Below are positions 1-64,000 of a stretch of DNA of 64,000 nt, piece after piece. This stretch comes from Streptomyces sp. BHT-5-2. GTDB lineage: Bacteria > Actinomycetota > Actinomycetes > Streptomycetales > Streptomycetaceae. Under the pieces are notes generated by a model that searched no databases, was not told the origin of the DNA, and saw nothing but the letters and a program-made list of their open reading frames with translations. How positions within the stretch are numbered: position 1 is the stretch's first letter; each line of letters starts with the position of its first letter. Location: NCBI RefSeq assembly GCF_019774615.1, contig NZ_CP081496.1, forward strand, positions 186,001 through 250,000. The letters run 5' to 3'. The translations under genes were made by a program, and so were the position numbers.

Positions 1-320
1 TTGGCCAGCCGGGCGAGGACGGCCTTGCCGCCGTCCTTCATCTTCATCAGGTCGGTGCGGTTGGCGGAGACCACGAGCCGGGTCTGGTTGTCGGCCAGCG
101 GCACGCCGCGGGCGTCGAGGATGGAGCCGCGGGTGGCGGGCTCGATGACCTGCTGGACGTGGTTGGACCTGGCCTTGGCCGCGTACTCCTGGCCGTTGCG
201 GATCTGGAGGTACCAGAGCCGCCCGCCGAGCGTCGCCAGCAGCGAGAAGACCAGGATCTGAATGGCGATCAGCCGGGTGTTGATACGGGAGGTCCGCCCC
301 GTCTCCGGAATATTGCTCAC
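1..320 (-). CDS. mrdA: Penicillin-binding protein 2, elongasome transpeptidase (5' part only)
   Basis: Class B PBP that crosslinks lateral-wall peptidoglycan with the Mre proteins. Only the first 106 codons are inside the window; the transpeptidase domain lies beyond the left edge, so catalytic residues cannot be checked. A hydrophobic membrane anchor spans about residues 16-34. It is followed by the RGSILDARG motif (64-72), typical of the start of the PBP pedestal domain. The GTG start at 320 overlaps the mreD stop in a GTGA arrangement, so translation is probably coupled to mreD. In streptomycetes this locus serves mainly spore-wall synthesis. The identification rests on these N-terminal features plus position directly after mreD. 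Confidence 0.88.
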   Translation of the reverse strand, partial: MSNIPETGRTSRINTRLIAIQILVFSLLATLGGRLWYLQIRNGQEYAAKARSNHVQQVIEPATRGSILDARGVPLADNQTRLVVSANRTDLMKMKDGGKAVLARLA

Positions 321-1051
321 AGCCGCTTGACCCCCTTGATGCCCTTGACCCCCTTGGCGCGCCCGCCGCGGCCCGGCTTGGGCACCCGGCCGGTGCGGAT
401 CGCCTTCATGGCGTTGCGGCTGGCCTTGAGGCCGGTGCCGGTGGTGAGCCACCCGCCGGCCCACGAACCGCCGCCGAGGCCGCCGCCGGCCCAGCCCTGG
501 CGCCCGGCGACCGCCCCGGTGGTGCCGCCGGCATCCGTGGCCAGCGGGTCGTGCTCGGTCCTGCGCGCCACCGCCATCACCAGCGGAACGGTGAACGGTG
601 CGAGCAGCAGATCGTAGAGAGTGGCGCTGAGCACCAGTCCGACCAGGCCGACATGGCGGGCCGCGGTGTCGCCGACCAGGGAGCCGACGCCGGCGTACAG
701 CAGCGTCGAGCCGATCGCGGCGGCGATCACCACCACCAGCGGCAGGGTCGCCGAGCGGTGCTGGCCGTTGTCCGGCTTGGTCAGGCCCGCGGCGTAGCCG
801 ATGACGCACAGGACCAGGGCGTAACGGCCGATGGCGTGGTCGGCGGGCGGGGCGAGGTCGGCGAGCAGCCCGGCGCCGAAGCCGATCAGCGAGCCGCCGA
901 CGTGGCCGTAGACCAGGGCCAGGCCGACCACCACCAGCATCAGCAGATCCGGTACGGCGCCCGGCAGATGGAGTCTGGCGAGGATGCCGACCTGGACGAT
1001 CAGGGCGATCACCGCCAGCGGGGCGGCGAGCAGGATCCGGTTGATGCGCAT
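317..1051 (-). CDS. mreD: Rod-shape-determining membrane protein MreD
   Basis: Integral membrane partner of MreC and MreB in the wall-elongation complex. The 244-residue protein begins MRINRILLAAPL and has about five hydrophobic helices in its first 165 residues. It then ends in a Gly/Trp-rich and strongly basic tail (closing KGVKGIKGVKRL), longer than in bacillar MreD proteins. That tail is presumably cytoplasmic. It follows mreC by 3 bp and overlaps the PBP2 start by 4 bp, so mreB-mreC-mreD-PBP2 reads as one transcription unit. Assignment is by topology and context; MreD sequences are poorly conserved. Confidence 0.92.
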   Translation of the reverse strand: MRINRILLAAPLAVIALIVQVGILARLHLPGAVPDLLMLVVVGLALVYGHVGGSLIGFGAGLLADLAPPADHAIGRYALVLCVIGYAAGLTKPDNGQHRSATLPLVVVIAAAIGSTLLYAGVGSLVGDTAARHVGLVGLVLSATLYDLLLAPFTVPLVMAVARRTEHDPLATDAGGTTGAVAGRQGWAGGGLGGGSWAGGWLTTGTGLKASRNAMKAIRTGRVPKPGRGGRAKGVKGIKGVKRL

Positions 1052-1054
1052 CGG

Positions 1055-1984
1055 TCAGCTCCTGGGTGAAGCGCTCTCGGAGGGTGTGGCCGTGACGGTG
1101 ACCGTCGGTGTCGGCCTGGGCTTGACCGGGGGTGGCAGGACGGTGTCCCGCGGGTCCTTGCGGGGCGGCTGGACGACGACGCCGACGACGTCGAGGGAGG
1201 AGAAGGAGACGAACGGCCGGACCTGGAGCGTGCGGGTCAGATCGCCGTTGAGCGGCTCGACCTTGGTGACCGCGCCGACCGGCACCCCGGGCACGAACGG
1301 CTTGTCCTTGCTGGAGCCGAAGGTGACCAGCCGGTCGCCCTTCTTGACGTCGGCCCGGCCGTTGAGCAGCTCGACGCGGAGCGAGCGGACGCCCTGCCCG
1401 TTGGCGAAGCCGATCTCGTTGGTCTTCTCCATCCGGGTGCCGACGGTGAACTCCGGGTCGGCGGCGAGCAGCACGGTGGAGGTGTGCGGGGTGACGGTGG
1501 TGATCCGGCCGACCAGCCCGTCGCCGTTGAGGACGGTCATGTCGCGGACGATGCCGTCGCGGCTGCCGGCGTCGATGGTGACGGTCCAGGAGAAGCCCTG
1601 CGCGGAGCCGATGGCGATGACCTCGGCGCCCTTGATCGCGTACTGGCCGGCGGCCGCGGTCTTGAGGATCTTGTCGAGTTCGGCGGCGCGGTTGCGGTTG
1701 CGGTCCGGGGAGCCGAGCTTGAGCTTCAGCGCGGCGTTCTCGTGCTCCAGGTCGCTGATGCGGTTGTGGCGCTCGCCGGAGTCGCGTACGGCGCTGACGG
1801 CGTTTCCGACCGGGTTGACGAGGCGGGCCACGCCGCGCTCCACCGGGCCGAAGGCGGAGGCGGCGGCCTGCCGGGCGCCGTCGAGCGGGGACTGTTCGCC
1901 GCCGCGGATATCGACCGTGATCAGCGCGAACGCGATCGCGATCAGCAGCACCAGCAGCAGCCGGCTCTCTCGTGTGTCCCTCAC
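1055..1984 (-). CDS. mreC: Rod-shape-determining protein MreC
   Basis: Bitopic scaffold linking cytoplasmic MreB to periplasmic PBPs. The 309-residue protein has a single N-terminal membrane anchor (about 9-25), a short coiled coil (about 68-92, rich in E, L, N and K) and the beta-barrel MreC core. It ends in a Pro/Thr/Val-rich tail (PPPVKPRPTPTVTVTATP) that looks like a wall-spanning linker. It lies 233 bp downstream of mreB, a gap wide enough for its own promoter, and 3 bp upstream of mreD. Confidence 0.95.
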   Translation of the reverse strand: MRDTRESRLLLVLLIAIAFALITVDIRGGEQSPLDGARQAAASAFGPVERGVARLVNPVGNAVSAVRDSGERHNRISDLEHENAALKLKLGSPDRNRNRAAELDKILKTAAAGQYAIKGAEVIAIGSAQGFSWTVTIDAGSRDGIVRDMTVLNGDGLVGRITTVTPHTSTVLLAADPEFTVGTRMEKTNEIGFANGQGVRSLRVELLNGRADVKKGDRLVTFGSSKDKPFVPGVPVGAVTKVEPLNGDLTRTLQVRPFVSFSSLDVVGVVVQPPRKDPRDTVLPPPVKPRPTPTVTVTATPSESASPRS

Positions 1985-2217
1985 GTGCGGCGGCCGTGTC
2001 CTTCCTCGTAGGACCGGCCGGCTACGGGCCCCGCCGGTCTCGTTCGGGGGTTGAGTGCCTTGCTGTGACGGCGCGGTGGTGGAGCGTCAGTGCACCGTGT
2101 CTGTGGGAGCGTTGCGGTATGGCCCGGCGATCCGCCGGGCGGATCGGCCGTTTCTGTATGGTGCCCGGCCCGCGCGAACGCCGTGTGACGCCCGCGCGAC
2201 AGGCCGGGACCGGTGGT

Positions 2218-3249
2218 TCAGCGGCGCGGCTGGGAGTCCAGGACCTGCTGGAGCGCCTCGAACTCCTCGACGCACTTGCCGGAACCGAGCGCCACCGAGT
2301 CGAGCGGGTCCTCGGCGATGTGGATCGGCATACCGGTCTCGCGGCGCAGCCGCTCGTCGAGGCCGCGCAACAGGGCGCCGCCACCCGTCAGAACGATGCC
2401 GCGGTCCATCACGTCACCGGACAGCTCCGGCGGGCACTTGTCCAGTGTCGTCTTGACCGCGTCGACGATGGAGTTGACCGGCTCCTCGATGGCCTTGCGG
2501 ACCTCGGCGGCGGAGATGACGACGGTCTTGGGCAGACCCGAGACCAGGTCGCGGCCGCGGATCTCGGTGTGCTCGTCCTGCTCCAGGTCGTACGCCGAAC
2601 CAATGGTGATCTTGATGGACTCGGCGGTGCGCTCGCCCAGCAGAAGGCTGTACTCCTTCTTGATGTGCTGGATGATCGCGTTGTCCAGCTCGTCGCCGGC
2701 GACCCTGATGGACTGGGCGGTGACGATGCCGCCGAGCGAGATGACCGCGACCTCGGTGGTGCCGCCGCCGATGTCCACGACCATGTTGCCGGTGGCCTCG
2801 TGGACCGGGAGGCCGGAACCGATCGCGGCGGCCATCGGCTCCTCGATGATGTGCACCTGGCGGGCGCCGGCCTGGGTCGACGCCTCGATGACCGCGCGGC
2901 GCTCAACTCCCGTGATACCGGAGGGAACGCAGACCACCACCCGCGGACGGGCCAGGTAGCGACGCTTGTGGATCTTGAGGATGAAGTACCGGAGCATCCG
3001 CTCGGTGATCTCGAAGTCGGCGATCACCCCGTCCTTCAGGGGCCGTACGGCGACGATGTTGCCGGGGGTCCGGCCGATCATCTTCTTCGCCTCGGCGCCG
3101 ACGGCGAGGATGCCGCCGGTGTTGGTGTTGATGGCCACGACCGACGGTTCGTTGAGGACGATGCCGCGGCCCCTGACGTACACCAGCGTGTTGGCGGTCC
3201 CGAGGTCGACAGCCATGTCACGGCCGATGAACGACATGTTGTTCCCCAT
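2218..3249 (-). CDS. mreB: Actin-like rod-shape protein MreB
   Basis: Actin-family ATPase that forms membrane-associated filaments; in Streptomyces it is needed for spore-wall integrity rather than tip growth. The 343-residue protein shows the phosphate-1 motif [10 protein letters not shown] (15-24), the phosphate-2 motif [15 protein letters not shown] near residue 165, and a C-terminal [11 protein letters not shown] adenosine motif. An in-frame ATG four codons in ([10 protein letters not shown]) is an alternative start. First gene of the mre unit; the 286 bp before it, up to ndk, should carry the promoter. Confidence 0.97.
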
Positions 3250-3472
3250 GAGGATACGTCTGGCCTTCCCAACTGGAGCGAATGCTTACTTTGAGGTCGG
3301 CAGGAGGTGATGCGCCGTGCGACGCGGAAGCCCCCATCGTAGTTCGTAGTGGGTTCCCACTCGAACACGGCAGGAGGCCGTTCCGCCATTGTCAGCCGTA
3401 CACGCACCCGCCCCCCTTAATGGTGACGTCGTGTCGCGGGAACGCGTTCCCCCGCTCGCGGCGAATACACCG

Positions 3473-3504
3473 AGGGGCGACCGATGATTTCACCGGTCGC
3501 CCCT
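3473..3504 (-). terminator. Hairpin downstream of ndk
   Basis: Inverted repeat AGGGGCGACCG / CGGTCGCCCCT (11 bp, 10-nt loop), starting 32 bp beyond the ndk stop. No strong T-tract follows, which is usual for Streptomyces hairpin terminators. It separates ndk from mreB. Confidence 0.6.
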
Positions 3505-3535
3505 GGTCACAAGGGGGTTGGCCGTACTCTTCGGA

Positions 3536-3949
3536 TCAAGAAATGCCAGGGAAGAAAATCTTGATCTCCCGCTCGGCGGACTCTTCGGAATCCGAGGCGT
3601 GGATGAGATTTTCTCGGGTGATCGTTCCGAAGTCCCCACGAATGGACCCACTGGGCGCGGCAATCGGGTCAGTGGGCCCGGCCAGCGCGCGGACACCCTC
3701 GATGACCCGCTCCCCCTCGACGACCAGCGAGACGACCGGCCCGGAGGACATGAACTCCACCAGCGGCTCGTAGAACGGCTTGCCGACGTGCTCGGCGTAG
3801 TGCTGCTCCAGCACCTCGCGGTCGAGGGTGCGCAGTTCCAGCGCGGTGATCGTCCAGTTGGCCTTGCGCTCGATGCGGCGGATGATCTCGCCGATCAGAC
3901 CGCGCTCGACGGCATCGGGCTTGAGGAGGACGAGGGTGCGCTGGCTCAC
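3536..3949 (-). CDS. ndk: Nucleoside diphosphate kinase
   Basis: Transfers the gamma phosphate of ATP to nucleoside diphosphates through a phospho-histidine intermediate. The 137 residues match the usual family length. The signature NLIHASDS places the catalytic histidine at 117, and the N-terminus [14 protein letters not shown] is canonical. Monocistronic by appearance: a hairpin lies downstream, and a 220-bp gap containing no convincing gene separates it from the DUF4233 gene upstream. Confidence 0.97.
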
Positions 3950-4169
3950 GGAGGGACTCCCTGTATCTGAACGGCGATCAGCGGTGCCAGGCTATCGCCC
4001 GAATACGGGGCGTCCGTTGCCGGGTGGCTGAGCCCGCCCGCCCACGGCAGCCCCACCGGGCTTCCTCTCCACCCCACAACGGGAGGCGACCAACAGCCCC
4101 GCGCAGCGGCCCGGCGCCGCAGGCGCAACAAGGCGAAACCCTACGGCGGGAAAGCCGACAACGTGGGGC

Positions 4170-4514
4170 TCAGCCCGCCGTCGTCGCCTCGGCCGCGAAG
4201 CGGGCCTTCGCCTCGTCCACCTTGCGGCCGAAGTGGACCGAGGCCCACCACAGGGCGGCGAAGACCGCGCCGAGGAAGAACATCGTGGGGACGACCAGGC
4301 CGCTGGCGATCAGGGCGATCTGGAGTGCCCAGCCCAGCTGCACCCCGCCGGGGCGGGACAGCATCCCGCACAGCAGCAGGCTCAGCAGCATCGCGACACC
4401 GCTGACGATCCAGATGGTGGCCCGGGAGATGTCGGTGAGCTGCATCGCGACCAGGCCGGCGAAGCCGATCACGAAGAACTCTCCTATCAGGGTGCCGGCA
4501 CACAGGGTGCGCAT
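4170..4514 (-). CDS. DUF4233 small membrane protein
   Basis: A 114-residue protein with four hydrophobic helices and a charged C-terminus (FGRKVDEAKARFAAE). It matches the DUF4233 proteins that actinobacteria encode directly after folC. Function is unknown. It starts 6 bp after the folC stop, so the two are almost certainly co-transcribed and perhaps translationally coupled. The close link suggests a role near folate metabolism or the membrane, but nothing in the sequence shows this. Confidence 0.85.
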   Translation of the reverse strand: MRTLCAGTLIGEFFVIGFAGLVAMQLTDISRATIWIVSGVAMLLSLLLCGMLSRPGGVQLGWALQIALIASGLVVPTMFFLGAVFAALWWASVHFGRKVDEAKARFAAEATTAG

Positions 4515-4520
4515 GGTCCG

Positions 4521-6047
4521 TCAGTTCCTTCCCAGAAGCAGCCGGGCCTCGCCGACCGTGATCACCGAGCCGGTCACCAGCACGCCGGCGCCGGAGAACT
4601 CGCCCTCCTCCTCGGCGAGGGTGATCGCCGCCTCCAGGGCGTCGTCCAGCCGCGGTTCGACCTGGACGCGCTCGGCGCCGAAGACCTCCACCGCGACGGC
4701 GGCCAGCTCGTCCGGATCCATCGCCCGCTGGCTGGAATTACGCGTCACCACGACCTCGGCGAAGATCGGCTCGAACGCCTCCAGGAAGCCCCGGACGTCC
4801 TTGTCGTCGCTGGCGCCGACGACGCCGATCAGCCGGCTGAAGCCGAACGCCTCGCTGACCGCCTCCGCCGCCGCCCGGGCACCGCCCGGATTGTGCGCGG
4901 CGTCCAGCACCACCGTGGGACTGCGCCGGACCACCTCCATCCGGCCGGGCGAGCTGACCGCGGCGAACGCGGCGCGGACGGTGTCGATGTCGAGGGTGCG
5001 GGCGTGGCCGGCGCCGATGCCGAAGAACGCCTCGACGGCGGCGAGCGCGACCGCGGCGTTGTGCGCCTGGTGGGCGCCGTGCAGCGGGAGGAAGACCTCC
5101 GGGTACTCGCCGCCGAGGCCGCGCAGGGTCAGCATCTGGCCGCCGACCGCCACCTCGCGGGAGAGCACGCCGAACTCCATGCCCTCGCGGGCGACCGTGG
5201 CGTCCACCTCGACGGCGCGCTTGAGCATCACCGAGGCCGCGTCCACCGGCTGCTGGGCGAGGACGACGGTGGCGTCCTTCTTGATGATCCCGGACTTCTC
5301 GCCGGCGATCTGCTCGGGCGTCTCGCCCAGCCGGTCGGTGTGGTCCAGCGAGATCGGGGTGATCACGGCGACGTCGCCGTCGATGACGTTGGTCGCGTCC
5401 CAGGTGCCGCCCATGCCGACCTCGACGACCGCGACGTCCACCGGCGCGTCGGCGAACGCGGCGAAGGCCATCGCGGTGAGCACCTCGAAGAAGGAGAGGC
5501 GGTGCTCCTGCTGGGCGTCGACCATCTCGACGTACGGCGCGATGTCGCGGTAGGTCTCGATGAAGCGCTCGGCGGAGACGGGGCTGCCGTCGAGGCTGAT
5601 CCGCTCGGTGACGGACTGGACGTGCGGGCTGGTGTAGCGGCCGGTGCGCAGCTCGAAGGCGCCGAACAGGGCCTCGATCATGCGGGCGGTGCTGGTCTTG
5701 CCGTTCGTCCCCGTGATGTGGATGGAGGGGTAGGCGCGCTGGGGGGAGCCCAGGATGTCCATGAGCGCGGCGATGCGCGCGGTCGACGGGTCCAGCTGGG
5801 TCTCGCCCCAGCGGCCGCCGAGCTCCTCCTCGACGGCGCGCAGCGCGCGGTCGACCTCCGGGTCGGCGGGGCGGGCCGGGACCTGCTCCCCCTGCGGCGG
5901 CCCGGCCTGGGCGCGCAGGGTCCGGCTGCCGGCCTCGATCACGGCGAGGTCGGGGTCGCGCTCGGTCTCCGCCTCCACCATCTCCTCGAAGGCGTCGGCC
6001 GGGTCGGGCGTCGGGTCGGGATCGTCGTTCTGGGGGCGCTCGCTCAC
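4521..6047 (-). CDS. folC: Folylpolyglutamate synthase / dihydrofolate synthase
   Basis: Mur-ligase-family enzyme that adds glutamate to dihydropteroate and to reduced folates. I place the start at GTG 6047, giving 508 residues. The open frame runs far upstream but there it is antisense to the PBP gene. The first 65 or so residues are an acidic, Pro-rich extension. The P-loop ITGTNGKTST is at 111-120, and downstream motifs include SLDHTDRLG and VVLDAAHNPGGARA, the family's C-terminal domain signature. Forms an operon with the DUF4233 gene. Confidence 0.95.
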   Translation of the reverse strand: MSERPQNDDPDPTPDPADAFEEMVEAETERDPDLAVIEAGSRTLRAQAGPPQGEQVPARPADPEVDRALRAVEEELGGRWGETQLDPSTARIAALMDILGSPQRAYPSIHITGTNGKTSTARMIEALFGAFELRTGRYTSPHVQSVTERISLDGSPVSAERFIETYRDIAPYVEMVDAQQEHRLSFFEVLTAMAFAAFADAPVDVAVVEVGMGGTWDATNVIDGDVAVITPISLDHTDRLGETPEQIAGEKSGIIKKDATVVLAQQPVDAASVMLKRAVEVDATVAREGMEFGVLSREVAVGGQMLTLRGLGGEYPEVFLPLHGAHQAHNAAVALAAVEAFFGIGAGHARTLDIDTVRAAFAAVSSPGRMEVVRRSPTVVLDAAHNPGGARAAAEAVSEAFGFSRLIGVVGASDDKDVRGFLEAFEPIFAEVVVTRNSSQRAMDPDELAAVAVEVFGAERVQVEPRLDDALEAAITLAEEEGEFSGAGVLVTGSVITVGEARLLLGRN

Positions 6048-6148
6048 GACGACAAGTCTACGAGGCGCCACCGACAACGGGCCGGCGCCGCCCCTCGCGC
6101 CGCCGCTGCCGGCCCGGCCGCCCGCCGACCGCCCGGCCGCCGCGCCGG

Positions 6149-7597
6149 TCAGGACAGCGCGGCCTGCATCATCGCCTTGGCGATCGGGGCCGCCAGGCCG
6201 TTGCCGGAGACCTCGTTGCGGGCCGCGTGCCCGTCCTCGACCATCACCGCGACCGCGACCCGGTGCCCCTTGCCGTCGTCGGCGTACGAGACGAACCAGG
6301 CGTACGGCGTGCCGCTGTTGTCGACGCCGTGCTGGGCGGTGCCGGTCTTGCCGCCGACGGTCACCCCGTCGATCTTCGCGTTGGACCCGGTGCCCTTGTC
6401 CACGACCGTCTGCATCGCCGAGCGCAGCTGTGCCGCGGTCCGGCCCGACATCGCCTGGTGGTAGGTCTTCGGGCCGTTCTGCTGGAGGGTGTTGCCGCCG
6501 CCGTCGGTGAGCTTGTCGACCAGCTGCGGGGTCTTCAGGTCGCCGCCGTTCGCGATCGCCGAGGCGACCATCGCCATCTGGAGCGGGGTGGCCTGGTCGT
6601 CGAACTGGCCGATCCCGGAGAGCGCGGTCTGCGCCTGGTCCATGTCCGAGGGGTAGACGCTCTTGGTGGCGCGTACCGGGACGTCCATCTTGGCGTCGTT
6701 GAAGCCGAACTTCTCGGCCTGCGCCCGCACCTTGTCCTTGCCCAGGTCGACGGCCATCTTGGCGAAGACGGTGTTGCAGGAGTACTGGAGCGCGGTGCGG
6801 ATGGTGGCGTTCTCGCAGGGCGCCGAGGCGCTCTCGTTGGTCAGCTGGGTGCGGGTGTTCGGCAGGGTGTACGGGTCGGGGCTGTCGGTGGCCTGGTCCA
6901 CCGAGGAGTACAGGCCGTTCTCCAGCGCGGCGGCGGCCACCACCAGTTTGAAGGTGGAGCCGGGCGGCAGCGGCTGGCGCAGCGCGCGGTTGAGGTTCGG
7001 CTGACCGCCGTCCTTCGTCAGGGCTTCCCACGCCTTCTGGTCGGCGGCGGAGGACCCGGCGAACTTCCCCGGGTCGTACGACGGAGTGCTGACCATGCCC
7101 AGGATGCGGCCGGTCGCCGGGTCCAGGGCGATGGCCGCACCGGTCTTGCCGCCCAGCGCCTCGTAGCCGGCCTTCTGCACCTTGGGGTCGATGGTGGTGG
7201 CCACGTCGCCGGCCTTGGGGCGCTCGTGCAGCAGGGTGTCGGCGGGGCTCTGGAGGCGGCTGTCGGTGCCGCCGAGCAGCGGGCCGTAGAGGCTCTCCAG
7301 CTGGGTGCTGCCGAAGATCTGCGACGAGAAGCCGGTGACCGGGGCGTAGAGCGGGCCGTCCTTGTAGGTCCGCTTGTACTTCAGCGAGGAGGAGGTGGCG
7401 GCCGAGCCGGTGACCGGCTGGCCGTCGACGAGGATGTTGCCCAGCGGCGAGGAGTACCTGGCGATGTTCACCCGCGGGTTGTGCGCGTCCTCCCGGTAGT
7501 CGCTGGCCTTGGCACCCTGGATCCAGGTGGCCCAGCCCATCAGTGCCAGGATCAGCGAGAGGCAGCAGACCGAGATCCGTCGCAGAGGTCTGTTCAC
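6149..7597 (-). CDS. Class B penicillin-binding protein (PbpA/FtsI-type transpeptidase)
   Basis: Peptidoglycan DD-transpeptidase anchored in the membrane. The start is GTG 7597, preceded 8 nt upstream by GAGGAG, giving 482 residues. One N-terminal anchor spans about 9-26. All three penicillin-binding motifs are present: STFK (214-217, catalytic Ser214), SCN (273-275) and KTGT (417-420), so the enzyme should be active and beta-lactam sensitive. The pedestal region is short. No ftsW/rodA partner lies beside it. From memory, S. coelicolor has folC directly followed by valS here, so this gene and its divergent neighbour look like lineage-specific additions. Confidence 0.93.
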   Translation of the reverse strand: MNRPLRRISVCCLSLILALMGWATWIQGAKASDYREDAHNPRVNIARYSSPLGNILVDGQPVTGSAATSSSLKYKRTYKDGPLYAPVTGFSSQIFGSTQLESLYGPLLGGTDSRLQSPADTLLHERPKAGDVATTIDPKVQKAGYEALGGKTGAAIALDPATGRILGMVSTPSYDPGKFAGSSAADQKAWEALTKDGGQPNLNRALRQPLPPGSTFKLVVAAAALENGLYSSVDQATDSPDPYTLPNTRTQLTNESASAPCENATIRTALQYSCNTVFAKMAVDLGKDKVRAQAEKFGFNDAKMDVPVRATKSVYPSDMDQAQTALSGIGQFDDQATPLQMAMVASAIANGGDLKTPQLVDKLTDGGGNTLQQNGPKTYHQAMSGRTAAQLRSAMQTVVDKGTGSNAKIDGVTVGGKTGTAQHGVDNSGTPYAWFVSYADDGKGHRVAVAVMVEDGHAARNEVSGNGLAAPIAKAMMQAALS

Positions 7598-7859
7598 GGG
7601 CGCGGCTCCTCGGTGTTCGGGACGGGACCGGGCATGCGTTTCCGCCGGAACCCCGGCATTCCGGTCCACGGTGCCTCGGCTTCATGAGAGCGTCATGAGA
7701 AGCGCGTAACCCCTGGATGTGAGGGATCGAACCGCCGGGCGGGACAACCTTTCCGCCGTCGCACGCCCTCTTCCACGGCGGGGTCTGAAAAGCCCCGGAC
7801 CGTAAGAACGTGCGACCGCGGTCGTCGCGAAGAGTGTGGAAAGCAGGAGCTGAAGAAGC

Positions 7860-9098
7860 GTGCCGGCAATCAGTCAGCGGATGCATTTGGTGCTGCTCAC
7901 CGCATGGACCGTGCTGTGGTTCATGATCGTCGAACCGCACGGCGGCTTCTCCTGGCACTATCTGCGCACCGGCGGCGAGCTGATCTACCAGGGCGCCTCC
8001 GGCGACGGCACCGGCGGCCTCAACCTCTACGCGCACCACCCCGAGCTCCAGATGGGGCCGATCAGCTTCCTGACCGCCGGGCTGTTCAACCCGTTCCCGG
8101 AGGCCACCGGGCAGTTCCTGGCCGCGGCCCTGATGTCCGCGCTGGGCCTGGTGATCCTGGTGCTGGCCGGCCGCAGCGCGGCCCACCACTTCCTGGGCAC
8201 CGGCACCAACCACCAGCGGCTGCGGCAGCGGGTGCTGATCGCCGGGCTGGCGTTCATCCCCATGTGGATCGAGGTCGCGGTCCGCTTCGGGCACCTCGAC
8301 GACGTCCTGGCGCTGTTCTTCACCGCCCTCGCGGTCCGCGCGGTCACCAGCGGCAACGCGGCCCTGACCGGCGTGTTCCTGGCACTGGCGATGGACTCCA
8401 AGCCGACCGCGCTGGCCTTCGTCCCGCTGCTGCTGGCGCTCCCCCGGCACCAGTGGCTCAAGGCCGGCCTGTGGTGCGCGGGGCTGGTCGCGGTCGCCTG
8501 GCTGCCGTTCTTCCTCGGCGACGCCCAGTCCTTCGCCGCCGCCAAGTTCGCCATCCCCAACCAGCCGGCGTCCGCGCTGCGCTGGCTCGGCGCCGACGAC
8601 CCCGAGACGCCCGGCTGGGTCCGGCCCGCGCAGTTCGGCCTCGGGCTGGTGCTCGGCGGGCTGGCGGTCTGGCGGGGCCGCTGGGCGGCGGTGGTGCTGC
8701 TCGGCGCCAACGCCCGGATCGTCCTCGACCCCAGCGTCTACACCTACTACACCGCGTCGGTCCTGCTCGGCACGCTGCTGTGGGACGTCATCGGGCAGCG
8801 CCGCCTGGTGCCCTGGTGGAGCTGGCTGGCGCTGCTGGTCCTCTACGGAAGTGTCTTCGCGATCCCCGACGACTCGGCACGGGGCCTGATCCGGCTGGCG
8901 TTCGTGGCGGTCTCCACGGCTTACGTACTGCTCTGGCCGGTCCGGGAACGGGGCGACCGCGGCGGCCGGCGGGGACGCCGGGGACGGCGCAGGCCCCCCG
9001 CCCGTACGGACGAGGGGCCTGCGGAGGAGGCTGCGGGGCCCGGCGGATGGCCGGGCGCGCCGACTACGCCGTGGGCAGGGCCGCCAACTGCGCGGTGA
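7860..9098 (+). CDS. Polytopic membrane protein, GT-C/GT87-like
   Basis: A 412-residue protein with roughly nine to ten hydrophobic helices. An acidic loop after helix 1 ([19 protein letters not shown]) and the stretches [10 protein letters not shown] and [16 protein letters not shown] recall polyprenol-phosphate-dependent mannosyltransferases of the GT-C fold. I infer a lipid-linked sugar transferase; the substrate is unknown. Start is GTG at 7860 in a 262-bp divergent region shared with the PBP gene, which makes a joint envelope function plausible. The C-terminus is Arg/Gly-rich and its last 35 bp overlap the 3' end of convergent valS. Confidence 0.7.
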
Positions 9099-11682
9099 TC
9101 CGCTCGATGTCGGCGTCCGCGGTCGCCAGCCGGCCGCGGATCTTCTCCACCACCGGCTCCGGCGCCTTGGCGAGGAACGCGTCGTTGCCCAGCTTGGCGG
9201 TGGCCTGCTTCTTCTCCTTCTCGGCCGCGAGCAGGTCCTTCGTCAGCCGCTTGCGCTCCGCCTCGACGTCGATCGCGCCGGACAGGTCCAGGGCGACGGT
9301 GGCGCCGGCGACCGGCAGGGACGCGGTGGCGGTGAAGCCCTCGGCGGCCGGCGTCAGGCGCAGCAGGGAGCGCATCGCGGTCTCGTGCGGCGCCAGCGCG
9401 GTGCCCGTCAGGTCCAGCCGTGCGGGGACCTTCTGGCCCGGCTGCAGGCCCTGGTCCGAGCGGAACCGGCGGACCTCGGTGACGACCTGCTGGAGCGTCT
9501 CGATCTCCCGCTCGGCCGCCGCGTCCCGGAAGCCGGAGTCCGCCGGCCAGTCGGCGATGACCACCGACTCGCCGCCGGTCAGCGTCGTCCACAGCGTCTC
9601 GGTGACGAACGGCACGACCGGGTGCAGCAGCCGCAGGGTGACGTCCAGGACCTCGCCGAGCACCCGGCGGGAGGCGTCGGCGGCCGGGCCGCCCGCCATG
9701 AACGTCGTCTTCGACAGCTCCACGTACCAGTCGAAGACCTCGTCCCAGGCGAAGTGGAAGAGGGTGTCCGACAGCTTGGCGAACTGGTAGTCGTCGTAGT
9801 ACGCGTCGACCTCGGCGACGACGGAGTTCAGCCGGGAGAGGATCCACCGGTCGGTCGCCGACAGGGCCTGGGCAGGCGGGAGTTCGCCCTCCACCGTCGC
9901 GCCGTTCATCAGCGCGAAGCGGGTGGCGTTCCAGATCTTGTTGGCGAAGTTCCGGGAGCCCTGCACCCAGTCCTCGCCGATCGGGACGTCGACGCCGGGG
10001 TTGGCGCCGCGGGCGAGCGTGAACCGCACCGCATCCGACCCGTAGGTGTCCATCCAGTCCAGCGGATTGACCGCGTTGCCGAAGGACTTGGACATCTTCT
10101 TGCCGAACTGGTCGCGGACCATGCCGTGCAGCGCGATGGTGTGGAACGGCGGGGTGCCGTCCATCGCGTACAGGCCGAACATCATCATCCGGGCGACCCA
10201 GAAGAAGAGGATGTCGTAGCCGGTGACCAGGACGGAGTTCGGGTAGAACTTCGTCACGCTCGGGGTCTGCTCGGGCCAGCCCAGCGTGGAGAACGGCCAC
10301 AGACCGGAGGAGAACCACGTGTCCAGGACGTCGGTGTCCTGGTGCCAGCCCTCGCCGCTCGGCGGCTGCTCGTCCGGACCGACGCAGACGACCTCGCCGT
10401 TCGGCCCGTACCAGACGGGGATGCGGTGGCCCCACCACAGCTGGCGCGAGATGCACCAGTCGTGGAGGTTGTCGACCCAGCCGAAGTAGCGGGACTCCAT
10501 CTCCTTGGGGTGGATCGCGACCTTGCCCTCGCGGACCGCGTCACCGGCGGCCTTCGCCAGCGGGCCGACCTTGACCCACCACTGCATCGACAGCCGCGGC
10601 TCGATGGTGGTCTTGCAGCGCGAGCAGTGCCCGACGGAGTGGGTGTACGGGCGCTTCTCGGCGACGATCCGGCCCTCGGCGCGCAGCGCGCCGACGATCG
10701 CCGACCGGGCCTCGAAGCGGTCCAGCCCCTGGAACGGGCCGTGCGCGGTGATCACGCCGCGCTCGTCGAGGACGGCCAGGTTGGCCAGGTCGTGCCGGCG
10801 GCCGATCTCGAAGTCGTTCGGGTCGTGCGCCGGGGTGACCTTGACCGCGCCGGTGCCGAACTCCGGGTCGACGTGCTCGTCGGCGACGACCGGGATCCGC
10901 CGGCCGGTCAGCGGCAGTTCGATCTCGGTGCCGACGAGGTGCGCGTACCGCTCGTCCTCGGGGTGGACGGCCACGGCGGTGTCGCCGAGCATCGTCTCGG
11001 CGCGGGTGGTGGCGACGACGATGGCGGCGTCCCCCTCGCCGTAACGGATCGAGACCAGCTCGCCCTCGTCGTCCTGGTACTCCACCTCGATGTCGGAGAT
11101 GGCGGTCAGACAGCGCGGGCACCAGTTGATGATGCGCTCGGCGCGGTAGATCAGCTCGTCGTCGTAGAGCCGCTTGAAGATCGTCTGGACGGCCTTGGAC
11201 AGGCCCTCGTCCATGGTGAAGCGCTCCCGCGACCACGCGACGCCGTCACCGAGCCGACGCATCTGGCCCGAGATCTGGCCGCCCGACTCGCCCTTCCACT
11301 GCCAGACGCGCTCGACGAACGCCTCGCGCCCCAGGTCGTGCCGGGACACGCCCTCCTTGGCGAGTTCGCGCTCGACGACGTTCTGGGTGGCGATGCCGGC
11401 GTGGTCCATGCCCGGCTGCCAGAGCGTCTCGTAGCCCTGCATGCGCTTGCGGCGGGTGAGCGCGTCGATGAGCGTGTGCTCGAAGGCGTGCCCCAGGTGC
11501 AGGCTGCCCGTGACGTTCGGCGGCGGGATGACGACGGTGTACGGCGGCTTCTCGCTCTTCTCGTCCGCCTCGAAGTAGCCCCGCTCTACCCAGCGCTCGT
11601 ACAGCGGCCCCTCTACCTCGGCCGGCGTGTACTGAGTCGGCAGTTCGGGGACGCTGTGCTTCTGCTGAGTGTTCTCGGTCAC
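9064..11682 (-). CDS. valS: Valyl-tRNA synthetase
   Basis: Class I aminoacyl-tRNA synthetase charging tRNA-Val. Start is GTG 11682 ([10 protein letters not shown]), giving 872 residues; the open frame upstream of this is non-coding. The HIGH-type motif is HLGH (62-65) after PPPNVTGS, and the KMSKS motif appears intact in [11 protein letters not shown]. The C-terminal coiled-coil arm ([21 protein letters not shown]) is present. No T-box-like leader is visible in the 169 bp between it and the divergent Pro/Gln-rich gene. The last 35 bp overlap the convergent membrane-protein gene. Confidence 0.97.
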
Positions 11683-11851
11683 GACCGACAGTGTACGGGC
11701 GCCCGCGTTGCGGCTTCGAATCGGTTTCGCCCCCGGGGCACCGGTTGTCGGCGGCGTCGTACAGGATGTCGGGAGCGCATAAACATCACGCCGACGCCCG
11801 GACGCCACGCGCAGCACTCCGGCGTCACCGCAGTCACGAGGGGACCGCTCC

Positions 11852-12814
11852 ATGAGCTTCAACCAGCCGCCTCCGGGCCCGTACGGCCAACAGCCCCAGC
11901 AGCCGGGCCCGTACGGCCAGCCGCAGCCGCCCGCCCCGCAGCCCGGCTACGGCTACCCGCAGCAGGGCGGCCCGGTGCCTCCCCAGCAGGGCTACGGCTA
12001 CCCTCAGCAGGCCCCGCAGCAGCAGTTCCCGCAGCAGGCCCCGCAGCCGCCCTACGGCCAGCCCCAGCAGCCGGGCCCGTACGGCCAGCAGCCCCCTTAC
12101 GGCGGCCAGCAGACCCCCTACGGGATGATCCCCCAGGAGCCGGAGACCGGCGGCGGCAGCGGCAAGAAGGTCGGCCTGATCATCGGCGCCGTCGCGGTGG
12201 TCGCGGCGATCGGCGTCGGCGCGTACTTCGTCTTCGGCTCGGGCGGCCAGGTGAAGCCGTACACGATCTCGTTGCCGGACAGCCTGCTGAGCGGGCAGTT
12301 CAGCAAGGTCCAGAAGCCCGGCGGCACCGGCGGTGCCGAGGACTTCTCCAACGACAAGGAGGCCAAGGCCCTTGGGATCACCAGCGCCAAGGGCGTCGGC
12401 GGCACCTACAAGGACCCCTCTGGGCTGCAGTTGTCGGTGTCCGGCGTGTACGGAAACGTCGCCGATCCGCAGGGCGCTGTCACCCAGGCGTTCGCCAAGT
12501 TCAACGACGGCCTCAAGAACGGCTCAAGGAAACCGACGATCGAGGACGTCACACCGCCTACCGCGTATTCGCCCAGCGGCTTCGACGGCGATGTCCTCAA
12601 GTGCGAGACGAAGAAGCTCACCTATTCGATCAGCGGGATGACCGTGCCCGTCACGGCCTCCGTCTGCATCTGGGGCGACAACAGTGCCCTCGGAGTGGTC
12701 ACCATGTCGGCCATGCCCAACCCCAACGGCGGCGGCTCCGCCACCACCCCCAGCGCCGAGCAGCTCGCCGACAAGACCGCCAAGATCCGCAACGAGGTCC
12801 GCAAGGAGAAGTAG
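11852..12814 (+). CDS. Pro/Gln-rich membrane-anchored protein of unknown function
   Basis: A 320-residue protein. Residues 1-95 are a cytoplasmic low-complexity segment of PYGQQP/PQQ-type repeats. One transmembrane helix follows (about 106-128, [17 protein letters not shown]), then an exported domain of about 190 residues containing the pair of cysteines C and C in VLKCETKK and SVCIWGDN. This layout is common in streptomycete surface or stress-sensing proteins, but I recognise no specific family. It is divergent from valS and convergent with clpX, with a shared hairpin terminator. Confidence 0.8.
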
Positions 12815-12846
12815 CGGCGGCGCCGCGCCGTCCGTACCGGCACACA

Positions 12847-12882
12847 CCACCGCCCGGCAGCAACTGCGCTGCCGGGCGGTGG
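12847..12882. terminator. Bidirectional hairpin between the Pro/Gln-rich gene and clpX
   Basis: Perfect 15-bp inverted repeat CCACCGCCCGGCAGC / GCTGCCGGGCGGTGG with loop AACTGC, in the 89-bp gap between convergent genes. Confidence 0.8.
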
Positions 12883-12903
12883 CGTTGGAAGGCGGTGGTG
12901 CCG

Positions 12904-14187
<1,284 letters not shown>

Positions 14188-14278
14188 GAGGTGAATCCCC
14201 TTCGCCTGGGATCCGCATTGCTCCGCGGACCCGGGTGCTTGCCTATCGACGGTACCTTGCCGGGCCCCCCGTACGGGC

Positions 14279-14316
14279 CCCCCTTGGACCGACTCGGTTC
14301 ACTCGGTCCAAGGGGG
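14279..14316 (-). terminator. Hairpin downstream of clpP2
   Basis: Inverted repeat CCCCCTTGGACCGA / TCGGTCCAAGGGGG (14 bp, 10-nt loop), starting 32 bp past the clpP2 stop. It separates clpP1P2 from clpX. Confidence 0.8.
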
Positions 14317-14348
14317 CAACACTCCGGCGCATTTCGCGAAGATCGCGA

Positions 14349-15035
14349 TCAGACGGAGACGGAGGTCTTCCGCGTCGAGACGATCTGGTCGACCAGACCG
14401 TACGCCAGCGACTCCTCGGCGGTGAGGATCTTGTCACGCTCGATGTCCTCGCGGATCTTCTCGATCGGCGTGGACGAGTGCTTGGCCAGCATCTCCTCCA
14501 GCTGCTGGCGCATCCGCTGGATCTCGCGGGCGGCGATCTCCAGGTCGGAGACCTGGCCGCGGCCGGTCTCGCTGAACGGCTGGTGGATCAGGACCCGGGC
14601 GTTGGGCAGCGCCATGCGCTTGCCCGGGGTGCCGGCCGCCAGCAGCACGGCCGCCGCGGAGGCCGCCTGGCCCATGCAGACCGTCTGGATGTCGGGCTTG
14701 ACGAACTGCATGGTGTCGTAGATCGCCGTCAGCGCGGTGAAGGAACCACCGGGGCTGTTGATGTAGACCGAGATGTCGCGGTCCGGGTCCATCGACTCCA
14801 GGCACAGCAGCTGGGCCATGACGTCGTTGGCGGAGGCGTCGTCGATCTGCACCCCGAGGAAGATCACCCGCTCCTCGAAGAGCTTCGCGTACGGGTCGTA
14901 CTCGCGCACGCCCTGCGAGGTGCGCTCGACGAAGCGCGGAACGATGTAGCGGGACTCGGCGGTCATGCCGGAGAACTCGGCCTTCGTGCGCTCGTAAAGG
15001 CCGCTTCCGGGGTAGTTGTTCATCTGGAGGTTCAC
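14349..15035 (-). CDS. clpP2: Clp protease proteolytic subunit 2
   Basis: Serine protease subunit that assembles with ClpP1 into the mixed tetradecamer known from actinobacteria. I start it at GTG 15035 ([10 protein letters not shown], 228 residues); ATG 15023 is an alternative, and the longer open frame would run into clpP1. Catalytic Ser126 lies in GQAASAAAV and His151 in RVLIHQPF. It is 52 bp downstream of clpP1 in the classical clpP1P2 operon and ends before a hairpin. Confidence 0.95.
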
Positions 15036-15087
15036 CGTCCTGGTGGCGAGAGGGGCTGGGGTCGACTGCGGGGCCTGTGTCCGGGGC

Positions 15088-15702
15088 TCAGGCCCCGGTG
15101 CCGCCCCCGCCCGGGACACTGGCGGCGGAGTGCATGACCTCGTCGATGATGCCGTACGCCTTGGCCTCCTCGGCGCTGAACCAGCGGTCGCGGTCGGCGT
15201 CCTTGGTCCACTGCTCCAGGGTCTGGCCGGTGTGGTGCGCGGAGAGCTCGCCCAGGCGCTTCTTCGTGCGGAGCAGCTGGTCGGCGTGGATCTTGATGTC
15301 CGAGGCCGAGCCCGCCAGGCCGGCGGAGGGCTGGTGGATCAGGATCTCGGCGTTCGGCAGCGCGAAGCGCTTGCCCGGCGTGCCGGCGCTCAGCAGGAAC
15401 TGGCCCATCGAGGCGGCGAGGCCCATGGCGATGGTGACCACGTCGTTCTTGATGTACTGCATGGTGTCGTAGATCGCCATGCCGGCCGGGACCGAGCCGC
15501 CGGGGGAGTTGATGTAGAGGTAGATGTCCTTGTCGGGGTCAGCGGCCAGGAGCAGCAGCTGCGCCGTGATCTTGTTGGCGATGTCGTCGTCGACCGGCTG
15601 GCCGAGGAAGATGATCCGCTCGCCGAGCAGCCGGTTGTAGACCTGGTCGCCGAGGCCACCGATGGTCGGCTCAGCGGCGGCGGAAGGCATCGGGATCGTC
15701 AC
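15088..15702 (-). CDS. clpP1: Clp protease proteolytic subunit 1
   Basis: First gene of the clpP1P2 operon. I start it at GTG 15702 ([10 protein letters not shown], 204 residues), with AGGTGG just upstream; ATG 15690 is possible, and the open frame further up is not homologous protein. Catalytic Ser98 is in GLAASMGQF and His123 in [10 protein letters not shown]. Known biology: clpP1 loss blocks aerial mycelium formation in S. lividans, and the operon is activated by ClgR, for which a candidate site lies 170 bp upstream. Confidence 0.95.
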
Positions 15703-15871
15703 GTGTCCACCTGCTCGTTGTCGGACGGCTCGCGACCGTCTCAGCGTCGTCTTCTGGGGCGTGGGGACCTGCGCCGTGTGGTGCGCCCGGCGCGCATTCG
15801 GAAACTCCCCTGCCCTCGTATCTACGGACCCTAACGCGCAGGTCGGACAACGCCATCCCGCAGCGAGAACT

Positions 15872-15885
15872 GTTCGCTGTGAGCG
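15872..15885. promoter_or_regulatory. Candidate ClgR operator upstream of clpP1
   Basis: The sequence GTTCGC-TGTGA-GCG matches the GTTCGC-N5-GCG core reported for ClgR sites in Streptomyces clpP1, lon and clgR promoters. It lies in the clpP1-tig gap, upstream of the start and outside the tig terminator. Match is by eye only. Confidence 0.6.
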
Positions 15886-15909
15886 CAGGCTCACGGACCG
15901 GGACGAGAG

Positions 15910-15947
15910 ACGGGCCCGAACACGCTCACGTGCGTGTTCGGACCCGT
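15910..15947 (-). terminator. Hairpin downstream of tig
   Basis: 16-bp inverted repeat with one mismatch (arms 15910-15925 and 15932-15947, 6-nt loop), starting 46 bp past the tig stop. Confidence 0.7.
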
Positions 15948-15992
15948 ACTCACCGTTGGAAACGCCCGGGGAGACCCCGGACGGCCGGGGGC

Positions 15993-17390
15993 TCAGCCCT
16001 CGGTCTTGGCGGCCTCCTCGGCCTTCTCCTCGGTGCCCTCGGCCTCGGCGACGACGGCCTCGGCGGCCTCCGCCTCGTCCTCGTCCTCCAGGTCGACGGC
16101 CTCGCCGTTGGTGTCCTTGACCGAGGCGGCCTCGACGACCACCGCGAGGGCCTTGCCGCGGGCGACCTCGCCCACCAGCATCGGCACCTGGCCGCCCTCG
16201 ACGACCGCCTGGGCGAACTGGTCGGGGCTCATGCCGGAGGACTGGGCACGCCGCATGAGGTGCTCGGTGAGCTCCTCCTGGCTGACGTTGAGCTTCTCCT
16301 TGTTGACCAGCTCGTCGAGGACGAACTGGGTCTTGATGCCCTTCTCCGCCTGCTCCTTGGTCTCGGCGTCGAACTCTTCCTCGCTCTTGCCCTGGAGCTC
16401 CAGGTACTTGGCGAGGTCGAGGCCCATCTGGCCGAGCTGGTGGTGCTCGAGGTTGTGCTTGCGGGTGCGGATCTCGTCCTCGAGCAGCTTCTCGGGGATC
16501 GGGACCTCGATCAGGCCGAGCAGCGCGTCCAGGACCTTCTCCTGGGCCTGGGTGGCCTGGTCGAACTTCTTCATCCGCTCCAGGCGCTTGCGGCTGTCCG
16601 CCTTGAGCTCGTCGAGGGTGTCGAACTCGCTGGCCAGCTGGGCGAAGTCGTCGTCCAGGGCGGGGAGTTCGCGGGCCTTGACCTCGGTGACGTCGACCTT
16701 GACCGAAGCCTCCTTGCCCTGGGCGGAGCCGCCCTTGAGCTCGGAGGTGAAGGTCGCGCTGCCGCCGGCCTCCAGGCCCTTGACGGCCTCGTCGATGCCG
16801 TCGAGGAGCTCACCGGAGCCGATGGTGTAGCTGACGCCGTTGGCGATGCCGTCGGCCAGCACCTCGCCGTCGACCTTGGCCTCCAGGTCCACGGTCACCA
16901 CGTCGCCGTCCTCGGCGGCGCGCTCGACCGTGGTGGTCGAGGCGAAGCGCTCACGCAGCTGCTCGACCGACTTCTCGACGTCCTCGTCCGACACCTCGAC
17001 GGCGTCGACCTCGACCTCGATGCCGGAGTAGTCCGGGATCTCCAGGGCGGGGCGGATGTCGACCTCGGCGGTGAAGGCCAGCAGCTCGTTGTCCTTGAGC
17101 TCGGTGATGTCCACCTCGGGCTGGCCGAGGACGTTCAGCTCCGCCTCGTTGACCGCGTTGGTGTAGAACTTCGGGAGCGCGTCGTTGACGGCCTCCTCCA
17201 GCACGGCGCCACGACCGAACCGCTGGTCGATGACGCGGGCAGGGATCTTGCCCTTGCGGAAGCCCTTCACCGTGACCTGCTGGTTGATCTTCTTGTACGC
17301 CGCGTCGAGGCTGTCCTTGAGCTCCTCGAAGGGCACCTCGACAGTGAGCCGAACCCGGGTCGGGTTCAGGGTCTCCACGGCGCTCTTCAC
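15993..17390 (-). CDS. tig: Trigger factor, ribosome-associated chaperone
   Basis: Binds the ribosomal exit tunnel and nascent chains, with peptidyl-prolyl isomerase activity. Start is GTG 17390 with AAGGAG 8 nt upstream, giving 465 residues. The ribosome-binding domain has the signature [12 protein letters not shown]. The FKBP-like PPIase domain begins near [16 protein letters not shown]. The protein ends in an acidic, Glu/Ala-rich tail, typical of actinobacterial Tig. It sits directly upstream of clpP1P2-clpX on the same strand, the usual tig-clp arrangement, but a hairpin separates it from clpP1. Confidence 0.96.
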
Positions 17391-17601
17391 GGTTCGGTCT
17401 CCTTGGGCTGACTTTGGGGGTTCTGCTTCAGACCAGCCGGCTTCCGGCACGTCCCGGTCCGGCCGATCGCGCCCGGTACAGAGACATACGGGCACGCAGC
17501 TTGCATAGTAACCGCAAGGAGGAGGGCACCCACAACGCGATCTTGATCGGACGCTTATGCCCGCTTTTGCCTGCTTCGCGGCATGCGGGACGGGTGCCTG
17601 C

Positions 17602-17678
17602 TGGTCGGGGTGGCCGGATTCGAACCGACGACCTTCCGCTCCCAAAGCGGACGCGCTACCAAGCTGCGCCACACCCCG
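17602..17678 (-). tRNA. tRNA-Pro (UGG)
   Basis: Reading the minus strand, acceptor arms CGGGGTG and CACCCCG pair, the T-loop is GGTTCGAATCC, and the anticodon loop TTTGGGA carries UGG. Discriminator A is followed by an encoded CCA (17602-17604). All four arms fold by eye. Confidence 0.95.
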
Positions 17679-17813
17679 TCGGTGCGACACGTAGGGTACA
17701 TGGCCGAGGGCCGTGTGGCTGCCTGTTGTTCGAGAGCGCGGGGCAGTGTGCACGGCGGCGCCCTCACCCGCTACGATGCTCTGCGTGCCGAGGTCCGACC
17801 GACCGTGGCGCTC

Positions 17814-17884
17814 GCGGGCGTAGCTCAATGGTAGAGCCCCAGTCTTCCAAACTGGCTACGCGGGTTCGATTCCCGTCGCCCGCT
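17814..17884 (+). tRNA. tRNA-Gly (UCC)
   Basis: Acceptor arms GCGGGCG and CGCCCGC pair, the D-arm is GCTCAATGGTAGAGC, the anticodon loop holds TCC and the T-arm is GGGTTCGATTCCC. Discriminator is T; CCA is not encoded. It is divergent from tRNA-Pro, 135 bp apart. Confidence 0.95.
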
Positions 17885-17888
17885 CCGT

Positions 17889-17941
17889 AACGGCCCGGGG
17901 CCGGATCGCCGACTTTCTGCGATCCGGCCCCGGGCCGTTTT
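17889..17941 (+). terminator. Strong rho-independent terminator after tRNA-Gly
   Basis: A perfect 21-bp stem (17889-17909 with 17919-17939), 9-nt loop, followed by TTTT. It begins 4 nt after the tRNA. Confidence 0.93.
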
Positions 17942-18169
17942 CGTCGGCCGCCGCCGGGTACGTCCCGCCGGGTACGTCCGAGGTGCGCCACCGAGCGTTG
18001 TCGCTTTCCCTGCCGAATTCCCTGTCGCGGAACCACCGGTTCGCCGTGGTGACCCCATCCGAAAATGTTTCCCGATTGCCGTGGCAGGAGGTCGCCTCCG
18101 ACGCGTTCTGCCGGCGGGCCGGCAGCCGGCTGCGGGCCGGTGCGCGCCGCGGTGGCCGCCGAGGCGGGG

Positions 18170-18480
18170 TCCGGGACGATGGTCTGCCACCCGGACGCGC
18201 CCGGGAATTCCGGGCTGTACGCGGACCGGGAGGCGGACGGCGAGAGCAGCCGGACGTTTCTGCGGAACCGCGGGCCGGACGACTCCTCGATTGCCGACGT
18301 GCTCGACGGAGCGCATGTCGGAGAAGTCATCGAGGTGGCCGTCACGACGGTTTCGGATATTTTCCGGGAACACGGTTCGCCGGATATCGCGCTGCTGAAG
18401 ACCGATGTGGAGCGGGCCGGGATGGACGCACTGAGGGGAATTCGCGAGGAGGACTGGTCGCGTATTCACGGGATTTGCAG
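18170..18480 (+). pseudogene. FkbM-family methyltransferase relic
   Basis: In one frame this stretch encodes HPDAPGNSGLYADREAD, then VTTVSDIFREHGSPDIALLK-TDVE and ALRGIREEDWSRIHGI. These are the ordered motifs of FkbM-type SAM-dependent methyltransferases (VSD..., DLLKIDVE, LRGI...WPRI). The N-terminal half and the C-terminus are missing: upstream the frame gives unrelated basic sequence, and downstream it runs into a hairpin and antisense-looking DNA. Several codons end in T or A (GTT, GAT, ATT, GGT), less GC-biased than neighbouring genes, which fits foreign origin. Such domains often accompany NRPS/PKS or glycan clusters; none is here. Boundaries are approximate. Confidence 0.7.
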
Positions 18481-18508
18481 GAAGCGGGTCCGGGCGGCCG
18501 CCGGGTGT

Positions 18509-18547
18509 CCTCCCCGGCCACCCGCAGGACGTGGGTGGCCGGGGAGG
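18509..18547. terminator. Hairpin downstream of the FkbM relic
   Basis: Perfect 15-bp inverted repeat CCTCCCCGGCCACCC / GGGTGGCCGGGGAGG with 9-nt loop. It may be the terminator of a lost gene. From here to 18750 I see no credible gene; a minus-strand frame with EVLRALHEDPGPTDAAVE is suggestive but has no start or homology I can name. Confidence 0.6.
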
Positions 18548-18750
18548 CGGATGGTCTTCTCCACGGCGGCGTCGGTCGGCCCGGGGTCCTCGTGCAGCGC
18601 GCGCAGCACCTCGGGAGCGCGCCCGGAAGGGACCCGGACCCGCCGGTGGCAGAAAGGGTTGACCCGCCGTACACCCGTTTTCCCCTTGCCGGCAGCGCAC
18701 TTGTGCCAGGTGCCGGGTCGAGGGGCGTCCGGGTTGACTAGGGTGCAGCC

Positions 18751-19131
18751 ATGGAGATCTGGATCAACCCGGCCTGTTCCAAGTGCCGTTCCGCCGTGCA
18801 GCTCCTCGACTCGGAGGGGGCGGAGTACACCGTGCGGCGCTATCTCGAACAGCCGCCGAGCGCGCAGGAGCTGCGCGAGGTGCTGGCGCGGCTGACGCTG
18901 GAGCCGTGGGACATCACCCGCACCCAGGAGGCCGAGGCGAAGGAGCTCGGCCTGAAGGACTGGGGCCGCACGGCGGACGACCGCGAGCGGTGGATCGAGG
19001 CGCTGGCGGCGCACCCCCGGCTGATCCAGCGCCCGATCATCACCGCCGACGACGGCTCGGCGCTGGTGGGACGCAGTGAGGATGCCGTACGGGACGCGCT
19101 GGGACGGACCGGGGGCGGACCGACCTCCTGA
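18751..19131 (+). CDS. arsC: ArsC/Spx-family thioredoxin-fold reductase
   Basis: A 126-residue protein of the ArsC family (glutaredoxin-like arsenate reductases and Spx/YffB relatives). It starts MEIWINPACSKC, with Cys9 and Cys12 at the catalytic position. It carries the conserved LIQRPII segment near residue 90, where ArsC proteins bind oxyanion. True arsenate reductase activity is not proven by sequence, since YffB-type paralogues share these features. Standalone gene with no ars operon neighbours, downstream of the decayed tRNA-adjacent region. Confidence 0.8.
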   Translation: MEIWINPACSKCRSAVQLLDSEGAEYTVRRYLEQPPSAQELREVLARLTLEPWDITRTQEAEAKELGLKDWGRTADDRERWIEALAAHPRLIQRPIITADDGSALVGRSEDAVRDALGRTGGGPTS

Positions 19132-19228
19132 GCGGCGGCCCGCAACCGGGAACCGGCCCGCGGGCCGACCCGGACGCGATCGAGGGTGTGACGGGAGCGT
19201 GCCCCCGGAACATGGTCCAGAACGTGAT

Positions 19229-19423
19229 CTAGAACGTGATGTGGTTGATCGTGTTCGCGATCGAGTTCAGGAATCTGTTGATCGACGGCGCCATTCCCGT
19301 GGAGGCGAGGAAGAAGCCGAAGAGTATGGCGACGAACGCCGGGCCGGCCTTGATCGCCTTCTGCTTGATCAGTACGACCAGGATGATCCCCAGCATCAGG
19401 ACAACTGACAGCGATAGAGCCAC
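19229..19423 (-). CDS. Conserved small membrane protein (64 aa)
   Basis: GTG start at 19423. Two hydrophobic segments (SLSVVLMLGIILVVLI and GPAFVAILFGFFLAST) are joined by the basic linker KQKAIKAG, with a polar C-terminus NRFLNSIANTINHITF. The pattern resembles short two-helix proteins I recall from several streptomycetes, but I cannot assign a function. Codon third positions are GC-rich in this frame. The ribosome-binding site is weak (GAGGG 10 nt upstream). Confidence 0.65.
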   Translation of the reverse strand: MALSLSVVLMLGIILVVLIKQKAIKAGPAFVAILFGFFLASTGMAPSINRFLNSIANTINHITF

Positions 19424-19666
19424 AACTGATCACACCCTCGGTCGGAACGCCTCACCGGCCCTGGAGCATGCCGCGCACACCCCTGGCACCCATCGTGCCA
19501 TCAACTCCATGCCCATCGCAGGCGGGTGACGAATCTTCGGCCAACGCTTCGCCCGATTCATGGGGTTGGCGTGAAGCGGGGTGAGTGTGGGGTTGTGGGG
19601 TGATCCGATGCGGCCCCACGCCCCTCAGTCCCACCCCGGCCCCGCCCCGAGCCCCCTCCTGGCCCT

Positions 19667-19718
19667 CACGGACGGGCACCACGGACGGGCACCACAGACA
19701 GGCGCCACGGACCGGCAC
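19667..19718. repeat. Four tandem 13-bp repeats upstream of the antiporter
   Basis: Units of CACGGACGGGCAC: copies at 19667 and 19680 are identical, 19693 differs at three positions and 19706 at one. This lies in the 373-bp gap between the small membrane protein and the antiporter. The gap also has an AT-rich stretch (19730-19785) bounded by AGTTTGG and CCAAACT, probably the promoter/leader; otherwise I see nothing in it. Confidence 0.8.
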
Positions 19719-19796
19719 CACCAGCACTCGGAATAGTTTGGTAATCTAAGTATTGATGATCTCTTGACGCACTCTTGACCAAACTGGCCGGAGCGC

Positions 19797-21026
19797 TTGA
19801 CGACCAGGAGGAACGGGCCCATCGGACACGCAGACACCCTGATCGCCATGGGCGGTGCCTTCCTCGCCGCCGCCGTCCTCGCCCGCCTCGGCGGCCGCAT
19901 CGGACTCCCGACCATCCCCCTGTTCATCCTGGCCGGAATCCTGCTCGGCCCGCACACCCCCGGCATCGTGCTGGTCGCCGACCCGCACGACCTGGAGATG
20001 CTCTCCCTCCTCGGCCTGGTGCTGCTGCTCTTCTACCTTGGCCTGGAATTCCATGTGGACGACCTCAAGACGGGCGGCCGCCGGATGGCGCTGGCCGGCG
20101 GCGCGTATCTGACGCTGAACGTCGGCGCCGGCCTCGGCTTCGGCTTCGCGCTCGGCTGGGGCACCTCCGAGGCGCTGGTGCTCGCCGGGGTGCTGGGCAT
20201 CTCGTCGTCCGCGATCGTCACCAAGGTGCTGGTCGACACCGGGCGGTTGGGCAACCCGGAGACCAAGCCGATCCTCGGCATCATCGTCGTCGAGGACATC
20301 TTCCTGGCCCTGTACCTGGCCGCGCTGCAGCCGGTGCTCTCCGGGGCCGACTCGCTCGCCTCGGCGGCGCCGGCCGCCGGGAAGGCGTTCGGCTTCCTGC
20401 TGCTGCTCGCCGCCGCGGCCCGCTGGGGCACCCGCGTGGTCGGCCGGCTGATCGCCACCAAGGACAACGAACTGCTGGTGATCTCCTTCCTGGGTGCCGC
20501 CGTGCTGGTCGCCGGGATCTCCGAGTGGTTCGGTGTCGCGGACGCCATCGGGGCGTTCATGGTGGGCCTGATGCTCGGCGGGACGCGGTCCGGGCCGCGG
20601 ATCCGGAAGCTGGTGCATCCGCTGCGGGACGCGTTCGGGGCGATCTTCTTCTTCGCGTTCGGGCTCTCCATCGACCCCGGCGACCTGCCGAGCGTCGTGT
20701 GGCCGGTGCTGATCGCGGTGGCGCTGACGCTGCTGATGAACGTCCTGGCGGGGATGACCGCGGCCCGGATCTACGGCTTCGGGCCGGGCCCGGCCGCGAA
20801 CATCGCCACCGCGCTGCTGGCCCGCGGCGAGTTCGCGCTGATCCTGGCGACGATGGCGGCGGGCGCCGGACTCGACGAGCGGCTGGCGCCGTTCATCGCC
20901 GGCTATGTGCTCGTCCTGGCCGTCCTCGGCCCGCTGGCCGCCGGCCGCTCCGGGCTGCTGGCCCGGGTGCTGCCGAGCGGCCGCACGGGGCGGGTCGCGG
21001 AGCCGGAGCCGGTCGGCCGCGCCTAG
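19797..21026 (+). CDS. Cation:proton antiporter, CPA2 (KefB-type) family
   Basis: Integral membrane exchanger, probably K+ or Na+ for H+. Up to 409 residues with about 12 helices. Typical CPA2 stretches are RLGGRIGLPTIPLFILAGILLGP at the N-terminus, FYLGLEFHVDDL, and GVLGISSSAIVTKVL. No C-terminal RCK/TrkA-N domain is present, so gating would need a separate subunit. Start is uncertain: TTG 19797 gives the open frame, but AGGAGGA at 19806-19812 sits exactly 8 nt before an ATC codon (19821), and the first downstream ATG is at 19848. Confidence 0.88.
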   Translation: MTTRRNGPIGHADTLIAMGGAFLAAAVLARLGGRIGLPTIPLFILAGILLGPHTPGIVLVADPHDLEMLSLLGLVLLLFYLGLEFHVDDLKTGGRRMALAGGAYLTLNVGAGLGFGFALGWGTSEALVLAGVLGISSSAIVTKVLVDTGRLGNPETKPILGIIVVEDIFLALYLAALQPVLSGADSLASAAPAAGKAFGFLLLLAAAARWGTRVVGRLIATKDNELLVISFLGAAVLVAGISEWFGVADAIGAFMVGLMLGGTRSGPRIRKLVHPLRDAFGAIFFFAFGLSIDPGDLPSVVWPVLIAVALTLLMNVLAGMTAARIYGFGPGPAANIATALLARGEFALILATMAAGAGLDERLAPFIAGYVLVLAVLGPLAAGRSGLLARVLPSGRTGRVAEPEPVGRA

Positions 21027-21059
21027 GGATCACCGGGGGATCGGCCGCCCAGGTGGAGC

Positions 21060-22205
21060 TCAGCCGTCCCGGCAGATGAGCAGCAGCGCCCGGTCGTCGT
21101 TGACGTCCTTGGCGACCGCCTCGATCAGATGCCAGGCGGCGCCGGCGAAGCCGCTGTGCACATAGCGCTCGGCCTCGCCGGTCAGCCGGTCCATGCCCTC
21201 GGCGATGTCGCGGTCGGCGGCCTCCACCAGGCCGTCGGTGAACAGCATCAGCACGTCGCCGGGGCGCAGCGTCCCCTTGACCGGGTCGAACTGGGCGCCG
21301 TCGTAGACCCCGAGCAGCGGGCCCTCCCCCGCCTTCTCCTCCCAGCGGCCGGTGCCCGCACTGAGCTGGAGGCCGGGGAGATGGCCCGCGGAGAACAGCT
21401 CGTAGTCCCCGGACTCCAGGTCCAGGACGAGGTGGACGGAGGTGGCGAAGCCCTCGTCCCAGTCCTGGCGGAGCAGATAGCCGTTGGCGGCCGGCAGGAA
21501 GCCGTGCGGCGGCAGCGAGCCCAGCAGGCCGCCGAAGGCGCCGGAGAGCAGCAGCGCCCGGGACGCCGCGTCCATGCCCTTGCCGGAGACGTCGGTGAGC
21601 ACGACCTCCAGGATGTTGCCGCCCTGGGTGCGGGAGGCCACCACGAAGTCGCCGGAGAAGGACTGGCCGCCGGCCGGGCGGAGCGCCATCTCGTGGTGCC
21701 AGCCCTTGGGAAGCTTGGGCAGCGTGCTCTGCACCCGGATCCGTTCCCGCAGGTCGAAGAGCATGGTGCCGCCGCGCCGCCAGGGCACCCCGACCCGGCT
21801 GCGGAACTGCGCCACCAGCAGCCCGGAGAGCCCGACCGCGGCGACCACCAGGACCGTGCCCGGGGTGATCCGGTCCCGCCCCTCGTCGTACGGGCCGAAC
21901 AGCGCCGCCTCGACGATCAGTGCGGCGGCCGAGGCGGCGTACAGGACGAGGAGGTTGGCCGGCCGCAGCAGCAGCCCGCCGGCGATGACCGGGAGGACCA
22001 GCGCGGTCGGCGCGATCCACTCCGGGTGCCAGAGGGTGCCCAGGGCGATGGCCGGGACGGCGGCGAGCAGGGCGGCCAGCGCGAGCCAGTCGGAGCCGTC
22101 GCCGCGGAAGTAGTCGACACCGGCCTTGCGCATGCCGATGCGGGTCCGGTGCAGCCGTTTGTGCATCCGGGCCCTCAGGCTTTCCGCTCCCGCGCCGCGT
22201 GTCAT
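21060..22205 (-). CDS. Membrane-bound PP2C/SpoIIE-type serine phosphatase
   Basis: A 381-residue protein with four to five helices in residues 40-140, then a SpoIIE-type PP2C domain (about 190-381). Metal-binding motifs are visible: SGDFVVAS, LTDVSGKGMDAA, and LFTDGLVEAADRD, ending NDDRALLLI. Such phosphatases dephosphorylate anti-anti-sigma factors; no sigma, anti-sigma or STAS gene is adjacent. The sensory signal presumably acts through the membrane domain. Convergent with the antiporter, 33 bp between stops. Confidence 0.9.
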   Translation of the reverse strand: MTRGAGAESLRARMHKRLHRTRIGMRKAGVDYFRGDGSDWLALAALLAAVPAIALGTLWHPEWIAPTALVLPVIAGGLLLRPANLLVLYAASAAALIVEAALFGPYDEGRDRITPGTVLVVAAVGLSGLLVAQFRSRVGVPWRRGGTMLFDLRERIRVQSTLPKLPKGWHHEMALRPAGGQSFSGDFVVASRTQGGNILEVVLTDVSGKGMDAASRALLLSGAFGGLLGSLPPHGFLPAANGYLLRQDWDEGFATSVHLVLDLESGDYELFSAGHLPGLQLSAGTGRWEEKAGEGPLLGVYDGAQFDPVKGTLRPGDVLMLFTDGLVEAADRDIAEGMDRLTGEAERYVHSGFAGAAWHLIEAVAKDVNDDRALLLICRDG

Positions 22206-22332
22206 TGTTCTGGGACCTTATCCACCCGTTCGGCGGCGCGTCGATTCGCCGCACGTCACTCCGGGGAATTGCCGGGAATCCGCGTTCGAAATACGGTCGC
22301 GCGGCCGGAGGACCGGCTGCTACGGATGGCTC

Positions 22333-23562
22333 ATGACGACAGAGTTGCGGCCGTTGTGCGAGAGCGACTGGGATGCCTGGTACGACAGGCTGGACGTGGC
22401 GTTCGGCGGGGTGCCGGACGGGCCGGAGAGGCGCGCGTGGTGGCGTGCGATCACCGAGGTCGAGCGGGCCTTCGGGGTGTGGGACGGCGACGGGATCGTC
22501 GGCACCGGCGGATCGTTCTCGTTCGGACTAACCGTGCCCGGTGGAAACGAACTCCCGGTCGCCGGCGTCACGTTGATCAGTGTGCAGCCGACCCACCGGC
22601 GGCGCGGGCTGCTGCGCTCGATGATGCGGCATCAGCTGACGGACGTGCACGAGCGCGGGGAGGCGCTGGCGGCGCTGACCGCCACGGAGCCGGCGATCTA
22701 CGGGCGGTTCGGCTACGGCCCGGCCACCCAGGCGATGTCGATGACCGTGGACACCGTGCGGCTGGCCGCCCCGGACCTGCCGGGCGTGGACGGCGTCCGG
22801 CTGCGGCTGGTGGACCCGGAGGCGTCGGTGGCGGAGTGCGAGCGGGTCTACGGGCAGCTGGTGCCGACCCGGCCCGGGATGCTGGCGCGCCGCCCCCACT
22901 GGGAACGGCAGCACGTGCTCGACCCGGAGAGCGAGCGGGACGGCGCCGGTCAACTCCAGTGCGTGCTGGCCGAGGTGGACGGCGAGGTGCGGGGCTACGC
23001 CCGGTACGCCGTCAAGCCCGACTGGGACCACACCGGGCCGCGCGGGGCGGTGCTGGTGCGCCAGATCGACGCGCTGGACCCGGTGACCTACGCGGCGCTG
23101 TGGCGCTATCTGTTCGGGATCGACCTGACCACGTCGGTGGTGGCGCGCGGCCGGCCGCTGGACGACCCACTGCCGCACCTGGTCGCCGACCAGCGGCGCT
23201 GTGCGATCAGGATGCAGGAGCAGCTGTTCGTCCGGCCGGTGGACGTCGGGGCGGCGCTGGGGGCCCGGACGTACCGGGCGCCGGTGGAGGTGGTGCTGGA
23301 GGTCGCCGACGACTTCTGTCCGTGGAACGCGGGGCGTTGGCGGCTGTCCGGCGACGAGCAGGGCGCGGTTTGCGAGCGGACCACCGAACCGGCCGAACTC
23401 GCGCTGTCCGTAAGGGAGTTGGGCTCCGCCTACCTGGGCGGGTTCGCGCTGTCGACGCTGGCCGGGGCCGGGCGGGTGCGGGAGCTGCGGCCGGGTGCGC
23501 TGGCGGCGGCGTCGCTGGCGTTCGGGTCGGACGTGGCGCCGTGGCTGCCGCACGGCTTCTGA
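22333..23562 (+). CDS. Eis-like GNAT N-acetyltransferase
   Basis: A 409-residue protein from ATG 22333. It matches the Eis organisation: an N-terminal GNAT domain with acetyl-CoA loop QPTHRRRGLLRSMM (about 85-98), a second GNAT-like domain and a C-terminal SCP2-like domain. Eis relatives acetylate amines such as lysines and aminoglycosides; the substrate here is unknown. The open frame continues upstream but those residues belong to the divergent phosphatase promoter region. Convergent with the DNA glycosylase gene. Confidence 0.88.
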   Translation: MTTELRPLCESDWDAWYDRLDVAFGGVPDGPERRAWWRAITEVERAFGVWDGDGIVGTGGSFSFGLTVPGGNELPVAGVTLISVQPTHRRRGLLRSMMRHQLTDVHERGEALAALTATEPAIYGRFGYGPATQAMSMTVDTVRLAAPDLPGVDGVRLRLVDPEASVAECERVYGQLVPTRPGMLARRPHWERQHVLDPESERDGAGQLQCVLAEVDGEVRGYARYAVKPDWDHTGPRGAVLVRQIDALDPVTYAALWRYLFGIDLTTSVVARGRPLDDPLPHLVADQRRCAIRMQEQLFVRPVDVGAALGARTYRAPVEVVLEVADDFCPWNAGRWRLSGDEQGAVCERTTEPAELALSVRELGSAYLGGFALSTLAGAGRVRELRPGALAAASLAFGSDVAPWLPHGF

Positions 23563-23590
23563 CGCCTGCCGGCGCCGCCCTCGGCGGCCC

Positions 23591-24412
23591 TCAGGGGCGG
23601 GCGGCGGGCGGCTGGCAGCGGGGGCACCAGAAGAGGTTGCGGGCGGCGAGGCCGGCGGTGCGGATCTCGCTGCCGCAGATGTGGCAGGGGGCGCCGGTGC
23701 GCCGGTAGACGTAGACCTCGCCGCCGTGGTCGTCGACCCGGGGCGGGCGGCCCATGGCCTCCGGGGTGTGCTCGGGGCGGACGGTGTCGATCCGGTTGTT
23801 CCGCACGCCCTCCCGCATCAGGGCGACGAGGTCGGCCCAGACCGCGTCCCACTGGTCGCGGCGCAGGGCGCGGCCGGGGAGGTAGGGGTCGATGCCGTGC
23901 CGGAAGAGGACCTCGGCGCGGTAGACGTTGCCGACGCCGGCGATCACCTTCTGGTCGAGCAGCAGCGCCGCGACGGTGGTGCGGCTGCGGGCGATCCGTC
24001 GCCAGGCCAGCTCGCCGTCGTCCTCCGGCCGCAGCGGGTCGGGGCCCAGCCGGTCGTGTATCGCCTGCTTCTCGGCGTCGGTGATCAGCGCGCAGGCGGT
24101 GGGGCCGCGCAGGTCGGCGTGGTGGTCGGCGCCGACCAGTCGCAGCCGGACGGTGTCGGTGGGCGGCGGGGGCGGGGCGCCGCCGAAGCCGAGCTTGCCG
24201 AAGAGGCCGAGGTGGATGTGGACCCAGCGGTCGGGGCCGAAGCCGAGGAAGAGGTGCTTGCCGTGGGCCTCGGCGCTCTCCATGACCTGGGCGTCGATGA
24301 GGGCGGCACCGTCGGCGAACTTGCCTTGCGGGCTGGTCGCCCGGATTGCTACGCCCTCGAAGCGTTCGCGGTGGTCCGCGGCCAGGCGGTGGATGGTGTG
24401 CCCCTCGGGCAT
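23591..24412 (-). CDS. Fpg/Nei-family DNA glycosylase, AP lyase (Nei2-like)
   Basis: Excises oxidised bases and nicks the backbone. The 273-residue protein starts MPEGHT, where Pro2 is the catalytic nucleophile and Glu3 its partner once Met is removed. The helix-two-turn-helix has VIAGVGNVYRAEVL. A C-terminal zinc finger is CHICGS...WCPRCQ, with all four cysteines present. PEGHT rather than PELPE points to endonuclease VIII (Nei) rather than Fpg. It sits downstream of rpiB on the same strand, separated by a hairpin. Confidence 0.92.
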   Translation of the reverse strand: MPEGHTIHRLAADHRERFEGVAIRATSPQGKFADGAALIDAQVMESAEAHGKHLFLGFGPDRWVHIHLGLFGKLGFGGAPPPPPTDTVRLRLVGADHHADLRGPTACALITDAEKQAIHDRLGPDPLRPEDDGELAWRRIARSRTTVAALLLDQKVIAGVGNVYRAEVLFRHGIDPYLPGRALRRDQWDAVWADLVALMREGVRNNRIDTVRPEHTPEAMGRPPRVDDHGGEVYVYRRTGAPCHICGSEIRTAGLAARNLFWCPRCQPPAARP

Positions 24413-24474
24413 GGGGGTCGTGTCCTCCGGACGGTTTCGTTGCCGGGTGCGGCCCGGTGGCCGGCTTGTGCCCG

Positions 24475-24506
24475 CCCTCCCCCGCGCCGTTCAGGCGTGG
24501 GGGAGG
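24475..24506. terminator. Hairpin between nei-like gene and rpiB
   Basis: Inverted repeat CCTCCCCCGCGCC / GGCGTGGGGGAGG around GTTCA, one G-T wobble. It resembles a small palindromic element I recall as common in Streptomyces intergenic regions, and lies 33 bp past the rpiB stop. Confidence 0.65.
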
Positions 24507-24538
24507 AACGACTGCCCACAAAACCGGCGGCAGCGGGT

Positions 24539-25027
24539 TCAGTCCTGCTGGGGGTGGTGGGCCGGGATCGGGGGGAGTTCGCCGGTGGTCTCGTAGCGGG
24601 AGAGCATCTCGATGCGGCGAGTGTGCCGCTCCTCGCCGGAGTACGGGGTGGCGAGGAAGACCTCGACGAAGCGGGTGGCCTCGTCCACGGTGTGCATCCG
24701 GCCGCCGACGGAGATCACGTTGGCGTTGTTGTGCTCGCGGCCGAGCTTGGCGGTCTCCTCGCTCCAGGCGAGCGCGGCGCGGACGCCCTTGACCTTGTTG
24801 GCAGCGATCTGCTCGCCGTTGCCGGAGCCGCCGATCACGATGCCGAGGCCGTCCGGGTCACCGGCGGTCCGCTCCGCGGCACGCAGGCAGAACGGCGGGT
24901 AGTCGTCCTGGGCGTCGTAGATGTGCGGGCCGCAGTCGACGGGCTCGTGGCCGTTGGCCTTGAGCCAGTCCACGAGGTGGTTCTTGAGGTCGAAGCCGGC
25001 ATGATCGGAGCCGATGTACACGCGCAT
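24539..25027 (-). CDS. rpiB: Ribose-5-phosphate isomerase B
   Basis: Interconverts ribose 5-phosphate and ribulose 5-phosphate in the pentose phosphate pathway. Start is ATG 25027 (MRVYIGSDHAG), 162 residues. The phosphate-binding GSDHAG is at 6-11, and GGSGNGEQIAANK (67-79) carries Glu72, the catalytic base of actinobacterial RpiB, in place of the Cys found in the E. coli type. The longer open frame upstream includes the divergent permease promoter region and should not be used. Confidence 0.94.
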   Translation of the reverse strand: MRVYIGSDHAGFDLKNHLVDWLKANGHEPVDCGPHIYDAQDDYPPFCLRAAERTAGDPDGLGIVIGGSGNGEQIAANKVKGVRAALAWSEETAKLGREHNNANVISVGGRMHTVDEATRFVEVFLATPYSGEERHTRRIEMLSRYETTGELPPIPAHHPQQD

Positions 25028-25215
25028 GGCATGAGTGTGGCATGCCGTTCCCGGGGTAGACGCCACCGGGGCGCGGCCCGTCTCCTCGCCGCGGCCCCAG
25101 CACTTCAGGCAACTCGCCAGTAACGACAACGATCCGGATTCGGCTCTTCCAAACGGTCGTTAACAACGTTCTAATGCCTGGGTTCGACACCGAGAACCAC
25201 CGAAGGACGGTGCAC

Positions 25216-26682
25216 ATGGGCGCGCACCCGCCTACTCCCCCCGCGGTACCCACCGCCGGTCACCCCGGCGACGGCTCCGCGAACCGGTCGCCCGAAGGGC
25301 TCCAGGCCGGCCTCAAGAACCGCCATCTGTCCATGATCGCCATTGGCGGGGTGATCGGCGCCGGCCTGTTCGTCGGATCCGGAGCCGGCATCAACGCCGC
25401 CGGCCCGGGGATCCTCCTCTCGTACGCGCTGACCGGCCTGCTGGTCGTGCTGGTGATGCGGATGCTGGGCGAGATGGCCGCGGCCTCCCCCACCTCCGGA
25501 TCGTTCTCCGCCTACGCGGACCGGGCCCTGGGCCGCTGGGCCGGCTTCACCATCGGCTGGCTGTACTGGTTCTTCTGGTCGGTGGTGCTGGCGGTCGAGG
25601 CGACCGCGGCGGCGGGGATCCTCACCGGCTGGATACCGGCGGTGCCCCAGTGGGCCTGGGCGCTGCTGGTGATGATCGTGCTGACCGGTACGAACCTGGT
25701 GTCGGTGAGCTCGTTCGGCGAGTTCGAGTTCTGGTTCGCCGGGATCAAGGTCGTGGCGATCGTGGTCTTCATCGTGGTCGGGGCGCTGGCGATCTTCGGG
25801 CTGCCGCCGGGGCACCACGCGGTGGGCACCGCGAACCTGCTGGGACACGGCGGATTCCTGCCGAAGGGACCGGGCGCGATCCTCTCCGGGATGCTGCTGG
25901 TGGTCTTCTCGTTCATGGGCAGCGAGATCGTCACGCTGGCGGCGAGCGAGTCGCCGAACCCGGTGATGGCCGTCCGCAAGGCCGTCAACAGCGTGATCTG
26001 GCGGATCGCGCTGTTCTACATCGGGTCGATCGCGGTGATCGTGACGCTGCTGCCGTGGGACAGCAACGCGGTGACCAAGAGCCCGTACGTGGCGGTGCTG
26101 GAGTCGCTGAAGATCCCGTACGCGGGCACGGTGATGGACGTGGTCGTGCTGACCGCGGTGCTGTCCTGCCTGAACTCCGGTCTCTACACGGCGTCCCGGA
26201 TGGCGTTCTCGCTCGGTGAGCGCGGCGACGCGCCGAAGGCGTTCGCGACGGTCAACAAGGGCGGCGTCCCGGCGGTGGCGATCTGGGCGTCGGTGGCCTT
26301 CGGCTTCATCGCGACGATCTTCAGCTACACCTCGAAGGACACCATCTTCGAGTTCCTGCTGAACTCCTCGGGCGCGGTGGCGCTCTTCGTCTGGCTGGTG
26401 ATCTGCGTCTCGCAGCTGCGGATGCGCCGGACCATCGAGCGGGAGACGCCGGAGCGGCTGACGGTGCGGATGTGGCTGTACCCGTGGCTGACCTACGCCA
26501 CCATCGCGCTGATCCTCTTCGTCGTGGGCTACATGTTCTACGACGACAGCGGCCGCAAGCAGATGGTGCTGTCGGTGGTGGCGGCCGCGGTGGTGCTGGT
26601 CGCCGGGCTGATCCTGCAGAAGAAGCGCCCGCGCGAGGTGCCGGAGCCGGCGGCGGCCGTGCGGGCGCCCGAGCAGGCGTAG
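25216..26682 (+). CDS. Amino-acid permease, APC superfamily (paralogue 1)
   Basis: Proton-coupled amino-acid importer of the AAT family (GabP/CycA/AnsP-like). I start it at ATG 25216 with GAAGGAC 7 nt upstream, 488 residues; ATG 25174 is possible. Twelve helices are predicted. Signature stretches are LSMIAIGGVIGAGLFVGSG near residue 40 and FGEFEFWFAGIKV. It is the first of three similar permeases within 6 kb. The upstream 188-bp divergent region contains AACGGTCGTT, a short palindrome near the promoter. Confidence 0.92.
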   Translation: MGAHPPTPPAVPTAGHPGDGSANRSPEGLQAGLKNRHLSMIAIGGVIGAGLFVGSGAGINAAGPGILLSYALTGLLVVLVMRMLGEMAAASPTSGSFSAYADRALGRWAGFTIGWLYWFFWSVVLAVEATAAAGILTGWIPAVPQWAWALLVMIVLTGTNLVSVSSFGEFEFWFAGIKVVAIVVFIVVGALAIFGLPPGHHAVGTANLLGHGGFLPKGPGAILSGMLLVVFSFMGSEIVTLAASESPNPVMAVRKAVNSVIWRIALFYIGSIAVIVTLLPWDSNAVTKSPYVAVLESLKIPYAGTVMDVVVLTAVLSCLNSGLYTASRMAFSLGERGDAPKAFATVNKGGVPAVAIWASVAFGFIATIFSYTSKDTIFEFLLNSSGAVALFVWLVICVSQLRMRRTIERETPERLTVRMWLYPWLTYATIALILFVVGYMFYDDSGRKQMVLSVVAAAVVLVAGLILQKKRPREVPEPAAAVRAPEQA

Positions 26683-26705
26683 CCGCCCCGGGCCGAACGC
26701 AAGGC

Positions 26706-26742
26706 GGCGGGGCCCGCACCCCTCCCGGGTGCGGGCCCCGCC
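26706..26742. terminator. Bidirectional terminator between permease 1 and bioY
   Basis: Perfect 16-bp stem (26706-26721 with 26727-26742), 5-nt loop, between convergent genes. Confidence 0.9.
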
Positions 26743-26759
26743 GTCGTCGCCGCGGGTGC

Positions 26760-27359
26760 TCAGCCCCGGCGCCCGGCCAGCTTCCAGGCGGTGGGCAGCG
26801 CGCCGGTCGCCAGGGCGATCTTGAGGGCGTCGCCGATCAGGAACGGCACCATGCCGACGGCGACCGCCCGGCCGAGCGACATGTGCAGGGTGAGCGCGAG
26901 GTAGGGGACGCCGACGGCGTAGATCACGGCGTTGCCGGCGGCCATCGTGGCGACGGTGCGCAGCGCCCCGCGGTCGCCGCCGCGGCGGGCCAGCGCGCCC
27001 ACGGCGGTGGCGGCGAGCAGCATGCCGAGGACGTAGCCGAAGGTGGCGCCGCCGGCACCCGAGGCGCCACCCGCGAACCACGGCACGCCGGCGATGCCCG
27101 CCACGGCGTAGAGCGCCAGCGACAGCAGGCCGCGGCGGGCGCCGAGCGAGGCGCCCACGAGGAGGGCGGCGAAGGTCTGGCCGGTGACCGGGACCGGGGA
27201 GCCGGGGACCGGGACCGCGATCTGGGCCGCCAGGCCGGTGATCACGGCGCCGCCGGCGACCAGCGCGGCGTCGCGGACGCGGGCGCGGGTGGCGGTGGCG
27301 GCCGGCAGCAGGTCGGCGAGGACGGCTCCGGGCCGGAGGGTGGGGGCGGCTGTGCTCAT
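26760..27359 (-). CDS. bioY: Biotin transporter substrate-binding subunit BioY
   Basis: S-component of an ECF-type biotin importer. The 199-residue protein has six hydrophobic helices and the conserved AAQIAVPVPGSPVPVTGQTF region, which in BioY forms the biotin-binding loop, and GVPWFAGG. No bioM or bioN gene is adjacent, so it either functions alone or uses ECF components from elsewhere. It lies between amino-acid permeases 1 and 2, convergent with the first and divergent from the second. Confidence 0.93.
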   Translation of the reverse strand: MSTAAPTLRPGAVLADLLPAATATRARVRDAALVAGGAVITGLAAQIAVPVPGSPVPVTGQTFAALLVGASLGARRGLLSLALYAVAGIAGVPWFAGGASGAGGATFGYVLGMLLAATAVGALARRGGDRGALRTVATMAAGNAVIYAVGVPYLALTLHMSLGRAVAVGMVPFLIGDALKIALATGALPTAWKLAGRRG

Positions 27360-27704
27360 CAGGGGACTCCGCGGGTGTGAGGGGACCGTCCGGGGCGGAC
27401 GGTCCGGCGGGACGTGATGACGTTAGTTCAGGGGGGCGGCGGAGATCACGCGCGAGCGGTGACAAAGCCGCACCGGCCCGCTTGGGGAGTTCCGGACAAC
27501 GGCCGGAATGCCGGAGCCCGCCGGGGCGCGGGGCGTCTTCGCAGGTCACGTGATGCTCGTCACGGAAGGGGCGGTGGTGCGGGGCCGGTTTTGTGGTAGT
27601 CGGTCCCGGGCGGGGAGACTGGGACGGCCTCCGCGGTCACCTGTGGAGTTCCCCCGGACCGGGCGGCGATCCCGCCCTTGCGCCCCTTGCGAGAGTACGA
27701 GCCG

Positions 27705-29135
27705 ATGCATGACGCACTGCCGCCCGTGACCGAGAAGGCCGAGAAGGAGCCGCTGTCCGCGGGGCTCAAGCAGCGCCACCTGACGATGCTCGGGCTGGGC
27801 GGGGTGATCGGGGCGGGGCTGTTCGTGGGCTCCGGCGCGGGCATCGCGGTGGCCGGGCCGGGGATCGTGCTGTCCTATCTGATCGCCGGGGCGCTGGCGA
27901 TGCTGATCATGCGGATGCTCGGGGAGATGTCGGCGGCGATGCCGGCGTCGGGGGCGTTCTCGGTGCACGCGGAGCGGGCGCTGGGGCGCTGGGCCGGGTT
28001 CAGCGTGGGGTGGCTGTACTGGTTCCTGCTGGTGGTGGTGCTGGCGGTGGAGGCCACCGGCGCGGCGCAGATCGCGCACGGCTGGGTGCCGGCGGTGCCG
28101 CAGTGGGGCTGGGTGCTCGTCTTCATGATCGTCTTCACCGCCGCCAACCTGGCCTCGGTGAAGAACTTCGGTGAGTTCGAGTTCTGGTTCGCGACGCTGA
28201 AGGTCACCGCGATCGTGCTGTTCCTGGCACTGAGCCTGCTGGCGATCTTCGGGGTGCTGCCCGACACACAGCCGGTCGGCCTGGCCAACCTCACGGGGCA
28301 GGGCGGCTTCCTGCCGCACGGCTGGTCCGGGGTGGTCTCCGGGGTGCTGGCCGTGGTGTTCGCCTTCGGCGGGCTGGAGGTGGTCACCATCGCGGCGGCC
28401 GAGTCCGACGATCCGGCGCGGGCGGTGGGCCGGGCGGTGCGCAGCGCGGTGTGGCGGATTCTCTTCTTCTACGTGGGCTCGATGCTGGTGATCGTCACCG
28501 TGCTGCCCTGGTCGTCGATGCGGCCGGGGAAGAGCCCGTACGTCATGGTGCTGGACCACATCGGGGTGCCCGGCGCCGGGCAGATCATGAACATCGTGGT
28601 GTTCGTGGCGCTGCTGTCGGCGCTGAACGCCAACCTCTACGGCGCCTCGCGGATGGTGTTCTCGCTGGCCGAGCGCGGGGAGGCGCCGCGCGGGCTGCTG
28701 AAGGTGTCGGGGTGGGGGTCCCCCCGCTCGAGCGAAACCGAGAGGGGGGGAGGCGTGCCGCGCCGGGCGGTGCTGGCCTCCGTCGCGTTCGGCTTCGTCT
28801 CGGTGCTGCTGAATCTCAAGTGGCCGGATTCGGTCTTCCTGTACCTGCTCAACTCGGTCGGCGCGGTGCTGCTGTTCGTCTGGGGGCTGATCGCCGTCTC
28901 CCAGCTGCGGCTGCGGCCCCGGATCGAACAGGAGGTGCCGGAGCGGCTGGTGCTGCGGATGTGGGCGTTCCCCTATCTGACGTGGCTGGCGCTGGCGGCG
29001 ATGGGCGCGGTGATCGTGCTGATGCTGACCGACGACACGGCCCGGCCGCAGCTGCTGTGGTCGGCCGGGGCGACCGCGGCGGTGCTGCTGGTGGCGGGCG
29101 TGCGGGAGCTGCGGGCGCGGCGGGCGCGGGGCTGA
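27705..29135 (+). CDS. Amino-acid permease, APC superfamily (paralogue 2, with in-frame repeat insertion)
   Basis: AAT-family permease closely similar to paralogues 1 and 3. Start ATG 27705, 476 residues, 12 predicted helices, with LTMLGLGGVIGAGLFVGSG near residue 25. Unlike its paralogues it has about 14 extra residues, SGWGSPRSSETERGGG, in the cytoplasmic loop before GVPRRAVLASVAFGF. The extra DNA is a palindromic GC-rich repeat (28709-28752) inserted in frame. The reading frame is intact on both sides, so the protein may still work. Substrate unknown. Confidence 0.92.
   Translation: MHDALPPVTEKAEKEPLSAGLKQRHLTMLGLGGVIGAGLFVGSGAGIAVAGPGIVLSYLIAGALAMLIMRMLGEMSAAMPASGAFSVHAERALGRWAGFSVGWLYWFLLVVVLAVEATGAAQIAHGWVPAVPQWGWVLVFMIVFTAANLASVKNFGEFEFWFATLKVTAIVLFLALSLLAIFGVLPDTQPVGLANLTGQGGFLPHGWSGVVSGVLAVVFAFGGLEVVTIAAAESDDPARAVGRAVRSAVWRILFFYVGSMLVIVTVLPWSSMRPGKSPYVMVLDHIGVPGAGQIMNIVVFVALLSALNANLYGASRMVFSLAERGEAPRGLLKVSGWGSPRSSETERGGGVPRRAVLASVAFGFVSVLLNLKWPDSVFLYLLNSVGAVLLFVWGLIAVSQLRLRPRIEQEVPERLVLRMWAFPYLTWLALAAMGAVIVLMLTDDTARPQLLWSAGATAAVLLVAGVRELRARRARG
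28709..28752. repeat. Palindromic repeat element inside permease 2
   Basis: A G-run/C-run sequence (GTGGGGGTCCCCCCGCTCG) followed by AGCGAAACCGAGAGGGGGGG. The arms CCCCCCGCTCG and CGAGAGGGGGG pair with one mismatch. It is very like short dispersed palindromes I remember from intergenic regions of other Streptomyces. No second copy seen in this window. Confidence 0.7.
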
Positions 29136-29221
29136 GGGCCGCCGTCGGCGGGGCGGCCGGGGCGGTTCCGGGCCCGTCCCGCCGCGTTTGAGACCGACCT
29201 CACATTTGTCGCATTCGACGA

Positions 29222-29260
29222 GGTATCAGACACGCTCGGTCACGATCGCGTCTGAATACC
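29222..29260 (+). promoter_or_regulatory. Inverted repeat in the leader of permease 3
   Basis: GGTATCAGAC (29222-29231) and GTCTGAATACC (29250-29260) pair with a single bulged base. The region is notably AT-richer than its surroundings and holds the likely promoter. It could be an operator or a leader hairpin. Confidence 0.5.
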
Positions 29261-29410
29261 GAACAATCGCTGCACGACTGTTGCCCTGAGCGGACAGGGA
29301 CGCCCAGACTGAGCCAGCTTTGCCGAGGACCCCCGGAAATGAGCCGTCCGCGGCCCCGGGAGAACGCAGAATCGCCCCGCCCGCATCTCACTTACTGGGA
29401 CAGGTACGAC

Positions 29411-30832
29411 ATGAATCGGACACCCTCGTCCGCCGGTTCCGCCGATGCGCGGTCCGCCGCGGCCCCGGGCACCGGCCAGGACGGCGGCGCACTGTCGCAC
29501 GGCCTCAAGCAGCGCCACCTCTCGATGATCGCCCTCGGCGGCGTGATCGGCGCGGGGCTGTTCGTCGGCTCGCGCGAGGGCATCGCGGCGGCCGGCCCGT
29601 CGATCGTGCTGGCGTACGCGGTCTCCGGGGCACTGGTCATGCTGATCATGCGGATGCTCGGCGAGATGTCCGCGGCCCGGCCGTCCTCCGGCTCCTTCTC
29701 CGTGCACGCCGAGCGCTCCATAGGCTCCTGGGCCGGCTTCACCGTGGGCTGGATGTTCACCGCGCTGCTGTGCGTGGCGGTGGCGGTCGAGGCGCTGGGC
29801 GCGGCGGACGTGCTGCACCAGTGGTTCCCGTCCACCCAGCCGTGGATGTGGGTACTGCTGATCATGGTGGTCTTCACCGCCACCAACCTCACCTCGGTCG
29901 GCAACTTCGGCGAGTTCGAGTTCTGGTTCGCCGCCCTGAAAGTCGCCGCGATCGTCCTCTTCCTGGTCCTGGGCCTGCTGGCCATCTTCGGTCTGCTGCC
30001 CGGCACCTCGGCGCCCGGCGCCAGCCATCTGACCGGCGACGGCGGCTTCCTGCCCAAGGGCGTGGACGGCCTGATGGTCGGTCTGCTGGCGTCGGTGTTC
30101 GCCTACGGCGGTCTGGAGACGGTGACCATCGCGGCCGCCGAGTCCAAGGACCCGGCCCGCGGCGTGGCCCGCGCGGTGCGCACCGCGATGTGGCGGATCG
30201 CGCTCTTCTACGTCGGCTCGATGGCGATCATCGTCACCGTCATCCCCTGGAGCGCGCCGTCCATCGCCAAGAGCGGCCCCTACGTGGCGGTGCTGGACTA
30301 CCTCAAGATCCCGGCGGCCGGCCAGATCATGAACGTGGTCATCCTGGTCGCGCTGCTCTCGGCGGTGAACGCCAACATCTACGGTGCCTCCCGGATGGCC
30401 TACTCGCTGATCGCCCGCGGCCAGGGCCCGGCCTTCCTCGGGAAGGTGGGCGGCGGCGTGCCGCGGCGGACGGTGCTGCTGTGCGCCACGTTCGGCTTCC
30501 TCGCGGTGGTGCTGAGCTTCGTGTGGCCGACCACGGTCTTCCAGTGGCTGCTGAACATGGTCGGCGCCGCCGTCCTGGTGGTCTGGGGCTTCATCGCCGC
30601 CGCCCAGCTGCGCACCCGGCGGCAGTTGGAGCGCGAGGAGCCCGAGAAGCTGATCGTGAAGATGTGGGCCTTCCCCTTCCTCACGTGGGTGGCGCTGGCC
30701 GGCATCGCCGCGGTGCTGGTGCTGATGCTGCGCGACGACAACCAGCGGATCCAGCTGTTCTTCACCGCCGGCTTCGGCCTGGTGCTGACCGTCGTCGGGC
30801 TCGTCCGGCAGCGGACGCTGAGCAGGCAGTAG
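29411..30832 (+). CDS. Amino-acid permease, APC superfamily (paralogue 3)
   Basis: Third AAT-family permease. I prefer ATG 29411 (MNRTPSSAGS, 473 residues). ATG 29339 would add 24 residues and has GAGGAC at suitable distance, so the start is open. Twelve helices, LSMIALGGVIGAGLFVGSREG near the N-terminus and FGEFEFWFAALKV. Same architecture as paralogues 1 and 2, lacking the repeat insertion of paralogue 2 (sequence reads GKVGGGVPRRTV there). A 17-bp hairpin follows the stop. Confidence 0.9.
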   Translation: MNRTPSSAGSADARSAAAPGTGQDGGALSHGLKQRHLSMIALGGVIGAGLFVGSREGIAAAGPSIVLAYAVSGALVMLIMRMLGEMSAARPSSGSFSVHAERSIGSWAGFTVGWMFTALLCVAVAVEALGAADVLHQWFPSTQPWMWVLLIMVVFTATNLTSVGNFGEFEFWFAALKVAAIVLFLVLGLLAIFGLLPGTSAPGASHLTGDGGFLPKGVDGLMVGLLASVFAYGGLETVTIAAAESKDPARGVARAVRTAMWRIALFYVGSMAIIVTVIPWSAPSIAKSGPYVAVLDYLKIPAAGQIMNVVILVALLSAVNANIYGASRMAYSLIARGQGPAFLGKVGGGVPRRTVLLCATFGFLAVVLSFVWPTTVFQWLLNMVGAAVLVVWGFIAAAQLRTRRQLEREEPEKLIVKMWAFPFLTWVALAGIAAVLVLMLRDDNQRIQLFFTAGFGLVLTVVGLVRQRTLSRQ

Positions 30833-30872
30833 AGCCGCATCCGGGCCGACGACGGCCCACCCGGTTCCCCAG

Positions 30873-30909
30873 GGCGGGGCGGGGCCTCCATCGGAGGTCC
30901 CGCCCCGCC
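30873..30909 (+). terminator. Terminator after permease 3
   Basis: 17-bp stem with one G-T wobble (30873-30889 with 30893-30909), 3-nt loop, 40 bp past the stop. Confidence 0.85.
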
Positions 30910-30975
30910 TTACGTCTTTGGGACCAGGTCGCCCGCCACCATGGGTCCGTGATCACTCCTGCTGATAGCGTGCTC

Positions 30976-30992
30976 TTGCACATTGATTGCAA
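30976..30992 (+). promoter_or_regulatory. Nur-box-like operator of sodF
   Basis: TTGCAC-ATTGA-TTGCAA fits the published Nur box (tTGCaa-N5-ttGCAA). Nur is the nickel-responsive Fur-family repressor of sodF in S. coelicolor. The site lies 36 bp before the sodF start, within the likely promoter/leader. Confidence 0.75.
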
Positions 30993-31027
30993 CTACGGCG
31001 ATATCGCAGCTTGGAGGCGGGGTCGGC

Positions 31028-31669
31028 ATGGCGACCTACACACTTCCGGAACTCCCGTACGACTACTCGGCGCTGGCGCCCGTCATCAGCCCCGAAATCA
31101 TCGAGCTGCACCACGACAAGCACCACGCGGCCTATGTGAAGGGCGCCAACGACACCCTCGAGCAGCTCGCCGAGGCGCGTGACAAGGATCAGTGGGGCAG
31201 CATCAACGGCCTGGAGAAGAACCTCGCGTTCCACCTCTCCGGCCACATCCTGCACAGCATCTACTGGCACAACATGACCGGCGACGGCGGCGGCGAGCCG
31301 CTGGCGGCGGACGGCGTGGGCGAGCTCGCCGACGCCCTCGCCGAGAGCTTCGGCTCCTTCGCCAAGTTCAAGGCCCAGCTGACCAAGGCGTCCGCCACCA
31401 CCCAGGGCTCCGGCTGGGGCGTCCTGGCCTACGAGCCGGTGACCGGCCGCCTCATCGTCGAGCAGATCTACGACCACCAGGGCAACGTCGGCCAGGGCTC
31501 GGTGCCGATCCTGGTCTTCGACGCCTGGGAGCACGCCTTCTACCTCCAGTACAAGAACCAGAAGGTGGACTTCATCGAGGCGATGTGGCAGGTCGTCAAC
31601 TGGCAGGACGTGGCCAAGCGCTACACGGCCGCCAAGGAGCGCGCCAACAACCTGCTGCTGGCGCCGTGA
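31028..31669 (+). CDS. sodF: Iron (Fe/Mn-family) superoxide dismutase
   Basis: Cytoplasmic enzyme dismutating superoxide. Start ATG 31028 with GGAGG 10 nt upstream, 213 residues. Metal ligands can be placed at His28 (IELHHDKHH), His76 (GHILHSIYW) and the Asp/His pair of [10 protein letters not shown]. In Streptomyces this is the Fe(Zn) enzyme whose transcription is repressed by nickel-loaded Nur when the nickel enzyme SodN takes over. The Nur-box-like site just upstream supports that here. Confidence 0.95.
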
Positions 31670-31822
31670 GGCGGTAGCGGCCGAGGCGGCCTGCCTCGTG
31701 ATCGTCTTCTCACCCTTCACCTGGCAGGCGGACAACGGCGGGGCCCCCGCGAGGACGTGACTCGCGGGGGCCCCGCTGTGTTCGCGCGGCGTCCGCCGGC
31801 CGCCGATGGGTGCGGACGGGGC

Positions 31823-32467
31823 TCAGTCGAAGGTCGGCGCCTGCGTCCTCGTCCTCTTGAGCTCGAAGAAGCCCGGGACGGAGGCGACGGCCAGGGTGCC
31901 GTCCCAGAGCTTGGCGGCCTGGTCGCCCTTGGGGGCCGGGGTGACGACCGGACCGAAGAACGCGATCTGGTCGCCGTCCGAGCCCGGCACCGCGATCACC
32001 GGCGTGCCGACCTCCTGGCCGACCAGGTCTATGCCCTCCTTGTGCGAGGCGCGCAGCTCGGCGTCGTAGGTGTCCTTGTCGGCGTACTCGATCAGCTCGG
32101 CGGGCAGGCCGGCGTCGGCCAGGGCGGCGGCCATGGACTCGTGGCTGACGCCCTCGCCGGCGTTGTGGAAGCGGTTGCCGAGCGCGGTGTAGAGCCTGCC
32201 GACGACCTCGTCGCCGTGCAGCTGCTGGGCGGCGGTCACCACGCGGACCGGACCCCACGCCTTGCCGCCCGGGCGCATGTTCTCCGCGTACTGCGGCGGC
32301 AGCTCGTCGAGTTTGTTCTCGTTGAGCACGGCCAGGCTCATCACATGCCAGCGCACCTGGACCGGGCGGACCTTCTCCACCTCCAGCATCCAGCGGGAGG
32401 TCAGCCACGCCCAGGGGCACAGCGGGTCGAACCAGAAGTCTGCCGGGGTCTTGGCGGTCTCGGACAC
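31823..32467 (-). CDS. DsbA-family protein, mycothiol-dependent nitroreductase (Rv2466c) type
   Basis: Thioredoxin-fold protein with helical insertion. Start is GTG 32467 with GAGGAG 5 nt upstream, 214 residues. The N-terminus FWFDPLCPWAWLTSRWML aligns with Rv2466c of M. tuberculosis, which has a CPWC redox motif; here it is CPWA, with Cys17 but Ala20. A single-cysteine mechanism with mycothiol is possible. C-terminal FFGPVVTPAPKG and GFFELKRTRT are typical of the family. It is divergent from pepN1. Confidence 0.87.
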   Translation of the reverse strand: MSETAKTPADFWFDPLCPWAWLTSRWMLEVEKVRPVQVRWHVMSLAVLNENKLDELPPQYAENMRPGGKAWGPVRVVTAAQQLHGDEVVGRLYTALGNRFHNAGEGVSHESMAAALADAGLPAELIEYADKDTYDAELRASHKEGIDLVGQEVGTPVIAVPGSDGDQIAFFGPVVTPAPKGDQAAKLWDGTLAVASVPGFFELKRTRTQAPTFD

Positions 32468-32581
32468 GAGGTCTCCTCTTGAGAGCTTCAGCGGCGTTGT
32501 TCCGTACACGCTTCAACCGACCGCATGCGTGCCATGATTCCCCGTGTTCGATATCCGAGACGAGGGTGAGGGAGGCACACC

Positions 32582-35170
32582 GTGCCAGGTGAGAATCTGT
32601 CCCGGGAAGAGGCACGTGAGCGGGGCCGGCTGCTGACGGTCGACGGTTACGACGTGGCGCTGGACGTCCGCTCAGCGGTCGCCCGGGGCCCCGAGGCGGC
32701 CACCTTCCGCTCCCGGACGACGATCCGCTTCCGCTGCGCCGAGCCCGGCGCGACGAGCTTCGCCGACCTCCTGGCGCCCTCGGTCACCGCGCTCACCCTC
32801 AACGGCCGCGCGCTGGACCCGGCCGCGGTCTTCGACGGCACCCGGATCGCGCTGGCCGACCTCGCCGCCGAGAACACCCTCGTCGTCGACGCGCAGTGCG
32901 CCTACAGCCGCACCGGCGAGGGCCTGCACCGCTTCGTCGACCCCGAGGACGGCGAGGTCTACCTCTACACCCAGTACGAGCCCGCCGACGCCCGCCGGGT
33001 CTTCGCCAACTTCGAACAGCCCGACCTGAAGGCCCCGTTCACCTTCGAGGTGACCGCGCCGGACGGCTGGCTGGTGCTGAGCAACGGCGCCCAGGAGGGC
33101 GACGCCGAGGGCGGACGGCACCGGTTCGCCACCACCCAACCCATCTCCACGTACATCACCGCGGTGGTCGCCGGCCCGTACCACTACGTGACGGACACCT
33201 ACCGCCGCACCTTCGAGGACGGCACCGAGCTGACGGTCCCGCTCGGCGCGCTGTGCCGCAAGGGGCTGGCCCGGCACTTCGACGCGGACGACGTCTTCAC
33301 CGTCACCAAGCAGGGCCTGGACTTCTTCCACGACCGCTTCGACTTCCCGTACCCGTTCGGCAAGTACGACCAGGCGTTCGTGCCCGAGTACAACCTCGGC
33401 GCGATGGAGAACCCCGGCTGCGTCACCTTCCGCGAGGAGTTCATCTTCCGCGGCAAGGTCACCGAGGCGTCCTACGAGCGCCGGGCCAACGTCATCCTGC
33501 ACGAGATGGCCCACATGTGGTTCGGCGACCTGGTCACCATGCACTGGTGGGACGACCTGTGGCTGAAGGAGTCCTACGCGGACTTCATGGGCAGCTTCGC
33601 GCAGGTCGGCGCGACCCGCTTCACCGACGGCTGGATCACCTTCGCCAACCGCCGCAAGTCCTGGGCGTACCGGGCCGACCAGCTGCCCTCCACCCACCCG
33701 ATCACCGCCGACATCCGCGATCTGGAGGACGCCAAGCTCAACTTCGACGGCATCACCTACGCCAAGGGCGCCAGCGTCCTGAAGCAGCTGGTCGCCTACG
33801 TCGGCCAGGACGCGTTCCTCGAAGGCGCCCGGCGCTACTTCAAGCGGCACGCCTACGGCAACACCCGGCTCGCGGACCTGCTGTCGGTGCTGGAGGAGAC
33901 CTCCGGCCGGGACCTGGCCGCCTGGTCCCGCGCCTGGTTGGAGACGGCCGGCCTCAACTCCCTGACGCCGCAGGTCACCTACGACGCACAGGACCGGATC
34001 ACCGAGCTGAGCATCCTCCAGGAGGCGTCCGAGAGCCACCCGGAGCTGCGGCCGCACCGGGTCGCGGTGGGCCTGTACCGCCGCCTGGACGCGGACTCGG
34101 CGCTGGTGCGCTACGCCCGCGCCGAGGTGGACGTGGCCGGGCCGCGGACGGCGGTGCCGGAGCTGGCCGGCGTCGAGCGGCCGGAGCTGATCCTGGTCAA
34201 CGACGAGGACCTGACGTACTGCAAGACCCGCTTCGACGAGGGGTCGCTGGCCACCCTGCGGGCCCGGCTCGGCGACCTGACCGACCCGATGGCGCGGGCG
34301 CTGTGCTGGACGGCGGTGTGGGGGCTGACCCGGGACGGGCTGATGCCGGCCCGCGACTTCCTGGCGCTGGTGCGGCGGTTCGCCGGCGCGGAGACCGTCG
34401 TCGGGGTGCTGCAGTCGGTGCTCGGCCAGGCGGAGGCGGCGCTGGAGCACTACGTCGCGCCGGAGTACCGCGAGCGGGCCGCCCAGGAGCTGTCCGCGGC
34501 CGCGCTGCGCGAGCTGCGGCTGGCCGAGCCGGGCAGCGGCCACCAGCTCAGCTGGGCCCGGCACTTCGCCGCGGTGGCCACCACCGAGGCCGACCTCCAG
34601 CTCCTCCGGGGGCTGCTGAACGACACCGCGAAGATCGACGGGCTGGCCGTGGACCAGGAGCTGCGCTGGGCGTTCCTGCTGCCGCTGGCCGCGCACGGGG
34701 CCGCCGACGAGGCCGCGATCGACGCCGAACTGGCCCGTGACGACACCGCCTCCGGCAAGCGGCACCAGGTGCGCTGCCTGGCCGCCCGCCCCGCGGCCGA
34801 GGTCAAGGCGGCCGCCTGGGCGGACGTGATGGAGTCCGACGCCCTCTCCAACGCCCTGGTGGAGGCGACCCTCAGCGGCTTCGCACAGCCCTCGCAGCGG
34901 GAGTTGCTGGCGCCGTACGCGCCGCGCTACTTCACCGCGATCGAGCGGATCTGGCAGGAGCGGTCCATCGAGATCGGGATGTCGGTGGTGCGCGGGCTGT
35001 TCCCGTCCTGGCAGGTGGACGGGGCCACGCTGGCGGCCGCGGACGGCTGGCTGGCGGAGCGCCCGGAGGCGGCGCCCGCACTGCGCCGGCTGGTGCTGGA
35101 GGAGCGGGACGACCTGGCCCGGGCACTGCGCGCACAGGCTTGTGACGAGGCGGCCGGCCCCAGGCCGTAA
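32582..35170 (+). CDS. pepN: M1-family aminopeptidase N (paralogue 1)
   Basis: Zinc metallo-aminopeptidase removing N-terminal residues in the cytoplasm. GTG start, 862 residues. The exopeptidase motif GAMEN is at 273-277, zinc ligands HEMAH at 307-311 and the third ligand Glu in LWLKES about 20 residues on. A C-terminal ERAP1-like helical domain completes the actinobacterial PepN layout. It resembles the second pepN at 38350 throughout, and the two differ around the exopeptidase motif (GAMENPG here, GAMENAG there). Confidence 0.94.
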   Translation: MPGENLSREEARERGRLLTVDGYDVALDVRSAVARGPEAATFRSRTTIRFRCAEPGATSFADLLAPSVTALTLNGRALDPAAVFDGTRIALADLAAENTLVVDAQCAYSRTGEGLHRFVDPEDGEVYLYTQYEPADARRVFANFEQPDLKAPFTFEVTAPDGWLVLSNGAQEGDAEGGRHRFATTQPISTYITAVVAGPYHYVTDTYRRTFEDGTELTVPLGALCRKGLARHFDADDVFTVTKQGLDFFHDRFDFPYPFGKYDQAFVPEYNLGAMENPGCVTFREEFIFRGKVTEASYERRANVILHEMAHMWFGDLVTMHWWDDLWLKESYADFMGSFAQVGATRFTDGWITFANRRKSWAYRADQLPSTHPITADIRDLEDAKLNFDGITYAKGASVLKQLVAYVGQDAFLEGARRYFKRHAYGNTRLADLLSVLEETSGRDLAAWSRAWLETAGLNSLTPQVTYDAQDRITELSILQEASESHPELRPHRVAVGLYRRLDADSALVRYARAEVDVAGPRTAVPELAGVERPELILVNDEDLTYCKTRFDEGSLATLRARLGDLTDPMARALCWTAVWGLTRDGLMPARDFLALVRRFAGAETVVGVLQSVLGQAEAALEHYVAPEYRERAAQELSAAALRELRLAEPGSGHQLSWARHFAAVATTEADLQLLRGLLNDTAKIDGLAVDQELRWAFLLPLAAHGAADEAAIDAELARDDTASGKRHQVRCLAARPAAEVKAAAWADVMESDALSNALVEATLSGFAQPSQRELLAPYAPRYFTAIERIWQERSIEIGMSVVRGLFPSWQVDGATLAAADGWLAERPEAAPALRRLVLEERDDLARALRAQACDEAAGPRP

Positions 35171-35294
35171 CCCGGGCCCCGACCTGCCTCTATCGGCCGT
35201 CGAACGCCCGTACTTGAGGGCAGGATTGTCCCGCTTGTGCCACAGGCGGGTAACAGCGGTTAGGGGGTGGAGGGGGGCCGGGAATCTGCCCGGC

Positions 35295-36320
35295 ATGAAC
35301 CACGACATGCCGCTCTCCCCGCTCCCCCTCCACCACCTGGCCGACGGCAGCTGCCCGGTGCTGACGACCCATCAACTCCGGGCGTACGGCGTCCCGCCCG
35401 CCGAGATCGCCGAGCGCTGCCGTCCGGGCGGCCCCTGGCAGCAGCTGCTGCCGGGCGTCCACCTGCTCCACCAGGGGCCGCCCACCAGCGAGGAGCGGCT
35501 GCACGCCGCGCTGCTCTACGCCCGCCACCGCGGCCCCTCCGTGCCGACCCAGCCGCGTTCCGGGGAGGCCACCCCGGAACCGATGATCACCGGGCTGGCG
35601 GCGCTCGCCCTGCACGGCTTCGCCGCCGCTCCCCCGCTGCTCTCCCTGGACCGCATCGAGGTCCTGGTGGGCCGCACCCGGCGGCTGCGCTCGGCCGGCT
35701 TCGCGGGCATCGTCCGGGGCGCGGACCTGCCGCTCCCCGAGGAGGTCACCGGCGTCCCCACCGCCCCCGTGCCGCGTGCGCTGGCCGACGCGGTGGCCAA
35801 CCTCGGCGACGGCACCACGGTGCGCCGGCTGCTGACCGAGGCGGTGCGCGGCGGGCACTGCGAGGCGGCCTCGGTGGTGCGGGAGCTGAGCCGGGCCCGG
35901 CTGCTGACCCGGCCGCACGTGGTCGACGCGGTGGACGCCCTGATGGCCGAGGGCCGGGCCCTGGCCGAGCAGCGGCTCTACGACATGGTGCGCACCTTCG
36001 GGCTGCCCGACCCGCTGTGGAACGTCGACCTGCGGCTGCCCGGCGGCCCGTACCTGGGCGTGGTCGACGCGTACTGGCCCGAATACGGGGTGGCCGTGAC
36101 GCTCGACACCCGCACTCCGCGCCCGTCCGACCACCGTCCCGCCGACCCGCCCCGCGACGAGCAGCGGGAGCGTCTGGAGCGGCTCGGCGTCACCCTCGTC
36201 CGCTGCCGGCCGCAGATGCTGCGGGAGGCCCCCGAACAGCAGGCGACGGTGATCCGCACGGCCCTGATGGCGGCGGCGGACCGGGAGCCCACGTCGTACG
36301 TGGTCGTCCTGCCGCACTGA
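35295..36320 (+). CDS. AbiEi-like winged-helix protein with DUF559-like C-terminus
   Basis: A 341-residue protein from ATG 35295. The N-terminus LTTHQLRAYGVPPAEIAERCRPGGPWQQLLPGVHLLH matches in pattern the winged-helix domain of AbiEi-type antitoxin proteins (written here in overlapping motifs TTHQLRAYGV and LLPGVHLLH). The middle resembles the usual AbiEi C-terminal region. The last 80 residues (LRLPGGPYLGVVDAYWPEYG, then DEQRERLERLGVTLVRC) resemble DUF559/Vsr-like nuclease folds. No AbiEii-type toxin gene lies beside it. Such orphan genes are frequent in Streptomyces; the function is unknown. Confidence 0.65.
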   Translation: MNHDMPLSPLPLHHLADGSCPVLTTHQLRAYGVPPAEIAERCRPGGPWQQLLPGVHLLHQGPPTSEERLHAALLYARHRGPSVPTQPRSGEATPEPMITGLAALALHGFAAAPPLLSLDRIEVLVGRTRRLRSAGFAGIVRGADLPLPEEVTGVPTAPVPRALADAVANLGDGTTVRRLLTEAVRGGHCEAASVVRELSRARLLTRPHVVDAVDALMAEGRALAEQRLYDMVRTFGLPDPLWNVDLRLPGGPYLGVVDAYWPEYGVAVTLDTRTPRPSDHRPADPPRDEQRERLERLGVTLVRCRPQMLREAPEQQATVIRTALMAAADREPTSYVVVLPH

Positions 36321-36343
36321 CCGCGCCCCACCGCGGGAGGTGA

Positions 36344-37567
<1,224 letters not shown>

Positions 37568-37582
37568 ACCACAGACCGCTAC

Positions 37583-37635
37583 CCGAAGGCCGGGGCCCGT
37601 ACGGAAGTCGCTTCCGTACGGGCCCCGGCCTTCGG
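37583..37635. terminator. Terminator between asd and mazF
   Basis: Perfect 25-bp stem (37583-37607 with 37611-37635), 3-nt loop, between convergent genes; no T-tract. Confidence 0.9.
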
Positions 37636-37662
37636 TCGGAGGGCGCCCCAGGGCACAACCGT

Positions 37663-38010
37663 TCAGAGCGCCAGTTGCTGCCGCAGTGCGCGATCGATCT
37701 CCTTGAGCGTGTGCGGCGGCACCACTCCGACCTGCTGGCCGAAGCGCGAGAAGTCCAACGCACGGATCTGTTCGCACTGCGCCTTGGAGTCGACCTTCAA
37801 GCCGCACTCTGTGCTGTGCAGGAAGACCTGGAACGGCCGCACGTGCGCGACGTTGGACGTCACCGGCACCACGGCCAGAACACCACGCCCCGCGCGGCGT
37901 GCCATGCGGTTCGCCGCATTATTCGTCACCAGGACGGCAGGCCGCTGCTTGTTGGCTTCGCTGCCGACTGCCGGCTCCAGATCCACCAGGTAGATGTCAC
38001 CGCGATTCAT
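37663..38010 (-). CDS. mazF: MazF/PemK-type endoribonuclease toxin
   Basis: A 115-residue protein starting MNRGDIYLVDLEPAVGSEANKQRP, the signature beta-strand and loop of the PemK/MazF fold. It also shows RPAVLVTNN and CEQIRALDFSRFG, the latter carrying the conserved catalytic-region Arg. Toxins of this family cut mRNA at short motifs. The gene overlaps the upstream antitoxin by 14 nt, the usual coupled order. Convergent with asd and inserted between asd and pepN2. Confidence 0.9.
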   Translation of the reverse strand: MNRGDIYLVDLEPAVGSEANKQRPAVLVTNNAANRMARRAGRGVLAVVPVTSNVAHVRPFQVFLHSTECGLKVDSKAQCEQIRALDFSRFGQQVGVVPPHTLKEIDRALRQQLAL

Positions 38011-38227
38011 CAGAAAGCCCGTCCCCCACCGTACGGTCCCACAGTTCGGCATCCTCACTGGCGTACCACTCGTCCCACGCCGCGAGGTACTCCTCTTCCA
38101 GAGCCACCTCTCGCAGCATCTGGATGGCGGCGTGTATCACTGCGGACCTGGACTCCGCCGCTTTCTTGGCGGCGTACTCGTCAACGAAGTCAACGTCCTC
38201 CTGCGGCAGACTCACACTAATCTTCAT
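37997..38227 (-). CDS. mazE: Ribbon-helix-helix antitoxin of the MazEF pair
   Basis: A 76-residue acidic protein. The N-terminus MKISVSLPQEDVDFVDEYA is a ribbon-helix-helix DNA-binding motif. The acidic C-terminus (EEYLAAWDEWYASEDAELW) should thread into the toxin's active site. An alternative ATG two codons upstream (38233) is possible. It precedes and overlaps mazF by 14 nt and likely represses its own promoter in the gap before pepN2. Confidence 0.87.
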   Translation of the reverse strand: MKISVSLPQEDVDFVDEYAAKKAAESRSAVIHAAIQMLREVALEEEYLAAWDEWYASEDAELWDRTVGDGLSDESR

Positions 38228-38349
38228 ACCCATAAGGCTACCCGAGGTAGGCAGGAAGGCGCTACCCCAGGTACGCCCCGCGGCAACCGCCCCGCGTGGA
38301 AGGATGGCCCGACGCTGCGACAACCGATGACTGTGAAGGAGAGGCACGG

Positions 38350-40923
38350 GTGCCTGGTACGAATCTGACCCGGGAAGAGGCCCAGGAGCGGGCGCGTCTG
38401 CTGACCGTGGACGCGTACGACATCGAGCTGGACCTGAGCGGGGCGCAGGAGGGGGGCACGTTCCGGTCGGTGACGACGGTCCGGTTCGATGCCGCGCAGG
38501 ACGGTGCCGCGTCGTTCATCGACCTGGTCGCGCCGACCGTGCACGAGGTGGTGCTCAACGGCACCGCGCTGGACGCGACGGAGGCGTTCGCGGACTCGCG
38601 GATCGCGCTGCCCGGGCTGCGGGCGGGGCGCAACGAGCTGACGGTCGTCGCCGACTGCGCGTACACCAACACCGGTGAGGGGCTGCACCGGTTCGTCGAC
38701 CCGGTGGACCAGCAGGCGTATCTCTACACCCAGTTCGAGGTGCCCGACGCCCGGCGGGTGTTCGCGTCCTTCGAGCAGCCGGACCTCAAGGCGACGTTCC
38801 GGTTCACCGTGAAGGCCCCGGCGGGCTGGACGGTCATCTCCAACTCCCCCACGCCCGAACCGGCCGACGACGTCTGGCGGTTCGAGCCGACCCCGCGGAT
38901 CTCCACCTACGTCACCGCACTGATCGCCGGCCCCTACCACAGTGTGCACAGCACCTGGGAGGGCGCCGACGGCCGCTCGGTGCCGCTGGGGATCTACTGC
39001 CGGCCGTCGCTGGCCGAGCACCTGGACGCGGAGGAGATCTTCGCGGTCACCCGCCAGGGCTTCGACTGGTTCCAGGAGAAGTTCGACTACGCCTACCCCT
39101 TCGCCAAGTACGACCAGCTCTTCGTCCCGGAGTTCAACGCCGGGGCGATGGAGAACGCCGGCGCGGTCACCATCCGCGACCAGTACGTCTTCCGCTCGAA
39201 GGTGACCGACGCGGCCTACGAGGTACGTGCCGAGACGATCCTGCACGAGCTGGCGCACATGTGGTTCGGCGACCTGGTCACCATGGAGTGGTGGAACGAC
39301 CTGTGGCTGAACGAGTCGTTCGCCACCTACACCTCCATCGCCTGCCAGGCGTACGCGCCGGGCAGCAAGTGGCCGCACTCCTGGACCACCTTCGCCAACT
39401 CCATGAAGACCTGGGCCTACCGGCAGGACCAACTGCCCTCCACCCACCCGATCATGGCCGAGATCCGCGACCTGGACGACGTCCTGGTCAACTTCGACGG
39501 CATCACCTACGCCAAGGGCGCCAGCGTCCTCAAGCAGCTGGTCGCCTACGTCGGCATGGACGAGTTCTTCACCGGCGTCCAGGCGTACTTCAAGGCCCAC
39601 GCCTTCGGCAACACCCGGCTGAGCGACCTGCTCGGGGCACTGGAGGCGACCAGCGGCCGGGACCTCGCGACCTGGTCGAAGAAGTGGCTGCAGACCGCGG
39701 GCATCAACGTCCTGCGCCCGGAGCTGACCGTGGACGCCGACGGCACCGTCACCGCGTTCGCGGTACGCCAGGAGGCCCCCGCACTGCCCGCCGGCGCCAC
39801 CGGCGAGCCCGTACTGCGCCCGCACCGCATCGCCATCGGCTACTACGACCTGACCGACGGCAAGCTTCTGCGCACCGGCGGCGTCGAACTGGACGTGGAC
39901 GGCGAACGCACCGAGGTCCCCTTCCCGGCCGGCTTCCGCCGCCCGGACGTGATCCTCCTCAACGACGGCGACCTCTCCTACGCCAAGGTCCGGCTGGACG
40001 AGGAGTCGCTGAAGGTCGTCACCGCGCACCTCGGCGACTTCGCCGACTCCCTCCCGCGCGCCCTGTGCTGGGCCTCGGCCTGGGACATGACCCGCGACGG
40101 CGAACTGCCCACCCGCGACTACCTCGCACTGGTCCTCTCCGGCATCGGCAAGGAGAGCGACATCGGCGTCGTCCAGTCCCTCCACCGCCAGGTGAAGCTG
40201 GCCCTGGACCTGTACGCGGCACCCGAGTGGCGCGGACGCGGCCTGGCGCAGTGGACCGAGGCGGCGCTGGCGCATCTGCGGGCGGCCGAGCCGGGCAGCG
40301 ACCACCAGCTGGCCTGGGCGCGGGCGTTCGCCGCGTCGGCCCGCACCGGAGAGCAGCTGGACCTCCTCGCGGGCCTGCTGGACGGTACGCAGGAGATCCC
40401 CGGGCTGGCCGTGGACACCGAGCTGCGCTGGGCGCTGCTGGAGCGGCTGGCCGCCACCGGCCGGGCCGACGAGCCGGAGATCGCCGCCGAGCTGGAGCGG
40501 GACGCGACCTCGGCCGGCGAACGGCACGCGGCGACGGCACGCGCCGCCCGGCCCACCGCGGAGGCCAAGGCCGCCGCCTGGGCCTCGGTCGTGGAGTCCG
40601 ACAAACTCCCCAACGCCGTGCAGGAGGCCGTCATCGCCGGCTTCGTCCAGCCCGACCAGCGGGAGCTGCTGGCGCCCTACACCGCGAAGTACTTCGAGGC
40701 GGTCAAGGACGTCTGGGAAAGCCGCAGCCACGAGATGGCGCAGCAGATCGTGGTGGGCCACTACCCGGCCCTCCAGGTCTCCCCGGAGACCCTGGAGGCC
40801 ACCGACGCCTGGCTCGCCCGGGCCGAGCCCAGCCCGGCCCTGCGCCGGCTGGTGACGGAGTCCCGGGCCGGCGTCGAGCGGGCGCTGAGGGCCCGCGCGG
40901 CGGACGCGGCGGCCGGCGCCTGA
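38350..40923 (+). CDS. pepN: M1-family aminopeptidase N (paralogue 2)
   Basis: Zinc aminopeptidase, 857 residues, GTG start preceded by AAGGAG. GAMEN is at 265-269 and HELAH at 299-303, followed by WNDLWLNES with the third zinc ligand. The length matches the characterised S. lividans PepN, so this is the likelier orthologue of the two copies. Similar to the pepN at 32582 over the whole length; the genes are separated by about 3.2 kb containing the AbiEi-like gene, asd and mazEF. Confidence 0.95.
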   Translation: MPGTNLTREEAQERARLLTVDAYDIELDLSGAQEGGTFRSVTTVRFDAAQDGAASFIDLVAPTVHEVVLNGTALDATEAFADSRIALPGLRAGRNELTVVADCAYTNTGEGLHRFVDPVDQQAYLYTQFEVPDARRVFASFEQPDLKATFRFTVKAPAGWTVISNSPTPEPADDVWRFEPTPRISTYVTALIAGPYHSVHSTWEGADGRSVPLGIYCRPSLAEHLDAEEIFAVTRQGFDWFQEKFDYAYPFAKYDQLFVPEFNAGAMENAGAVTIRDQYVFRSKVTDAAYEVRAETILHELAHMWFGDLVTMEWWNDLWLNESFATYTSIACQAYAPGSKWPHSWTTFANSMKTWAYRQDQLPSTHPIMAEIRDLDDVLVNFDGITYAKGASVLKQLVAYVGMDEFFTGVQAYFKAHAFGNTRLSDLLGALEATSGRDLATWSKKWLQTAGINVLRPELTVDADGTVTAFAVRQEAPALPAGATGEPVLRPHRIAIGYYDLTDGKLLRTGGVELDVDGERTEVPFPAGFRRPDVILLNDGDLSYAKVRLDEESLKVVTAHLGDFADSLPRALCWASAWDMTRDGELPTRDYLALVLSGIGKESDIGVVQSLHRQVKLALDLYAAPEWRGRGLAQWTEAALAHLRAAEPGSDHQLAWARAFAASARTGEQLDLLAGLLDGTQEIPGLAVDTELRWALLERLAATGRADEPEIAAELERDATSAGERHAATARAARPTAEAKAAAWASVVESDKLPNAVQEAVIAGFVQPDQRELLAPYTAKYFEAVKDVWESRSHEMAQQIVVGHYPALQVSPETLEATDAWLARAEPSPALRRLVTESRAGVERALRARAADAAAGA

Positions 40924-40940
40924 CCGGCCCGCGGCAGCGC

Positions 40941-40989
40941 CAAGGGGCGTGCCCCCGGAACCGAACCGGTTCCGGGGGCACACCCCTTG
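40941..40989 (+). terminator. Terminator after pepN2
   Basis: About 20-bp stem with one C-A mismatch around loop GAACC. The remaining gap to alc (to 41191) shows no gene or other signal. Confidence 0.85.
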
Positions 40990-41191
40990 CCGCGGGTGGT
41001 GACGCGCGAGGCGGCGTCTGGAGTCGCCCGGCGGACGGGGCGTCAGGAGCGTGACCGTCCGCCGGGCGGGTCGGGAATCCCCCGGCTCCTGCGAGCGCGG
41101 AGGAGTGCCACCGGGTCCCGTCCCCCTCCCACGGGACCCGACGGAAGGCGCGGTGCCGGACGAGGTGCCGGGTGCCGCGGCGGGTGCCGCG

Positions 41192-42337
41192 TCAGCCGCT
41201 CAACTCGTCGAAGCGGCGGACGAGTTCGGCCCGGCCGGCCTCGGTGAGGTCGCCGTGCACCCGCATCCGGGCCAGGCCGCCGTCGGGGTAGACGTCCAGG
41301 CGGACGTGGGTGGCGGTGACCCGGCGGGGCAGCACGAAGCGGTGCGGGGTGTCGGGCTGGAGCCGGGTCCTGGGCAGGATCTCGAACCACGCGGAGGCGT
41401 CGTCCGGGTTCCCGTCGCAGCCCGAGAGCCGGGCCCAGCCGGCCGAGTTGCCCTTGAGGTAGGCGGTGTCGATCTCGACGGCGCGGATCTCGCCCTGCGC
41501 GGCGAGTTTGAACCGCACCCAGTCGTTGGTGCCGCGGACCCGGCGGCGGCGGTTCTCCCAGCCGTCGTCCATCTTGCGCGACAGATCCGGCTGGATGATC
41601 TGGGTGGGCGAGGAGTAGAAGCGGTCCGAGGCGTCCTCGACGGTGCCGCCGTGCATCACCGACGCCAGGTCGAGGGTGCCGAGCACGTCCAGCCACTCCG
41701 GGTCGGGGACCACCTCGCCGTGGACCCGGAGGCGGGCTATGCCCCCGTCGGGGTGCTGCTTGAGGCGGAGGTGGGTGAAGCGCCGCTCGGCGGTGACCTC
41801 GAAGCCGTTGGCGGCGTGGCCGCGTACGGGGGTGCGGGGGACGATCTCCTCCCACTTCACGTCGTCGGCGAGCAGCTCCTCGGGGCCGGGGCTGCCGGGC
41901 AGCGCGGTCGCCTCGACGGTGACCTGCTGCGGGTAGTTGCCGCGGAAGTGGGCGGTGTCGACGACGACGCCGCGGATCACGCCGGGGGCGGCCAGGCGGA
42001 TCAGCGCCCAGTCGTGCTCGTCCTCGGTGGGGAAGGGGTGGTCGCCGTCGGCGCCCCGGCGGCGCCGGGTCTCCCAGCCGTCCATGATCTTGCCCTTGTG
42101 CCCGAAGTGCTCGGGGTCGAAGACCGCCGGGCCCGGCTTCAGCAGGTTCTCCCGCTCGGCGAAGAACTCGTCGTTGGCGGCGATCACACCGGCGCCGAAG
42201 CGGCGGTCGGCCAGGTCGACGAGCGAGGTGAAGGCGAAGTCACCGCCGCGGTAGTCGGCGAACGGGTCGCCGCCTGCGTAGGGCTGGGCGTCGTTGGCGT
42301 GCGGATCGGTGGCATCGGCTGCCGGGGTGGCGGACAT
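41192..42337 (-). CDS. alc: Allantoicase
   Basis: Hydrolyses allantoate to ureidoglycolate and urea in purine catabolism. ATG start with AGAAGGG upstream, 381 residues. Two tandem allantoicase domains are visible: MDGWETRRRR with VVDTAHFRGNYPQ in the first and MDDGWENRRRR with EIDTAYLKGNSAG in the second. No allantoinase gene is adjacent. The upstream region shares a 39-bp segment with that of the eamA gene, hinting at common control by the LysR protein encoded between them. Confidence 0.94.
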   Translation of the reverse strand: MSATPAADATDPHANDAQPYAGGDPFADYRGGDFAFTSLVDLADRRFGAGVIAANDEFFAERENLLKPGPAVFDPEHFGHKGKIMDGWETRRRRGADGDHPFPTEDEHDWALIRLAAPGVIRGVVVDTAHFRGNYPQQVTVEATALPGSPGPEELLADDVKWEEIVPRTPVRGHAANGFEVTAERRFTHLRLKQHPDGGIARLRVHGEVVPDPEWLDVLGTLDLASVMHGGTVEDASDRFYSSPTQIIQPDLSRKMDDGWENRRRRVRGTNDWVRFKLAAQGEIRAVEIDTAYLKGNSAGWARLSGCDGNPDDASAWFEILPRTRLQPDTPHRFVLPRRVTATHVRLDVYPDGGLARMRVHGDLTEAGRAELVRRFDELSG

Positions 42338-42376
42338 GCGTTTCCCTTCTGCTCCTGTGTGCGGTGCTGGGGACCG

Positions 42377-42430
42377 GTCCACCGTCGCAGCGGAACACCT
42401 CACAGGTCCATCGAAAGTTCGTGAGGAATA
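42377..42430 (-). promoter_or_regulatory. Shared control region, alc copy
   Basis: GTCCACCGT...CAGGTCCATCGAA (42377-42415) matches 29 of 39 positions ungapped with 44489-44527 upstream of eamA. It is followed, after a 13-bp interruption, by TAC-CTTCAG. Ends 40 bp before the alc start. Likely LysR operator/promoter. Confidence 0.6.
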
Positions 42431-42510
42431 CCTTCAGCCGCACTGAAAGGTCGCCGCTCACGGGCGCAGCCGAGAGGTCGTAGCTGAGAGGTCGCCGCCG
42501 GTGGGGCGCC

Positions 42511-43485
42511 TCAGTCCGTCGCGAAGGCCGGCGGTCCGCCGTCGTCGCCGGTGCGGCCGGTGGACGCCTGGGCGGCGGCCGCCTGGCGGAGCGCGGCCAG
42601 CACCCGGGCCAGGCCGGGCGCCGCCTCGGAGCCGCGCCGGACGGCGGCGACCACATGGCGGCGCGGCTGGTCGGCGTGGAGCACCCGCAGCGCCACCCCG
42701 CCGCCGTGCCCGGGGGCCCGCAGCCCGCCCGCCGTCGCCATCCGGGGCACCAGCGCCACGCCCATACCGGCCGCGACCATCGCCCAGATCGCGCTCCAGT
42801 CGGCGGCGGCGTGCGCCTGTTCCGGGACGAACCCGGCACTCTCGCAGGCGGCGGTGGTGATCTGCGACCACGGACCGCTGCTGCCGAAGATCCACGGCTC
42901 GCCGGCCAGGTCGGCCAGCCGCAACCCCGGCTCGGCGGCCAGCGGATGGCCGGCCGGCAGCGCCACGTCCAGCGGGTCGGCGAGCAGCGCGACCCGGCTG
43001 AACTTCGGGTCGCGCGGGGTGGGCGCGTGCGCGGCCAGCGACAGCGCCAGATCGACACTGCCCTCGGCCAGCAGCTCGTACGCGGCCTCCGCCTCGGCCT
43101 CCCGCACGGTGACCGCCAGCCCCGGGTGGCTGCGGCGCAGTTCCTGGACGGCGGGCACCACCAGCGCCGGGATGGCGGTGGAGAACGCCCCGACCCGCAC
43201 CGTGCCGGCCTCCCCCTGGAGGTAGCCGAGGAGGTCCGCGTCGGCCCGCTCCAGCTGCGCGAAGACCGCCTCGGCGTGCCGCAGCACCAGTTGGGCGGCG
43301 CCGGTGAGCCGGACCCGCCGGCCGTGTGCCTCCAGCAGCGTCACCCCGAGGGATCTGGCGAGCCCGGACAACTGCTGCGAGACCGCCGAGGGCGTCATGT
43401 GCAGCGCCTCGGCGGTCGCGGTGACCGTGCCCAGCTCCTGGAGGGTGCGCAGGATGCGGAGCTTCTTGATGTCCCAGTCGGCCAT
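42511..43485 (-). CDS. LysR-family transcriptional regulator
   Basis: A 324-residue protein. The N-terminal winged helix has LHMTPSAVSQQLSGLARSLGVTLLE, the LysR recognition helix region (TPSAVSQQLSGLARSLG). A two-subdomain effector-binding region of the periplasmic-binding fold follows. The C-terminal 20 residues are Gly/Asp-rich. It lies 35 bp downstream of eamA on the same strand and 173 bp upstream of alc. The duplicated motifs before both neighbours are its natural candidate targets. Confidence 0.9.
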   Translation of the reverse strand: MADWDIKKLRILRTLQELGTVTATAEALHMTPSAVSQQLSGLARSLGVTLLEAHGRRVRLTGAAQLVLRHAEAVFAQLERADADLLGYLQGEAGTVRVGAFSTAIPALVVPAVQELRRSHPGLAVTVREAEAEAAYELLAEGSVDLALSLAAHAPTPRDPKFSRVALLADPLDVALPAGHPLAAEPGLRLADLAGEPWIFGSSGPWSQITTAACESAGFVPEQAHAAADWSAIWAMVAAGMGVALVPRMATAGGLRAPGHGGGVALRVLHADQPRRHVVAAVRRGSEAAPGLARVLAALRQAAAAQASTGRTGDDGGPPAFATD

Positions 43486-43520
43486 GCGGGCAGCGTACGC
43501 ACCCGGCGCGGCCGGCTCGT

Positions 43521-44459
43521 TCACCGCCGGCCGGCCGCCGCCCCCAGGGCGACCCCGGCGACGATCAGCGCCATGCACACCACCTGCACCGCGCCGATCC
43601 CCTCGCCCAGGACGGCCGCCGAGAGCAGCGCCACGCACACCGGCTGGAGGTAGTAGACGGCGCCCGCGCGGGCGGCGCCGACCAGGGCGATCGCCTTGTT
43701 CCAGGTGAAGTAGGCGACGGCGGAGGAGCACACCCCGATGTAGAGCAGCGGCCCGACCGTCCCGGTGGTGACCGGGAAGCCGCCCTCCACGGTGCGGCTG
43801 ACGGCATAGGCCGGCACCAGCATCGCGGCGCCCAGCGCGAACGTCATGAACAGGAAGGAGAGCTGGCCGATGCCCTCGGGGCGGCGGCGCAGCAGCGCGC
43901 TGTAGCCGGCGAACGTGGTGGTGGCGGCCAGCATCCACAGGTCGCCGCCGGCGAAGTCCAGGTGCAGCACCGCGGTCGGCGAGCCCTTGCCGACGAGGGT
44001 GACCACGCCCAGCAGCGCGAGCACCATGCCGGCGGCGCGGCGGGCCCCCAGCGGCTCACGGCCGCCGCGCCGCCGGCCGACCAGGTCGAAGAGGGCGATC
44101 ATCATCGGCGAAGCGGCCGCGATCATCGCCATGTTGGTGGCGGAGGTGCTCCGACCGGCGGTGTAGATCAGGGTGTTGAAGAGGGTGACGCCCAACAGGG
44201 CGGCCACCGCCAGGAATCCGAGGTGCCGGCGGATCACCGGCCAGTCCCGGCGGACCGGGCCGAGCGCGAACGGGGCGACCGCCAGCAGCGCCACGATCCA
44301 GCGCCAGAAGGCGGTCTGGACGGGCGGCACGGTCGCGTGCAGGGCGCGGGCGATGACGAAGTTGCCGGACCAGACGACGGTCGCCGCCAGGGCCAGGGCC
44401 AGCCCGACGGCCTGCGCGGACGGTGTGCGGTGGACGCGGACCCGCTCCAGGACTGCCAC
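43521..44459 (-). CDS. EamA/DMT-family transporter
   Basis: Drug/metabolite transporter superfamily, probably an exporter of metabolites or amino acids. The 312-residue protein has ten helices in two EamA repeats (starting ATVVWSGNFVIARAL and DLWMLAATTTFAGYSALL). Co-oriented with the lysR gene downstream, with a 35-bp gap suggesting an operon. The promoter region resembles that of alc. Confidence 0.9.
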   Translation of the reverse strand: MAVLERVRVHRTPSAQAVGLALALAATVVWSGNFVIARALHATVPPVQTAFWRWIVALLAVAPFALGPVRRDWPVIRRHLGFLAVAALLGVTLFNTLIYTAGRSTSATNMAMIAAASPMMIALFDLVGRRRGGREPLGARRAAGMVLALLGVVTLVGKGSPTAVLHLDFAGGDLWMLAATTTFAGYSALLRRRPEGIGQLSFLFMTFALGAAMLVPAYAVSRTVEGGFPVTTGTVGPLLYIGVCSSAVAYFTWNKAIALVGAARAGAVYYLQPVCVALLSAAVLGEGIGAVQVVCMALIVAGVALGAAAGRR

Positions 44460-44488
44460 GGTTTCCTCTCCCTCGGTGGTGGATGTGC

Positions 44489-44535
44489 GTCCACCGTGGC
44501 AGCCAGCTATCCATCAGGTCCATCGAATACTTCAG
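44489..44535 (-). promoter_or_regulatory. Shared control region, eamA copy
   Basis: GTCCACCGT...CAGGTCCATCGAA (44489-44527) followed directly by TAC-TTCAG. Begins 30 bp before the eamA start. Uninterrupted version of the alc-side motif. Confidence 0.6.
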
Positions 44536-44616
44536 ACGATTCCTTTCAGTAAAGCTAAAAGAAACCGCTCTGCTGAATCCGCTGCGGGAAATCGGCTCCG
44601 GGAGTTCCGATCCGGG

Positions 44617-45591
44617 TCAGCCGCGGGCCGCCCGGCGGGCCAGGATCGCGGCCTGCCGCTCGTCGAAGCGGCGCGCCTGCGCGTCCAGGCCGTCCAGGAA
44701 CACCCCCAGCTCCTCCTGGGCGGCGAGACCCTCGGGGCCCAGCCCGCCGCGCTGCAGCACCTTCAGGTGGCGCAGCACCGGCTGAAGCACGTCGTCGTGG
44801 TGGATGCGGAGGTTGTAGATCCCGCCGAGGGCCATCCGGGCGGCGGCCCGCTCGAAGCCGGGCATGCCGTGGCCGGGCATCCGGAAGCCGGTGACCACGT
44901 CCCGCACGGCGCACATCGTCCGGTCGGGGGCCAGCTCGAAGGAGGCACCGAGGAGGTTGCGGTAGAAGACCATGTGGAGGTTCTCGTCGGTGGCGATCCG
45001 GGCCAGCATCCGGTCGCACACCGGGTCGCCGGAGTGCCGGCCGGTGTTGCGGTGCGAGATCCGGGTGGCCAGCTCCTGGAAGGCGACGTACGCCACCGAG
45101 TGCAGCATGCCGTGCGCATTGTCGGACTCGAAGCCCTCGGACATGTGGGCCATCCGGAACCGCTCCAGCTCGACCGGGTCCACCGCGCGGCTGGTGAGCA
45201 GGTAGTCGCGCATCACGATGCCGTGCCGGCCCTCCTCCGCCGTCCAGCGGTGGACCCAGGTGCCCCAGGCGCCGTCCCGGCCGAAGAGGGTGGCGATCTC
45301 GTGGTGGTAGCTGGGGAGGTTGTCCTCGGTGAGGAGGTTGACGACCAGCGCGGTGCGGCCGAGGGGGGTGACCTTGGACTGGTCGGGGGCCCAGGGCTCG
45401 CCATCCAGCACCCCGTCGAAGTTCCGTCCGTCGCTCCACGGCACGTACTCGTGCGGCATCCACTCCTTGGCGGCCTTCAGATGCCGGTTGAGCTCCTGTT
45501 CCACGACCTCTTCGAGGGCGTAGAGGAGGCGGGTGTCGGTCCAGGCGGCCTGGCCGCGCGCTCCGTCGAGGCGGTCGGGGGCGATGGTCAC
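44617..45591 (-). CDS. Acyl-ACP desaturase (DesA-type, soluble di-iron)
   Basis: Introduces a double bond into acyl-ACP chains for membrane lipids. The 324-residue protein contains the two di-iron motifs EEGRH and DENLH, each supplying Glu and His ligands in the ferritin-like fold, as in plant stearoyl-ACP and mycobacterial DesA enzymes. The ferredoxin and reductase partners are not nearby. Tandem palindromes 23-60 bp upstream of the start suggest tight repression. The downstream 83-bp gap to the next control region has no gene. Confidence 0.93.
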   Translation of the reverse strand: MTIAPDRLDGARGQAAWTDTRLLYALEEVVEQELNRHLKAAKEWMPHEYVPWSDGRNFDGVLDGEPWAPDQSKVTPLGRTALVVNLLTEDNLPSYHHEIATLFGRDGAWGTWVHRWTAEEGRHGIVMRDYLLTSRAVDPVELERFRMAHMSEGFESDNAHGMLHSVAYVAFQELATRISHRNTGRHSGDPVCDRMLARIATDENLHMVFYRNLLGASFELAPDRTMCAVRDVVTGFRMPGHGMPGFERAAARMALGGIYNLRIHHDDVLQPVLRHLKVLQRGGLGPEGLAAQEELGVFLDGLDAQARRFDERQAAILARRAARG

Positions 45592-45613
45592 GGGAACTCC
45601 TGGGGACGACAGA

Positions 45614-45651
45614 CCTACGGGTCCGTAGGTTCGGACTTACGGCCCCGTAGG
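45614..45651 (-). promoter_or_regulatory. Tandem palindromic operators before the desaturase gene
   Basis: CCTACGG-GT-CCGTAGG (45614-45629) and CTTACGG-CC-CCGTAGG (45636-45651), centres 22 bp apart, and a further half-site CGTAGG at 45661. Arm and spacer design are typical of TetR-family regulators. No such gene is in the window. Confidence 0.75.
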
Positions 45652-45768
45652 TTACGTCATCGTAGGTACGCCCCGGTTAAACATCTCCCCAAGGGTTAAT
45701 TGCCCGGAAGAGCCTTAACTGCCCCTCTGTGTCCGGTATTTCGTGATCGTTGGTCCGCGCATACGGAA

Positions 45769-45809
45769 AGGGGCGCCCACCGGTCCGGGAAGAACCGGTG
45801 GGCGCCCCT
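45769..45809 (-). terminator. Terminator after the small membrane protein gene
   Basis: Perfect 16-bp stem (45769-45784 with 45794-45809), followed on the minus strand by CTTTCC. Confidence 0.85.
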
Positions 45810-45867
45810 GTGAAGGCGTCCGCGTCGTGGCCGCGGGCAGCTGGCCGGGCCCGCGCGGGGCTGCGGA

Positions 45868-46116
45868 TCAGCCCTTGGACCTGGCCTGCTTGCGGGACTT
45901 GTCGGTCACCATGACCAGCCCGGCGATGACGAGGAAGAGCACGATCGGCGTCACGACGTAGAGGCCGAGCGTCTCGATCACGCTCAGGCCCGGACCCGGG
46001 TCGTCACCGTCGTCGCGGGTGAGCGCAAACGCGGGGGACGACATCAGCAGCATCAGCGCGGTGCCGGCGGTGACGGTTCCGGCGCGCACGGCGGTGTTCT
46101 TGACCTTGTTGCTCAC
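45868..46116 (-). CDS. Small exported membrane protein (82 aa)
   Basis: GTG start at 46116. An N-terminal signal-like segment (VRAGTVTAGTALMLLMSSPAFA) ends in an AFA cleavage-like site. A short acidic Gly/Asp linker (RDDGDDPGPG) follows, then one transmembrane helix (LGLYVVTPIVLFLVIAGLVMV) and a basic tail. The layout is that of a small cell-surface protein; I know no function. Own terminator downstream; upstream neighbour malQ ends 105 bp away. Confidence 0.75.
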   Translation of the reverse strand: MSNKVKNTAVRAGTVTAGTALMLLMSSPAFALTRDDGDDPGPGLSVIETLGLYVVTPIVLFLVIAGLVMVTDKSRKQARSKG

Positions 46117-46221
46117 CCGTTCAACGTAGCGGACGGTGCCCCGCCCCGCGCGTCCGGGGTGGGGCAAGCGGCATACCGGCAGGCCGGACGGCCCGCCGGC
46201 GTCGCCCGCGGCGGGCCGCGG

Positions 46222-48414
46222 TCAGCCCACCAGCTCCGCCACCTCGCGCATCAGGGCGTGCAGCCGGGGCGAGGCGGCCAGCTCCTCCAGGGTGTGCGGG
46301 CGGCCGTCGGGGCCGGCGATGGGCAGGCGCCAGTTGGGGTATTCCTGCCAGGTGCCGGGGAGGTTCTGCGGGCGGCGGTCGCCGACCGCGTCCGGGAGCC
46401 AGATGCCGACCATCCGCGCCGGGGTGCGCAGCAGGAAGCGGTGGACGGCCCTGACCACCGCCTCCTCGTCGCCGGCGCCCTCGGGCAGCAGGCCGTGGTG
46501 GGACAGCGCGCCGAGCCACTCGCGCAGCTCGTGGCCGGCCCGGGCGCGCTCCTGCTCGGGCGGGCCGGTGAGCAGGCCGAGGCGTGCGCGCAGGGCGACG
46601 TCGGCGCCGGCGAGCCGGGCGGCGGTGGGCGGCAGGTCGTGGGTGGTGACGGTGGCCAGGCAGCCGGCGCGCCACTCGTCGGGGGCGAGTATCCGGGCCT
46701 CCTCGGTGACCGCCCCCGGCGGCACCCGGCCGTCCACCGCCGCCGGGCCGTCCCCGTCGGCCGTCCCGCCCGCGTCGCCCGGCCGGTCCCCGTCGGCCCG
46801 GGCGCCGTTGCCGTAGTCCCGTTCGAACCACAGGACGGAGGTGCCGAGGACGCCGCGCTCGGCGAGGGCCTCGCGGACGCCGGGCTCGACGGTGCCGAGG
46901 TCCTCGCCGATCACGGCGGCCCCGGCCCGGTGGGCCTCCAGGGCGAGCACCGAGAGCATCGCCTCGCCGTCGTAGCGGACGTAGGCGCCGTCGGTCGGCG
47001 GCCGGCCCTCGGGGATCCACCAGAGCCGGAACAGGCCCATCACATGGTCGATGCGGAGCGCGCCGGCGTGCCGGAGCAGACCGCGCAGCAGCTCGCGGTA
47101 GGGGGCGTGGCCGGCGGCGGCCAGGGCGTCCGGGCGCCAGGGCGGCAGACCCCAGTCCTGGCCGCGGGAGTTGAAGGCGTCCGGCGGCGCCCCGACGGAC
47201 ATGCCGGCGGCGAACGCGTCCTGCCGGGCCCAGGTGTCGGCGCCACAGGGGTGGACGCCGACGGCGAGGTCGTGGACGAGGCCGACGGCCATCCCGGCCT
47301 CGCGGGCCGCGCGTTGGGCGGCGGCGAGCTGCTGGTCGGTGAACCAGGCGAGCCGGCAGTGGAAGTCGATGCGGTCCAGCAGGCGGTGGCGGACCCGGGC
47401 GGTCTCCGCGGAGCGGGGGTCGCGCAGACCGGCCGGCCAGCAGCGCCAGTCGGGGCCGTGCCGCTCGGCGAGCGCGCACCACGTGGCGTGGTCGTCCAGG
47501 GCCGGGCCCTGCTCGGCGAGGAAGTCGCAGTACGCGGCGCGCCGCCCGGGGCCGAGCGGGACGGCGCAGAGGAGTTCCAGGGCCCGGCGCTTGAGGTCCC
47601 AGACGGCGTCCCGGTCGATCAGTCCGCCGCGGTCGAGGACGGCGTCGCGCAACTCCCCGGCCCGGGCGGCCAGTTCGTCGGCCCGCGCGCGGGCGTCGCC
47701 GGCCAGGTGGGCGTACTCGGGGATCAGCTCGATCCGCAGGTGGACCGGGTCGGGGAAGCGGCGCGAGGAGGGGCGGTAGGGGGAGGGGTCGGTGGGCGGG
47801 CCGGGGACGGCCGCGTGCAGGGGGTTGAGCTGGACGAAACCGGTGCCCAGGGTGCGGCCGGACCAGGCGGCGAGGTCGGCGAGGTCCCCGAGGTCGCCCA
47901 TGCCCCAGGAGTGCCGGGAGAGCAGGGAGTAGAGCTGGACGAGGAAGCCGTGGCTGCGGCCGGGCGGGGCGGGCACGGTGCCGGGCGCGACGATCAGGCG
48001 GGCCCGGCCGGTGCGGCCGTCGGGGGCGGTGGCGTGGAGTTCGTGGACGCCGAGGGGCAGCTCGGCGAGCGCCGCCGGGTCCCGGGCGCCGCCGTGCGGG
48101 GCGCCGTCCCGTACTTCGGCGCCGACGAGCGCGCCGTCCTCGGTGCGGACGCTCAGGACGGTGCCGTCGGGGAGGGCGGGCAGCCGCGGCGGACGGCCGG
48201 CGCGGGCGGTGACGGTGGGCGGCAGCAGGGCGCTGCCGGCGGTCTCGTCGTGGGCGGCCAGGGCGGCGCGGACGGCCTCGGGGGTGGAGGCGTCGACACC
48301 CAGTGCGGCGAGCACCGCGACGACGGTGTCCTCGGAGACGTGGACGGTGCGGCCCGGTGCGGGCTCGTAGGACGTGGCGATGCCGTGGAGCCGGGCGAGC
48401 CGGGCGCGGCCCAT
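46222..48414 (-). CDS. malQ: 4-alpha-glucanotransferase (amylomaltase)
   Basis: GH77 enzyme transferring alpha-1,4-glucan chains in maltodextrin and glycogen metabolism. The 730-residue protein has an N-terminal extension of about 170 residues common in actinobacteria, then the catalytic barrel. Visible motifs are LRIDHVMGLFRLWWIP (nucleophile Asp), VIGEDLGTVEPGVREAL (acid/base Glu) and TTHDLPPTAA (third carboxylate). It lies 6 bp after an 86-aa ORF on the same strand and is probably co-transcribed with it. Confidence 0.95.
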   Translation of the reverse strand: MGRARLARLHGIATSYEPAPGRTVHVSEDTVVAVLAALGVDASTPEAVRAALAAHDETAGSALLPPTVTARAGRPPRLPALPDGTVLSVRTEDGALVGAEVRDGAPHGGARDPAALAELPLGVHELHATAPDGRTGRARLIVAPGTVPAPPGRSHGFLVQLYSLLSRHSWGMGDLGDLADLAAWSGRTLGTGFVQLNPLHAAVPGPPTDPSPYRPSSRRFPDPVHLRIELIPEYAHLAGDARARADELAARAGELRDAVLDRGGLIDRDAVWDLKRRALELLCAVPLGPGRRAAYCDFLAEQGPALDDHATWCALAERHGPDWRCWPAGLRDPRSAETARVRHRLLDRIDFHCRLAWFTDQQLAAAQRAAREAGMAVGLVHDLAVGVHPCGADTWARQDAFAAGMSVGAPPDAFNSRGQDWGLPPWRPDALAAAGHAPYRELLRGLLRHAGALRIDHVMGLFRLWWIPEGRPPTDGAYVRYDGEAMLSVLALEAHRAGAAVIGEDLGTVEPGVREALAERGVLGTSVLWFERDYGNGARADGDRPGDAGGTADGDGPAAVDGRVPPGAVTEEARILAPDEWRAGCLATVTTHDLPPTAARLAGADVALRARLGLLTGPPEQERARAGHELREWLGALSHHGLLPEGAGDEEAVVRAVHRFLLRTPARMVGIWLPDAVGDRRPQNLPGTWQEYPNWRLPIAGPDGRPHTLEELAASPRLHALMREVAELVG

Positions 48415-48420
48415 GGCGGC

Positions 48421-48681
48421 TCAGACCTCCATCGACTCCGTGCCCAGCCCGGTGGCCGTCGGTTCGCTGGTCAGCGGGAGTTCGGCGGTGATGGGGACCT
48501 CGCTGGTGAGCGGGGCGCTGTCGGCGAGCGGGGGCTCGCTGGTGAGCGGCGGCTCGGTGAAGCTGAACGAGCCGGAGCCCTCCAGGCCGGAGTCGGGGCC
48601 GGAGACCCCGTCGAAGAGCCCGGACTCACCGCCGGGTTTCGAGGCCAGGGCGTCGAGGAGCAACTGAGCGGATGCGGCCAC
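48421..48681 (-). CDS. Small acidic protein with PLTSE repeats, unknown
   Basis: I place the start at GTG 48681 because GGGAGG lies 6 nt upstream, giving 86 residues; ATG 48699 lacks such a site. After AASAQLLLDALASKP, the C-terminal half contains four degenerate copies of a PLTSE-type unit (PPLTSE, APLTSE, VPITAE, LPLTSE). It has no cysteine and no membrane segment. Third codon positions are almost all G/C in this frame, supporting real coding. It precedes malQ by 6 bp. No modifying-enzyme gene is adjacent, so a peptide-precursor role is only speculation. Confidence 0.6.
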   Translation of the reverse strand: MAASAQLLLDALASKPGGESGLFDGVSGPDSGLEGSGSFSFTEPPLTSEPPLADSAPLTSEVPITAELPLTSEPTATGLGTESMEV

Positions 48682-49202
48682 GAGGGGCCTCCCGTTCATC
48701 GGTAGTGGGACACGTCTGCCCTACCCAGTCGACACGACCGCAGACGTCTTCACCCAGCAAACGTGAGTCACGTCACAATACGGCCCCGACCGGCGATTTG
48801 ACGGCGAGGAGCGCCGCCCGACGCAGAGAACGGCGCGCGACGGGCCTCCGCGACGCAATTCCTGCGGCGACGGAAGGCTTGCGACCCGGCCGCCCCCGGG
48901 GAGGAAAGGGACGAACCGGCGGAGGGTAGGGGGCGCGCCCGAGGCCCGGTTGACACCCTCACCGCGACAATGGTGGGCTCACGGCCGAAGGTCTGTCCGA
49001 ACCGGTACCGACGGGTGGTGAACCCCCGGTTCCGTACCGCGCGCACCACGACCACCACACCCGCACCGCGGCTCCCGTCCGCCGGTCGGGCCCCCTGGCG
49101 CGCGGTGCCGCCGCGACGGCCGGACGACGCGATATATGACGGGGCACACAGGGGGAACCGGCGGGAGCCGGTGAGCACGAGAGACGGGGACGAGGAGCGA
49201 CC
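48682..49202. other. Intergenic region between the 86-aa ORF and the GH84 gene
   Basis: About 500 bp without a credible gene. It contains ACGTGA-G-TCACGT (48761-48773), a palindrome 80 bp upstream of the leftward ORF and a possible operator. GAGGAG at the far end serves the GH84 gene. Otherwise nothing recognised. Confidence 0.6.
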
Positions 49203-52200
49203 GTGCGAATCCGGGGCGTATGGGGCGGAAGAGCCGGTACGGGCAGGAGCGGCGGCCGGGCGCGGGTGGCGGGCACCACCGCACTGGCCGCGGCCGTCAT
49301 AGGAGGACTGCTCGGCGGCGTACCGGCCGCCCAGGCGGCCCCGGCGGACCCGGCGGCCGGCACCCCCGACCAGCCGGGCCGGCCGACCGACGCGGGCGTC
49401 CCGCCCGCGGTCTGGCCGCGCCCCCAGTCGGTGCGGCAGCTCGGCGCGGCGGTGCCGCTCGGCCCGGCGGCGGTGCTGGTGGCCGCGCCGGACACCGACC
49501 CGTACACCCTCGACGTGCTGCGCGGGCTGCTGCGGGAGGCCGGGGTGCGCACCGTGCGGCAGGCCGCGCCCGGCGACCGGCTGCCCGCGGACGGGCCGGT
49601 GCTGCTGGCCGGCGGGGCGCCCGCGGACGACGCCCTGCGGGCGCTGCGGGTACCGGCCCGCGGCGATCTGCCGTCCGGCGGCTACCGCCTGGCGGTGGGC
49701 CAGGTCGCCGGCCGGGACACCGTCGCGCTGGACGGCGTCGGCCCGGACGGCCTCTTCCACGCCGCGCAGACCCTGCGGCAGCTGGTCACCGAAGGCCAGG
49801 GCGGGGAGCCGCAGTTGGCCTCCGTGGTCGTCCGGGACTGGCCGGCCACCGGTGTGCGCGGCACCACCGAGGGCTTCTACGGGCAGCCGTGGAGCCGGGC
49901 GCAGCGGCTGGCCCAGCTGGACTTCATGGGCCGCACCAAGCAGAACCAGTACCTCTACGCCCCGGGCGACGACCCGTACCGGCAGGCGCGGTGGCGCGAC
50001 CCGTACCCGGCCGAGCAGCGGGCGGACTTCCGGGCCCTGGCCGAGCGGGCCCGTGCCAACCACGTCACCCTCGGCTGGGCGGTGGCGCCCGGCCAGGCGA
50101 TGTGCCTGTCCTCCGAGGACGACCTGCGGGCGCTGCGCCGCAAGGTGGACGCGATGTGGGCGCTGGGGGTGCGCTCCTTCCAGCTGCAGTTCCAGGACGT
50201 CAGCTACAGCGAGTGGCACTGCGCGGCCGACGCCGAGACCTTCGGGACCGGGCCGCAGGCCGCCGCCAAGGCGCAGGCCGGCGTCGCCAACGCGCTGGCC
50301 CGGCACCTCGCCGAGCGGCACCCCGGCGCCGCACCGCTGTCCCTGATGCCGACCGAGTACTACCAGGACGGGGCCACCGCCTACCGCGGCGCGCTGGCCG
50401 CGGCCCTCAACGACCGGGTCGAGGTGGCCTGGACCGGCGTCGGCGTGGTGCCGCGGACCATCACCGGCGGTGAACTGGCCGCCGCCCGCGCGGCGTTCGG
50501 CCACCCGCTGGTCACCATGGACAACTACCCCGTCAACGACTACGCCCAGGACCGGATCTTCCTCGGCCCCTACACCGGCCGCGAACCGGCCGTCGCCACC
50601 GGCTCGGCGGCGCTGCTCGCCAACGCCATGGAGCAGCCGCTGGCGTCCCGGATCCCGCTGTTCACCGCCGCCGACTACGCCTGGAACCCGCGCGACTACC
50701 GCCCCGCGCAGTCCTGGGCGGCTGCCGTCGACGACCTCGCCGGCGCCGACCCCGGGGCCCGTACGGCGCTGCGCACGCTGGCCGGGAACACCGCGTCGTC
50801 ACTGCTCGACGGCGAGGAGTCGGGATACCTCCGGCCGCTGATCGACCGCTTCTGGAAGACCCGCGCGGCGGCCGTCAACAGCGGCCGGCCCGGGGACGAC
50901 CCGGACTTCGCCGAGGCCGCACGGTCGCTGCGGGCCGCGTTCCGCACCATGAGCGCCGCGCCCCGGGGCCTGGCCTCCGACCTGCGGGCCGAAATCGGGC
51001 CGTGGGCCGAGCAGTTGGCCCGCTTCGGCGACGCCGGGGCGCAGGCCGTGGACACCCTGCTGGCACAGTCCCGGGACGACGGCGACGCGGCCTGGGCGGC
51101 GCAGCGCACGGTGCTGCGGCTGCGGACGCAGCTGGACGGCAGCCCGGCGACGGTCGGCAAGGGCGTGCTGGCGCCGTTCCTGGACCGCGCGATGACCGAG
51201 GCGGACGCCTGGACGGGCGCGCACGGCAACGTCCCGGCACCGGACCGGGGCGACGGCCGCACGGCGCTGACCGTGCCCTTCCCGCGCGTCAGGCCGCTGG
51301 CCGCGGTCGGCGCGCTCACCGATCCGGGCCCGGCGGCCGGCGCGGTCTCCCTGGAGGCGCATGTGCCGGGCTCCGGCTGGCAGCGCCTGGGCCCGCTGTC
51401 GGCGACCGGCTGGACGGAGGCCCGCACGGCCGGGCTGCGGGCCGACGCGGTGCGGCTGACCTGGGCCGGCAACACCCCGGCACCGTCCGTGCACGCGCTC
51501 ACGCCGTGGTTCGACGACACCCCGCAGGCCGGCCTGGAGCTGTCCCGGACCGAGACCGACGCCCAGACCGGCGGCCGGGCGGCGGTGGAGGCCCTGATCT
51601 CCTCCCGCCGCCCCGGCGAGGTGCACGGCCCGCTGGCGGTCACCGCCCCCAAGGGCTTCACCGTCCACGCGCCGAAGGAGGTGACCGCCCCGCGGGGCGG
51701 CACCGCGCTCGTCCCGGTGACCGTGGACATCCCCAAGGACACCCCCTCCGGGACGTACCAGGTCTCGGTCGCCTTCGCCGGCCGGCAGCAGAAGCTGACC
51801 CTGCGGGTCTTCCCGCCCACCGGCGGCCCCGATCTGGCGCGCGGCGCGGACACCTCCTCGTCCGGCGACGAGAACGACGACTTCCCGGCGTCCGCGGCCA
51901 CCGACGGCGACCCGAGGACCCGCTGGTCTTCCCCCGCCGAGGACGCCGCCTGGCTACAGTTCGCGCTGCCCCGCCCGACCCGGCTGGGCCTGGTGGTCCT
52001 GCACTGGCAGGACGCCTACGCGGCCGCCTACCGCGTCCAGGTCTCGTCCGACGGGCACACCTGGCGGACCGCCGCCACGGTCGCCGACGGCAAGGGCGGC
52101 CGGGAGGCGGTGCGGATGGACGCCGAGGACGCCCGCTACGTCCGGATCCAGGGCGACAAGCGGGCGACACGGTTCGGCTACTCGCTGTGGAGCGTGGAGG

Positions 52201-52223
52201 CGTACGCGGTGGCGGCAGGGTGA
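49203..52223 (+). CDS. Secreted GH84-like beta-N-acetylglucosaminidase/hyaluronidase with C-terminal F5/8 domain
   Basis: A 1006-residue exported protein. Signal peptide with hydrophobic core and AQA-A cleavage near residue 46. Then a GH20b/GH84 N-terminal domain (PPAVWPRPQSV; DGLFHAAQTLRQL), the catalytic barrel beginning VRGTTEGFYGQPWS, a helical region, an NEW3-like stretch and an F5/8 type C (CBM32) domain (WLQFALPRPTRLG). GH84 enzymes use an Asp-Asp pair; here the equivalent position reads FQDVSYSEW with Gln331-Asp332. Substrate could be GlcNAc-bearing glycans; activity needs testing. Confidence 0.85.
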   Translation: MRIRGVWGGRAGTGRSGGRARVAGTTALAAAVIGGLLGGVPAAQAAPADPAAGTPDQPGRPTDAGVPPAVWPRPQSVRQLGAAVPLGPAAVLVAAPDTDPYTLDVLRGLLREAGVRTVRQAAPGDRLPADGPVLLAGGAPADDALRALRVPARGDLPSGGYRLAVGQVAGRDTVALDGVGPDGLFHAAQTLRQLVTEGQGGEPQLASVVVRDWPATGVRGTTEGFYGQPWSRAQRLAQLDFMGRTKQNQYLYAPGDDPYRQARWRDPYPAEQRADFRALAERARANHVTLGWAVAPGQAMCLSSEDDLRALRRKVDAMWALGVRSFQLQFQDVSYSEWHCAADAETFGTGPQAAAKAQAGVANALARHLAERHPGAAPLSLMPTEYYQDGATAYRGALAAALNDRVEVAWTGVGVVPRTITGGELAAARAAFGHPLVTMDNYPVNDYAQDRIFLGPYTGREPAVATGSAALLANAMEQPLASRIPLFTAADYAWNPRDYRPAQSWAAAVDDLAGADPGARTALRTLAGNTASSLLDGEESGYLRPLIDRFWKTRAAAVNSGRPGDDPDFAEAARSLRAAFRTMSAAPRGLASDLRAEIGPWAEQLARFGDAGAQAVDTLLAQSRDDGDAAWAAQRTVLRLRTQLDGSPATVGKGVLAPFLDRAMTEADAWTGAHGNVPAPDRGDGRTALTVPFPRVRPLAAVGALTDPGPAAGAVSLEAHVPGSGWQRLGPLSATGWTEARTAGLRADAVRLTWAGNTPAPSVHALTPWFDDTPQAGLELSRTETDAQTGGRAAVEALISSRRPGEVHGPLAVTAPKGFTVHAPKEVTAPRGGTALVPVTVDIPKDTPSGTYQVSVAFAGRQQKLTLRVFPPTGGPDLARGADTSSSGDENDDFPASAATDGDPRTRWSSPAEDAAWLQFALPRPTRLGLVVLHWQDAYAAAYRVQVSSDGHTWRTAATVADGKGGREAVRMDAEDARYVRIQGDKRATRFGYSLWSVEAYAVAAG

Positions 52224-52230
52224 CGCGTCT

Positions 52231-52260
52231 GTGGCGGGGGCCCCTGGGAGCCCCCGCCAC
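52231..52260. terminator. Terminator between GH84 gene and HNH gene
   Basis: 11-bp stem GTGGCGGGGGC / GCCCCCGCCAC, 8-nt loop, between convergent genes. Confidence 0.75.
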
Positions 52261-52298
52261 ACCGGGACCGCCGTCCCGCATGACGCAAAAACCCGGAT

Positions 52299-52835
52299 CT
52301 ACGCCGATACGGCATCGATCCGGGCCAACGCGTCGTCCGCGCCGTACGGCTGCAAGTAGGGCAGCCAGCGCGGGTCCCTATGCCCCGTGCCGATGATGCG
52401 CCAGGCCAGTCCGGACGGCGGGGCGGGCTGATGACGCAGCCGCCAGCCGATCTCGGCGACATGGCGGTCGGCCTTGACGTGGTTGCAGCGCCGGCAGGCG
52501 GCGACGACGTTCTCCCAGGTGTGCTGGCCGCCGCGACTGCGCGGGATGACGTGGTCGACGCTGGTTGCGACGCCACCGCAGTACATACAACGCCCGCCGT
52601 CCCGGGCGAACAGCGCCCTACGGGTCAGCGGGACGGGGCCCCGAAAGGGCACTCTCACAAACCGCTTCAAGCGGACCACGCTCGGAGCCGGTATGACACG
52701 GGTCGCGCTGTGCATCAGGGCGCCGGATTCCTCAAGGCTGACGGCCTTCTCATTGAGGACGAGGATGAGCGCGCGGCGGAGCGGTACGACGCCGAGCGGC
52801 TCGTACGACGCATTGAGGACCAGGACATGCGGCAC
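52299..52835 (-). CDS. HNH endonuclease family protein
   Basis: GTG start with AAGGAGG 5 nt upstream, 178 residues. N-terminus PHVLVLNASYEPLGVVPLRRAL is typical of this conserved actinobacterial family. The HNH core is CMYCGG...DHVIPRSRGG...WENVVAACRRCNHVKADR, with two CxxC zinc pairs and the catalytic DH. Likely a DNA nuclease; its cellular role is not established. Divergent from the mscS gene. Confidence 0.9.
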   Translation of the reverse strand: MPHVLVLNASYEPLGVVPLRRALILVLNEKAVSLEESGALMHSATRVIPAPSVVRLKRFVRVPFRGPVPLTRRALFARDGGRCMYCGGVATSVDHVIPRSRGGQHTWENVVAACRRCNHVKADRHVAEIGWRLRHQPAPPSGLAWRIIGTGHRDPRWLPYLQPYGADDALARIDAVSA

Positions 52836-53124
52836 GGGTGCCTCCTTGTACGCCGGCGGCGCGTGGCTCGCGCCGGGACGATCTCCCCACAGTGTCCCCC
52901 GGTGCCTGGTCGGAGCGCCACCATGACCGGGTAACGGGCCGGAGGTGTTTTCGACCACAGGGTCGCAGACCCCTACGGATCCGGCTCATTCCGACCTTCT
53001 CGGAAGCTCCTTGATCGAACACAGGCGCGGTCCGCCCGCGTTGCCCCGTTAGTGTGGTAGGTCTGCCCGGCTTCTCGGGTCCCAGAGCGGGCCGGGCGTG
53101 CTGTCCCTCACGGAAGGTTCCGCT

Positions 53125-54210
53125 GTGTACTGGTCCGCCCCGTCGGCCGCCGCCGTGCCGCTGCGCACCGCCGCGTCCGGCTCCACCGGTCCGACCTCCC
53201 TCGACGAGGCCACCCAGAAGGCCACCAACGCCGCCGACTGGATACAGGCGAACTGGGGGACGTGGCTCACGTCCGGCCTGCAGATCGTCCTGATCATCGT
53301 GATCGCGGTGGTCCTGCGGCATGTGATACGCCGCACCATCACCAAGCTCATCGAGCGGATGAACCGCACCGCCGCCGCGGCCCAGCACACCGCGCTGGGC
53401 GGGCTGCTGGTCAACGCCGAGCGACGGCGGCAGCGGTCGGAGGCGATCGGCTCGGTGCTGCGCAGCGTCGCCTCGTTCGTGATCATGGGCACCGCCGCAC
53501 TGACCGTGCTCTCGGTGCTCCAGATCAACCTGGCGCCGCTGCTGGCCAGCGCCGGCGTGGCCGGTGTCGCGATCGGTTTCGGCGCCCGCAACCTCGTCAC
53601 CGACTTCCTCTCCGGCGTCTTCATGATCCTGGAGGACCAGTACGGCGTCGGCGACGAGATCGACGCGGGCGTGGCCACCGGCACGGTCATCGAGGTCGGC
53701 CTGCGGGTCACCAAGCTGCGCGGTGCCAACGGTGCGATCTGGTACATCCGCAACGGCGAGGTCAAGCGGATCGGCAACCTCAGCCAGGGCTGGTCCACCG
53801 CGAGTGTGGACGTGCTGATCGCCGCGGACCAGGACCTGGAGCGGGCCCGCACGGTGATCACCGACGCCGGCGAGGCGATGTCCAAGGCCGAGCCGTGGAA
53901 CGAGCAGCTGTGGGAGCCGGTGCAGGTGCTGGGCCTGAGCGAGGTGTCACTGGACACCGTCACGGTCGGCGTGTCGGCCAAGACCATGCCGGGCAAGGCG
54001 GCCGGCGTCGAGCGGGAGCTGCGCTGGCGCATCAAGCACGCGCTGGACGCGGCGGGCATACACCTCGCGCCGCGCCCGGCCGAGGAGGACGAGGCGGCGC
54101 CGGGCGACCCGTCCTCGGGGATCGCCGCCCCCTCGGCGCTCGGCAACCCGTCGTCGCCGCAGTCCCAGGCGACGACACCGATCCCGCCGCCGCAGCTGGA
54201 CAAGCAGTAG
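53125..54210 (+). CDS. Small-conductance mechanosensitive channel (MscS family)
   Basis: Membrane channel releasing solutes on hypo-osmotic shock. I choose GTG 53125 because GGAAGG lies 7 nt upstream, giving 361 residues; GTG 53098 is an alternative. Three membrane segments are followed by the Gly/Ala-rich pore helix (LLASAGVAGVAIGFGARNLVTDFL) and the beta domain (DQYGVGDEI, IWYIRNGEV). The C-terminal tail of about 45 residues is Pro/Ser-rich and acidic. The 290-bp upstream gap holds a probable promoter near 53050. Confidence 0.93.
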   Translation: MYWSAPSAAAVPLRTAASGSTGPTSLDEATQKATNAADWIQANWGTWLTSGLQIVLIIVIAVVLRHVIRRTITKLIERMNRTAAAAQHTALGGLLVNAERRRQRSEAIGSVLRSVASFVIMGTAALTVLSVLQINLAPLLASAGVAGVAIGFGARNLVTDFLSGVFMILEDQYGVGDEIDAGVATGTVIEVGLRVTKLRGANGAIWYIRNGEVKRIGNLSQGWSTASVDVLIAADQDLERARTVITDAGEAMSKAEPWNEQLWEPVQVLGLSEVSLDTVTVGVSAKTMPGKAAGVERELRWRIKHALDAAGIHLAPRPAEEDEAAPGDPSSGIAAPSALGNPSSPQSQATTPIPPPQLDKQ

Positions 54211-54239
54211 CCCCGTAGGCGGGGCCGGAGACGGACGAC

Positions 54240-54271
54240 GAGGCGCATGTGACCCAGATCACATGCGCCTC
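54240..54271 (+). terminator. Terminator after mscS
   Basis: Perfect 13-bp stem GAGGCGCATGTGA / TCACATGCGCCTC, loop CCCAGA, 29 bp past the stop. Confidence 0.85.
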
Positions 54272-54350
54272 TGTCATACGGGGCGCGGTCCCGCTTCGTG
54301 TCCACGGTGTCGGCACCAACGACACCAAGGACGGAGAAGGAGACTTCACC

Positions 54351-54689
54351 ATGAAGATCCGCAATCGCGTGGCCACGGGGGCCGTCGCTTCGGTTCTGAT
54401 GCTCGGCAGCGCGGGGGCCCTGACCGCCGCGGCCCCCGCGTCCGCCACGGCGCGGCCGCAGATCAAGAACGACCTCACCTGCACCACGAACTCCGACGGA
54501 CGCCGCGGCACCGCGGACTGCACCAACAACACCAACCGCACCATCGGCTTCCGGGTGACCGTGGTCTGCGGCTGGTGGCCCGACCAGACCGGCCCCTGGC
54601 GGACCCTCAACCCGGGCGCCCGGGACCACTCCGAGGCCACCTGCGACGGCGGCACCGGCGTCGGCAGCGTGGGCTGGGAAGAGGGCTGA
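54351..54689 (+). CDS. Small secreted protein with four cysteines, unknown
   Basis: ATG start with GAGAAGGAG upstream, 112 residues. The signal peptide has a basic start (MKIRNR), hydrophobic core and ASA-T cleavage near residue 34. The mature part of about 78 residues has four cysteines (LTCTT, ADCTN, VVCGW, ATCDG), probably two disulfides in a small beta-rich domain. I do not recognise the family; size and cysteine spacing are compatible with a secreted inhibitor or binding protein, but this is not shown. Confidence 0.78.
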   Translation: MKIRNRVATGAVASVLMLGSAGALTAAAPASATARPQIKNDLTCTTNSDGRRGTADCTNNTNRTIGFRVTVVCGWWPDQTGPWRTLNPGARDHSEATCDGGTGVGSVGWEEG

Positions 54690-55118
54690 GACCGGGCGAC
54701 GTACCCAACGGGCGGCCGGCGGGGCGGTGAGCCGACGGGGACGCCGGCCGGCCCGTGACCACGGGGGAACACAGAGACGGGGGATCAAGAAACACGGGGG
54801 ACACGGGGGACACGGGGGAACACCGAGGGGCGCGCCGGCCGACCGCCGGGCGCCCCTCTCTCCGCGCCGGGGCCGACCCCACCCGACCCCACCGGCCGCG
54901 TCCGCCCCGCCCCGCCCCGCCCCGGGCGTATGAAACCTCCGTCCGGGCCATTGACGCGCACCCGACGGCCGCCCTACTTTCCTTCCAGTAATTGGAAGGT
55001 TTCCTAACAGACACCTTCCGGTCGACGTCCGATCGACGTCCGATCGGTTCCCGGTCGTCGATTCCCGGTCGTCGGCTCCCGATCGGCATCCGCACGGAAC
55101 ACGGGGTGGGCAGTAACC
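54690..55118. other. csnR leader region with short repeats
   Basis: No gene seen in 429 bp. It carries 3 x 9-bp ACACGGGGG (54792-54818), 2 x 11-bp TCGACGTCCGA (55022-55043) and 2 copies of TTCCCGGTCGTCG (55048-55060, 55062-55074). The AT-rich operator region is at 54975-55010. Confidence 0.7.
54981..55008 (+). promoter_or_regulatory. Candidate ROK-repressor operator of the csn operon
   Basis: Two overlapping symmetric elements: CCTTCCA-GTAAT-TGGAAGG (54981-54999) and GGAAGGTTTCCTAAC (54994-55008). The GGAA/TTTCC half-sites resemble operators of streptomycete ROK repressors such as CsnR. It lies 110 bp before the csnR start in the only AT-rich stretch. Confidence 0.6.
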
Positions 55119-56306
55119 ATGGCCGCAGCAGGACAGGGAACGCCGGGCACGCCGAGGGTGCTGCGGGCGATGAACGACCGGGCCGCACTGGACCTGTTGG
55201 TCTCCCAGGGCCCCCTGACCCGCACCCAGATCGGCGAACTGACGGGGCTGTCCAAGCCGACCGCCTCCCAGCTGCTCGCCCGGCTCACCGCGGCCGGGCT
55301 GGTCCGGACCACCGGCAACGTCACCGGCCGGCCCGGGCCCAACGCCCAGCTGTACGAGGTGAATCCGGCCGCCGCACACGTCGCCGCGCTGGCCGTGGAC
55401 CAGCTGGGCATCACCGCGGCCGTCGCGGACCTCACCGGCCGGGTGCTCGGCGAGGAGCGGATCGGCACCGGGCCGGGCCCCGAGGGCGCCACCGCACAGA
55501 CCGCCCGGCTGGTCGCACGGGCCGTCGACGGGGCGCTGGCCGAGGCCGGGCTGACGCGCGAACAGCTGCACCGCGCGGTGATCGGCACCCCCGGCGCCCT
55601 GGACCCGCAGACCGGCCTGCTGCGGTACGCGCCCCACCTGCCGGGCTGGCAGTCGCGGACGCTGAAGGAGGAGCTGGCCGAGGCCCTCGGCGTCCCGGTC
55701 GTCATCGAGAACGACGTGAACCTGGCCGCGGTGGCCGAGCAGCACGACGGCGCCGCCCAGGACTTCGACGACTTCGTGCTGGTGTGGGTCGACGAGGGCG
55801 TGGGCGCCGCGATCGTGCTGGACGGGCGGCTGCTGCGCGGGGCCACCGGCGGCGCCGGCGAGATCGGCTACATGCCGCTGCCCGGCGCCCGGCTGGCCCG
55901 GGACGGCGACCGCAGCGCCGCCCGGCCGGACGCCGGCGGCGGCTTCCAGCAACTGGTCGGCACGCCCAGCGTGCTCGCCCTCGCCCGGGCCTCCGGCGCC
56001 CCCGAGGTCCGCACCGTCGCCGAGGCACTGGCCCGGGACGACGTACGGGCCGAGGTGGCGCGCCGGCTGGCGACCGGCCTGGCCGCGGTGGTCGCGGTGG
56101 TCGACCCCCGCCTGGTGGTGCTCTCCGGCGAGGTGCCGCAGGCCGGCGGGGAGGCGCTGCGGGCCCTGGTCGAGGCGGAGTTCACCGGGCTCGCGCTGCC
56201 CCGCCCGGAGATCCGGATCAGCGACATCGCGGGCGACCCCATCCTCACCGGCGCGCTGCGCACGGCACTGGCGGAGACCCGCGACGCGGTCTTCGACACC
56301 GGCTGA
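55119..56306 (+). CDS. csnR: ROK-family transcriptional repressor, CsnR type
   Basis: A 395-residue protein. Residues about 25-75 form a winged helix (LTRTQIGELTGLSKPTASQLL), followed by the ROK sugar-binding domain (VIENDVNLAAVAEQ, DEGVGAAIVLDGRLLRGATGGAGEIGY). The usual zinc-binding CxCGxxGCxE cluster after EIGY is absent; the segment reads LPGARLARDGDRSAARPD instead. It heads a six-gene unit matching the S. coelicolor csnR-K operon for chitosan oligosaccharide use, where CsnR represses until a glucosamine oligomer signal arrives. Separated from csnE by 102 bp with a hairpin. Confidence 0.85.
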   Translation: MAAAGQGTPGTPRVLRAMNDRAALDLLVSQGPLTRTQIGELTGLSKPTASQLLARLTAAGLVRTTGNVTGRPGPNAQLYEVNPAAAHVAALAVDQLGITAAVADLTGRVLGEERIGTGPGPEGATAQTARLVARAVDGALAEAGLTREQLHRAVIGTPGALDPQTGLLRYAPHLPGWQSRTLKEELAEALGVPVVIENDVNLAAVAEQHDGAAQDFDDFVLVWVDEGVGAAIVLDGRLLRGATGGAGEIGYMPLPGARLARDGDRSAARPDAGGGFQQLVGTPSVLALARASGAPEVRTVAEALARDDVRAEVARRLATGLAAVVAVVDPRLVVLSGEVPQAGGEALRALVEAEFTGLALPRPEIRISDIAGDPILTGALRTALAETRDAVFDTG

Positions 56307-56316
56307 GCCCCCGGCC

Positions 56317-56348
56317 CCGGGCCCGTCCTGTACGTCGAACGGGCCCGG
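56317..56348 (+). terminator. Hairpin between csnR and csnE
   Basis: Inverted repeat CCGGGCCCGT / ACGGGCCCGG, 12-nt loop, 10 bp past the csnR stop. May attenuate read-through or stabilise transcript ends, separating repressor from transporter expression. Confidence 0.6.
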
Positions 56349-56408
56349 CGACCGTCACGGCCGGAGCCCGTCCGGGCGCCCGGGACCCCCCGACGTAAGG
56401 AAGTCCGC

Positions 56409-57830
56409 ATGCCGCTCGTGCCGTTCATGCCGCTCCCCCGCCCGGGTGCCCGACCACGACCGCACGGCCGCCCGCGCCCCCGCGCCCGCCGCCGTGGCCG
56501 GACCGGGCGGCCGGCGGCGCTGCCCGTGGTGCTGGCCGCCGGGCTGCTCGCCGCCGGCTGCGCCCACCCCAGTGTCGGCAGCGACCGCGACGACCCCACC
56601 CGGCCGGTCACCCTCACCTTCTGGCACGGCTGGTCCGACGCCGGCGAGGTCAAGGCCATCGACGACAGCATCGCGCGGTTCGAGAAACGCCACCCCAACA
56701 TCACCGTGAAGGCGGTCGGGAACGTCTCCGACGCCACCATGAACCAGGCGCTGCGGGCCGGCGGCGACGACGCACCCGACGTGGTGTCGTCGTTCACCAC
56801 CAACAACGTCGGGCAGTACTGCTCCTCCGGAATGTGGGCGGACCTCGACCCCTTTCTGCACAAGAGCGGCGTGGTGAAGGAGGAGGTCTTTCCCGGGCCC
56901 CTGCTCTCCTATACGCAGTACCGCGGCCGGCAGTGCGCGCTGCCGCTGCTCGCCGACACCTACGGGCTGTACTACAACAAGGACGCCTTCCGGAAAGCCG
57001 GCATCACCCGGCCGCCGCGCACCATGTCGGAGCTGGAACGGGACGCCGGGAAACTCACCCGGCGCACCGGGAACGGCGGCTACCGACAGGTCGGCTTCAT
57101 GCCGGACTTCCGGCTGTACCAGAACAGCCCGGACCGGCTCTTCGCACAGTGGGGCCCGCGGTATTTCGACCGGAACGGAAAAGCGCGGCTCGCCGAGGAA
57201 CCCTCGACCCGGGAATTCTTCACCACCCAGCGCGAACTCCTCGTCGCCCAGGGCGGATACGGCCCGCTGGAGAAGTTCCGCACCACGTTCGGCGAGGAGA
57301 TGTCGGCACAGAACGCCTTTCTGCGACAGAAGGTGGCCATGCACATGGACGGTGAATGGCGCGGCCTGATGCTCAGGAAGGCGAAGGCGCCGTTCGACTG
57401 GGGCGTGGCGCCGATGCCGGTGCCCGACGACCGTGCCGACACCTACGGCCGGGGCTGTCTCACCGGCACCGTCGCCGGCATCGCGCACAGCAGCCGGCAT
57501 CAGAACGCGGCCTGGGAACTGGTGAAGTTCCTGACCGTCGACACCGACCAGGTGGTCGCCTTCGCCAACGCCATCCACAACGTCCCGTCCACCAACGCCG
57601 CCCTGGTCTCCCCCGAGTTGGACGCCGACGCGGAGTTCCGCACCTTCCTCGACATCGTCCGCAATCCGCACAGCACCGCACTGCCCCCGTCCGACAACGG
57701 CGACATGTACGTCACCTCGCTCCAGGACTTCTCCTACGCCGTGGAAGCCGGAAAGGTCCCCGATCTCGACGCCGGACTGCGCGCCCTCGACGCCCGGATC
57801 GACGCCGACAACCTCCAGTCCGAGAACTGA
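56409..57830 (+). CDS. csnE: ABC sugar-binding lipoprotein, CsnE type
   Basis: Captures oligosaccharide outside the membrane for the importer. ATG start with TAAGGAAG upstream, 473 residues. A long Arg/Pro-rich n-region precedes the lipobox LAAG-C51. Mature protein starts with the family pattern VTLTFWHGWSDAGEV. Within the csn cluster the ligand is predicted to be glucosamine oligomers from chitosan. Runs of GGAAAG/GAATT-type codons around 57170-57230 are slightly less GC-biased than neighbours. Confidence 0.88.
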   Translation: MPLVPFMPLPRPGARPRPHGRPRPRARRRGRTGRPAALPVVLAAGLLAAGCAHPSVGSDRDDPTRPVTLTFWHGWSDAGEVKAIDDSIARFEKRHPNITVKAVGNVSDATMNQALRAGGDDAPDVVSSFTTNNVGQYCSSGMWADLDPFLHKSGVVKEEVFPGPLLSYTQYRGRQCALPLLADTYGLYYNKDAFRKAGITRPPRTMSELERDAGKLTRRTGNGGYRQVGFMPDFRLYQNSPDRLFAQWGPRYFDRNGKARLAEEPSTREFFTTQRELLVAQGGYGPLEKFRTTFGEEMSAQNAFLRQKVAMHMDGEWRGLMLRKAKAPFDWGVAPMPVPDDRADTYGRGCLTGTVAGIAHSSRHQNAAWELVKFLTVDTDQVVAFANAIHNVPSTNAALVSPELDADAEFRTFLDIVRNPHSTALPPSDNGDMYVTSLQDFSYAVEAGKVPDLDAGLRALDARIDADNLQSEN

Positions 57831-57840
57831 CGGAGCACCC

Positions 57841-58797
57841 ATGGCAGTCACCGCCTCCCCCGCGCCGGCGCTGCGGCGCAAACACCTCCGCGAACGCCTG
57901 CGCATCCTGGGATTCCTCTCCCCCTGGCTCGTCGGATTCTCGGTCTTCTTCGGCTACCCGCTGATCGCCACCGGCTACTTCTCCATCATGCACTACAACC
58001 AGATCGAGCAGCCCGCGTTCGTGGGCCTGCGGAACTGGAAATACGTGCTGACCCAGATGCCGCTGTTCGGGCCGGCGCTGTGGAACACGCTCTGGCTGGT
58101 CGTGGTGATGGTGGCGCTGCGAGTCGTCTTCGGACTGGGCATCGGACTGCTCGTCACCAAGGTGAAATCGGGCGCCGGATTCTTCCGCACCGCGTTCTAT
58201 CTGCCTTATCTGGCGCCGCCGGTGGCCGCCACCGTCGCCTTCGTCTTCCTGCTCAACCCGGCCACCGGGCCGGTCAACGAGATCCTCGGCGCGGTCGGCA
58301 TCCCGGGCCCGGAGTGGTTCAACGACCCGGCCTGGGCCAAGCCGTCGCTGGTCCTGCTGTCCCTGTGGGGCATCGGCGACCTGATGGTGATCTTCATGGC
58401 GGCGCTGCTGGACGTCCCGAAGGAGCAGTACGAGGCCGCCGCACTGGACGGCGCCGGCGCCTGGGCGAGGTTCCGCTATGTGACCTGGCCGACGATCACC
58501 CCGATCGTGCTGTTCGCGGTGGTCACCGGTGTCGTACAGACCATGCAGTACTACACCCAGGCGCTGGTCGCCGGGAAACTCGCCTCCGGCGTCTCCCTCG
58601 GCCCCGGCACCGTCATCCAGCCCGGCTACCCGGACCACTCCACCCTGACCGTGCCGCAGCTCGTCTACTCGCTGGGCTTCCAGAACTTCAACACCGGCGC
58701 CGCCTGCGCCCTTTCGCTGGTGCTGTTCGCCCTCGCGATGGCCGTCACCACCCTGCTGATGCGCAAGGGCGCCGGCCTGCTCCCGGCGGAGGACTGA
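57841..58797 (+). CDS. csnF: ABC sugar permease, MalF-like, CsnF type
   Basis: First inner-membrane permease of the importer. The 318-residue protein has six helices and the EAA loop YEAAALDGAGAWARFRYVTW, which contacts the ATPase. It begins 10 bp after csnE and ends 6 bp before csnG, so it is clearly co-transcribed. Confidence 0.9.
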   Translation: MAVTASPAPALRRKHLRERLRILGFLSPWLVGFSVFFGYPLIATGYFSIMHYNQIEQPAFVGLRNWKYVLTQMPLFGPALWNTLWLVVVMVALRVVFGLGIGLLVTKVKSGAGFFRTAFYLPYLAPPVAATVAFVFLLNPATGPVNEILGAVGIPGPEWFNDPAWAKPSLVLLSLWGIGDLMVIFMAALLDVPKEQYEAAALDGAGAWARFRYVTWPTITPIVLFAVVTGVVQTMQYYTQALVAGKLASGVSLGPGTVIQPGYPDHSTLTVPQLVYSLGFQNFNTGAACALSLVLFALAMAVTTLLMRKGAGLLPAED

Positions 58798-58803
58798 TCC
58801 GAC

Positions 58804-59706
58804 ATGACCACCACCACGCTCCCCCGCCGCCCGGCCGCCCGCGCCCCCCGCGCCACCGGCACCCAGGCCGCCGGCGCCCGCCGCAGACGGCTGCTGCACT
58901 GGATCGCCGTGCACGCGGTGGCCGTCGCCGCCGCCCTCTTCTTCCTCCTCCCGTTCGTCTTCGTCCTGCTGACCTCCGTCATGAACGACGACCAGGCGAT
59001 GAGCGGCGAACTCTGGCCGCACGAGTGGAACTGGTCCAACTACGCCAGCGTGTTCACCACCCCCGGCTTCCTCGACTGGTGGAAGAACTCGCTGCTCTAC
59101 GCGGGCCTGGGCACCCTCTTCACGGTCTGCTCGGCGGTCCCGGTCGCCTATGCGCTGGCCCGCTTCCGCTTCCGCGGCCGTCGCACCGCGATGCTGCTCG
59201 TCATCTCCACGATGATGCTGCCGCCCCAGGTCGTCGTCATCCCGATGTACCTGGTGTGGGCGCAGCAGCTGCACCTGACCGGCTCGGTCTGGCCGCTGGT
59301 CGTCCCGATGGCGTTCGGCGACGCCTACTCGATCTTCCTGCTCCGCCAGTTCCTGCTGACGATCCCTCAGGAATATGTGGAGTCCGCGAAGGTCGACGGC
59401 TGCGGCGAACTCCGCACCCTGCTGCGGATCATCTTCCCCATGGCCCGCCCCGGCATCGCCGCCATCGCCCTCTTCCAGTTCTTCTACTGCTGGAACGACT
59501 ACTTCGGGCCGCAGATCTACACCGCCCAGAACCCGGCCGCCTGGACGCTCTCCTACGGCCTGGAGTCCTTCAAGAGCGCGCACAACGTCAACTGGAACCT
59601 CACCATGGCCGCGACGGTACTGGTCATGGCCCCCGTCATCGTCGTCTTCTTCTTCGCGCAGAAAGCCTTCGTCGAAGGCGTCACACTCACCGGAGTGAAG
59701 GGCTGA
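58804..59706 (+). CDS. csnG: ABC sugar permease, MalG-like, CsnG type
   Basis: Second permease, 300 residues, six helices, EAA loop YVESAKVDGCGELRTLLRII. No ATP-binding gene follows, so the importer probably uses the shared multi-sugar ATPase MsiK encoded elsewhere, as other streptomycete CUT1 systems do. csnH starts 8 bp downstream. Confidence 0.9.
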   Translation: MTTTTLPRRPAARAPRATGTQAAGARRRRLLHWIAVHAVAVAAALFFLLPFVFVLLTSVMNDDQAMSGELWPHEWNWSNYASVFTTPGFLDWWKNSLLYAGLGTLFTVCSAVPVAYALARFRFRGRRTAMLLVISTMMLPPQVVVIPMYLVWAQQLHLTGSVWPLVVPMAFGDAYSIFLLRQFLLTIPQEYVESAKVDGCGELRTLLRIIFPMARPGIAAIALFQFFYCWNDYFGPQIYTAQNPAAWTLSYGLESFKSAHNVNWNLTMAATVLVMAPVIVVFFFAQKAFVEGVTLTGVKG

Positions 59707-59714
59707 AACCGCTC

Positions 59715-61094
59715 ATGCTGCCAACGTCCGGGGGCCGCCCCCCGCACTCCCCCGTCAAGATCGCCGTGGTCGGCGGCGGCTCGACCTACACCCCCGAACT
59801 CATCGACGGCTTCGCGCGGTTGCGGGACGTGCTGCCGGTCGGCGAACTCGTCCTGATCGACCCGGCCACCGAGCGGCTGGAGCTGATCGGCGCACTGGCC
59901 CGCCGGATCTTCGCCCGGCAGGGCCACCCGGGCACCGTCACCTGGACCGACGACCTGGACGCCGGACTCGACGGCGCCGACGCCGTCCTGCTCCAGCTGC
60001 GGGTCGGCGGGCAGGCGGCCCGCGACCAGGACGAGACCTGGCCGCTGGAGTGCGGCTGCGTCGGCCAGGAGACCACCGGCGCGGGCGGCCTCGCCAAGGC
60101 ACTGCGCACCGTCCCGGTCGTCCTGGACATCGCCGAACGGGTCCGCCGCCGCTGCCCGGACGCCTGGATCGTGGACTTCACCAACCCGGTGGGCATCGTC
60201 ACCCGGGCCCTGCTCACCCACGGGCACAAGGCCGTCGGACTGTGCAACGTGGCCATCGGCTTCCAGCGGAAGTTCGCCGGGCTGCTCGGCGTGGCCCCCG
60301 AACGCGTCGAGCTGGAGCACGTCGGCCTGAACCACCTCACCTGGGAGCGGGCCGTCCGCGTCGACGGCGAGGACGTCCTGCCCCGGCTCCTCGCGGAACA
60401 CGGCGACGCGGTCGCCGCCGACATCCGCATGCCCCGCGCGCTCCTCGACCACCTGGGCGTCGTCCCCTCCTACTACCTGCGCTACTACTACCGGCACGAC
60501 GCGGTGGTGGCGGAGCTGCGCACCAAGCCCTCCCGCGCCGCCGAGGTCGCCGCCCTCGAACGCGAACTCCTCGGCCTCTACGCCGACCCGGCCCTGGCCG
60601 AGAAACCCGCCCTCCTCTCCCGCCGCGGCGGCGCCTTCTACTCCGAGGCAGCGGTAGCCCTGACGTCGTCCTTGCTGGCGGGCGGGGGCGGGGCGGATTC
60701 CGACGCGGGGGGTGGCCTACGGGCCGGGGACGGGGCGGGTGGTGAAGGGTGGGGTGCCGAGGGGAAGTTGGTCGGTGATGTGCAGGTCGTCAACACCCTC
60801 AACAACGGGACGTTGCCGTTCCTGCCGGACGATGCGGTGATCGAGGTGCCGGCCGCGGTCGGCTCCCGGGGGGCCTCCCCCCTCCCCCTCCGCCCCCTAG
60901 CCCCCCTTTTTGCCGGGCTCGTCGCCAATGTCACGGCCTACGAGCACCTGGCTCTGGACGCGGCCCTCAAAGGCGGCCGCGACCGGGTCTTCACCGCACT
61001 CCTCGCACACCCCCTCATCGGCCAGATCGACCACGCGGACCGGCTCGCCGACGCGCTGATCGCACACAACCGGGAGCACCTCACGTGGGCCTGA
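59715..61094 (+). CDS. csnH: GH4 family hydrolase, CsnH type
   Basis: NAD- and metal-dependent hydrolase of family GH4 (6-phospho-beta-glucosidase group), 459 residues. NAD-binding GGGSTYTPEL is at 20-29; FTNPVGIVTRAL, the metal-ligand Cys in GLCNVAIG and the His in HVGLNHLTW are present. It should cleave the imported glucosamine oligomers or their phosphates. It carries a Gly-rich insert of about 30 residues (GGGGADSDAGGGL onward, 60678-60765) absent from the family, with GGG/GGT/TTG codons unlike the rest. The stop overlaps csnK by 10 nt. Confidence 0.88.
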   Translation: MLPTSGGRPPHSPVKIAVVGGGSTYTPELIDGFARLRDVLPVGELVLIDPATERLELIGALARRIFARQGHPGTVTWTDDLDAGLDGADAVLLQLRVGGQAARDQDETWPLECGCVGQETTGAGGLAKALRTVPVVLDIAERVRRRCPDAWIVDFTNPVGIVTRALLTHGHKAVGLCNVAIGFQRKFAGLLGVAPERVELEHVGLNHLTWERAVRVDGEDVLPRLLAEHGDAVAADIRMPRALLDHLGVVPSYYLRYYYRHDAVVAELRTKPSRAAEVAALERELLGLYADPALAEKPALLSRRGGAFYSEAAVALTSSLLAGGGGADSDAGGGLRAGDGAGGEGWGAEGKLVGDVQVVNTLNNGTLPFLPDDAVIEVPAAVGSRGASPLPLRPLAPLFAGLVANVTAYEHLALDAALKGGRDRVFTALLAHPLIGQIDHADRLADALIAHNREHLTWA

Positions 61095-62077
61095 CCGGCA
61101 CTGCGCTCGCCGTCGACGCGGGCAACAGCAAGACCGACGTGGTGCTGGTCGCCACCGACGGCAGGGTCCTCGGCCGGGCCCGCGGCGGCGGCTTCCAGCC
61201 GCATCTGGTCGGCACCGCCCGCGCCGTGGACGTGCTGGCCCCCCTGATCGCCGAGGCCCGGCGCCGGGCCGGACTGCCCGCCGACGGCCCGGCCGCCCAG
61301 CTCTCCGCCTTCCTCGCCAACGCCGACCTCCCCGTCGAAGTGACCCGCCTGACCACCGAGATCGTCGCCCGCGGCTGGGCGGACGCCGTCACCGTACGCA
61401 ACGACACCTTCGCCCTGCTCCGCGCCGGACTCCCGGACGGCGCCGAGCAGTTGGGCGTCGCCGTGGTCTGCGGCGCCGGCGTCAACTGCGTCGGCGTCGG
61501 CCGCGGCGGGGCCACCGCCCGCTTCCCGGCCGTCGGCCGGATCTCCGGCGACTGGGGCGGCGGCTCCTTCCTCGCCGACGAGGCCCTGTGGCACGCCGCC
61601 CGCGCCGAGGACGGCCGCGGCACACCGAGCGAACTCGCCCGCGCGCTACCGGCCCACTTCGGCCTGACGACGATGGCAGAACTGATCGAGGCCCTGCACC
61701 TGCGGCGGATCCCGCTCGACCGCCGGCACGAACTGTCCCCCCTGCTCTTCGCCGTCGCGGCGGACGGCGACGCCGTCGCCCGCTCCCTCGTGGCCCGCCA
61801 GGCGGAGGAGATCGCCCTGATGGCCTCCGTCGCCCTCCAGCGCCTCGACCTCCTCTCCGAACCGACCCCGGTCATCCTCGGCGGCGGCATCCTCGCCGCC
61901 CGGCACCCCCTTCTCCACGACCACGTCACCGAACTCCTCGCCGCCCGGGCGCCGAAGGCCGTCCCGCACCTCCTCACCGCGCCCCCGGTCCTCGGCGCCG
62001 CCCTGGACGCACTGGACCGGGCGACCCCCGGACCGCCCCGACGGGCCTACACCCGCCTGCGGGCGGAATGGGCATAG
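61085..62077 (+). CDS. csnK: BadF/BadG-type sugar kinase, CsnK (glucosamine kinase)
   Basis: ASKHA-fold kinase, 330 residues, GTG start overlapping csnH. Phosphate loop DAGNSKTDVVL at 10-20, VVCGAGVNCVGV and RISGDWGGGSFLADEAL motifs, and a C-terminal VILGGGILAARHPLL. This family includes actinobacterial glucosamine kinases, and the csn setting predicts glucosamine as substrate, feeding glucosamine 6-phosphate to central metabolism. The last codons and stop (GGAATGGGCATAGAG) are duplicated 20 bp downstream. Confidence 0.87.
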   Translation: MGLTGTALAVDAGNSKTDVVLVATDGRVLGRARGGGFQPHLVGTARAVDVLAPLIAEARRRAGLPADGPAAQLSAFLANADLPVEVTRLTTEIVARGWADAVTVRNDTFALLRAGLPDGAEQLGVAVVCGAGVNCVGVGRGGATARFPAVGRISGDWGGGSFLADEALWHAARAEDGRGTPSELARALPAHFGLTTMAELIEALHLRRIPLDRRHELSPLLFAVAADGDAVARSLVARQAEEIALMASVALQRLDLLSEPTPVILGGGILAARHPLLHDHVTELLAARAPKAVPHLLTAPPVLGAALDALDRATPGPPRRAYTRLRAEWA

Positions 62078-62099
62078 AGCGGGAGGAATGGGCATAGAG
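62065..62099 (+). repeat. 20-bp-period duplication over the csnK stop
   Basis: GGAATGGGCATAGAG occurs at 62065-62079 and again at 62085-62099. The first copy holds the functional stop codon. Confidence 0.9.
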
Positions 62100-62134
62100 G
62101 GAAGTACCCGCCCGTCACCGCGGTTGCCGGTGAC

Positions 62135-62476
62135 TCACCCCACCTGGACGCAGTCGCCGCTGCGGGTCTCGGCGCGTTCGCCCGGGGCCAGGACGAGGGC
62201 GGGCGGGGGCGGGGAGAGGTCGCTTTCCGTGATGATGGTGATGGGGCGGTCGGTGTCGTTGGCGATGGGTGTGAGGGCGCCGTCGGGGGCGTGGAGGAGG
62301 GGGTAGGTGCCGGTCGGGTTGATGTAGGTCGTGCTGCCGATGGTGAGGAATCCGGTGGCCGGGGCGGTGGGCGCGGGGGCGGCCGGGGCCCTGGTGGCGA
62401 CCTTGGAGGCGGTCTTGGACCCGATCTTGGAGCCGGTCTTGGTGAGGGGGGTCAGGAGTTGGCTGATGCGGCGCAT
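62135..62476 (-). CDS. Unknown 113-aa protein behind a repeat array
   Basis: ATG start with GGAGG 7 nt upstream. Residues 1-40 are Ser/Lys/Ala-rich and basic (TKTGSKIGSKTASKV). Residues 41-110 look like a small beta-rich domain (TGFLTIGSTTYINPTGTYPLL, then PITIITESDLS and ALVLAPGE), ending DCVQVG with a single cysteine. No signal peptide or membrane helix is obvious. Family not recognised. Its 5' leader consists of a 9-bp tandem array. Convergent with csnK. Confidence 0.65.
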   Translation of the reverse strand: MRRISQLLTPLTKTGSKIGSKTASKVATRAPAAPAPTAPATGFLTIGSTTYINPTGTYPLLHAPDGALTPIANDTDRPITIITESDLSPPPPALVLAPGERAETRSGDCVQVG

Positions 62477-62493
62477 GGCGTCGTTCCTCCGTC

Positions 62494-62560
62494 GATTCCG
62501 TTGATTCCGTGACGTCCGTCGTTTCCGTTGCTTCCGTTGCTTCCGTTGTTTCCGTTGCTT
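62494..62560. repeat. 9-bp tandem repeat array in the leader of the 113-aa gene
   Basis: About seven degenerate copies of TTCCGTTGY on the plus strand (ACGGAAGCA sense for the gene). The ribosome-binding site AACGGAGG reads like the last unit. The rest of the gap to 62775 shows nothing recognised. Confidence 0.8.
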
Positions 62561-62775
62561 CGAGGGTTGGCGGGAGAACCAACCTTCGTCACTCAGAGTA
62601 GTCGGATCGGGGTGGGGTCGTCAGCGGCGCGCGGGAGTGGCGCGGGGGCGCGAGGCGGCAAGGTGCGCGCCGAGGGCGGTCGTCCGGCCGGTCGCTCGTG
62701 CGGTGGCGCGGTGGGTGGCCCGGCCGGTGGGCGCGTCCGCACCCGACCACCACGGCCCGGCCCCTCCCCCGCCCC

Positions 62776-63468
62776 TCAGTCGTCCAGTGGCAGTGCCAGG
62801 TCCCGGACGTGGCCCGCGAGGAGTTGGACCGCGGCGTCGACGGCGGCCTGGGGGTTCCGGGCGCGGATGGCGTCGGTGAGGCGGGAGTGCGGGTCGGTGG
62901 CGGCGGCGTCGGCGGTGTCCAGGCAGGCGGCGCGGCGGAGTTCCGCGCGCAGGGCGGTGCTGAGGGAGCGGTAGATGTCGGCGAGCACGGGGTTGGCGCC
63001 GGCCTCGGCGACCAGGATGTGGAACTCCGCGTCGGCCGCGGTGAACGCCTCGCTGTCGTGGGCCGCGAGGGCGGCCCCGCGGCGCTCCAGGGCGGCCTCG
63101 ATGCCGGCGAGCTGGGCGTCGGTGCGGTGCTTGGCGGCCTGCCGGGCGGCGACCACGTCGAGCCCCTGGCGGACCTGGGTGACATGGCTCAGCTCGGCGC
63201 GCTCCAGACGGCGGCGGAGGGCGACCGCGCTGTCGTCGTCGGAGATCACGAACGTGCCGTCGCCCTGGCGGGGTTCGAGGAGTCCGGAGTGGACGAGCGA
63301 GCGCACGGCCTCGCGGACCGAGGCGCGGCTGACGCCGAGGGCCTCGGACAGGGCGCTCTCCGGCGGGATGCGGCTGCCCACGGGCCAGGTGCCGCTCACG
63401 ATCTGGCCGCGGATCTCGTCGGTCGCGGACTCCACGAGCGACACCCGGCCCTTGCGGACGGACTGCAC
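62776..63468 (-). CDS. GntR-family regulator, FadR (FCD) subgroup
   Basis: GTG start with GGGAG 7 nt upstream, 230 residues. Winged helix with IPPESALSEALGVSRASVREAVRSL and the wing GDGTFV. An all-helical FCD effector domain follows, with FHILVAEAG and the late His of LLAGHVRDL consistent with its metal site. FCD regulators respond to carboxylic acids. It is divergent from the gene entering at the right edge, the likely target. Confidence 0.92.
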   Translation of the reverse strand: MQSVRKGRVSLVESATDEIRGQIVSGTWPVGSRIPPESALSEALGVSRASVREAVRSLVHSGLLEPRQGDGTFVISDDDSAVALRRRLERAELSHVTQVRQGLDVVAARQAAKHRTDAQLAGIEAALERRGAALAAHDSEAFTAADAEFHILVAEAGANPVLADIYRSLSTALRAELRRAACLDTADAAATDPHSRLTDAIRARNPQAAVDAAVQLLAGHVRDLALPLDD

Positions 63469-63889
63469 TCGATCACTCCCTTTCTCGGCGGGACGGACGT
63501 CTTCGGCCGTCGCGGAGAGGCGGACGGGTCCGGCGCGGGCGTCGTGGGGCTCTCGTGCGGTGCGGGTCCCATGGGGCGGGACTCCGGACGCGTGTCACCC
63601 GGGGCGGCGGCCGGCGGCGGAGCGTCCGATCCCGGTCGCCAGGTATCGGCGACTCCTCGTAAGCGTAATGCGGGGAACCGGGGGCGGCGGGCGGGCGTGA
63701 TGAAGGGTGGTGGGGCGCCGGCGGAAGGCCGTCGGAGGACCGCGGGGCGTTCGGCGTTCCGAACAAGATCGGGTCAAGTCCGGTGTGCCGACCGGGGGAC
63801 ACGGACATACTGACGGCCGTGCGCCTCGTGCCCGCGGGCGCCGGGCTCGGGACCGGCCCGCAGTCAGCGACCCAGGGGGTGGTTCGTCG
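63469..63889. other. Divergent control region of the GntR gene
   Basis: About 420 bp without a convincing gene. GTCGCC-AGGTATC-GGCGAC (63635-63653) is an inverted repeat that could be the GntR operator. A promoter-like stretch precedes the right-edge gene near 63780-63815. Confidence 0.5.
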
Positions 63890-64000
63890 GTGTCGTCGAT
63901 GTCCTCGGTGTCGTCGGTGTCGTCGGTGTCGTCCGAGTCCTCGGCGTCCGCTCTGCCGTCCGGCGCTTCGGTGCCCCCGGGGGCGCCCGGCGGCCCTGGC
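63890..64000 (+). CDS. 5' end of an unidentified gene with Ser-rich N-terminus (partial)
   Basis: GTG at 63890, with AGGGGGTGG some 10 nt upstream, opens a frame reading SSMSSVSSVSSVSSESSAS and then a Pro/Gly-rich stretch to the window edge. The DNA is a run of GTCGTCGGT-like triplet repeats. The product cannot be named from 37 codons. Divergence from a GntR regulator suggests a transporter or metabolic gene, but this is a guess. Confidence 0.4.
   Translation, partial: MSSMSSVSSVSSVSSESSASALPSGASVPPGAPGGPG

Follow-up and report, generated by a model that had tools for sequence, protein, structure and literature searches.

In human OGA (hOGA), D174 polarises the acetamido group and D175 is the acid/base, the sugar is contacted by D174, N280, K98, G67, N313 and D285, and a salt bridge joins K98 to D174, according to the available text of one study (PMC10636738). 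Two bacterial systems, NagJ/CpOGA of Clostridium perfringens and BT_4395 of Bacteroides thetaiotaomicron, combine an N-terminal domain, a barrel and a helical domain in a fold that is common to the Streptomyces protein described here. The annotation of GH84 proteins as beta-N-acetylglucosaminidases (GlcNAcases) follows their family, for example in most of the plasmid-borne relatives listed with a gene. In the open-licence PMC literature, none of the titles and first lines of abstracts listed reports a GH84 clade that lacks the Asp pair or a characterised Streptomyces GH84. The accessible part of a 2018 review states that actinobacterial GH84 GlcNAcases were not documented in CAZy (PMC6097792), and a 2023 study, in the portion available, based its GH84 tree on characterised enzymes and gut homologs (PMC10245121).

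Domain architecture and pocket residues of the window protein

The window, a stretch of 64,000 nucleotides of the Streptomyces sp. BHT-5-2 contig NZ_CP081496.1, carries an ORF at 49203..52223 that contains SFQLQFQDVSYSEW with the motif FQDVSYSEW. The features of this gene are listed below; clade counts refer to the Streptomyces clade treated in the next section.

49203..52223, + strand: whole gene, GH84-fold protein of 1006 aa, probably secreted (ORF, GTG start)
49203..49337, + strand: probable signal peptide, residues 1-45, putative cut between ...PAAQA and APADP, as read from the sequence
49404..49841, + strand: GH20b-type N-terminal domain, residues 68-213 (PF02838, 3.5e-20)
49857..50783, + strand: GH84 barrel, residues 219-527 (Pfam NAGidase PF07555, E 1.2e-105)
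49965..49967, + strand: Gly255, replacing the canonical GH84 Lys (NagJ K218 / hOGA K98); Gly in 135/136 and Thr in 1/136 clade barrels
50193..50195 (cag), + strand: Gln331, replacing by alignment the acetamido-polarising Asp (NagJ D297 / hOGA D174)
50196..50198 (gac), + strand: Asp332, at the general acid/base position (NagJ D298 / hOGA D175); Asp in 131/136 clade barrels
50211..50213, + strand: Glu337, clade-specific acid just past the dyad; Glu in 143/143 clade rows, duplicates not collapsed
50517..50519, + strand: Met439, replacing the acetamido-pocket Trp (NagJ W394); Trp in 78/83 other barrels
50538..50540, + strand: Asp446, kept (NagJ D401 / hOGA D285); 136/136 clade barrels, 0 changes on the trees
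50829..51182, + strand: NagJ_C post-catalytic helical domain, residues 543-660 (PF21774, 6e-12)
51852..52190, + strand: C-terminal CBM32 / F5_8 type C domain, residues 884-996 (PF00754, 1.6e-20)

No Pfam family matched the segment 51212-51830 at E values of up to 1. The barrel match of the ORF to PF07555 reached 353.5 bits against a cut-off of 25 and covered positions 1-294 of the 295 in the profile, which places the protein in GH84; on the NCBIfam GlcNAcase equivalog NF041654 the ORF scored 266.3 bits, below the cut-off of 1000. The structure prediction that the first-pass annotation had proposed as a check gave an AlphaFold2 model of residues 60-700 with a mean pLDDT of 92.8 (57-row alignment), whose best solved neighbours were NagJ/CpOGA 7khv (Z 46.8, rmsd 2.5 over 562 residues) and BtGH84 2wzi (Z 44.5). 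As predicted by this model, the GH84 fold of the window protein is intact. No family nearer than GH84 was found by fold among the matches listed (50 from Foldseek and 50 from VIA-align), the titles of which named a GH84 or O-GlcNAcase or an unspecific hydrolase.

The same annotation had claimed that Gln-Asp stands where GH84 enzymes have Asp-Asp, and this was borne out, Q331-D332 falling on NagJ Asp297-Asp298. All five printed phmmer alignments to solved GH84 enzymes (NagJ 2v5d; BT_4395 5mi4, 2jiw and 2j4g; CpGH84B 6pv5, i.e. three different proteins) set Q331-D332 on the Asp-Asp of the enzyme. The finding named beforehand as contradicting the claim, a true Asp pair elsewhere in the barrel, did not occur: the dyad position is that of Q331-D332, and the one further Asp pair noticed within the aligned core, D256-D257 (GDDPY), belongs to a distinct motif common to the clade and to canonical GH84s.

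Between NagJ and the window protein, K218 is replaced by Gly255, W394 by Met439 and N390 by Pro435, and W490 lies opposite a Ser (hand-counted numbering); Pro435 is not a feature of the clade, being also present in many canonical Streptomyces GH84s. The NagJ residues G187, D298, Y335, N396, D401 and N429 are kept. Among them, Asp401 (hOGA D285, window Asp446) and Asn429 (window Asn474) are the O4/O6 sugar contacts. Of the features expected in a canonical GH84, the Asp-Asp pair after beta-4 and the Lys are absent, and the acid/base Asp, Asp446 and Asn474 are present. Given the K98-D174 salt bridge of hOGA, the changes from Lys to Gly and from Asp to Gln take away both of its partners. From the alignment and the roles assigned in hOGA, the window protein has lost the acetamido/K98 side of the grip on the sugar and kept the acid together with the O4/O6 side.

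Residue states, trees and selection in the clade

The first set of relatives comprised the best 80 of 343, with Streptomyces in all titles except one, '[Kitasatospora] papulosa'; at residues 331-332 they had QD in 77 and ED, QN and GD in one each. The presence of QD in 77/80 of these retained relatives, and the existence of the whole clade, ruled out a sequencing error or a private mutation. When the QD motif was searched as a degenerate DNA pattern, it matched in 117/295 Streptomyces genomes, and a PF07555 match of any kind was found in 206/295 of them and in 53/394 genomes at class level. The barrel sample was built from ranked search matches, 40 hand-picked places and 39 targeted places with a GH84 but no exact QD pattern (30 genomes plus 9 places), most of the 117 exact-motif genomes falling outside it. 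After collapsing 7 duplicates and dropping two short pieces (L167 and one of L223), 219 distinct barrels were obtained, which were split into 136 of the clade, as defined by R260, E337 and T/L438, and 83 others; residues were counted on automatic MAFFT alignments.

The dyad states of the 136 clade barrels were QD 113, ED 12, QN 4, DD 3, PD 2, GD 1 and DA 1, non-QD states being over-sampled because the targeted places lacked the exact QD motif and 40 places were hand-picked. In the 97 tool-ranked clade rows, which involved no choice by motif, the states were QD 92, ED 3, QN 1 and GD 1, and in the 36 clade rows from targeted places QD 21, ED 8, QN 2, PD 2, DD 2 and DA 1. Position 331 was thus Gln in 117/136, Glu or Asp in 16/136, and any of the three in 133/136. 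Asp332 was absent from 5/136 (Asn in four, Ala in one), three of the five coming from places without the exact QD motif and one, L175, from the hand-picked listing. In contrast, DD was present in 83/83 of the other actinobacterial barrels, including the paralog in the same genome. Position 255 in these others was Lys in 76, Ala in six, all of which keep DD, and a gap in one. Position 439 in the clade was Met in 123, Leu in 10, Val in two and Gln in one, with Trp in 0/136. Y386 (hOGA Y219 position) was Phe in 48/136 clade barrels and N474 (hOGA N313) had changed in 8/136, whereas both were invariant in 83/83 others. Eight plasmid-borne relatives (two Alphaproteobacteria, two Bacteroidota, one Deinococcota and three Actinomycetota) all had Lys, DD and Trp. 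R260, W292, E337, S468, A475 and W670 were clade-specific and present in 143/143 rows, and Q327 and T438 each in 142/143. Judged from these alignments, Gln331 is typical of a monophyletic Streptomyces clade and no point oddity.

On a tree from which the state columns had been left out, the clade formed one group (SH-aLRT 100) whose long stem measured 1.14 changes per column, compared with 0.79 under a different model and choice of columns. Lineages with Glu or Asp at 331 branch near the base of the clade and most Gln lineages are nested, with the basal forks open; Glu331 also arises within the Gln group (L020, L194, L195 and L201). Because of these two features, an order in which Lys was lost first, followed by Asp, Glu and Gln at 331, is only a suggestion.

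Thirty-two positions were invariant in 74 Lys-type GH84s (mean pairwise identity 0.46). Half of them vary in the clade (107 rows, mean identity 0.71), namely 224, 225, 226, 229, 254, 255, 261, 295, 297, 302, 331, 332, 386, 411, 456 and 474, position 255 being a fixed switch to Gly; the other 16, plus 440, 441 and 446, are invariant in the clade. Counted as the fewest changes on the 97 tool-ranked clade rows, position 331 changed three times, 332 once, 386 nine times, 439 six times and 474 three times, for a median column of 3, and columns 440, 441 and 446 did not change. With the targeted places added (143 rows), the figures were 11, 4, 11, 12 and 4 in the same order, for a median of 6, with one change at 441 and none at 440 and 446; Asp332 was lost in at least four events on this tree. 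All these figures are minimum numbers by parsimony, obtained on rapidly built trees in which many forks are open. In 80 rows of canonical GH84, columns 331, 332, 386 and 474 had no change against a median of 11. The dyad columns of the clade therefore change about as often as its average column, but never in canonical GH84; Asp446 changes in neither group.

The median barrel dN/dS was 0.214 in the clade (116 pairs, range 0.089-0.352) and 0.207 in canonical GH84 (18 pairs), with pairs of 88-98.5% identity in both groups. Pairs sharing a state gave 0.307 for Asn332, 0.190 for Pro331, 0.197 and 0.116 for Glu331, and 0.315 for Gly-DD. Comparisons of Asn332 with Asp332 gave 0.214 (L038-L057), 0.252 (L200-L057) and 0.402 (L175-L140), and that of Ala332 with Asp332 gave 0.418 (L202-L209). 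As the values for L175-L140 and L202-L209 lie above the clade range, some of the genes that lost Asp332 may be relaxing. These ratios indicate that purifying selection goes on, perhaps relaxed in some lineages.

Gene neighbourhood and CBM32 domain

The order of this gene followed by HNH and MscS genes was conserved in 68/68 relatives with full flanks, with malQ in front in 67/68. Among six divergent members, HNH and MscS were present in six, malQ in three and csnR in four (L193 ends just past MscS), and L192 had no csn match within its 19.5 kb. Downstream in the window lie the following genes.

55119: ROK
56409: SBP
57841: permease
58804: permease
59715: GH4
61085: BadF-type kinase

This set has the make-up of csnREFGHK, described in the available part of the 2018 review as a CsnR-controlled operon for the uptake of chitosan oligomers (PMC6097792). 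A CsnR-box-like palindrome at 54993-55005, upstream of the ROK gene, was the only match in the window, and the box (consensus with up to 2 mismatches) was found in 0/69 regions upstream of the GH84-like gene. The csn SBP (E <= 1e-100) was present in 8/10 genomes with the QD motif versus 18/20 without it, one of the latter, G007, having a canonical GH84. Membership of the CsnR regulon was rejected on these two grounds, the box missing from 69/69 upstream regions and a csn SBP that does not co-occur with the gene. Matches to a DasR-type site (<=3 mismatches) were likewise discarded as noise, since the upstream ones, in 4/69, were scattered and 63/68 loci matched somewhere.

A CBM32 domain was detected in 105/106 clade rows versus 13/81 others, the second count being possibly low as many loci end about 1500 bases past the barrel. 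Among solved structures, the domain of the window protein best matched five distinct sequences of Paenibacillus glucanase/chitosanase modules (6.6e-22 to 1e-18), well ahead of the match that followed at 6.7e-05. In the module DD2, the GlcN-contacting residues are E14, R31, Y36 and E61. E14 and R31 are matched by E890 and R907, each present in 1.00 of the clade rows, whereas Gln936 stands in place of E61 and Y36 has no counterpart. Glu and Arg at the E14 and R31 positions are also common in F5/8C domains, so that the matches of E890 and R907 are no proof of GlcN binding. The Paenibacillus modules bind specifically to chitosan according to the accessible text of one report (PMC5651945), and bind chitin, chitosan and cellulose according to that of another (PMC12154041). 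The link to chitosan is therefore a weak one: it is built on an adjacency passed on by descent, on the CBM32 and on the loss of the acetamido contacts.

Function of the barrel and comparison with known systems

From the Gln-Asp pair, the first-pass annotation had suggested an altered mechanism, an altered substrate or a lectin-like role. The change of function itself held up, as Gln is typical of the clade, the K98 equivalent and the acetamido-pocket Trp are gone and the dyad is not strictly conserved; of the three, the losses of Asp332 in a few lineages lean towards binding, and nothing found in this analysis pointed to hyaluronan, one of the substrates proposed for assay.

We tentatively prefer, with somewhat less than even confidence, a reading in which the GlcNAc-hydrolysing site has been dismantled or retuned, canonical hydrolysis is no longer selected and the probably secreted protein acts mainly by binding glycans. 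Binding is preferred because the Lys, the Trp and the Asp are missing and Asp332 is lost in 5/136 barrels, at a dN/dS of 0.307 for the pair that shares the loss. With the acetamido-handling residues replaced throughout the clade, canonical substrate-assisted hydrolysis would have been given up or no longer be the selected function. Asp440, Asn441 and Asp446 of DNYPVND, together with R260, W292, Q327, E337, T438, S468 and A475, are fixed or nearly so. The barrel might then still grip the end of a sugar on the O4/O6 side, but neither recognise nor activate the 2-acetamido group as GH84 GlcNAcases do, and the CBM32 at the C-terminus may help tether the protein to an extracellular amino-sugar polymer. 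In support of this idea, other OGAs with Asn at the Asp332 position are incapable of hydrolysis and still bind O-GlcNAc proteins, according to the part of the report available (PMC7324509). Against binding, Asp332 changed only once in the 97 rows not chosen by motif; its presence in 131/136 barrels, and that of Gln, Glu or Asp at 331 in 133/136, imply that most members may still be under selection for catalysis. A new active site would explain the new invariant residues, Glu337 in particular, equally well.

A more specific proposal, which we consider possible but doubtful, is that this large, vertically inherited Streptomyces clade converted the GH84 barrel stepwise into a receptor for amino sugars outside the cell. 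The protein would be a natural GH84 pseudoenzyme, with the non-acetylated end of a glucosamine chain as its possible ligand. The Lys supporting the polarising Asp would have been lost first, the Asp would have drifted via Glu to Gln, and the general acid would have been lost in several lineages while the O4/O6 grip stayed locked; chitosan or a de-acetylated matrix polysaccharide might supply the ligand.

That the protein is still a beta-N-acetylglucosaminidase, with the amide of Gln331 orienting the acetamido group as the Asn of GH85 does and Asp332 as acid/base, seems unlikely. The retention of Asp332, and the Glu or Asp found at 331 in 16/136, agree with it. There is also a precedent for an amide polariser: in the accessible text of one study, GH85 Endo-A works with Asn171 and Glu173, and its N171A variant had no detectable hydrolysis (PMC2646837). 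The structure 2wzh, titled 'BtGH84 D242N in complex with MeUMB-derived oxazoline', points in the same direction. However, the equivalents of K98 and W278 are missing in the clade as well, and the 136 barrels include Pro (2) and Gly (1) at 331 and Asn (4) and Ala (1) at 332. Moreover, Y386 is Phe in 48/136, and canonical GH84s never change at 331, 332 or 386.

Hydrolysis of another sugar, e.g. the non-acetylated glucosamine of chitosan ends, by Asp332 and a new carboxylate such as Glu337, is in our judgement rather unlikely. The loss of the acetamido contacts with those to O4/O6 retained, the 143/143 conservation of R260, W292 and E337, the csnREFGHK-type operon nearby and a CBM32 nearest to the chitosan-binding Paenibacillus chitosanase/glucanase modules (PMC5651945) would all fit such an activity. 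Nevertheless, the CsnR box was seen in 0/69 upstream regions, the csn SBP does not co-occur with the QD motif, the adjacency represents one inherited event, and the divergent L192 shows no csn gene in its 19.5 kb. Asp332 is itself missing in 5/136, and the same CBM is said, in the excerpt available, to bind chitin, chitosan and cellulose (PMC12154041). Two of the four GlcN-contacting residues of DD2 match in the CBM32, one is Gln and one has no counterpart.

It is very improbable that the barrel is decaying without a selected function, leaving the CBM32 alone to matter: the dyad columns are variable and two Asp332-loss comparisons reach a barrel dN/dS of 0.40-0.42, but the clade median equals that of canonical GH84, several clade-specific barrel residues stand at 143/143, no internal stops occur among the matches listed, and the broken GH84 genes L167 and L223 have canonical-type motifs and hence are no evidence for decay of the clade.

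The GlcNAcase label may thus be wrong or incomplete for a member in at least 117/295 Streptomyces genomes. The clade would also represent a natural experiment in the dismantling of substrate-assisted catalysis, with living variants that combine Gly with DD, ED, QD or QN.

Of the known systems, the CBM32 modules DD1/DD2 of the Paenibacillus IK-5 chitosanase/glucanase are the solved structures closest to the C-terminal domain, which differs from them at two of the four GlcN-contacting residues. GH85 Endo-A (N171/E173) resembles the window protein in having an amide at the acetamido-orienting position; it belongs, however, to another family, and its residue is an Asn, not a Gln, and is essential there according to the available text (PMC2646837), whereas the clade position is variable. 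The hydrolysis-dead Asp-to-Asn mutants of GH84 at the hOGA D175 position are sugar-binding barrels, and Asn occurs there in four natural clade barrels, but these mutants were engineered in enzymes that retain the acetamido-binding residues, unlike the clade. The GH84 paralog in the same genome, L001 (G000:C2:1971471-1972397), is of the same family (PF07555, 7.7e-115) and, unlike the window protein, has the canonical Lys, Asp-Asp and Trp. With respect to NagJ and BT_4395, at approximately 27-30% aligned identity, the window protein retains the general acid Asp and the O4/O6 contacts, but carries Gln in place of the first catalytic Asp, Gly in place of K218 and Met in place of W394.

The Asp pair in other GH84 barrel loci

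Within the Gly255 clade, the Streptomyces GH84-fold group in which Gly replaces the canonical Lys, the Asp-Asp pair was retained in three barrel loci from other genomes (L180, L197 and L210), which are candidate intermediates. A second GH84 group (L151, L155, L156, L158, L159 and L166) was observed outside Streptomyces; in this group the K98-equivalent is replaced by Ala and the start of the barrel is altered (ESFYGP), while the Asp pair is intact.

Broken GH84 genes

Two further loci, both from Streptomyces genomes, carry canonical-type motifs in disrupted genes: L167 (genome G427) is a GH84 fragment, and in L223 (genome G089) a single split GH84 is shared by two frames. These are possibly relics or assembly breaks.

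The interdomain stretch and the downstream region

The segment that separates the helical domain from the CBM32 (window 51212-51830, approximately 200 residues) gave no matches in a Pfam search. Downstream of the gene, the following features were recorded:

54353-54688, small ORF of 112 aa, flanked by the MscS and ROK genes
54993-55005, CsnR-box-like palindrome
54993-62074, csnREFGHK-type operon

The 112-aa ORF likewise had no Pfam matches, and its start resembles a signal peptide, as judged from the sequence; an overlapping 155-aa frame, starting at 54263, was present in 3 of 80 relatives. The palindrome belongs with the csnREFGHK-type operon, which comprises genes for a ROK regulator, an SBP, two permeases, a GH4 enzyme and a BadF-type kinase.
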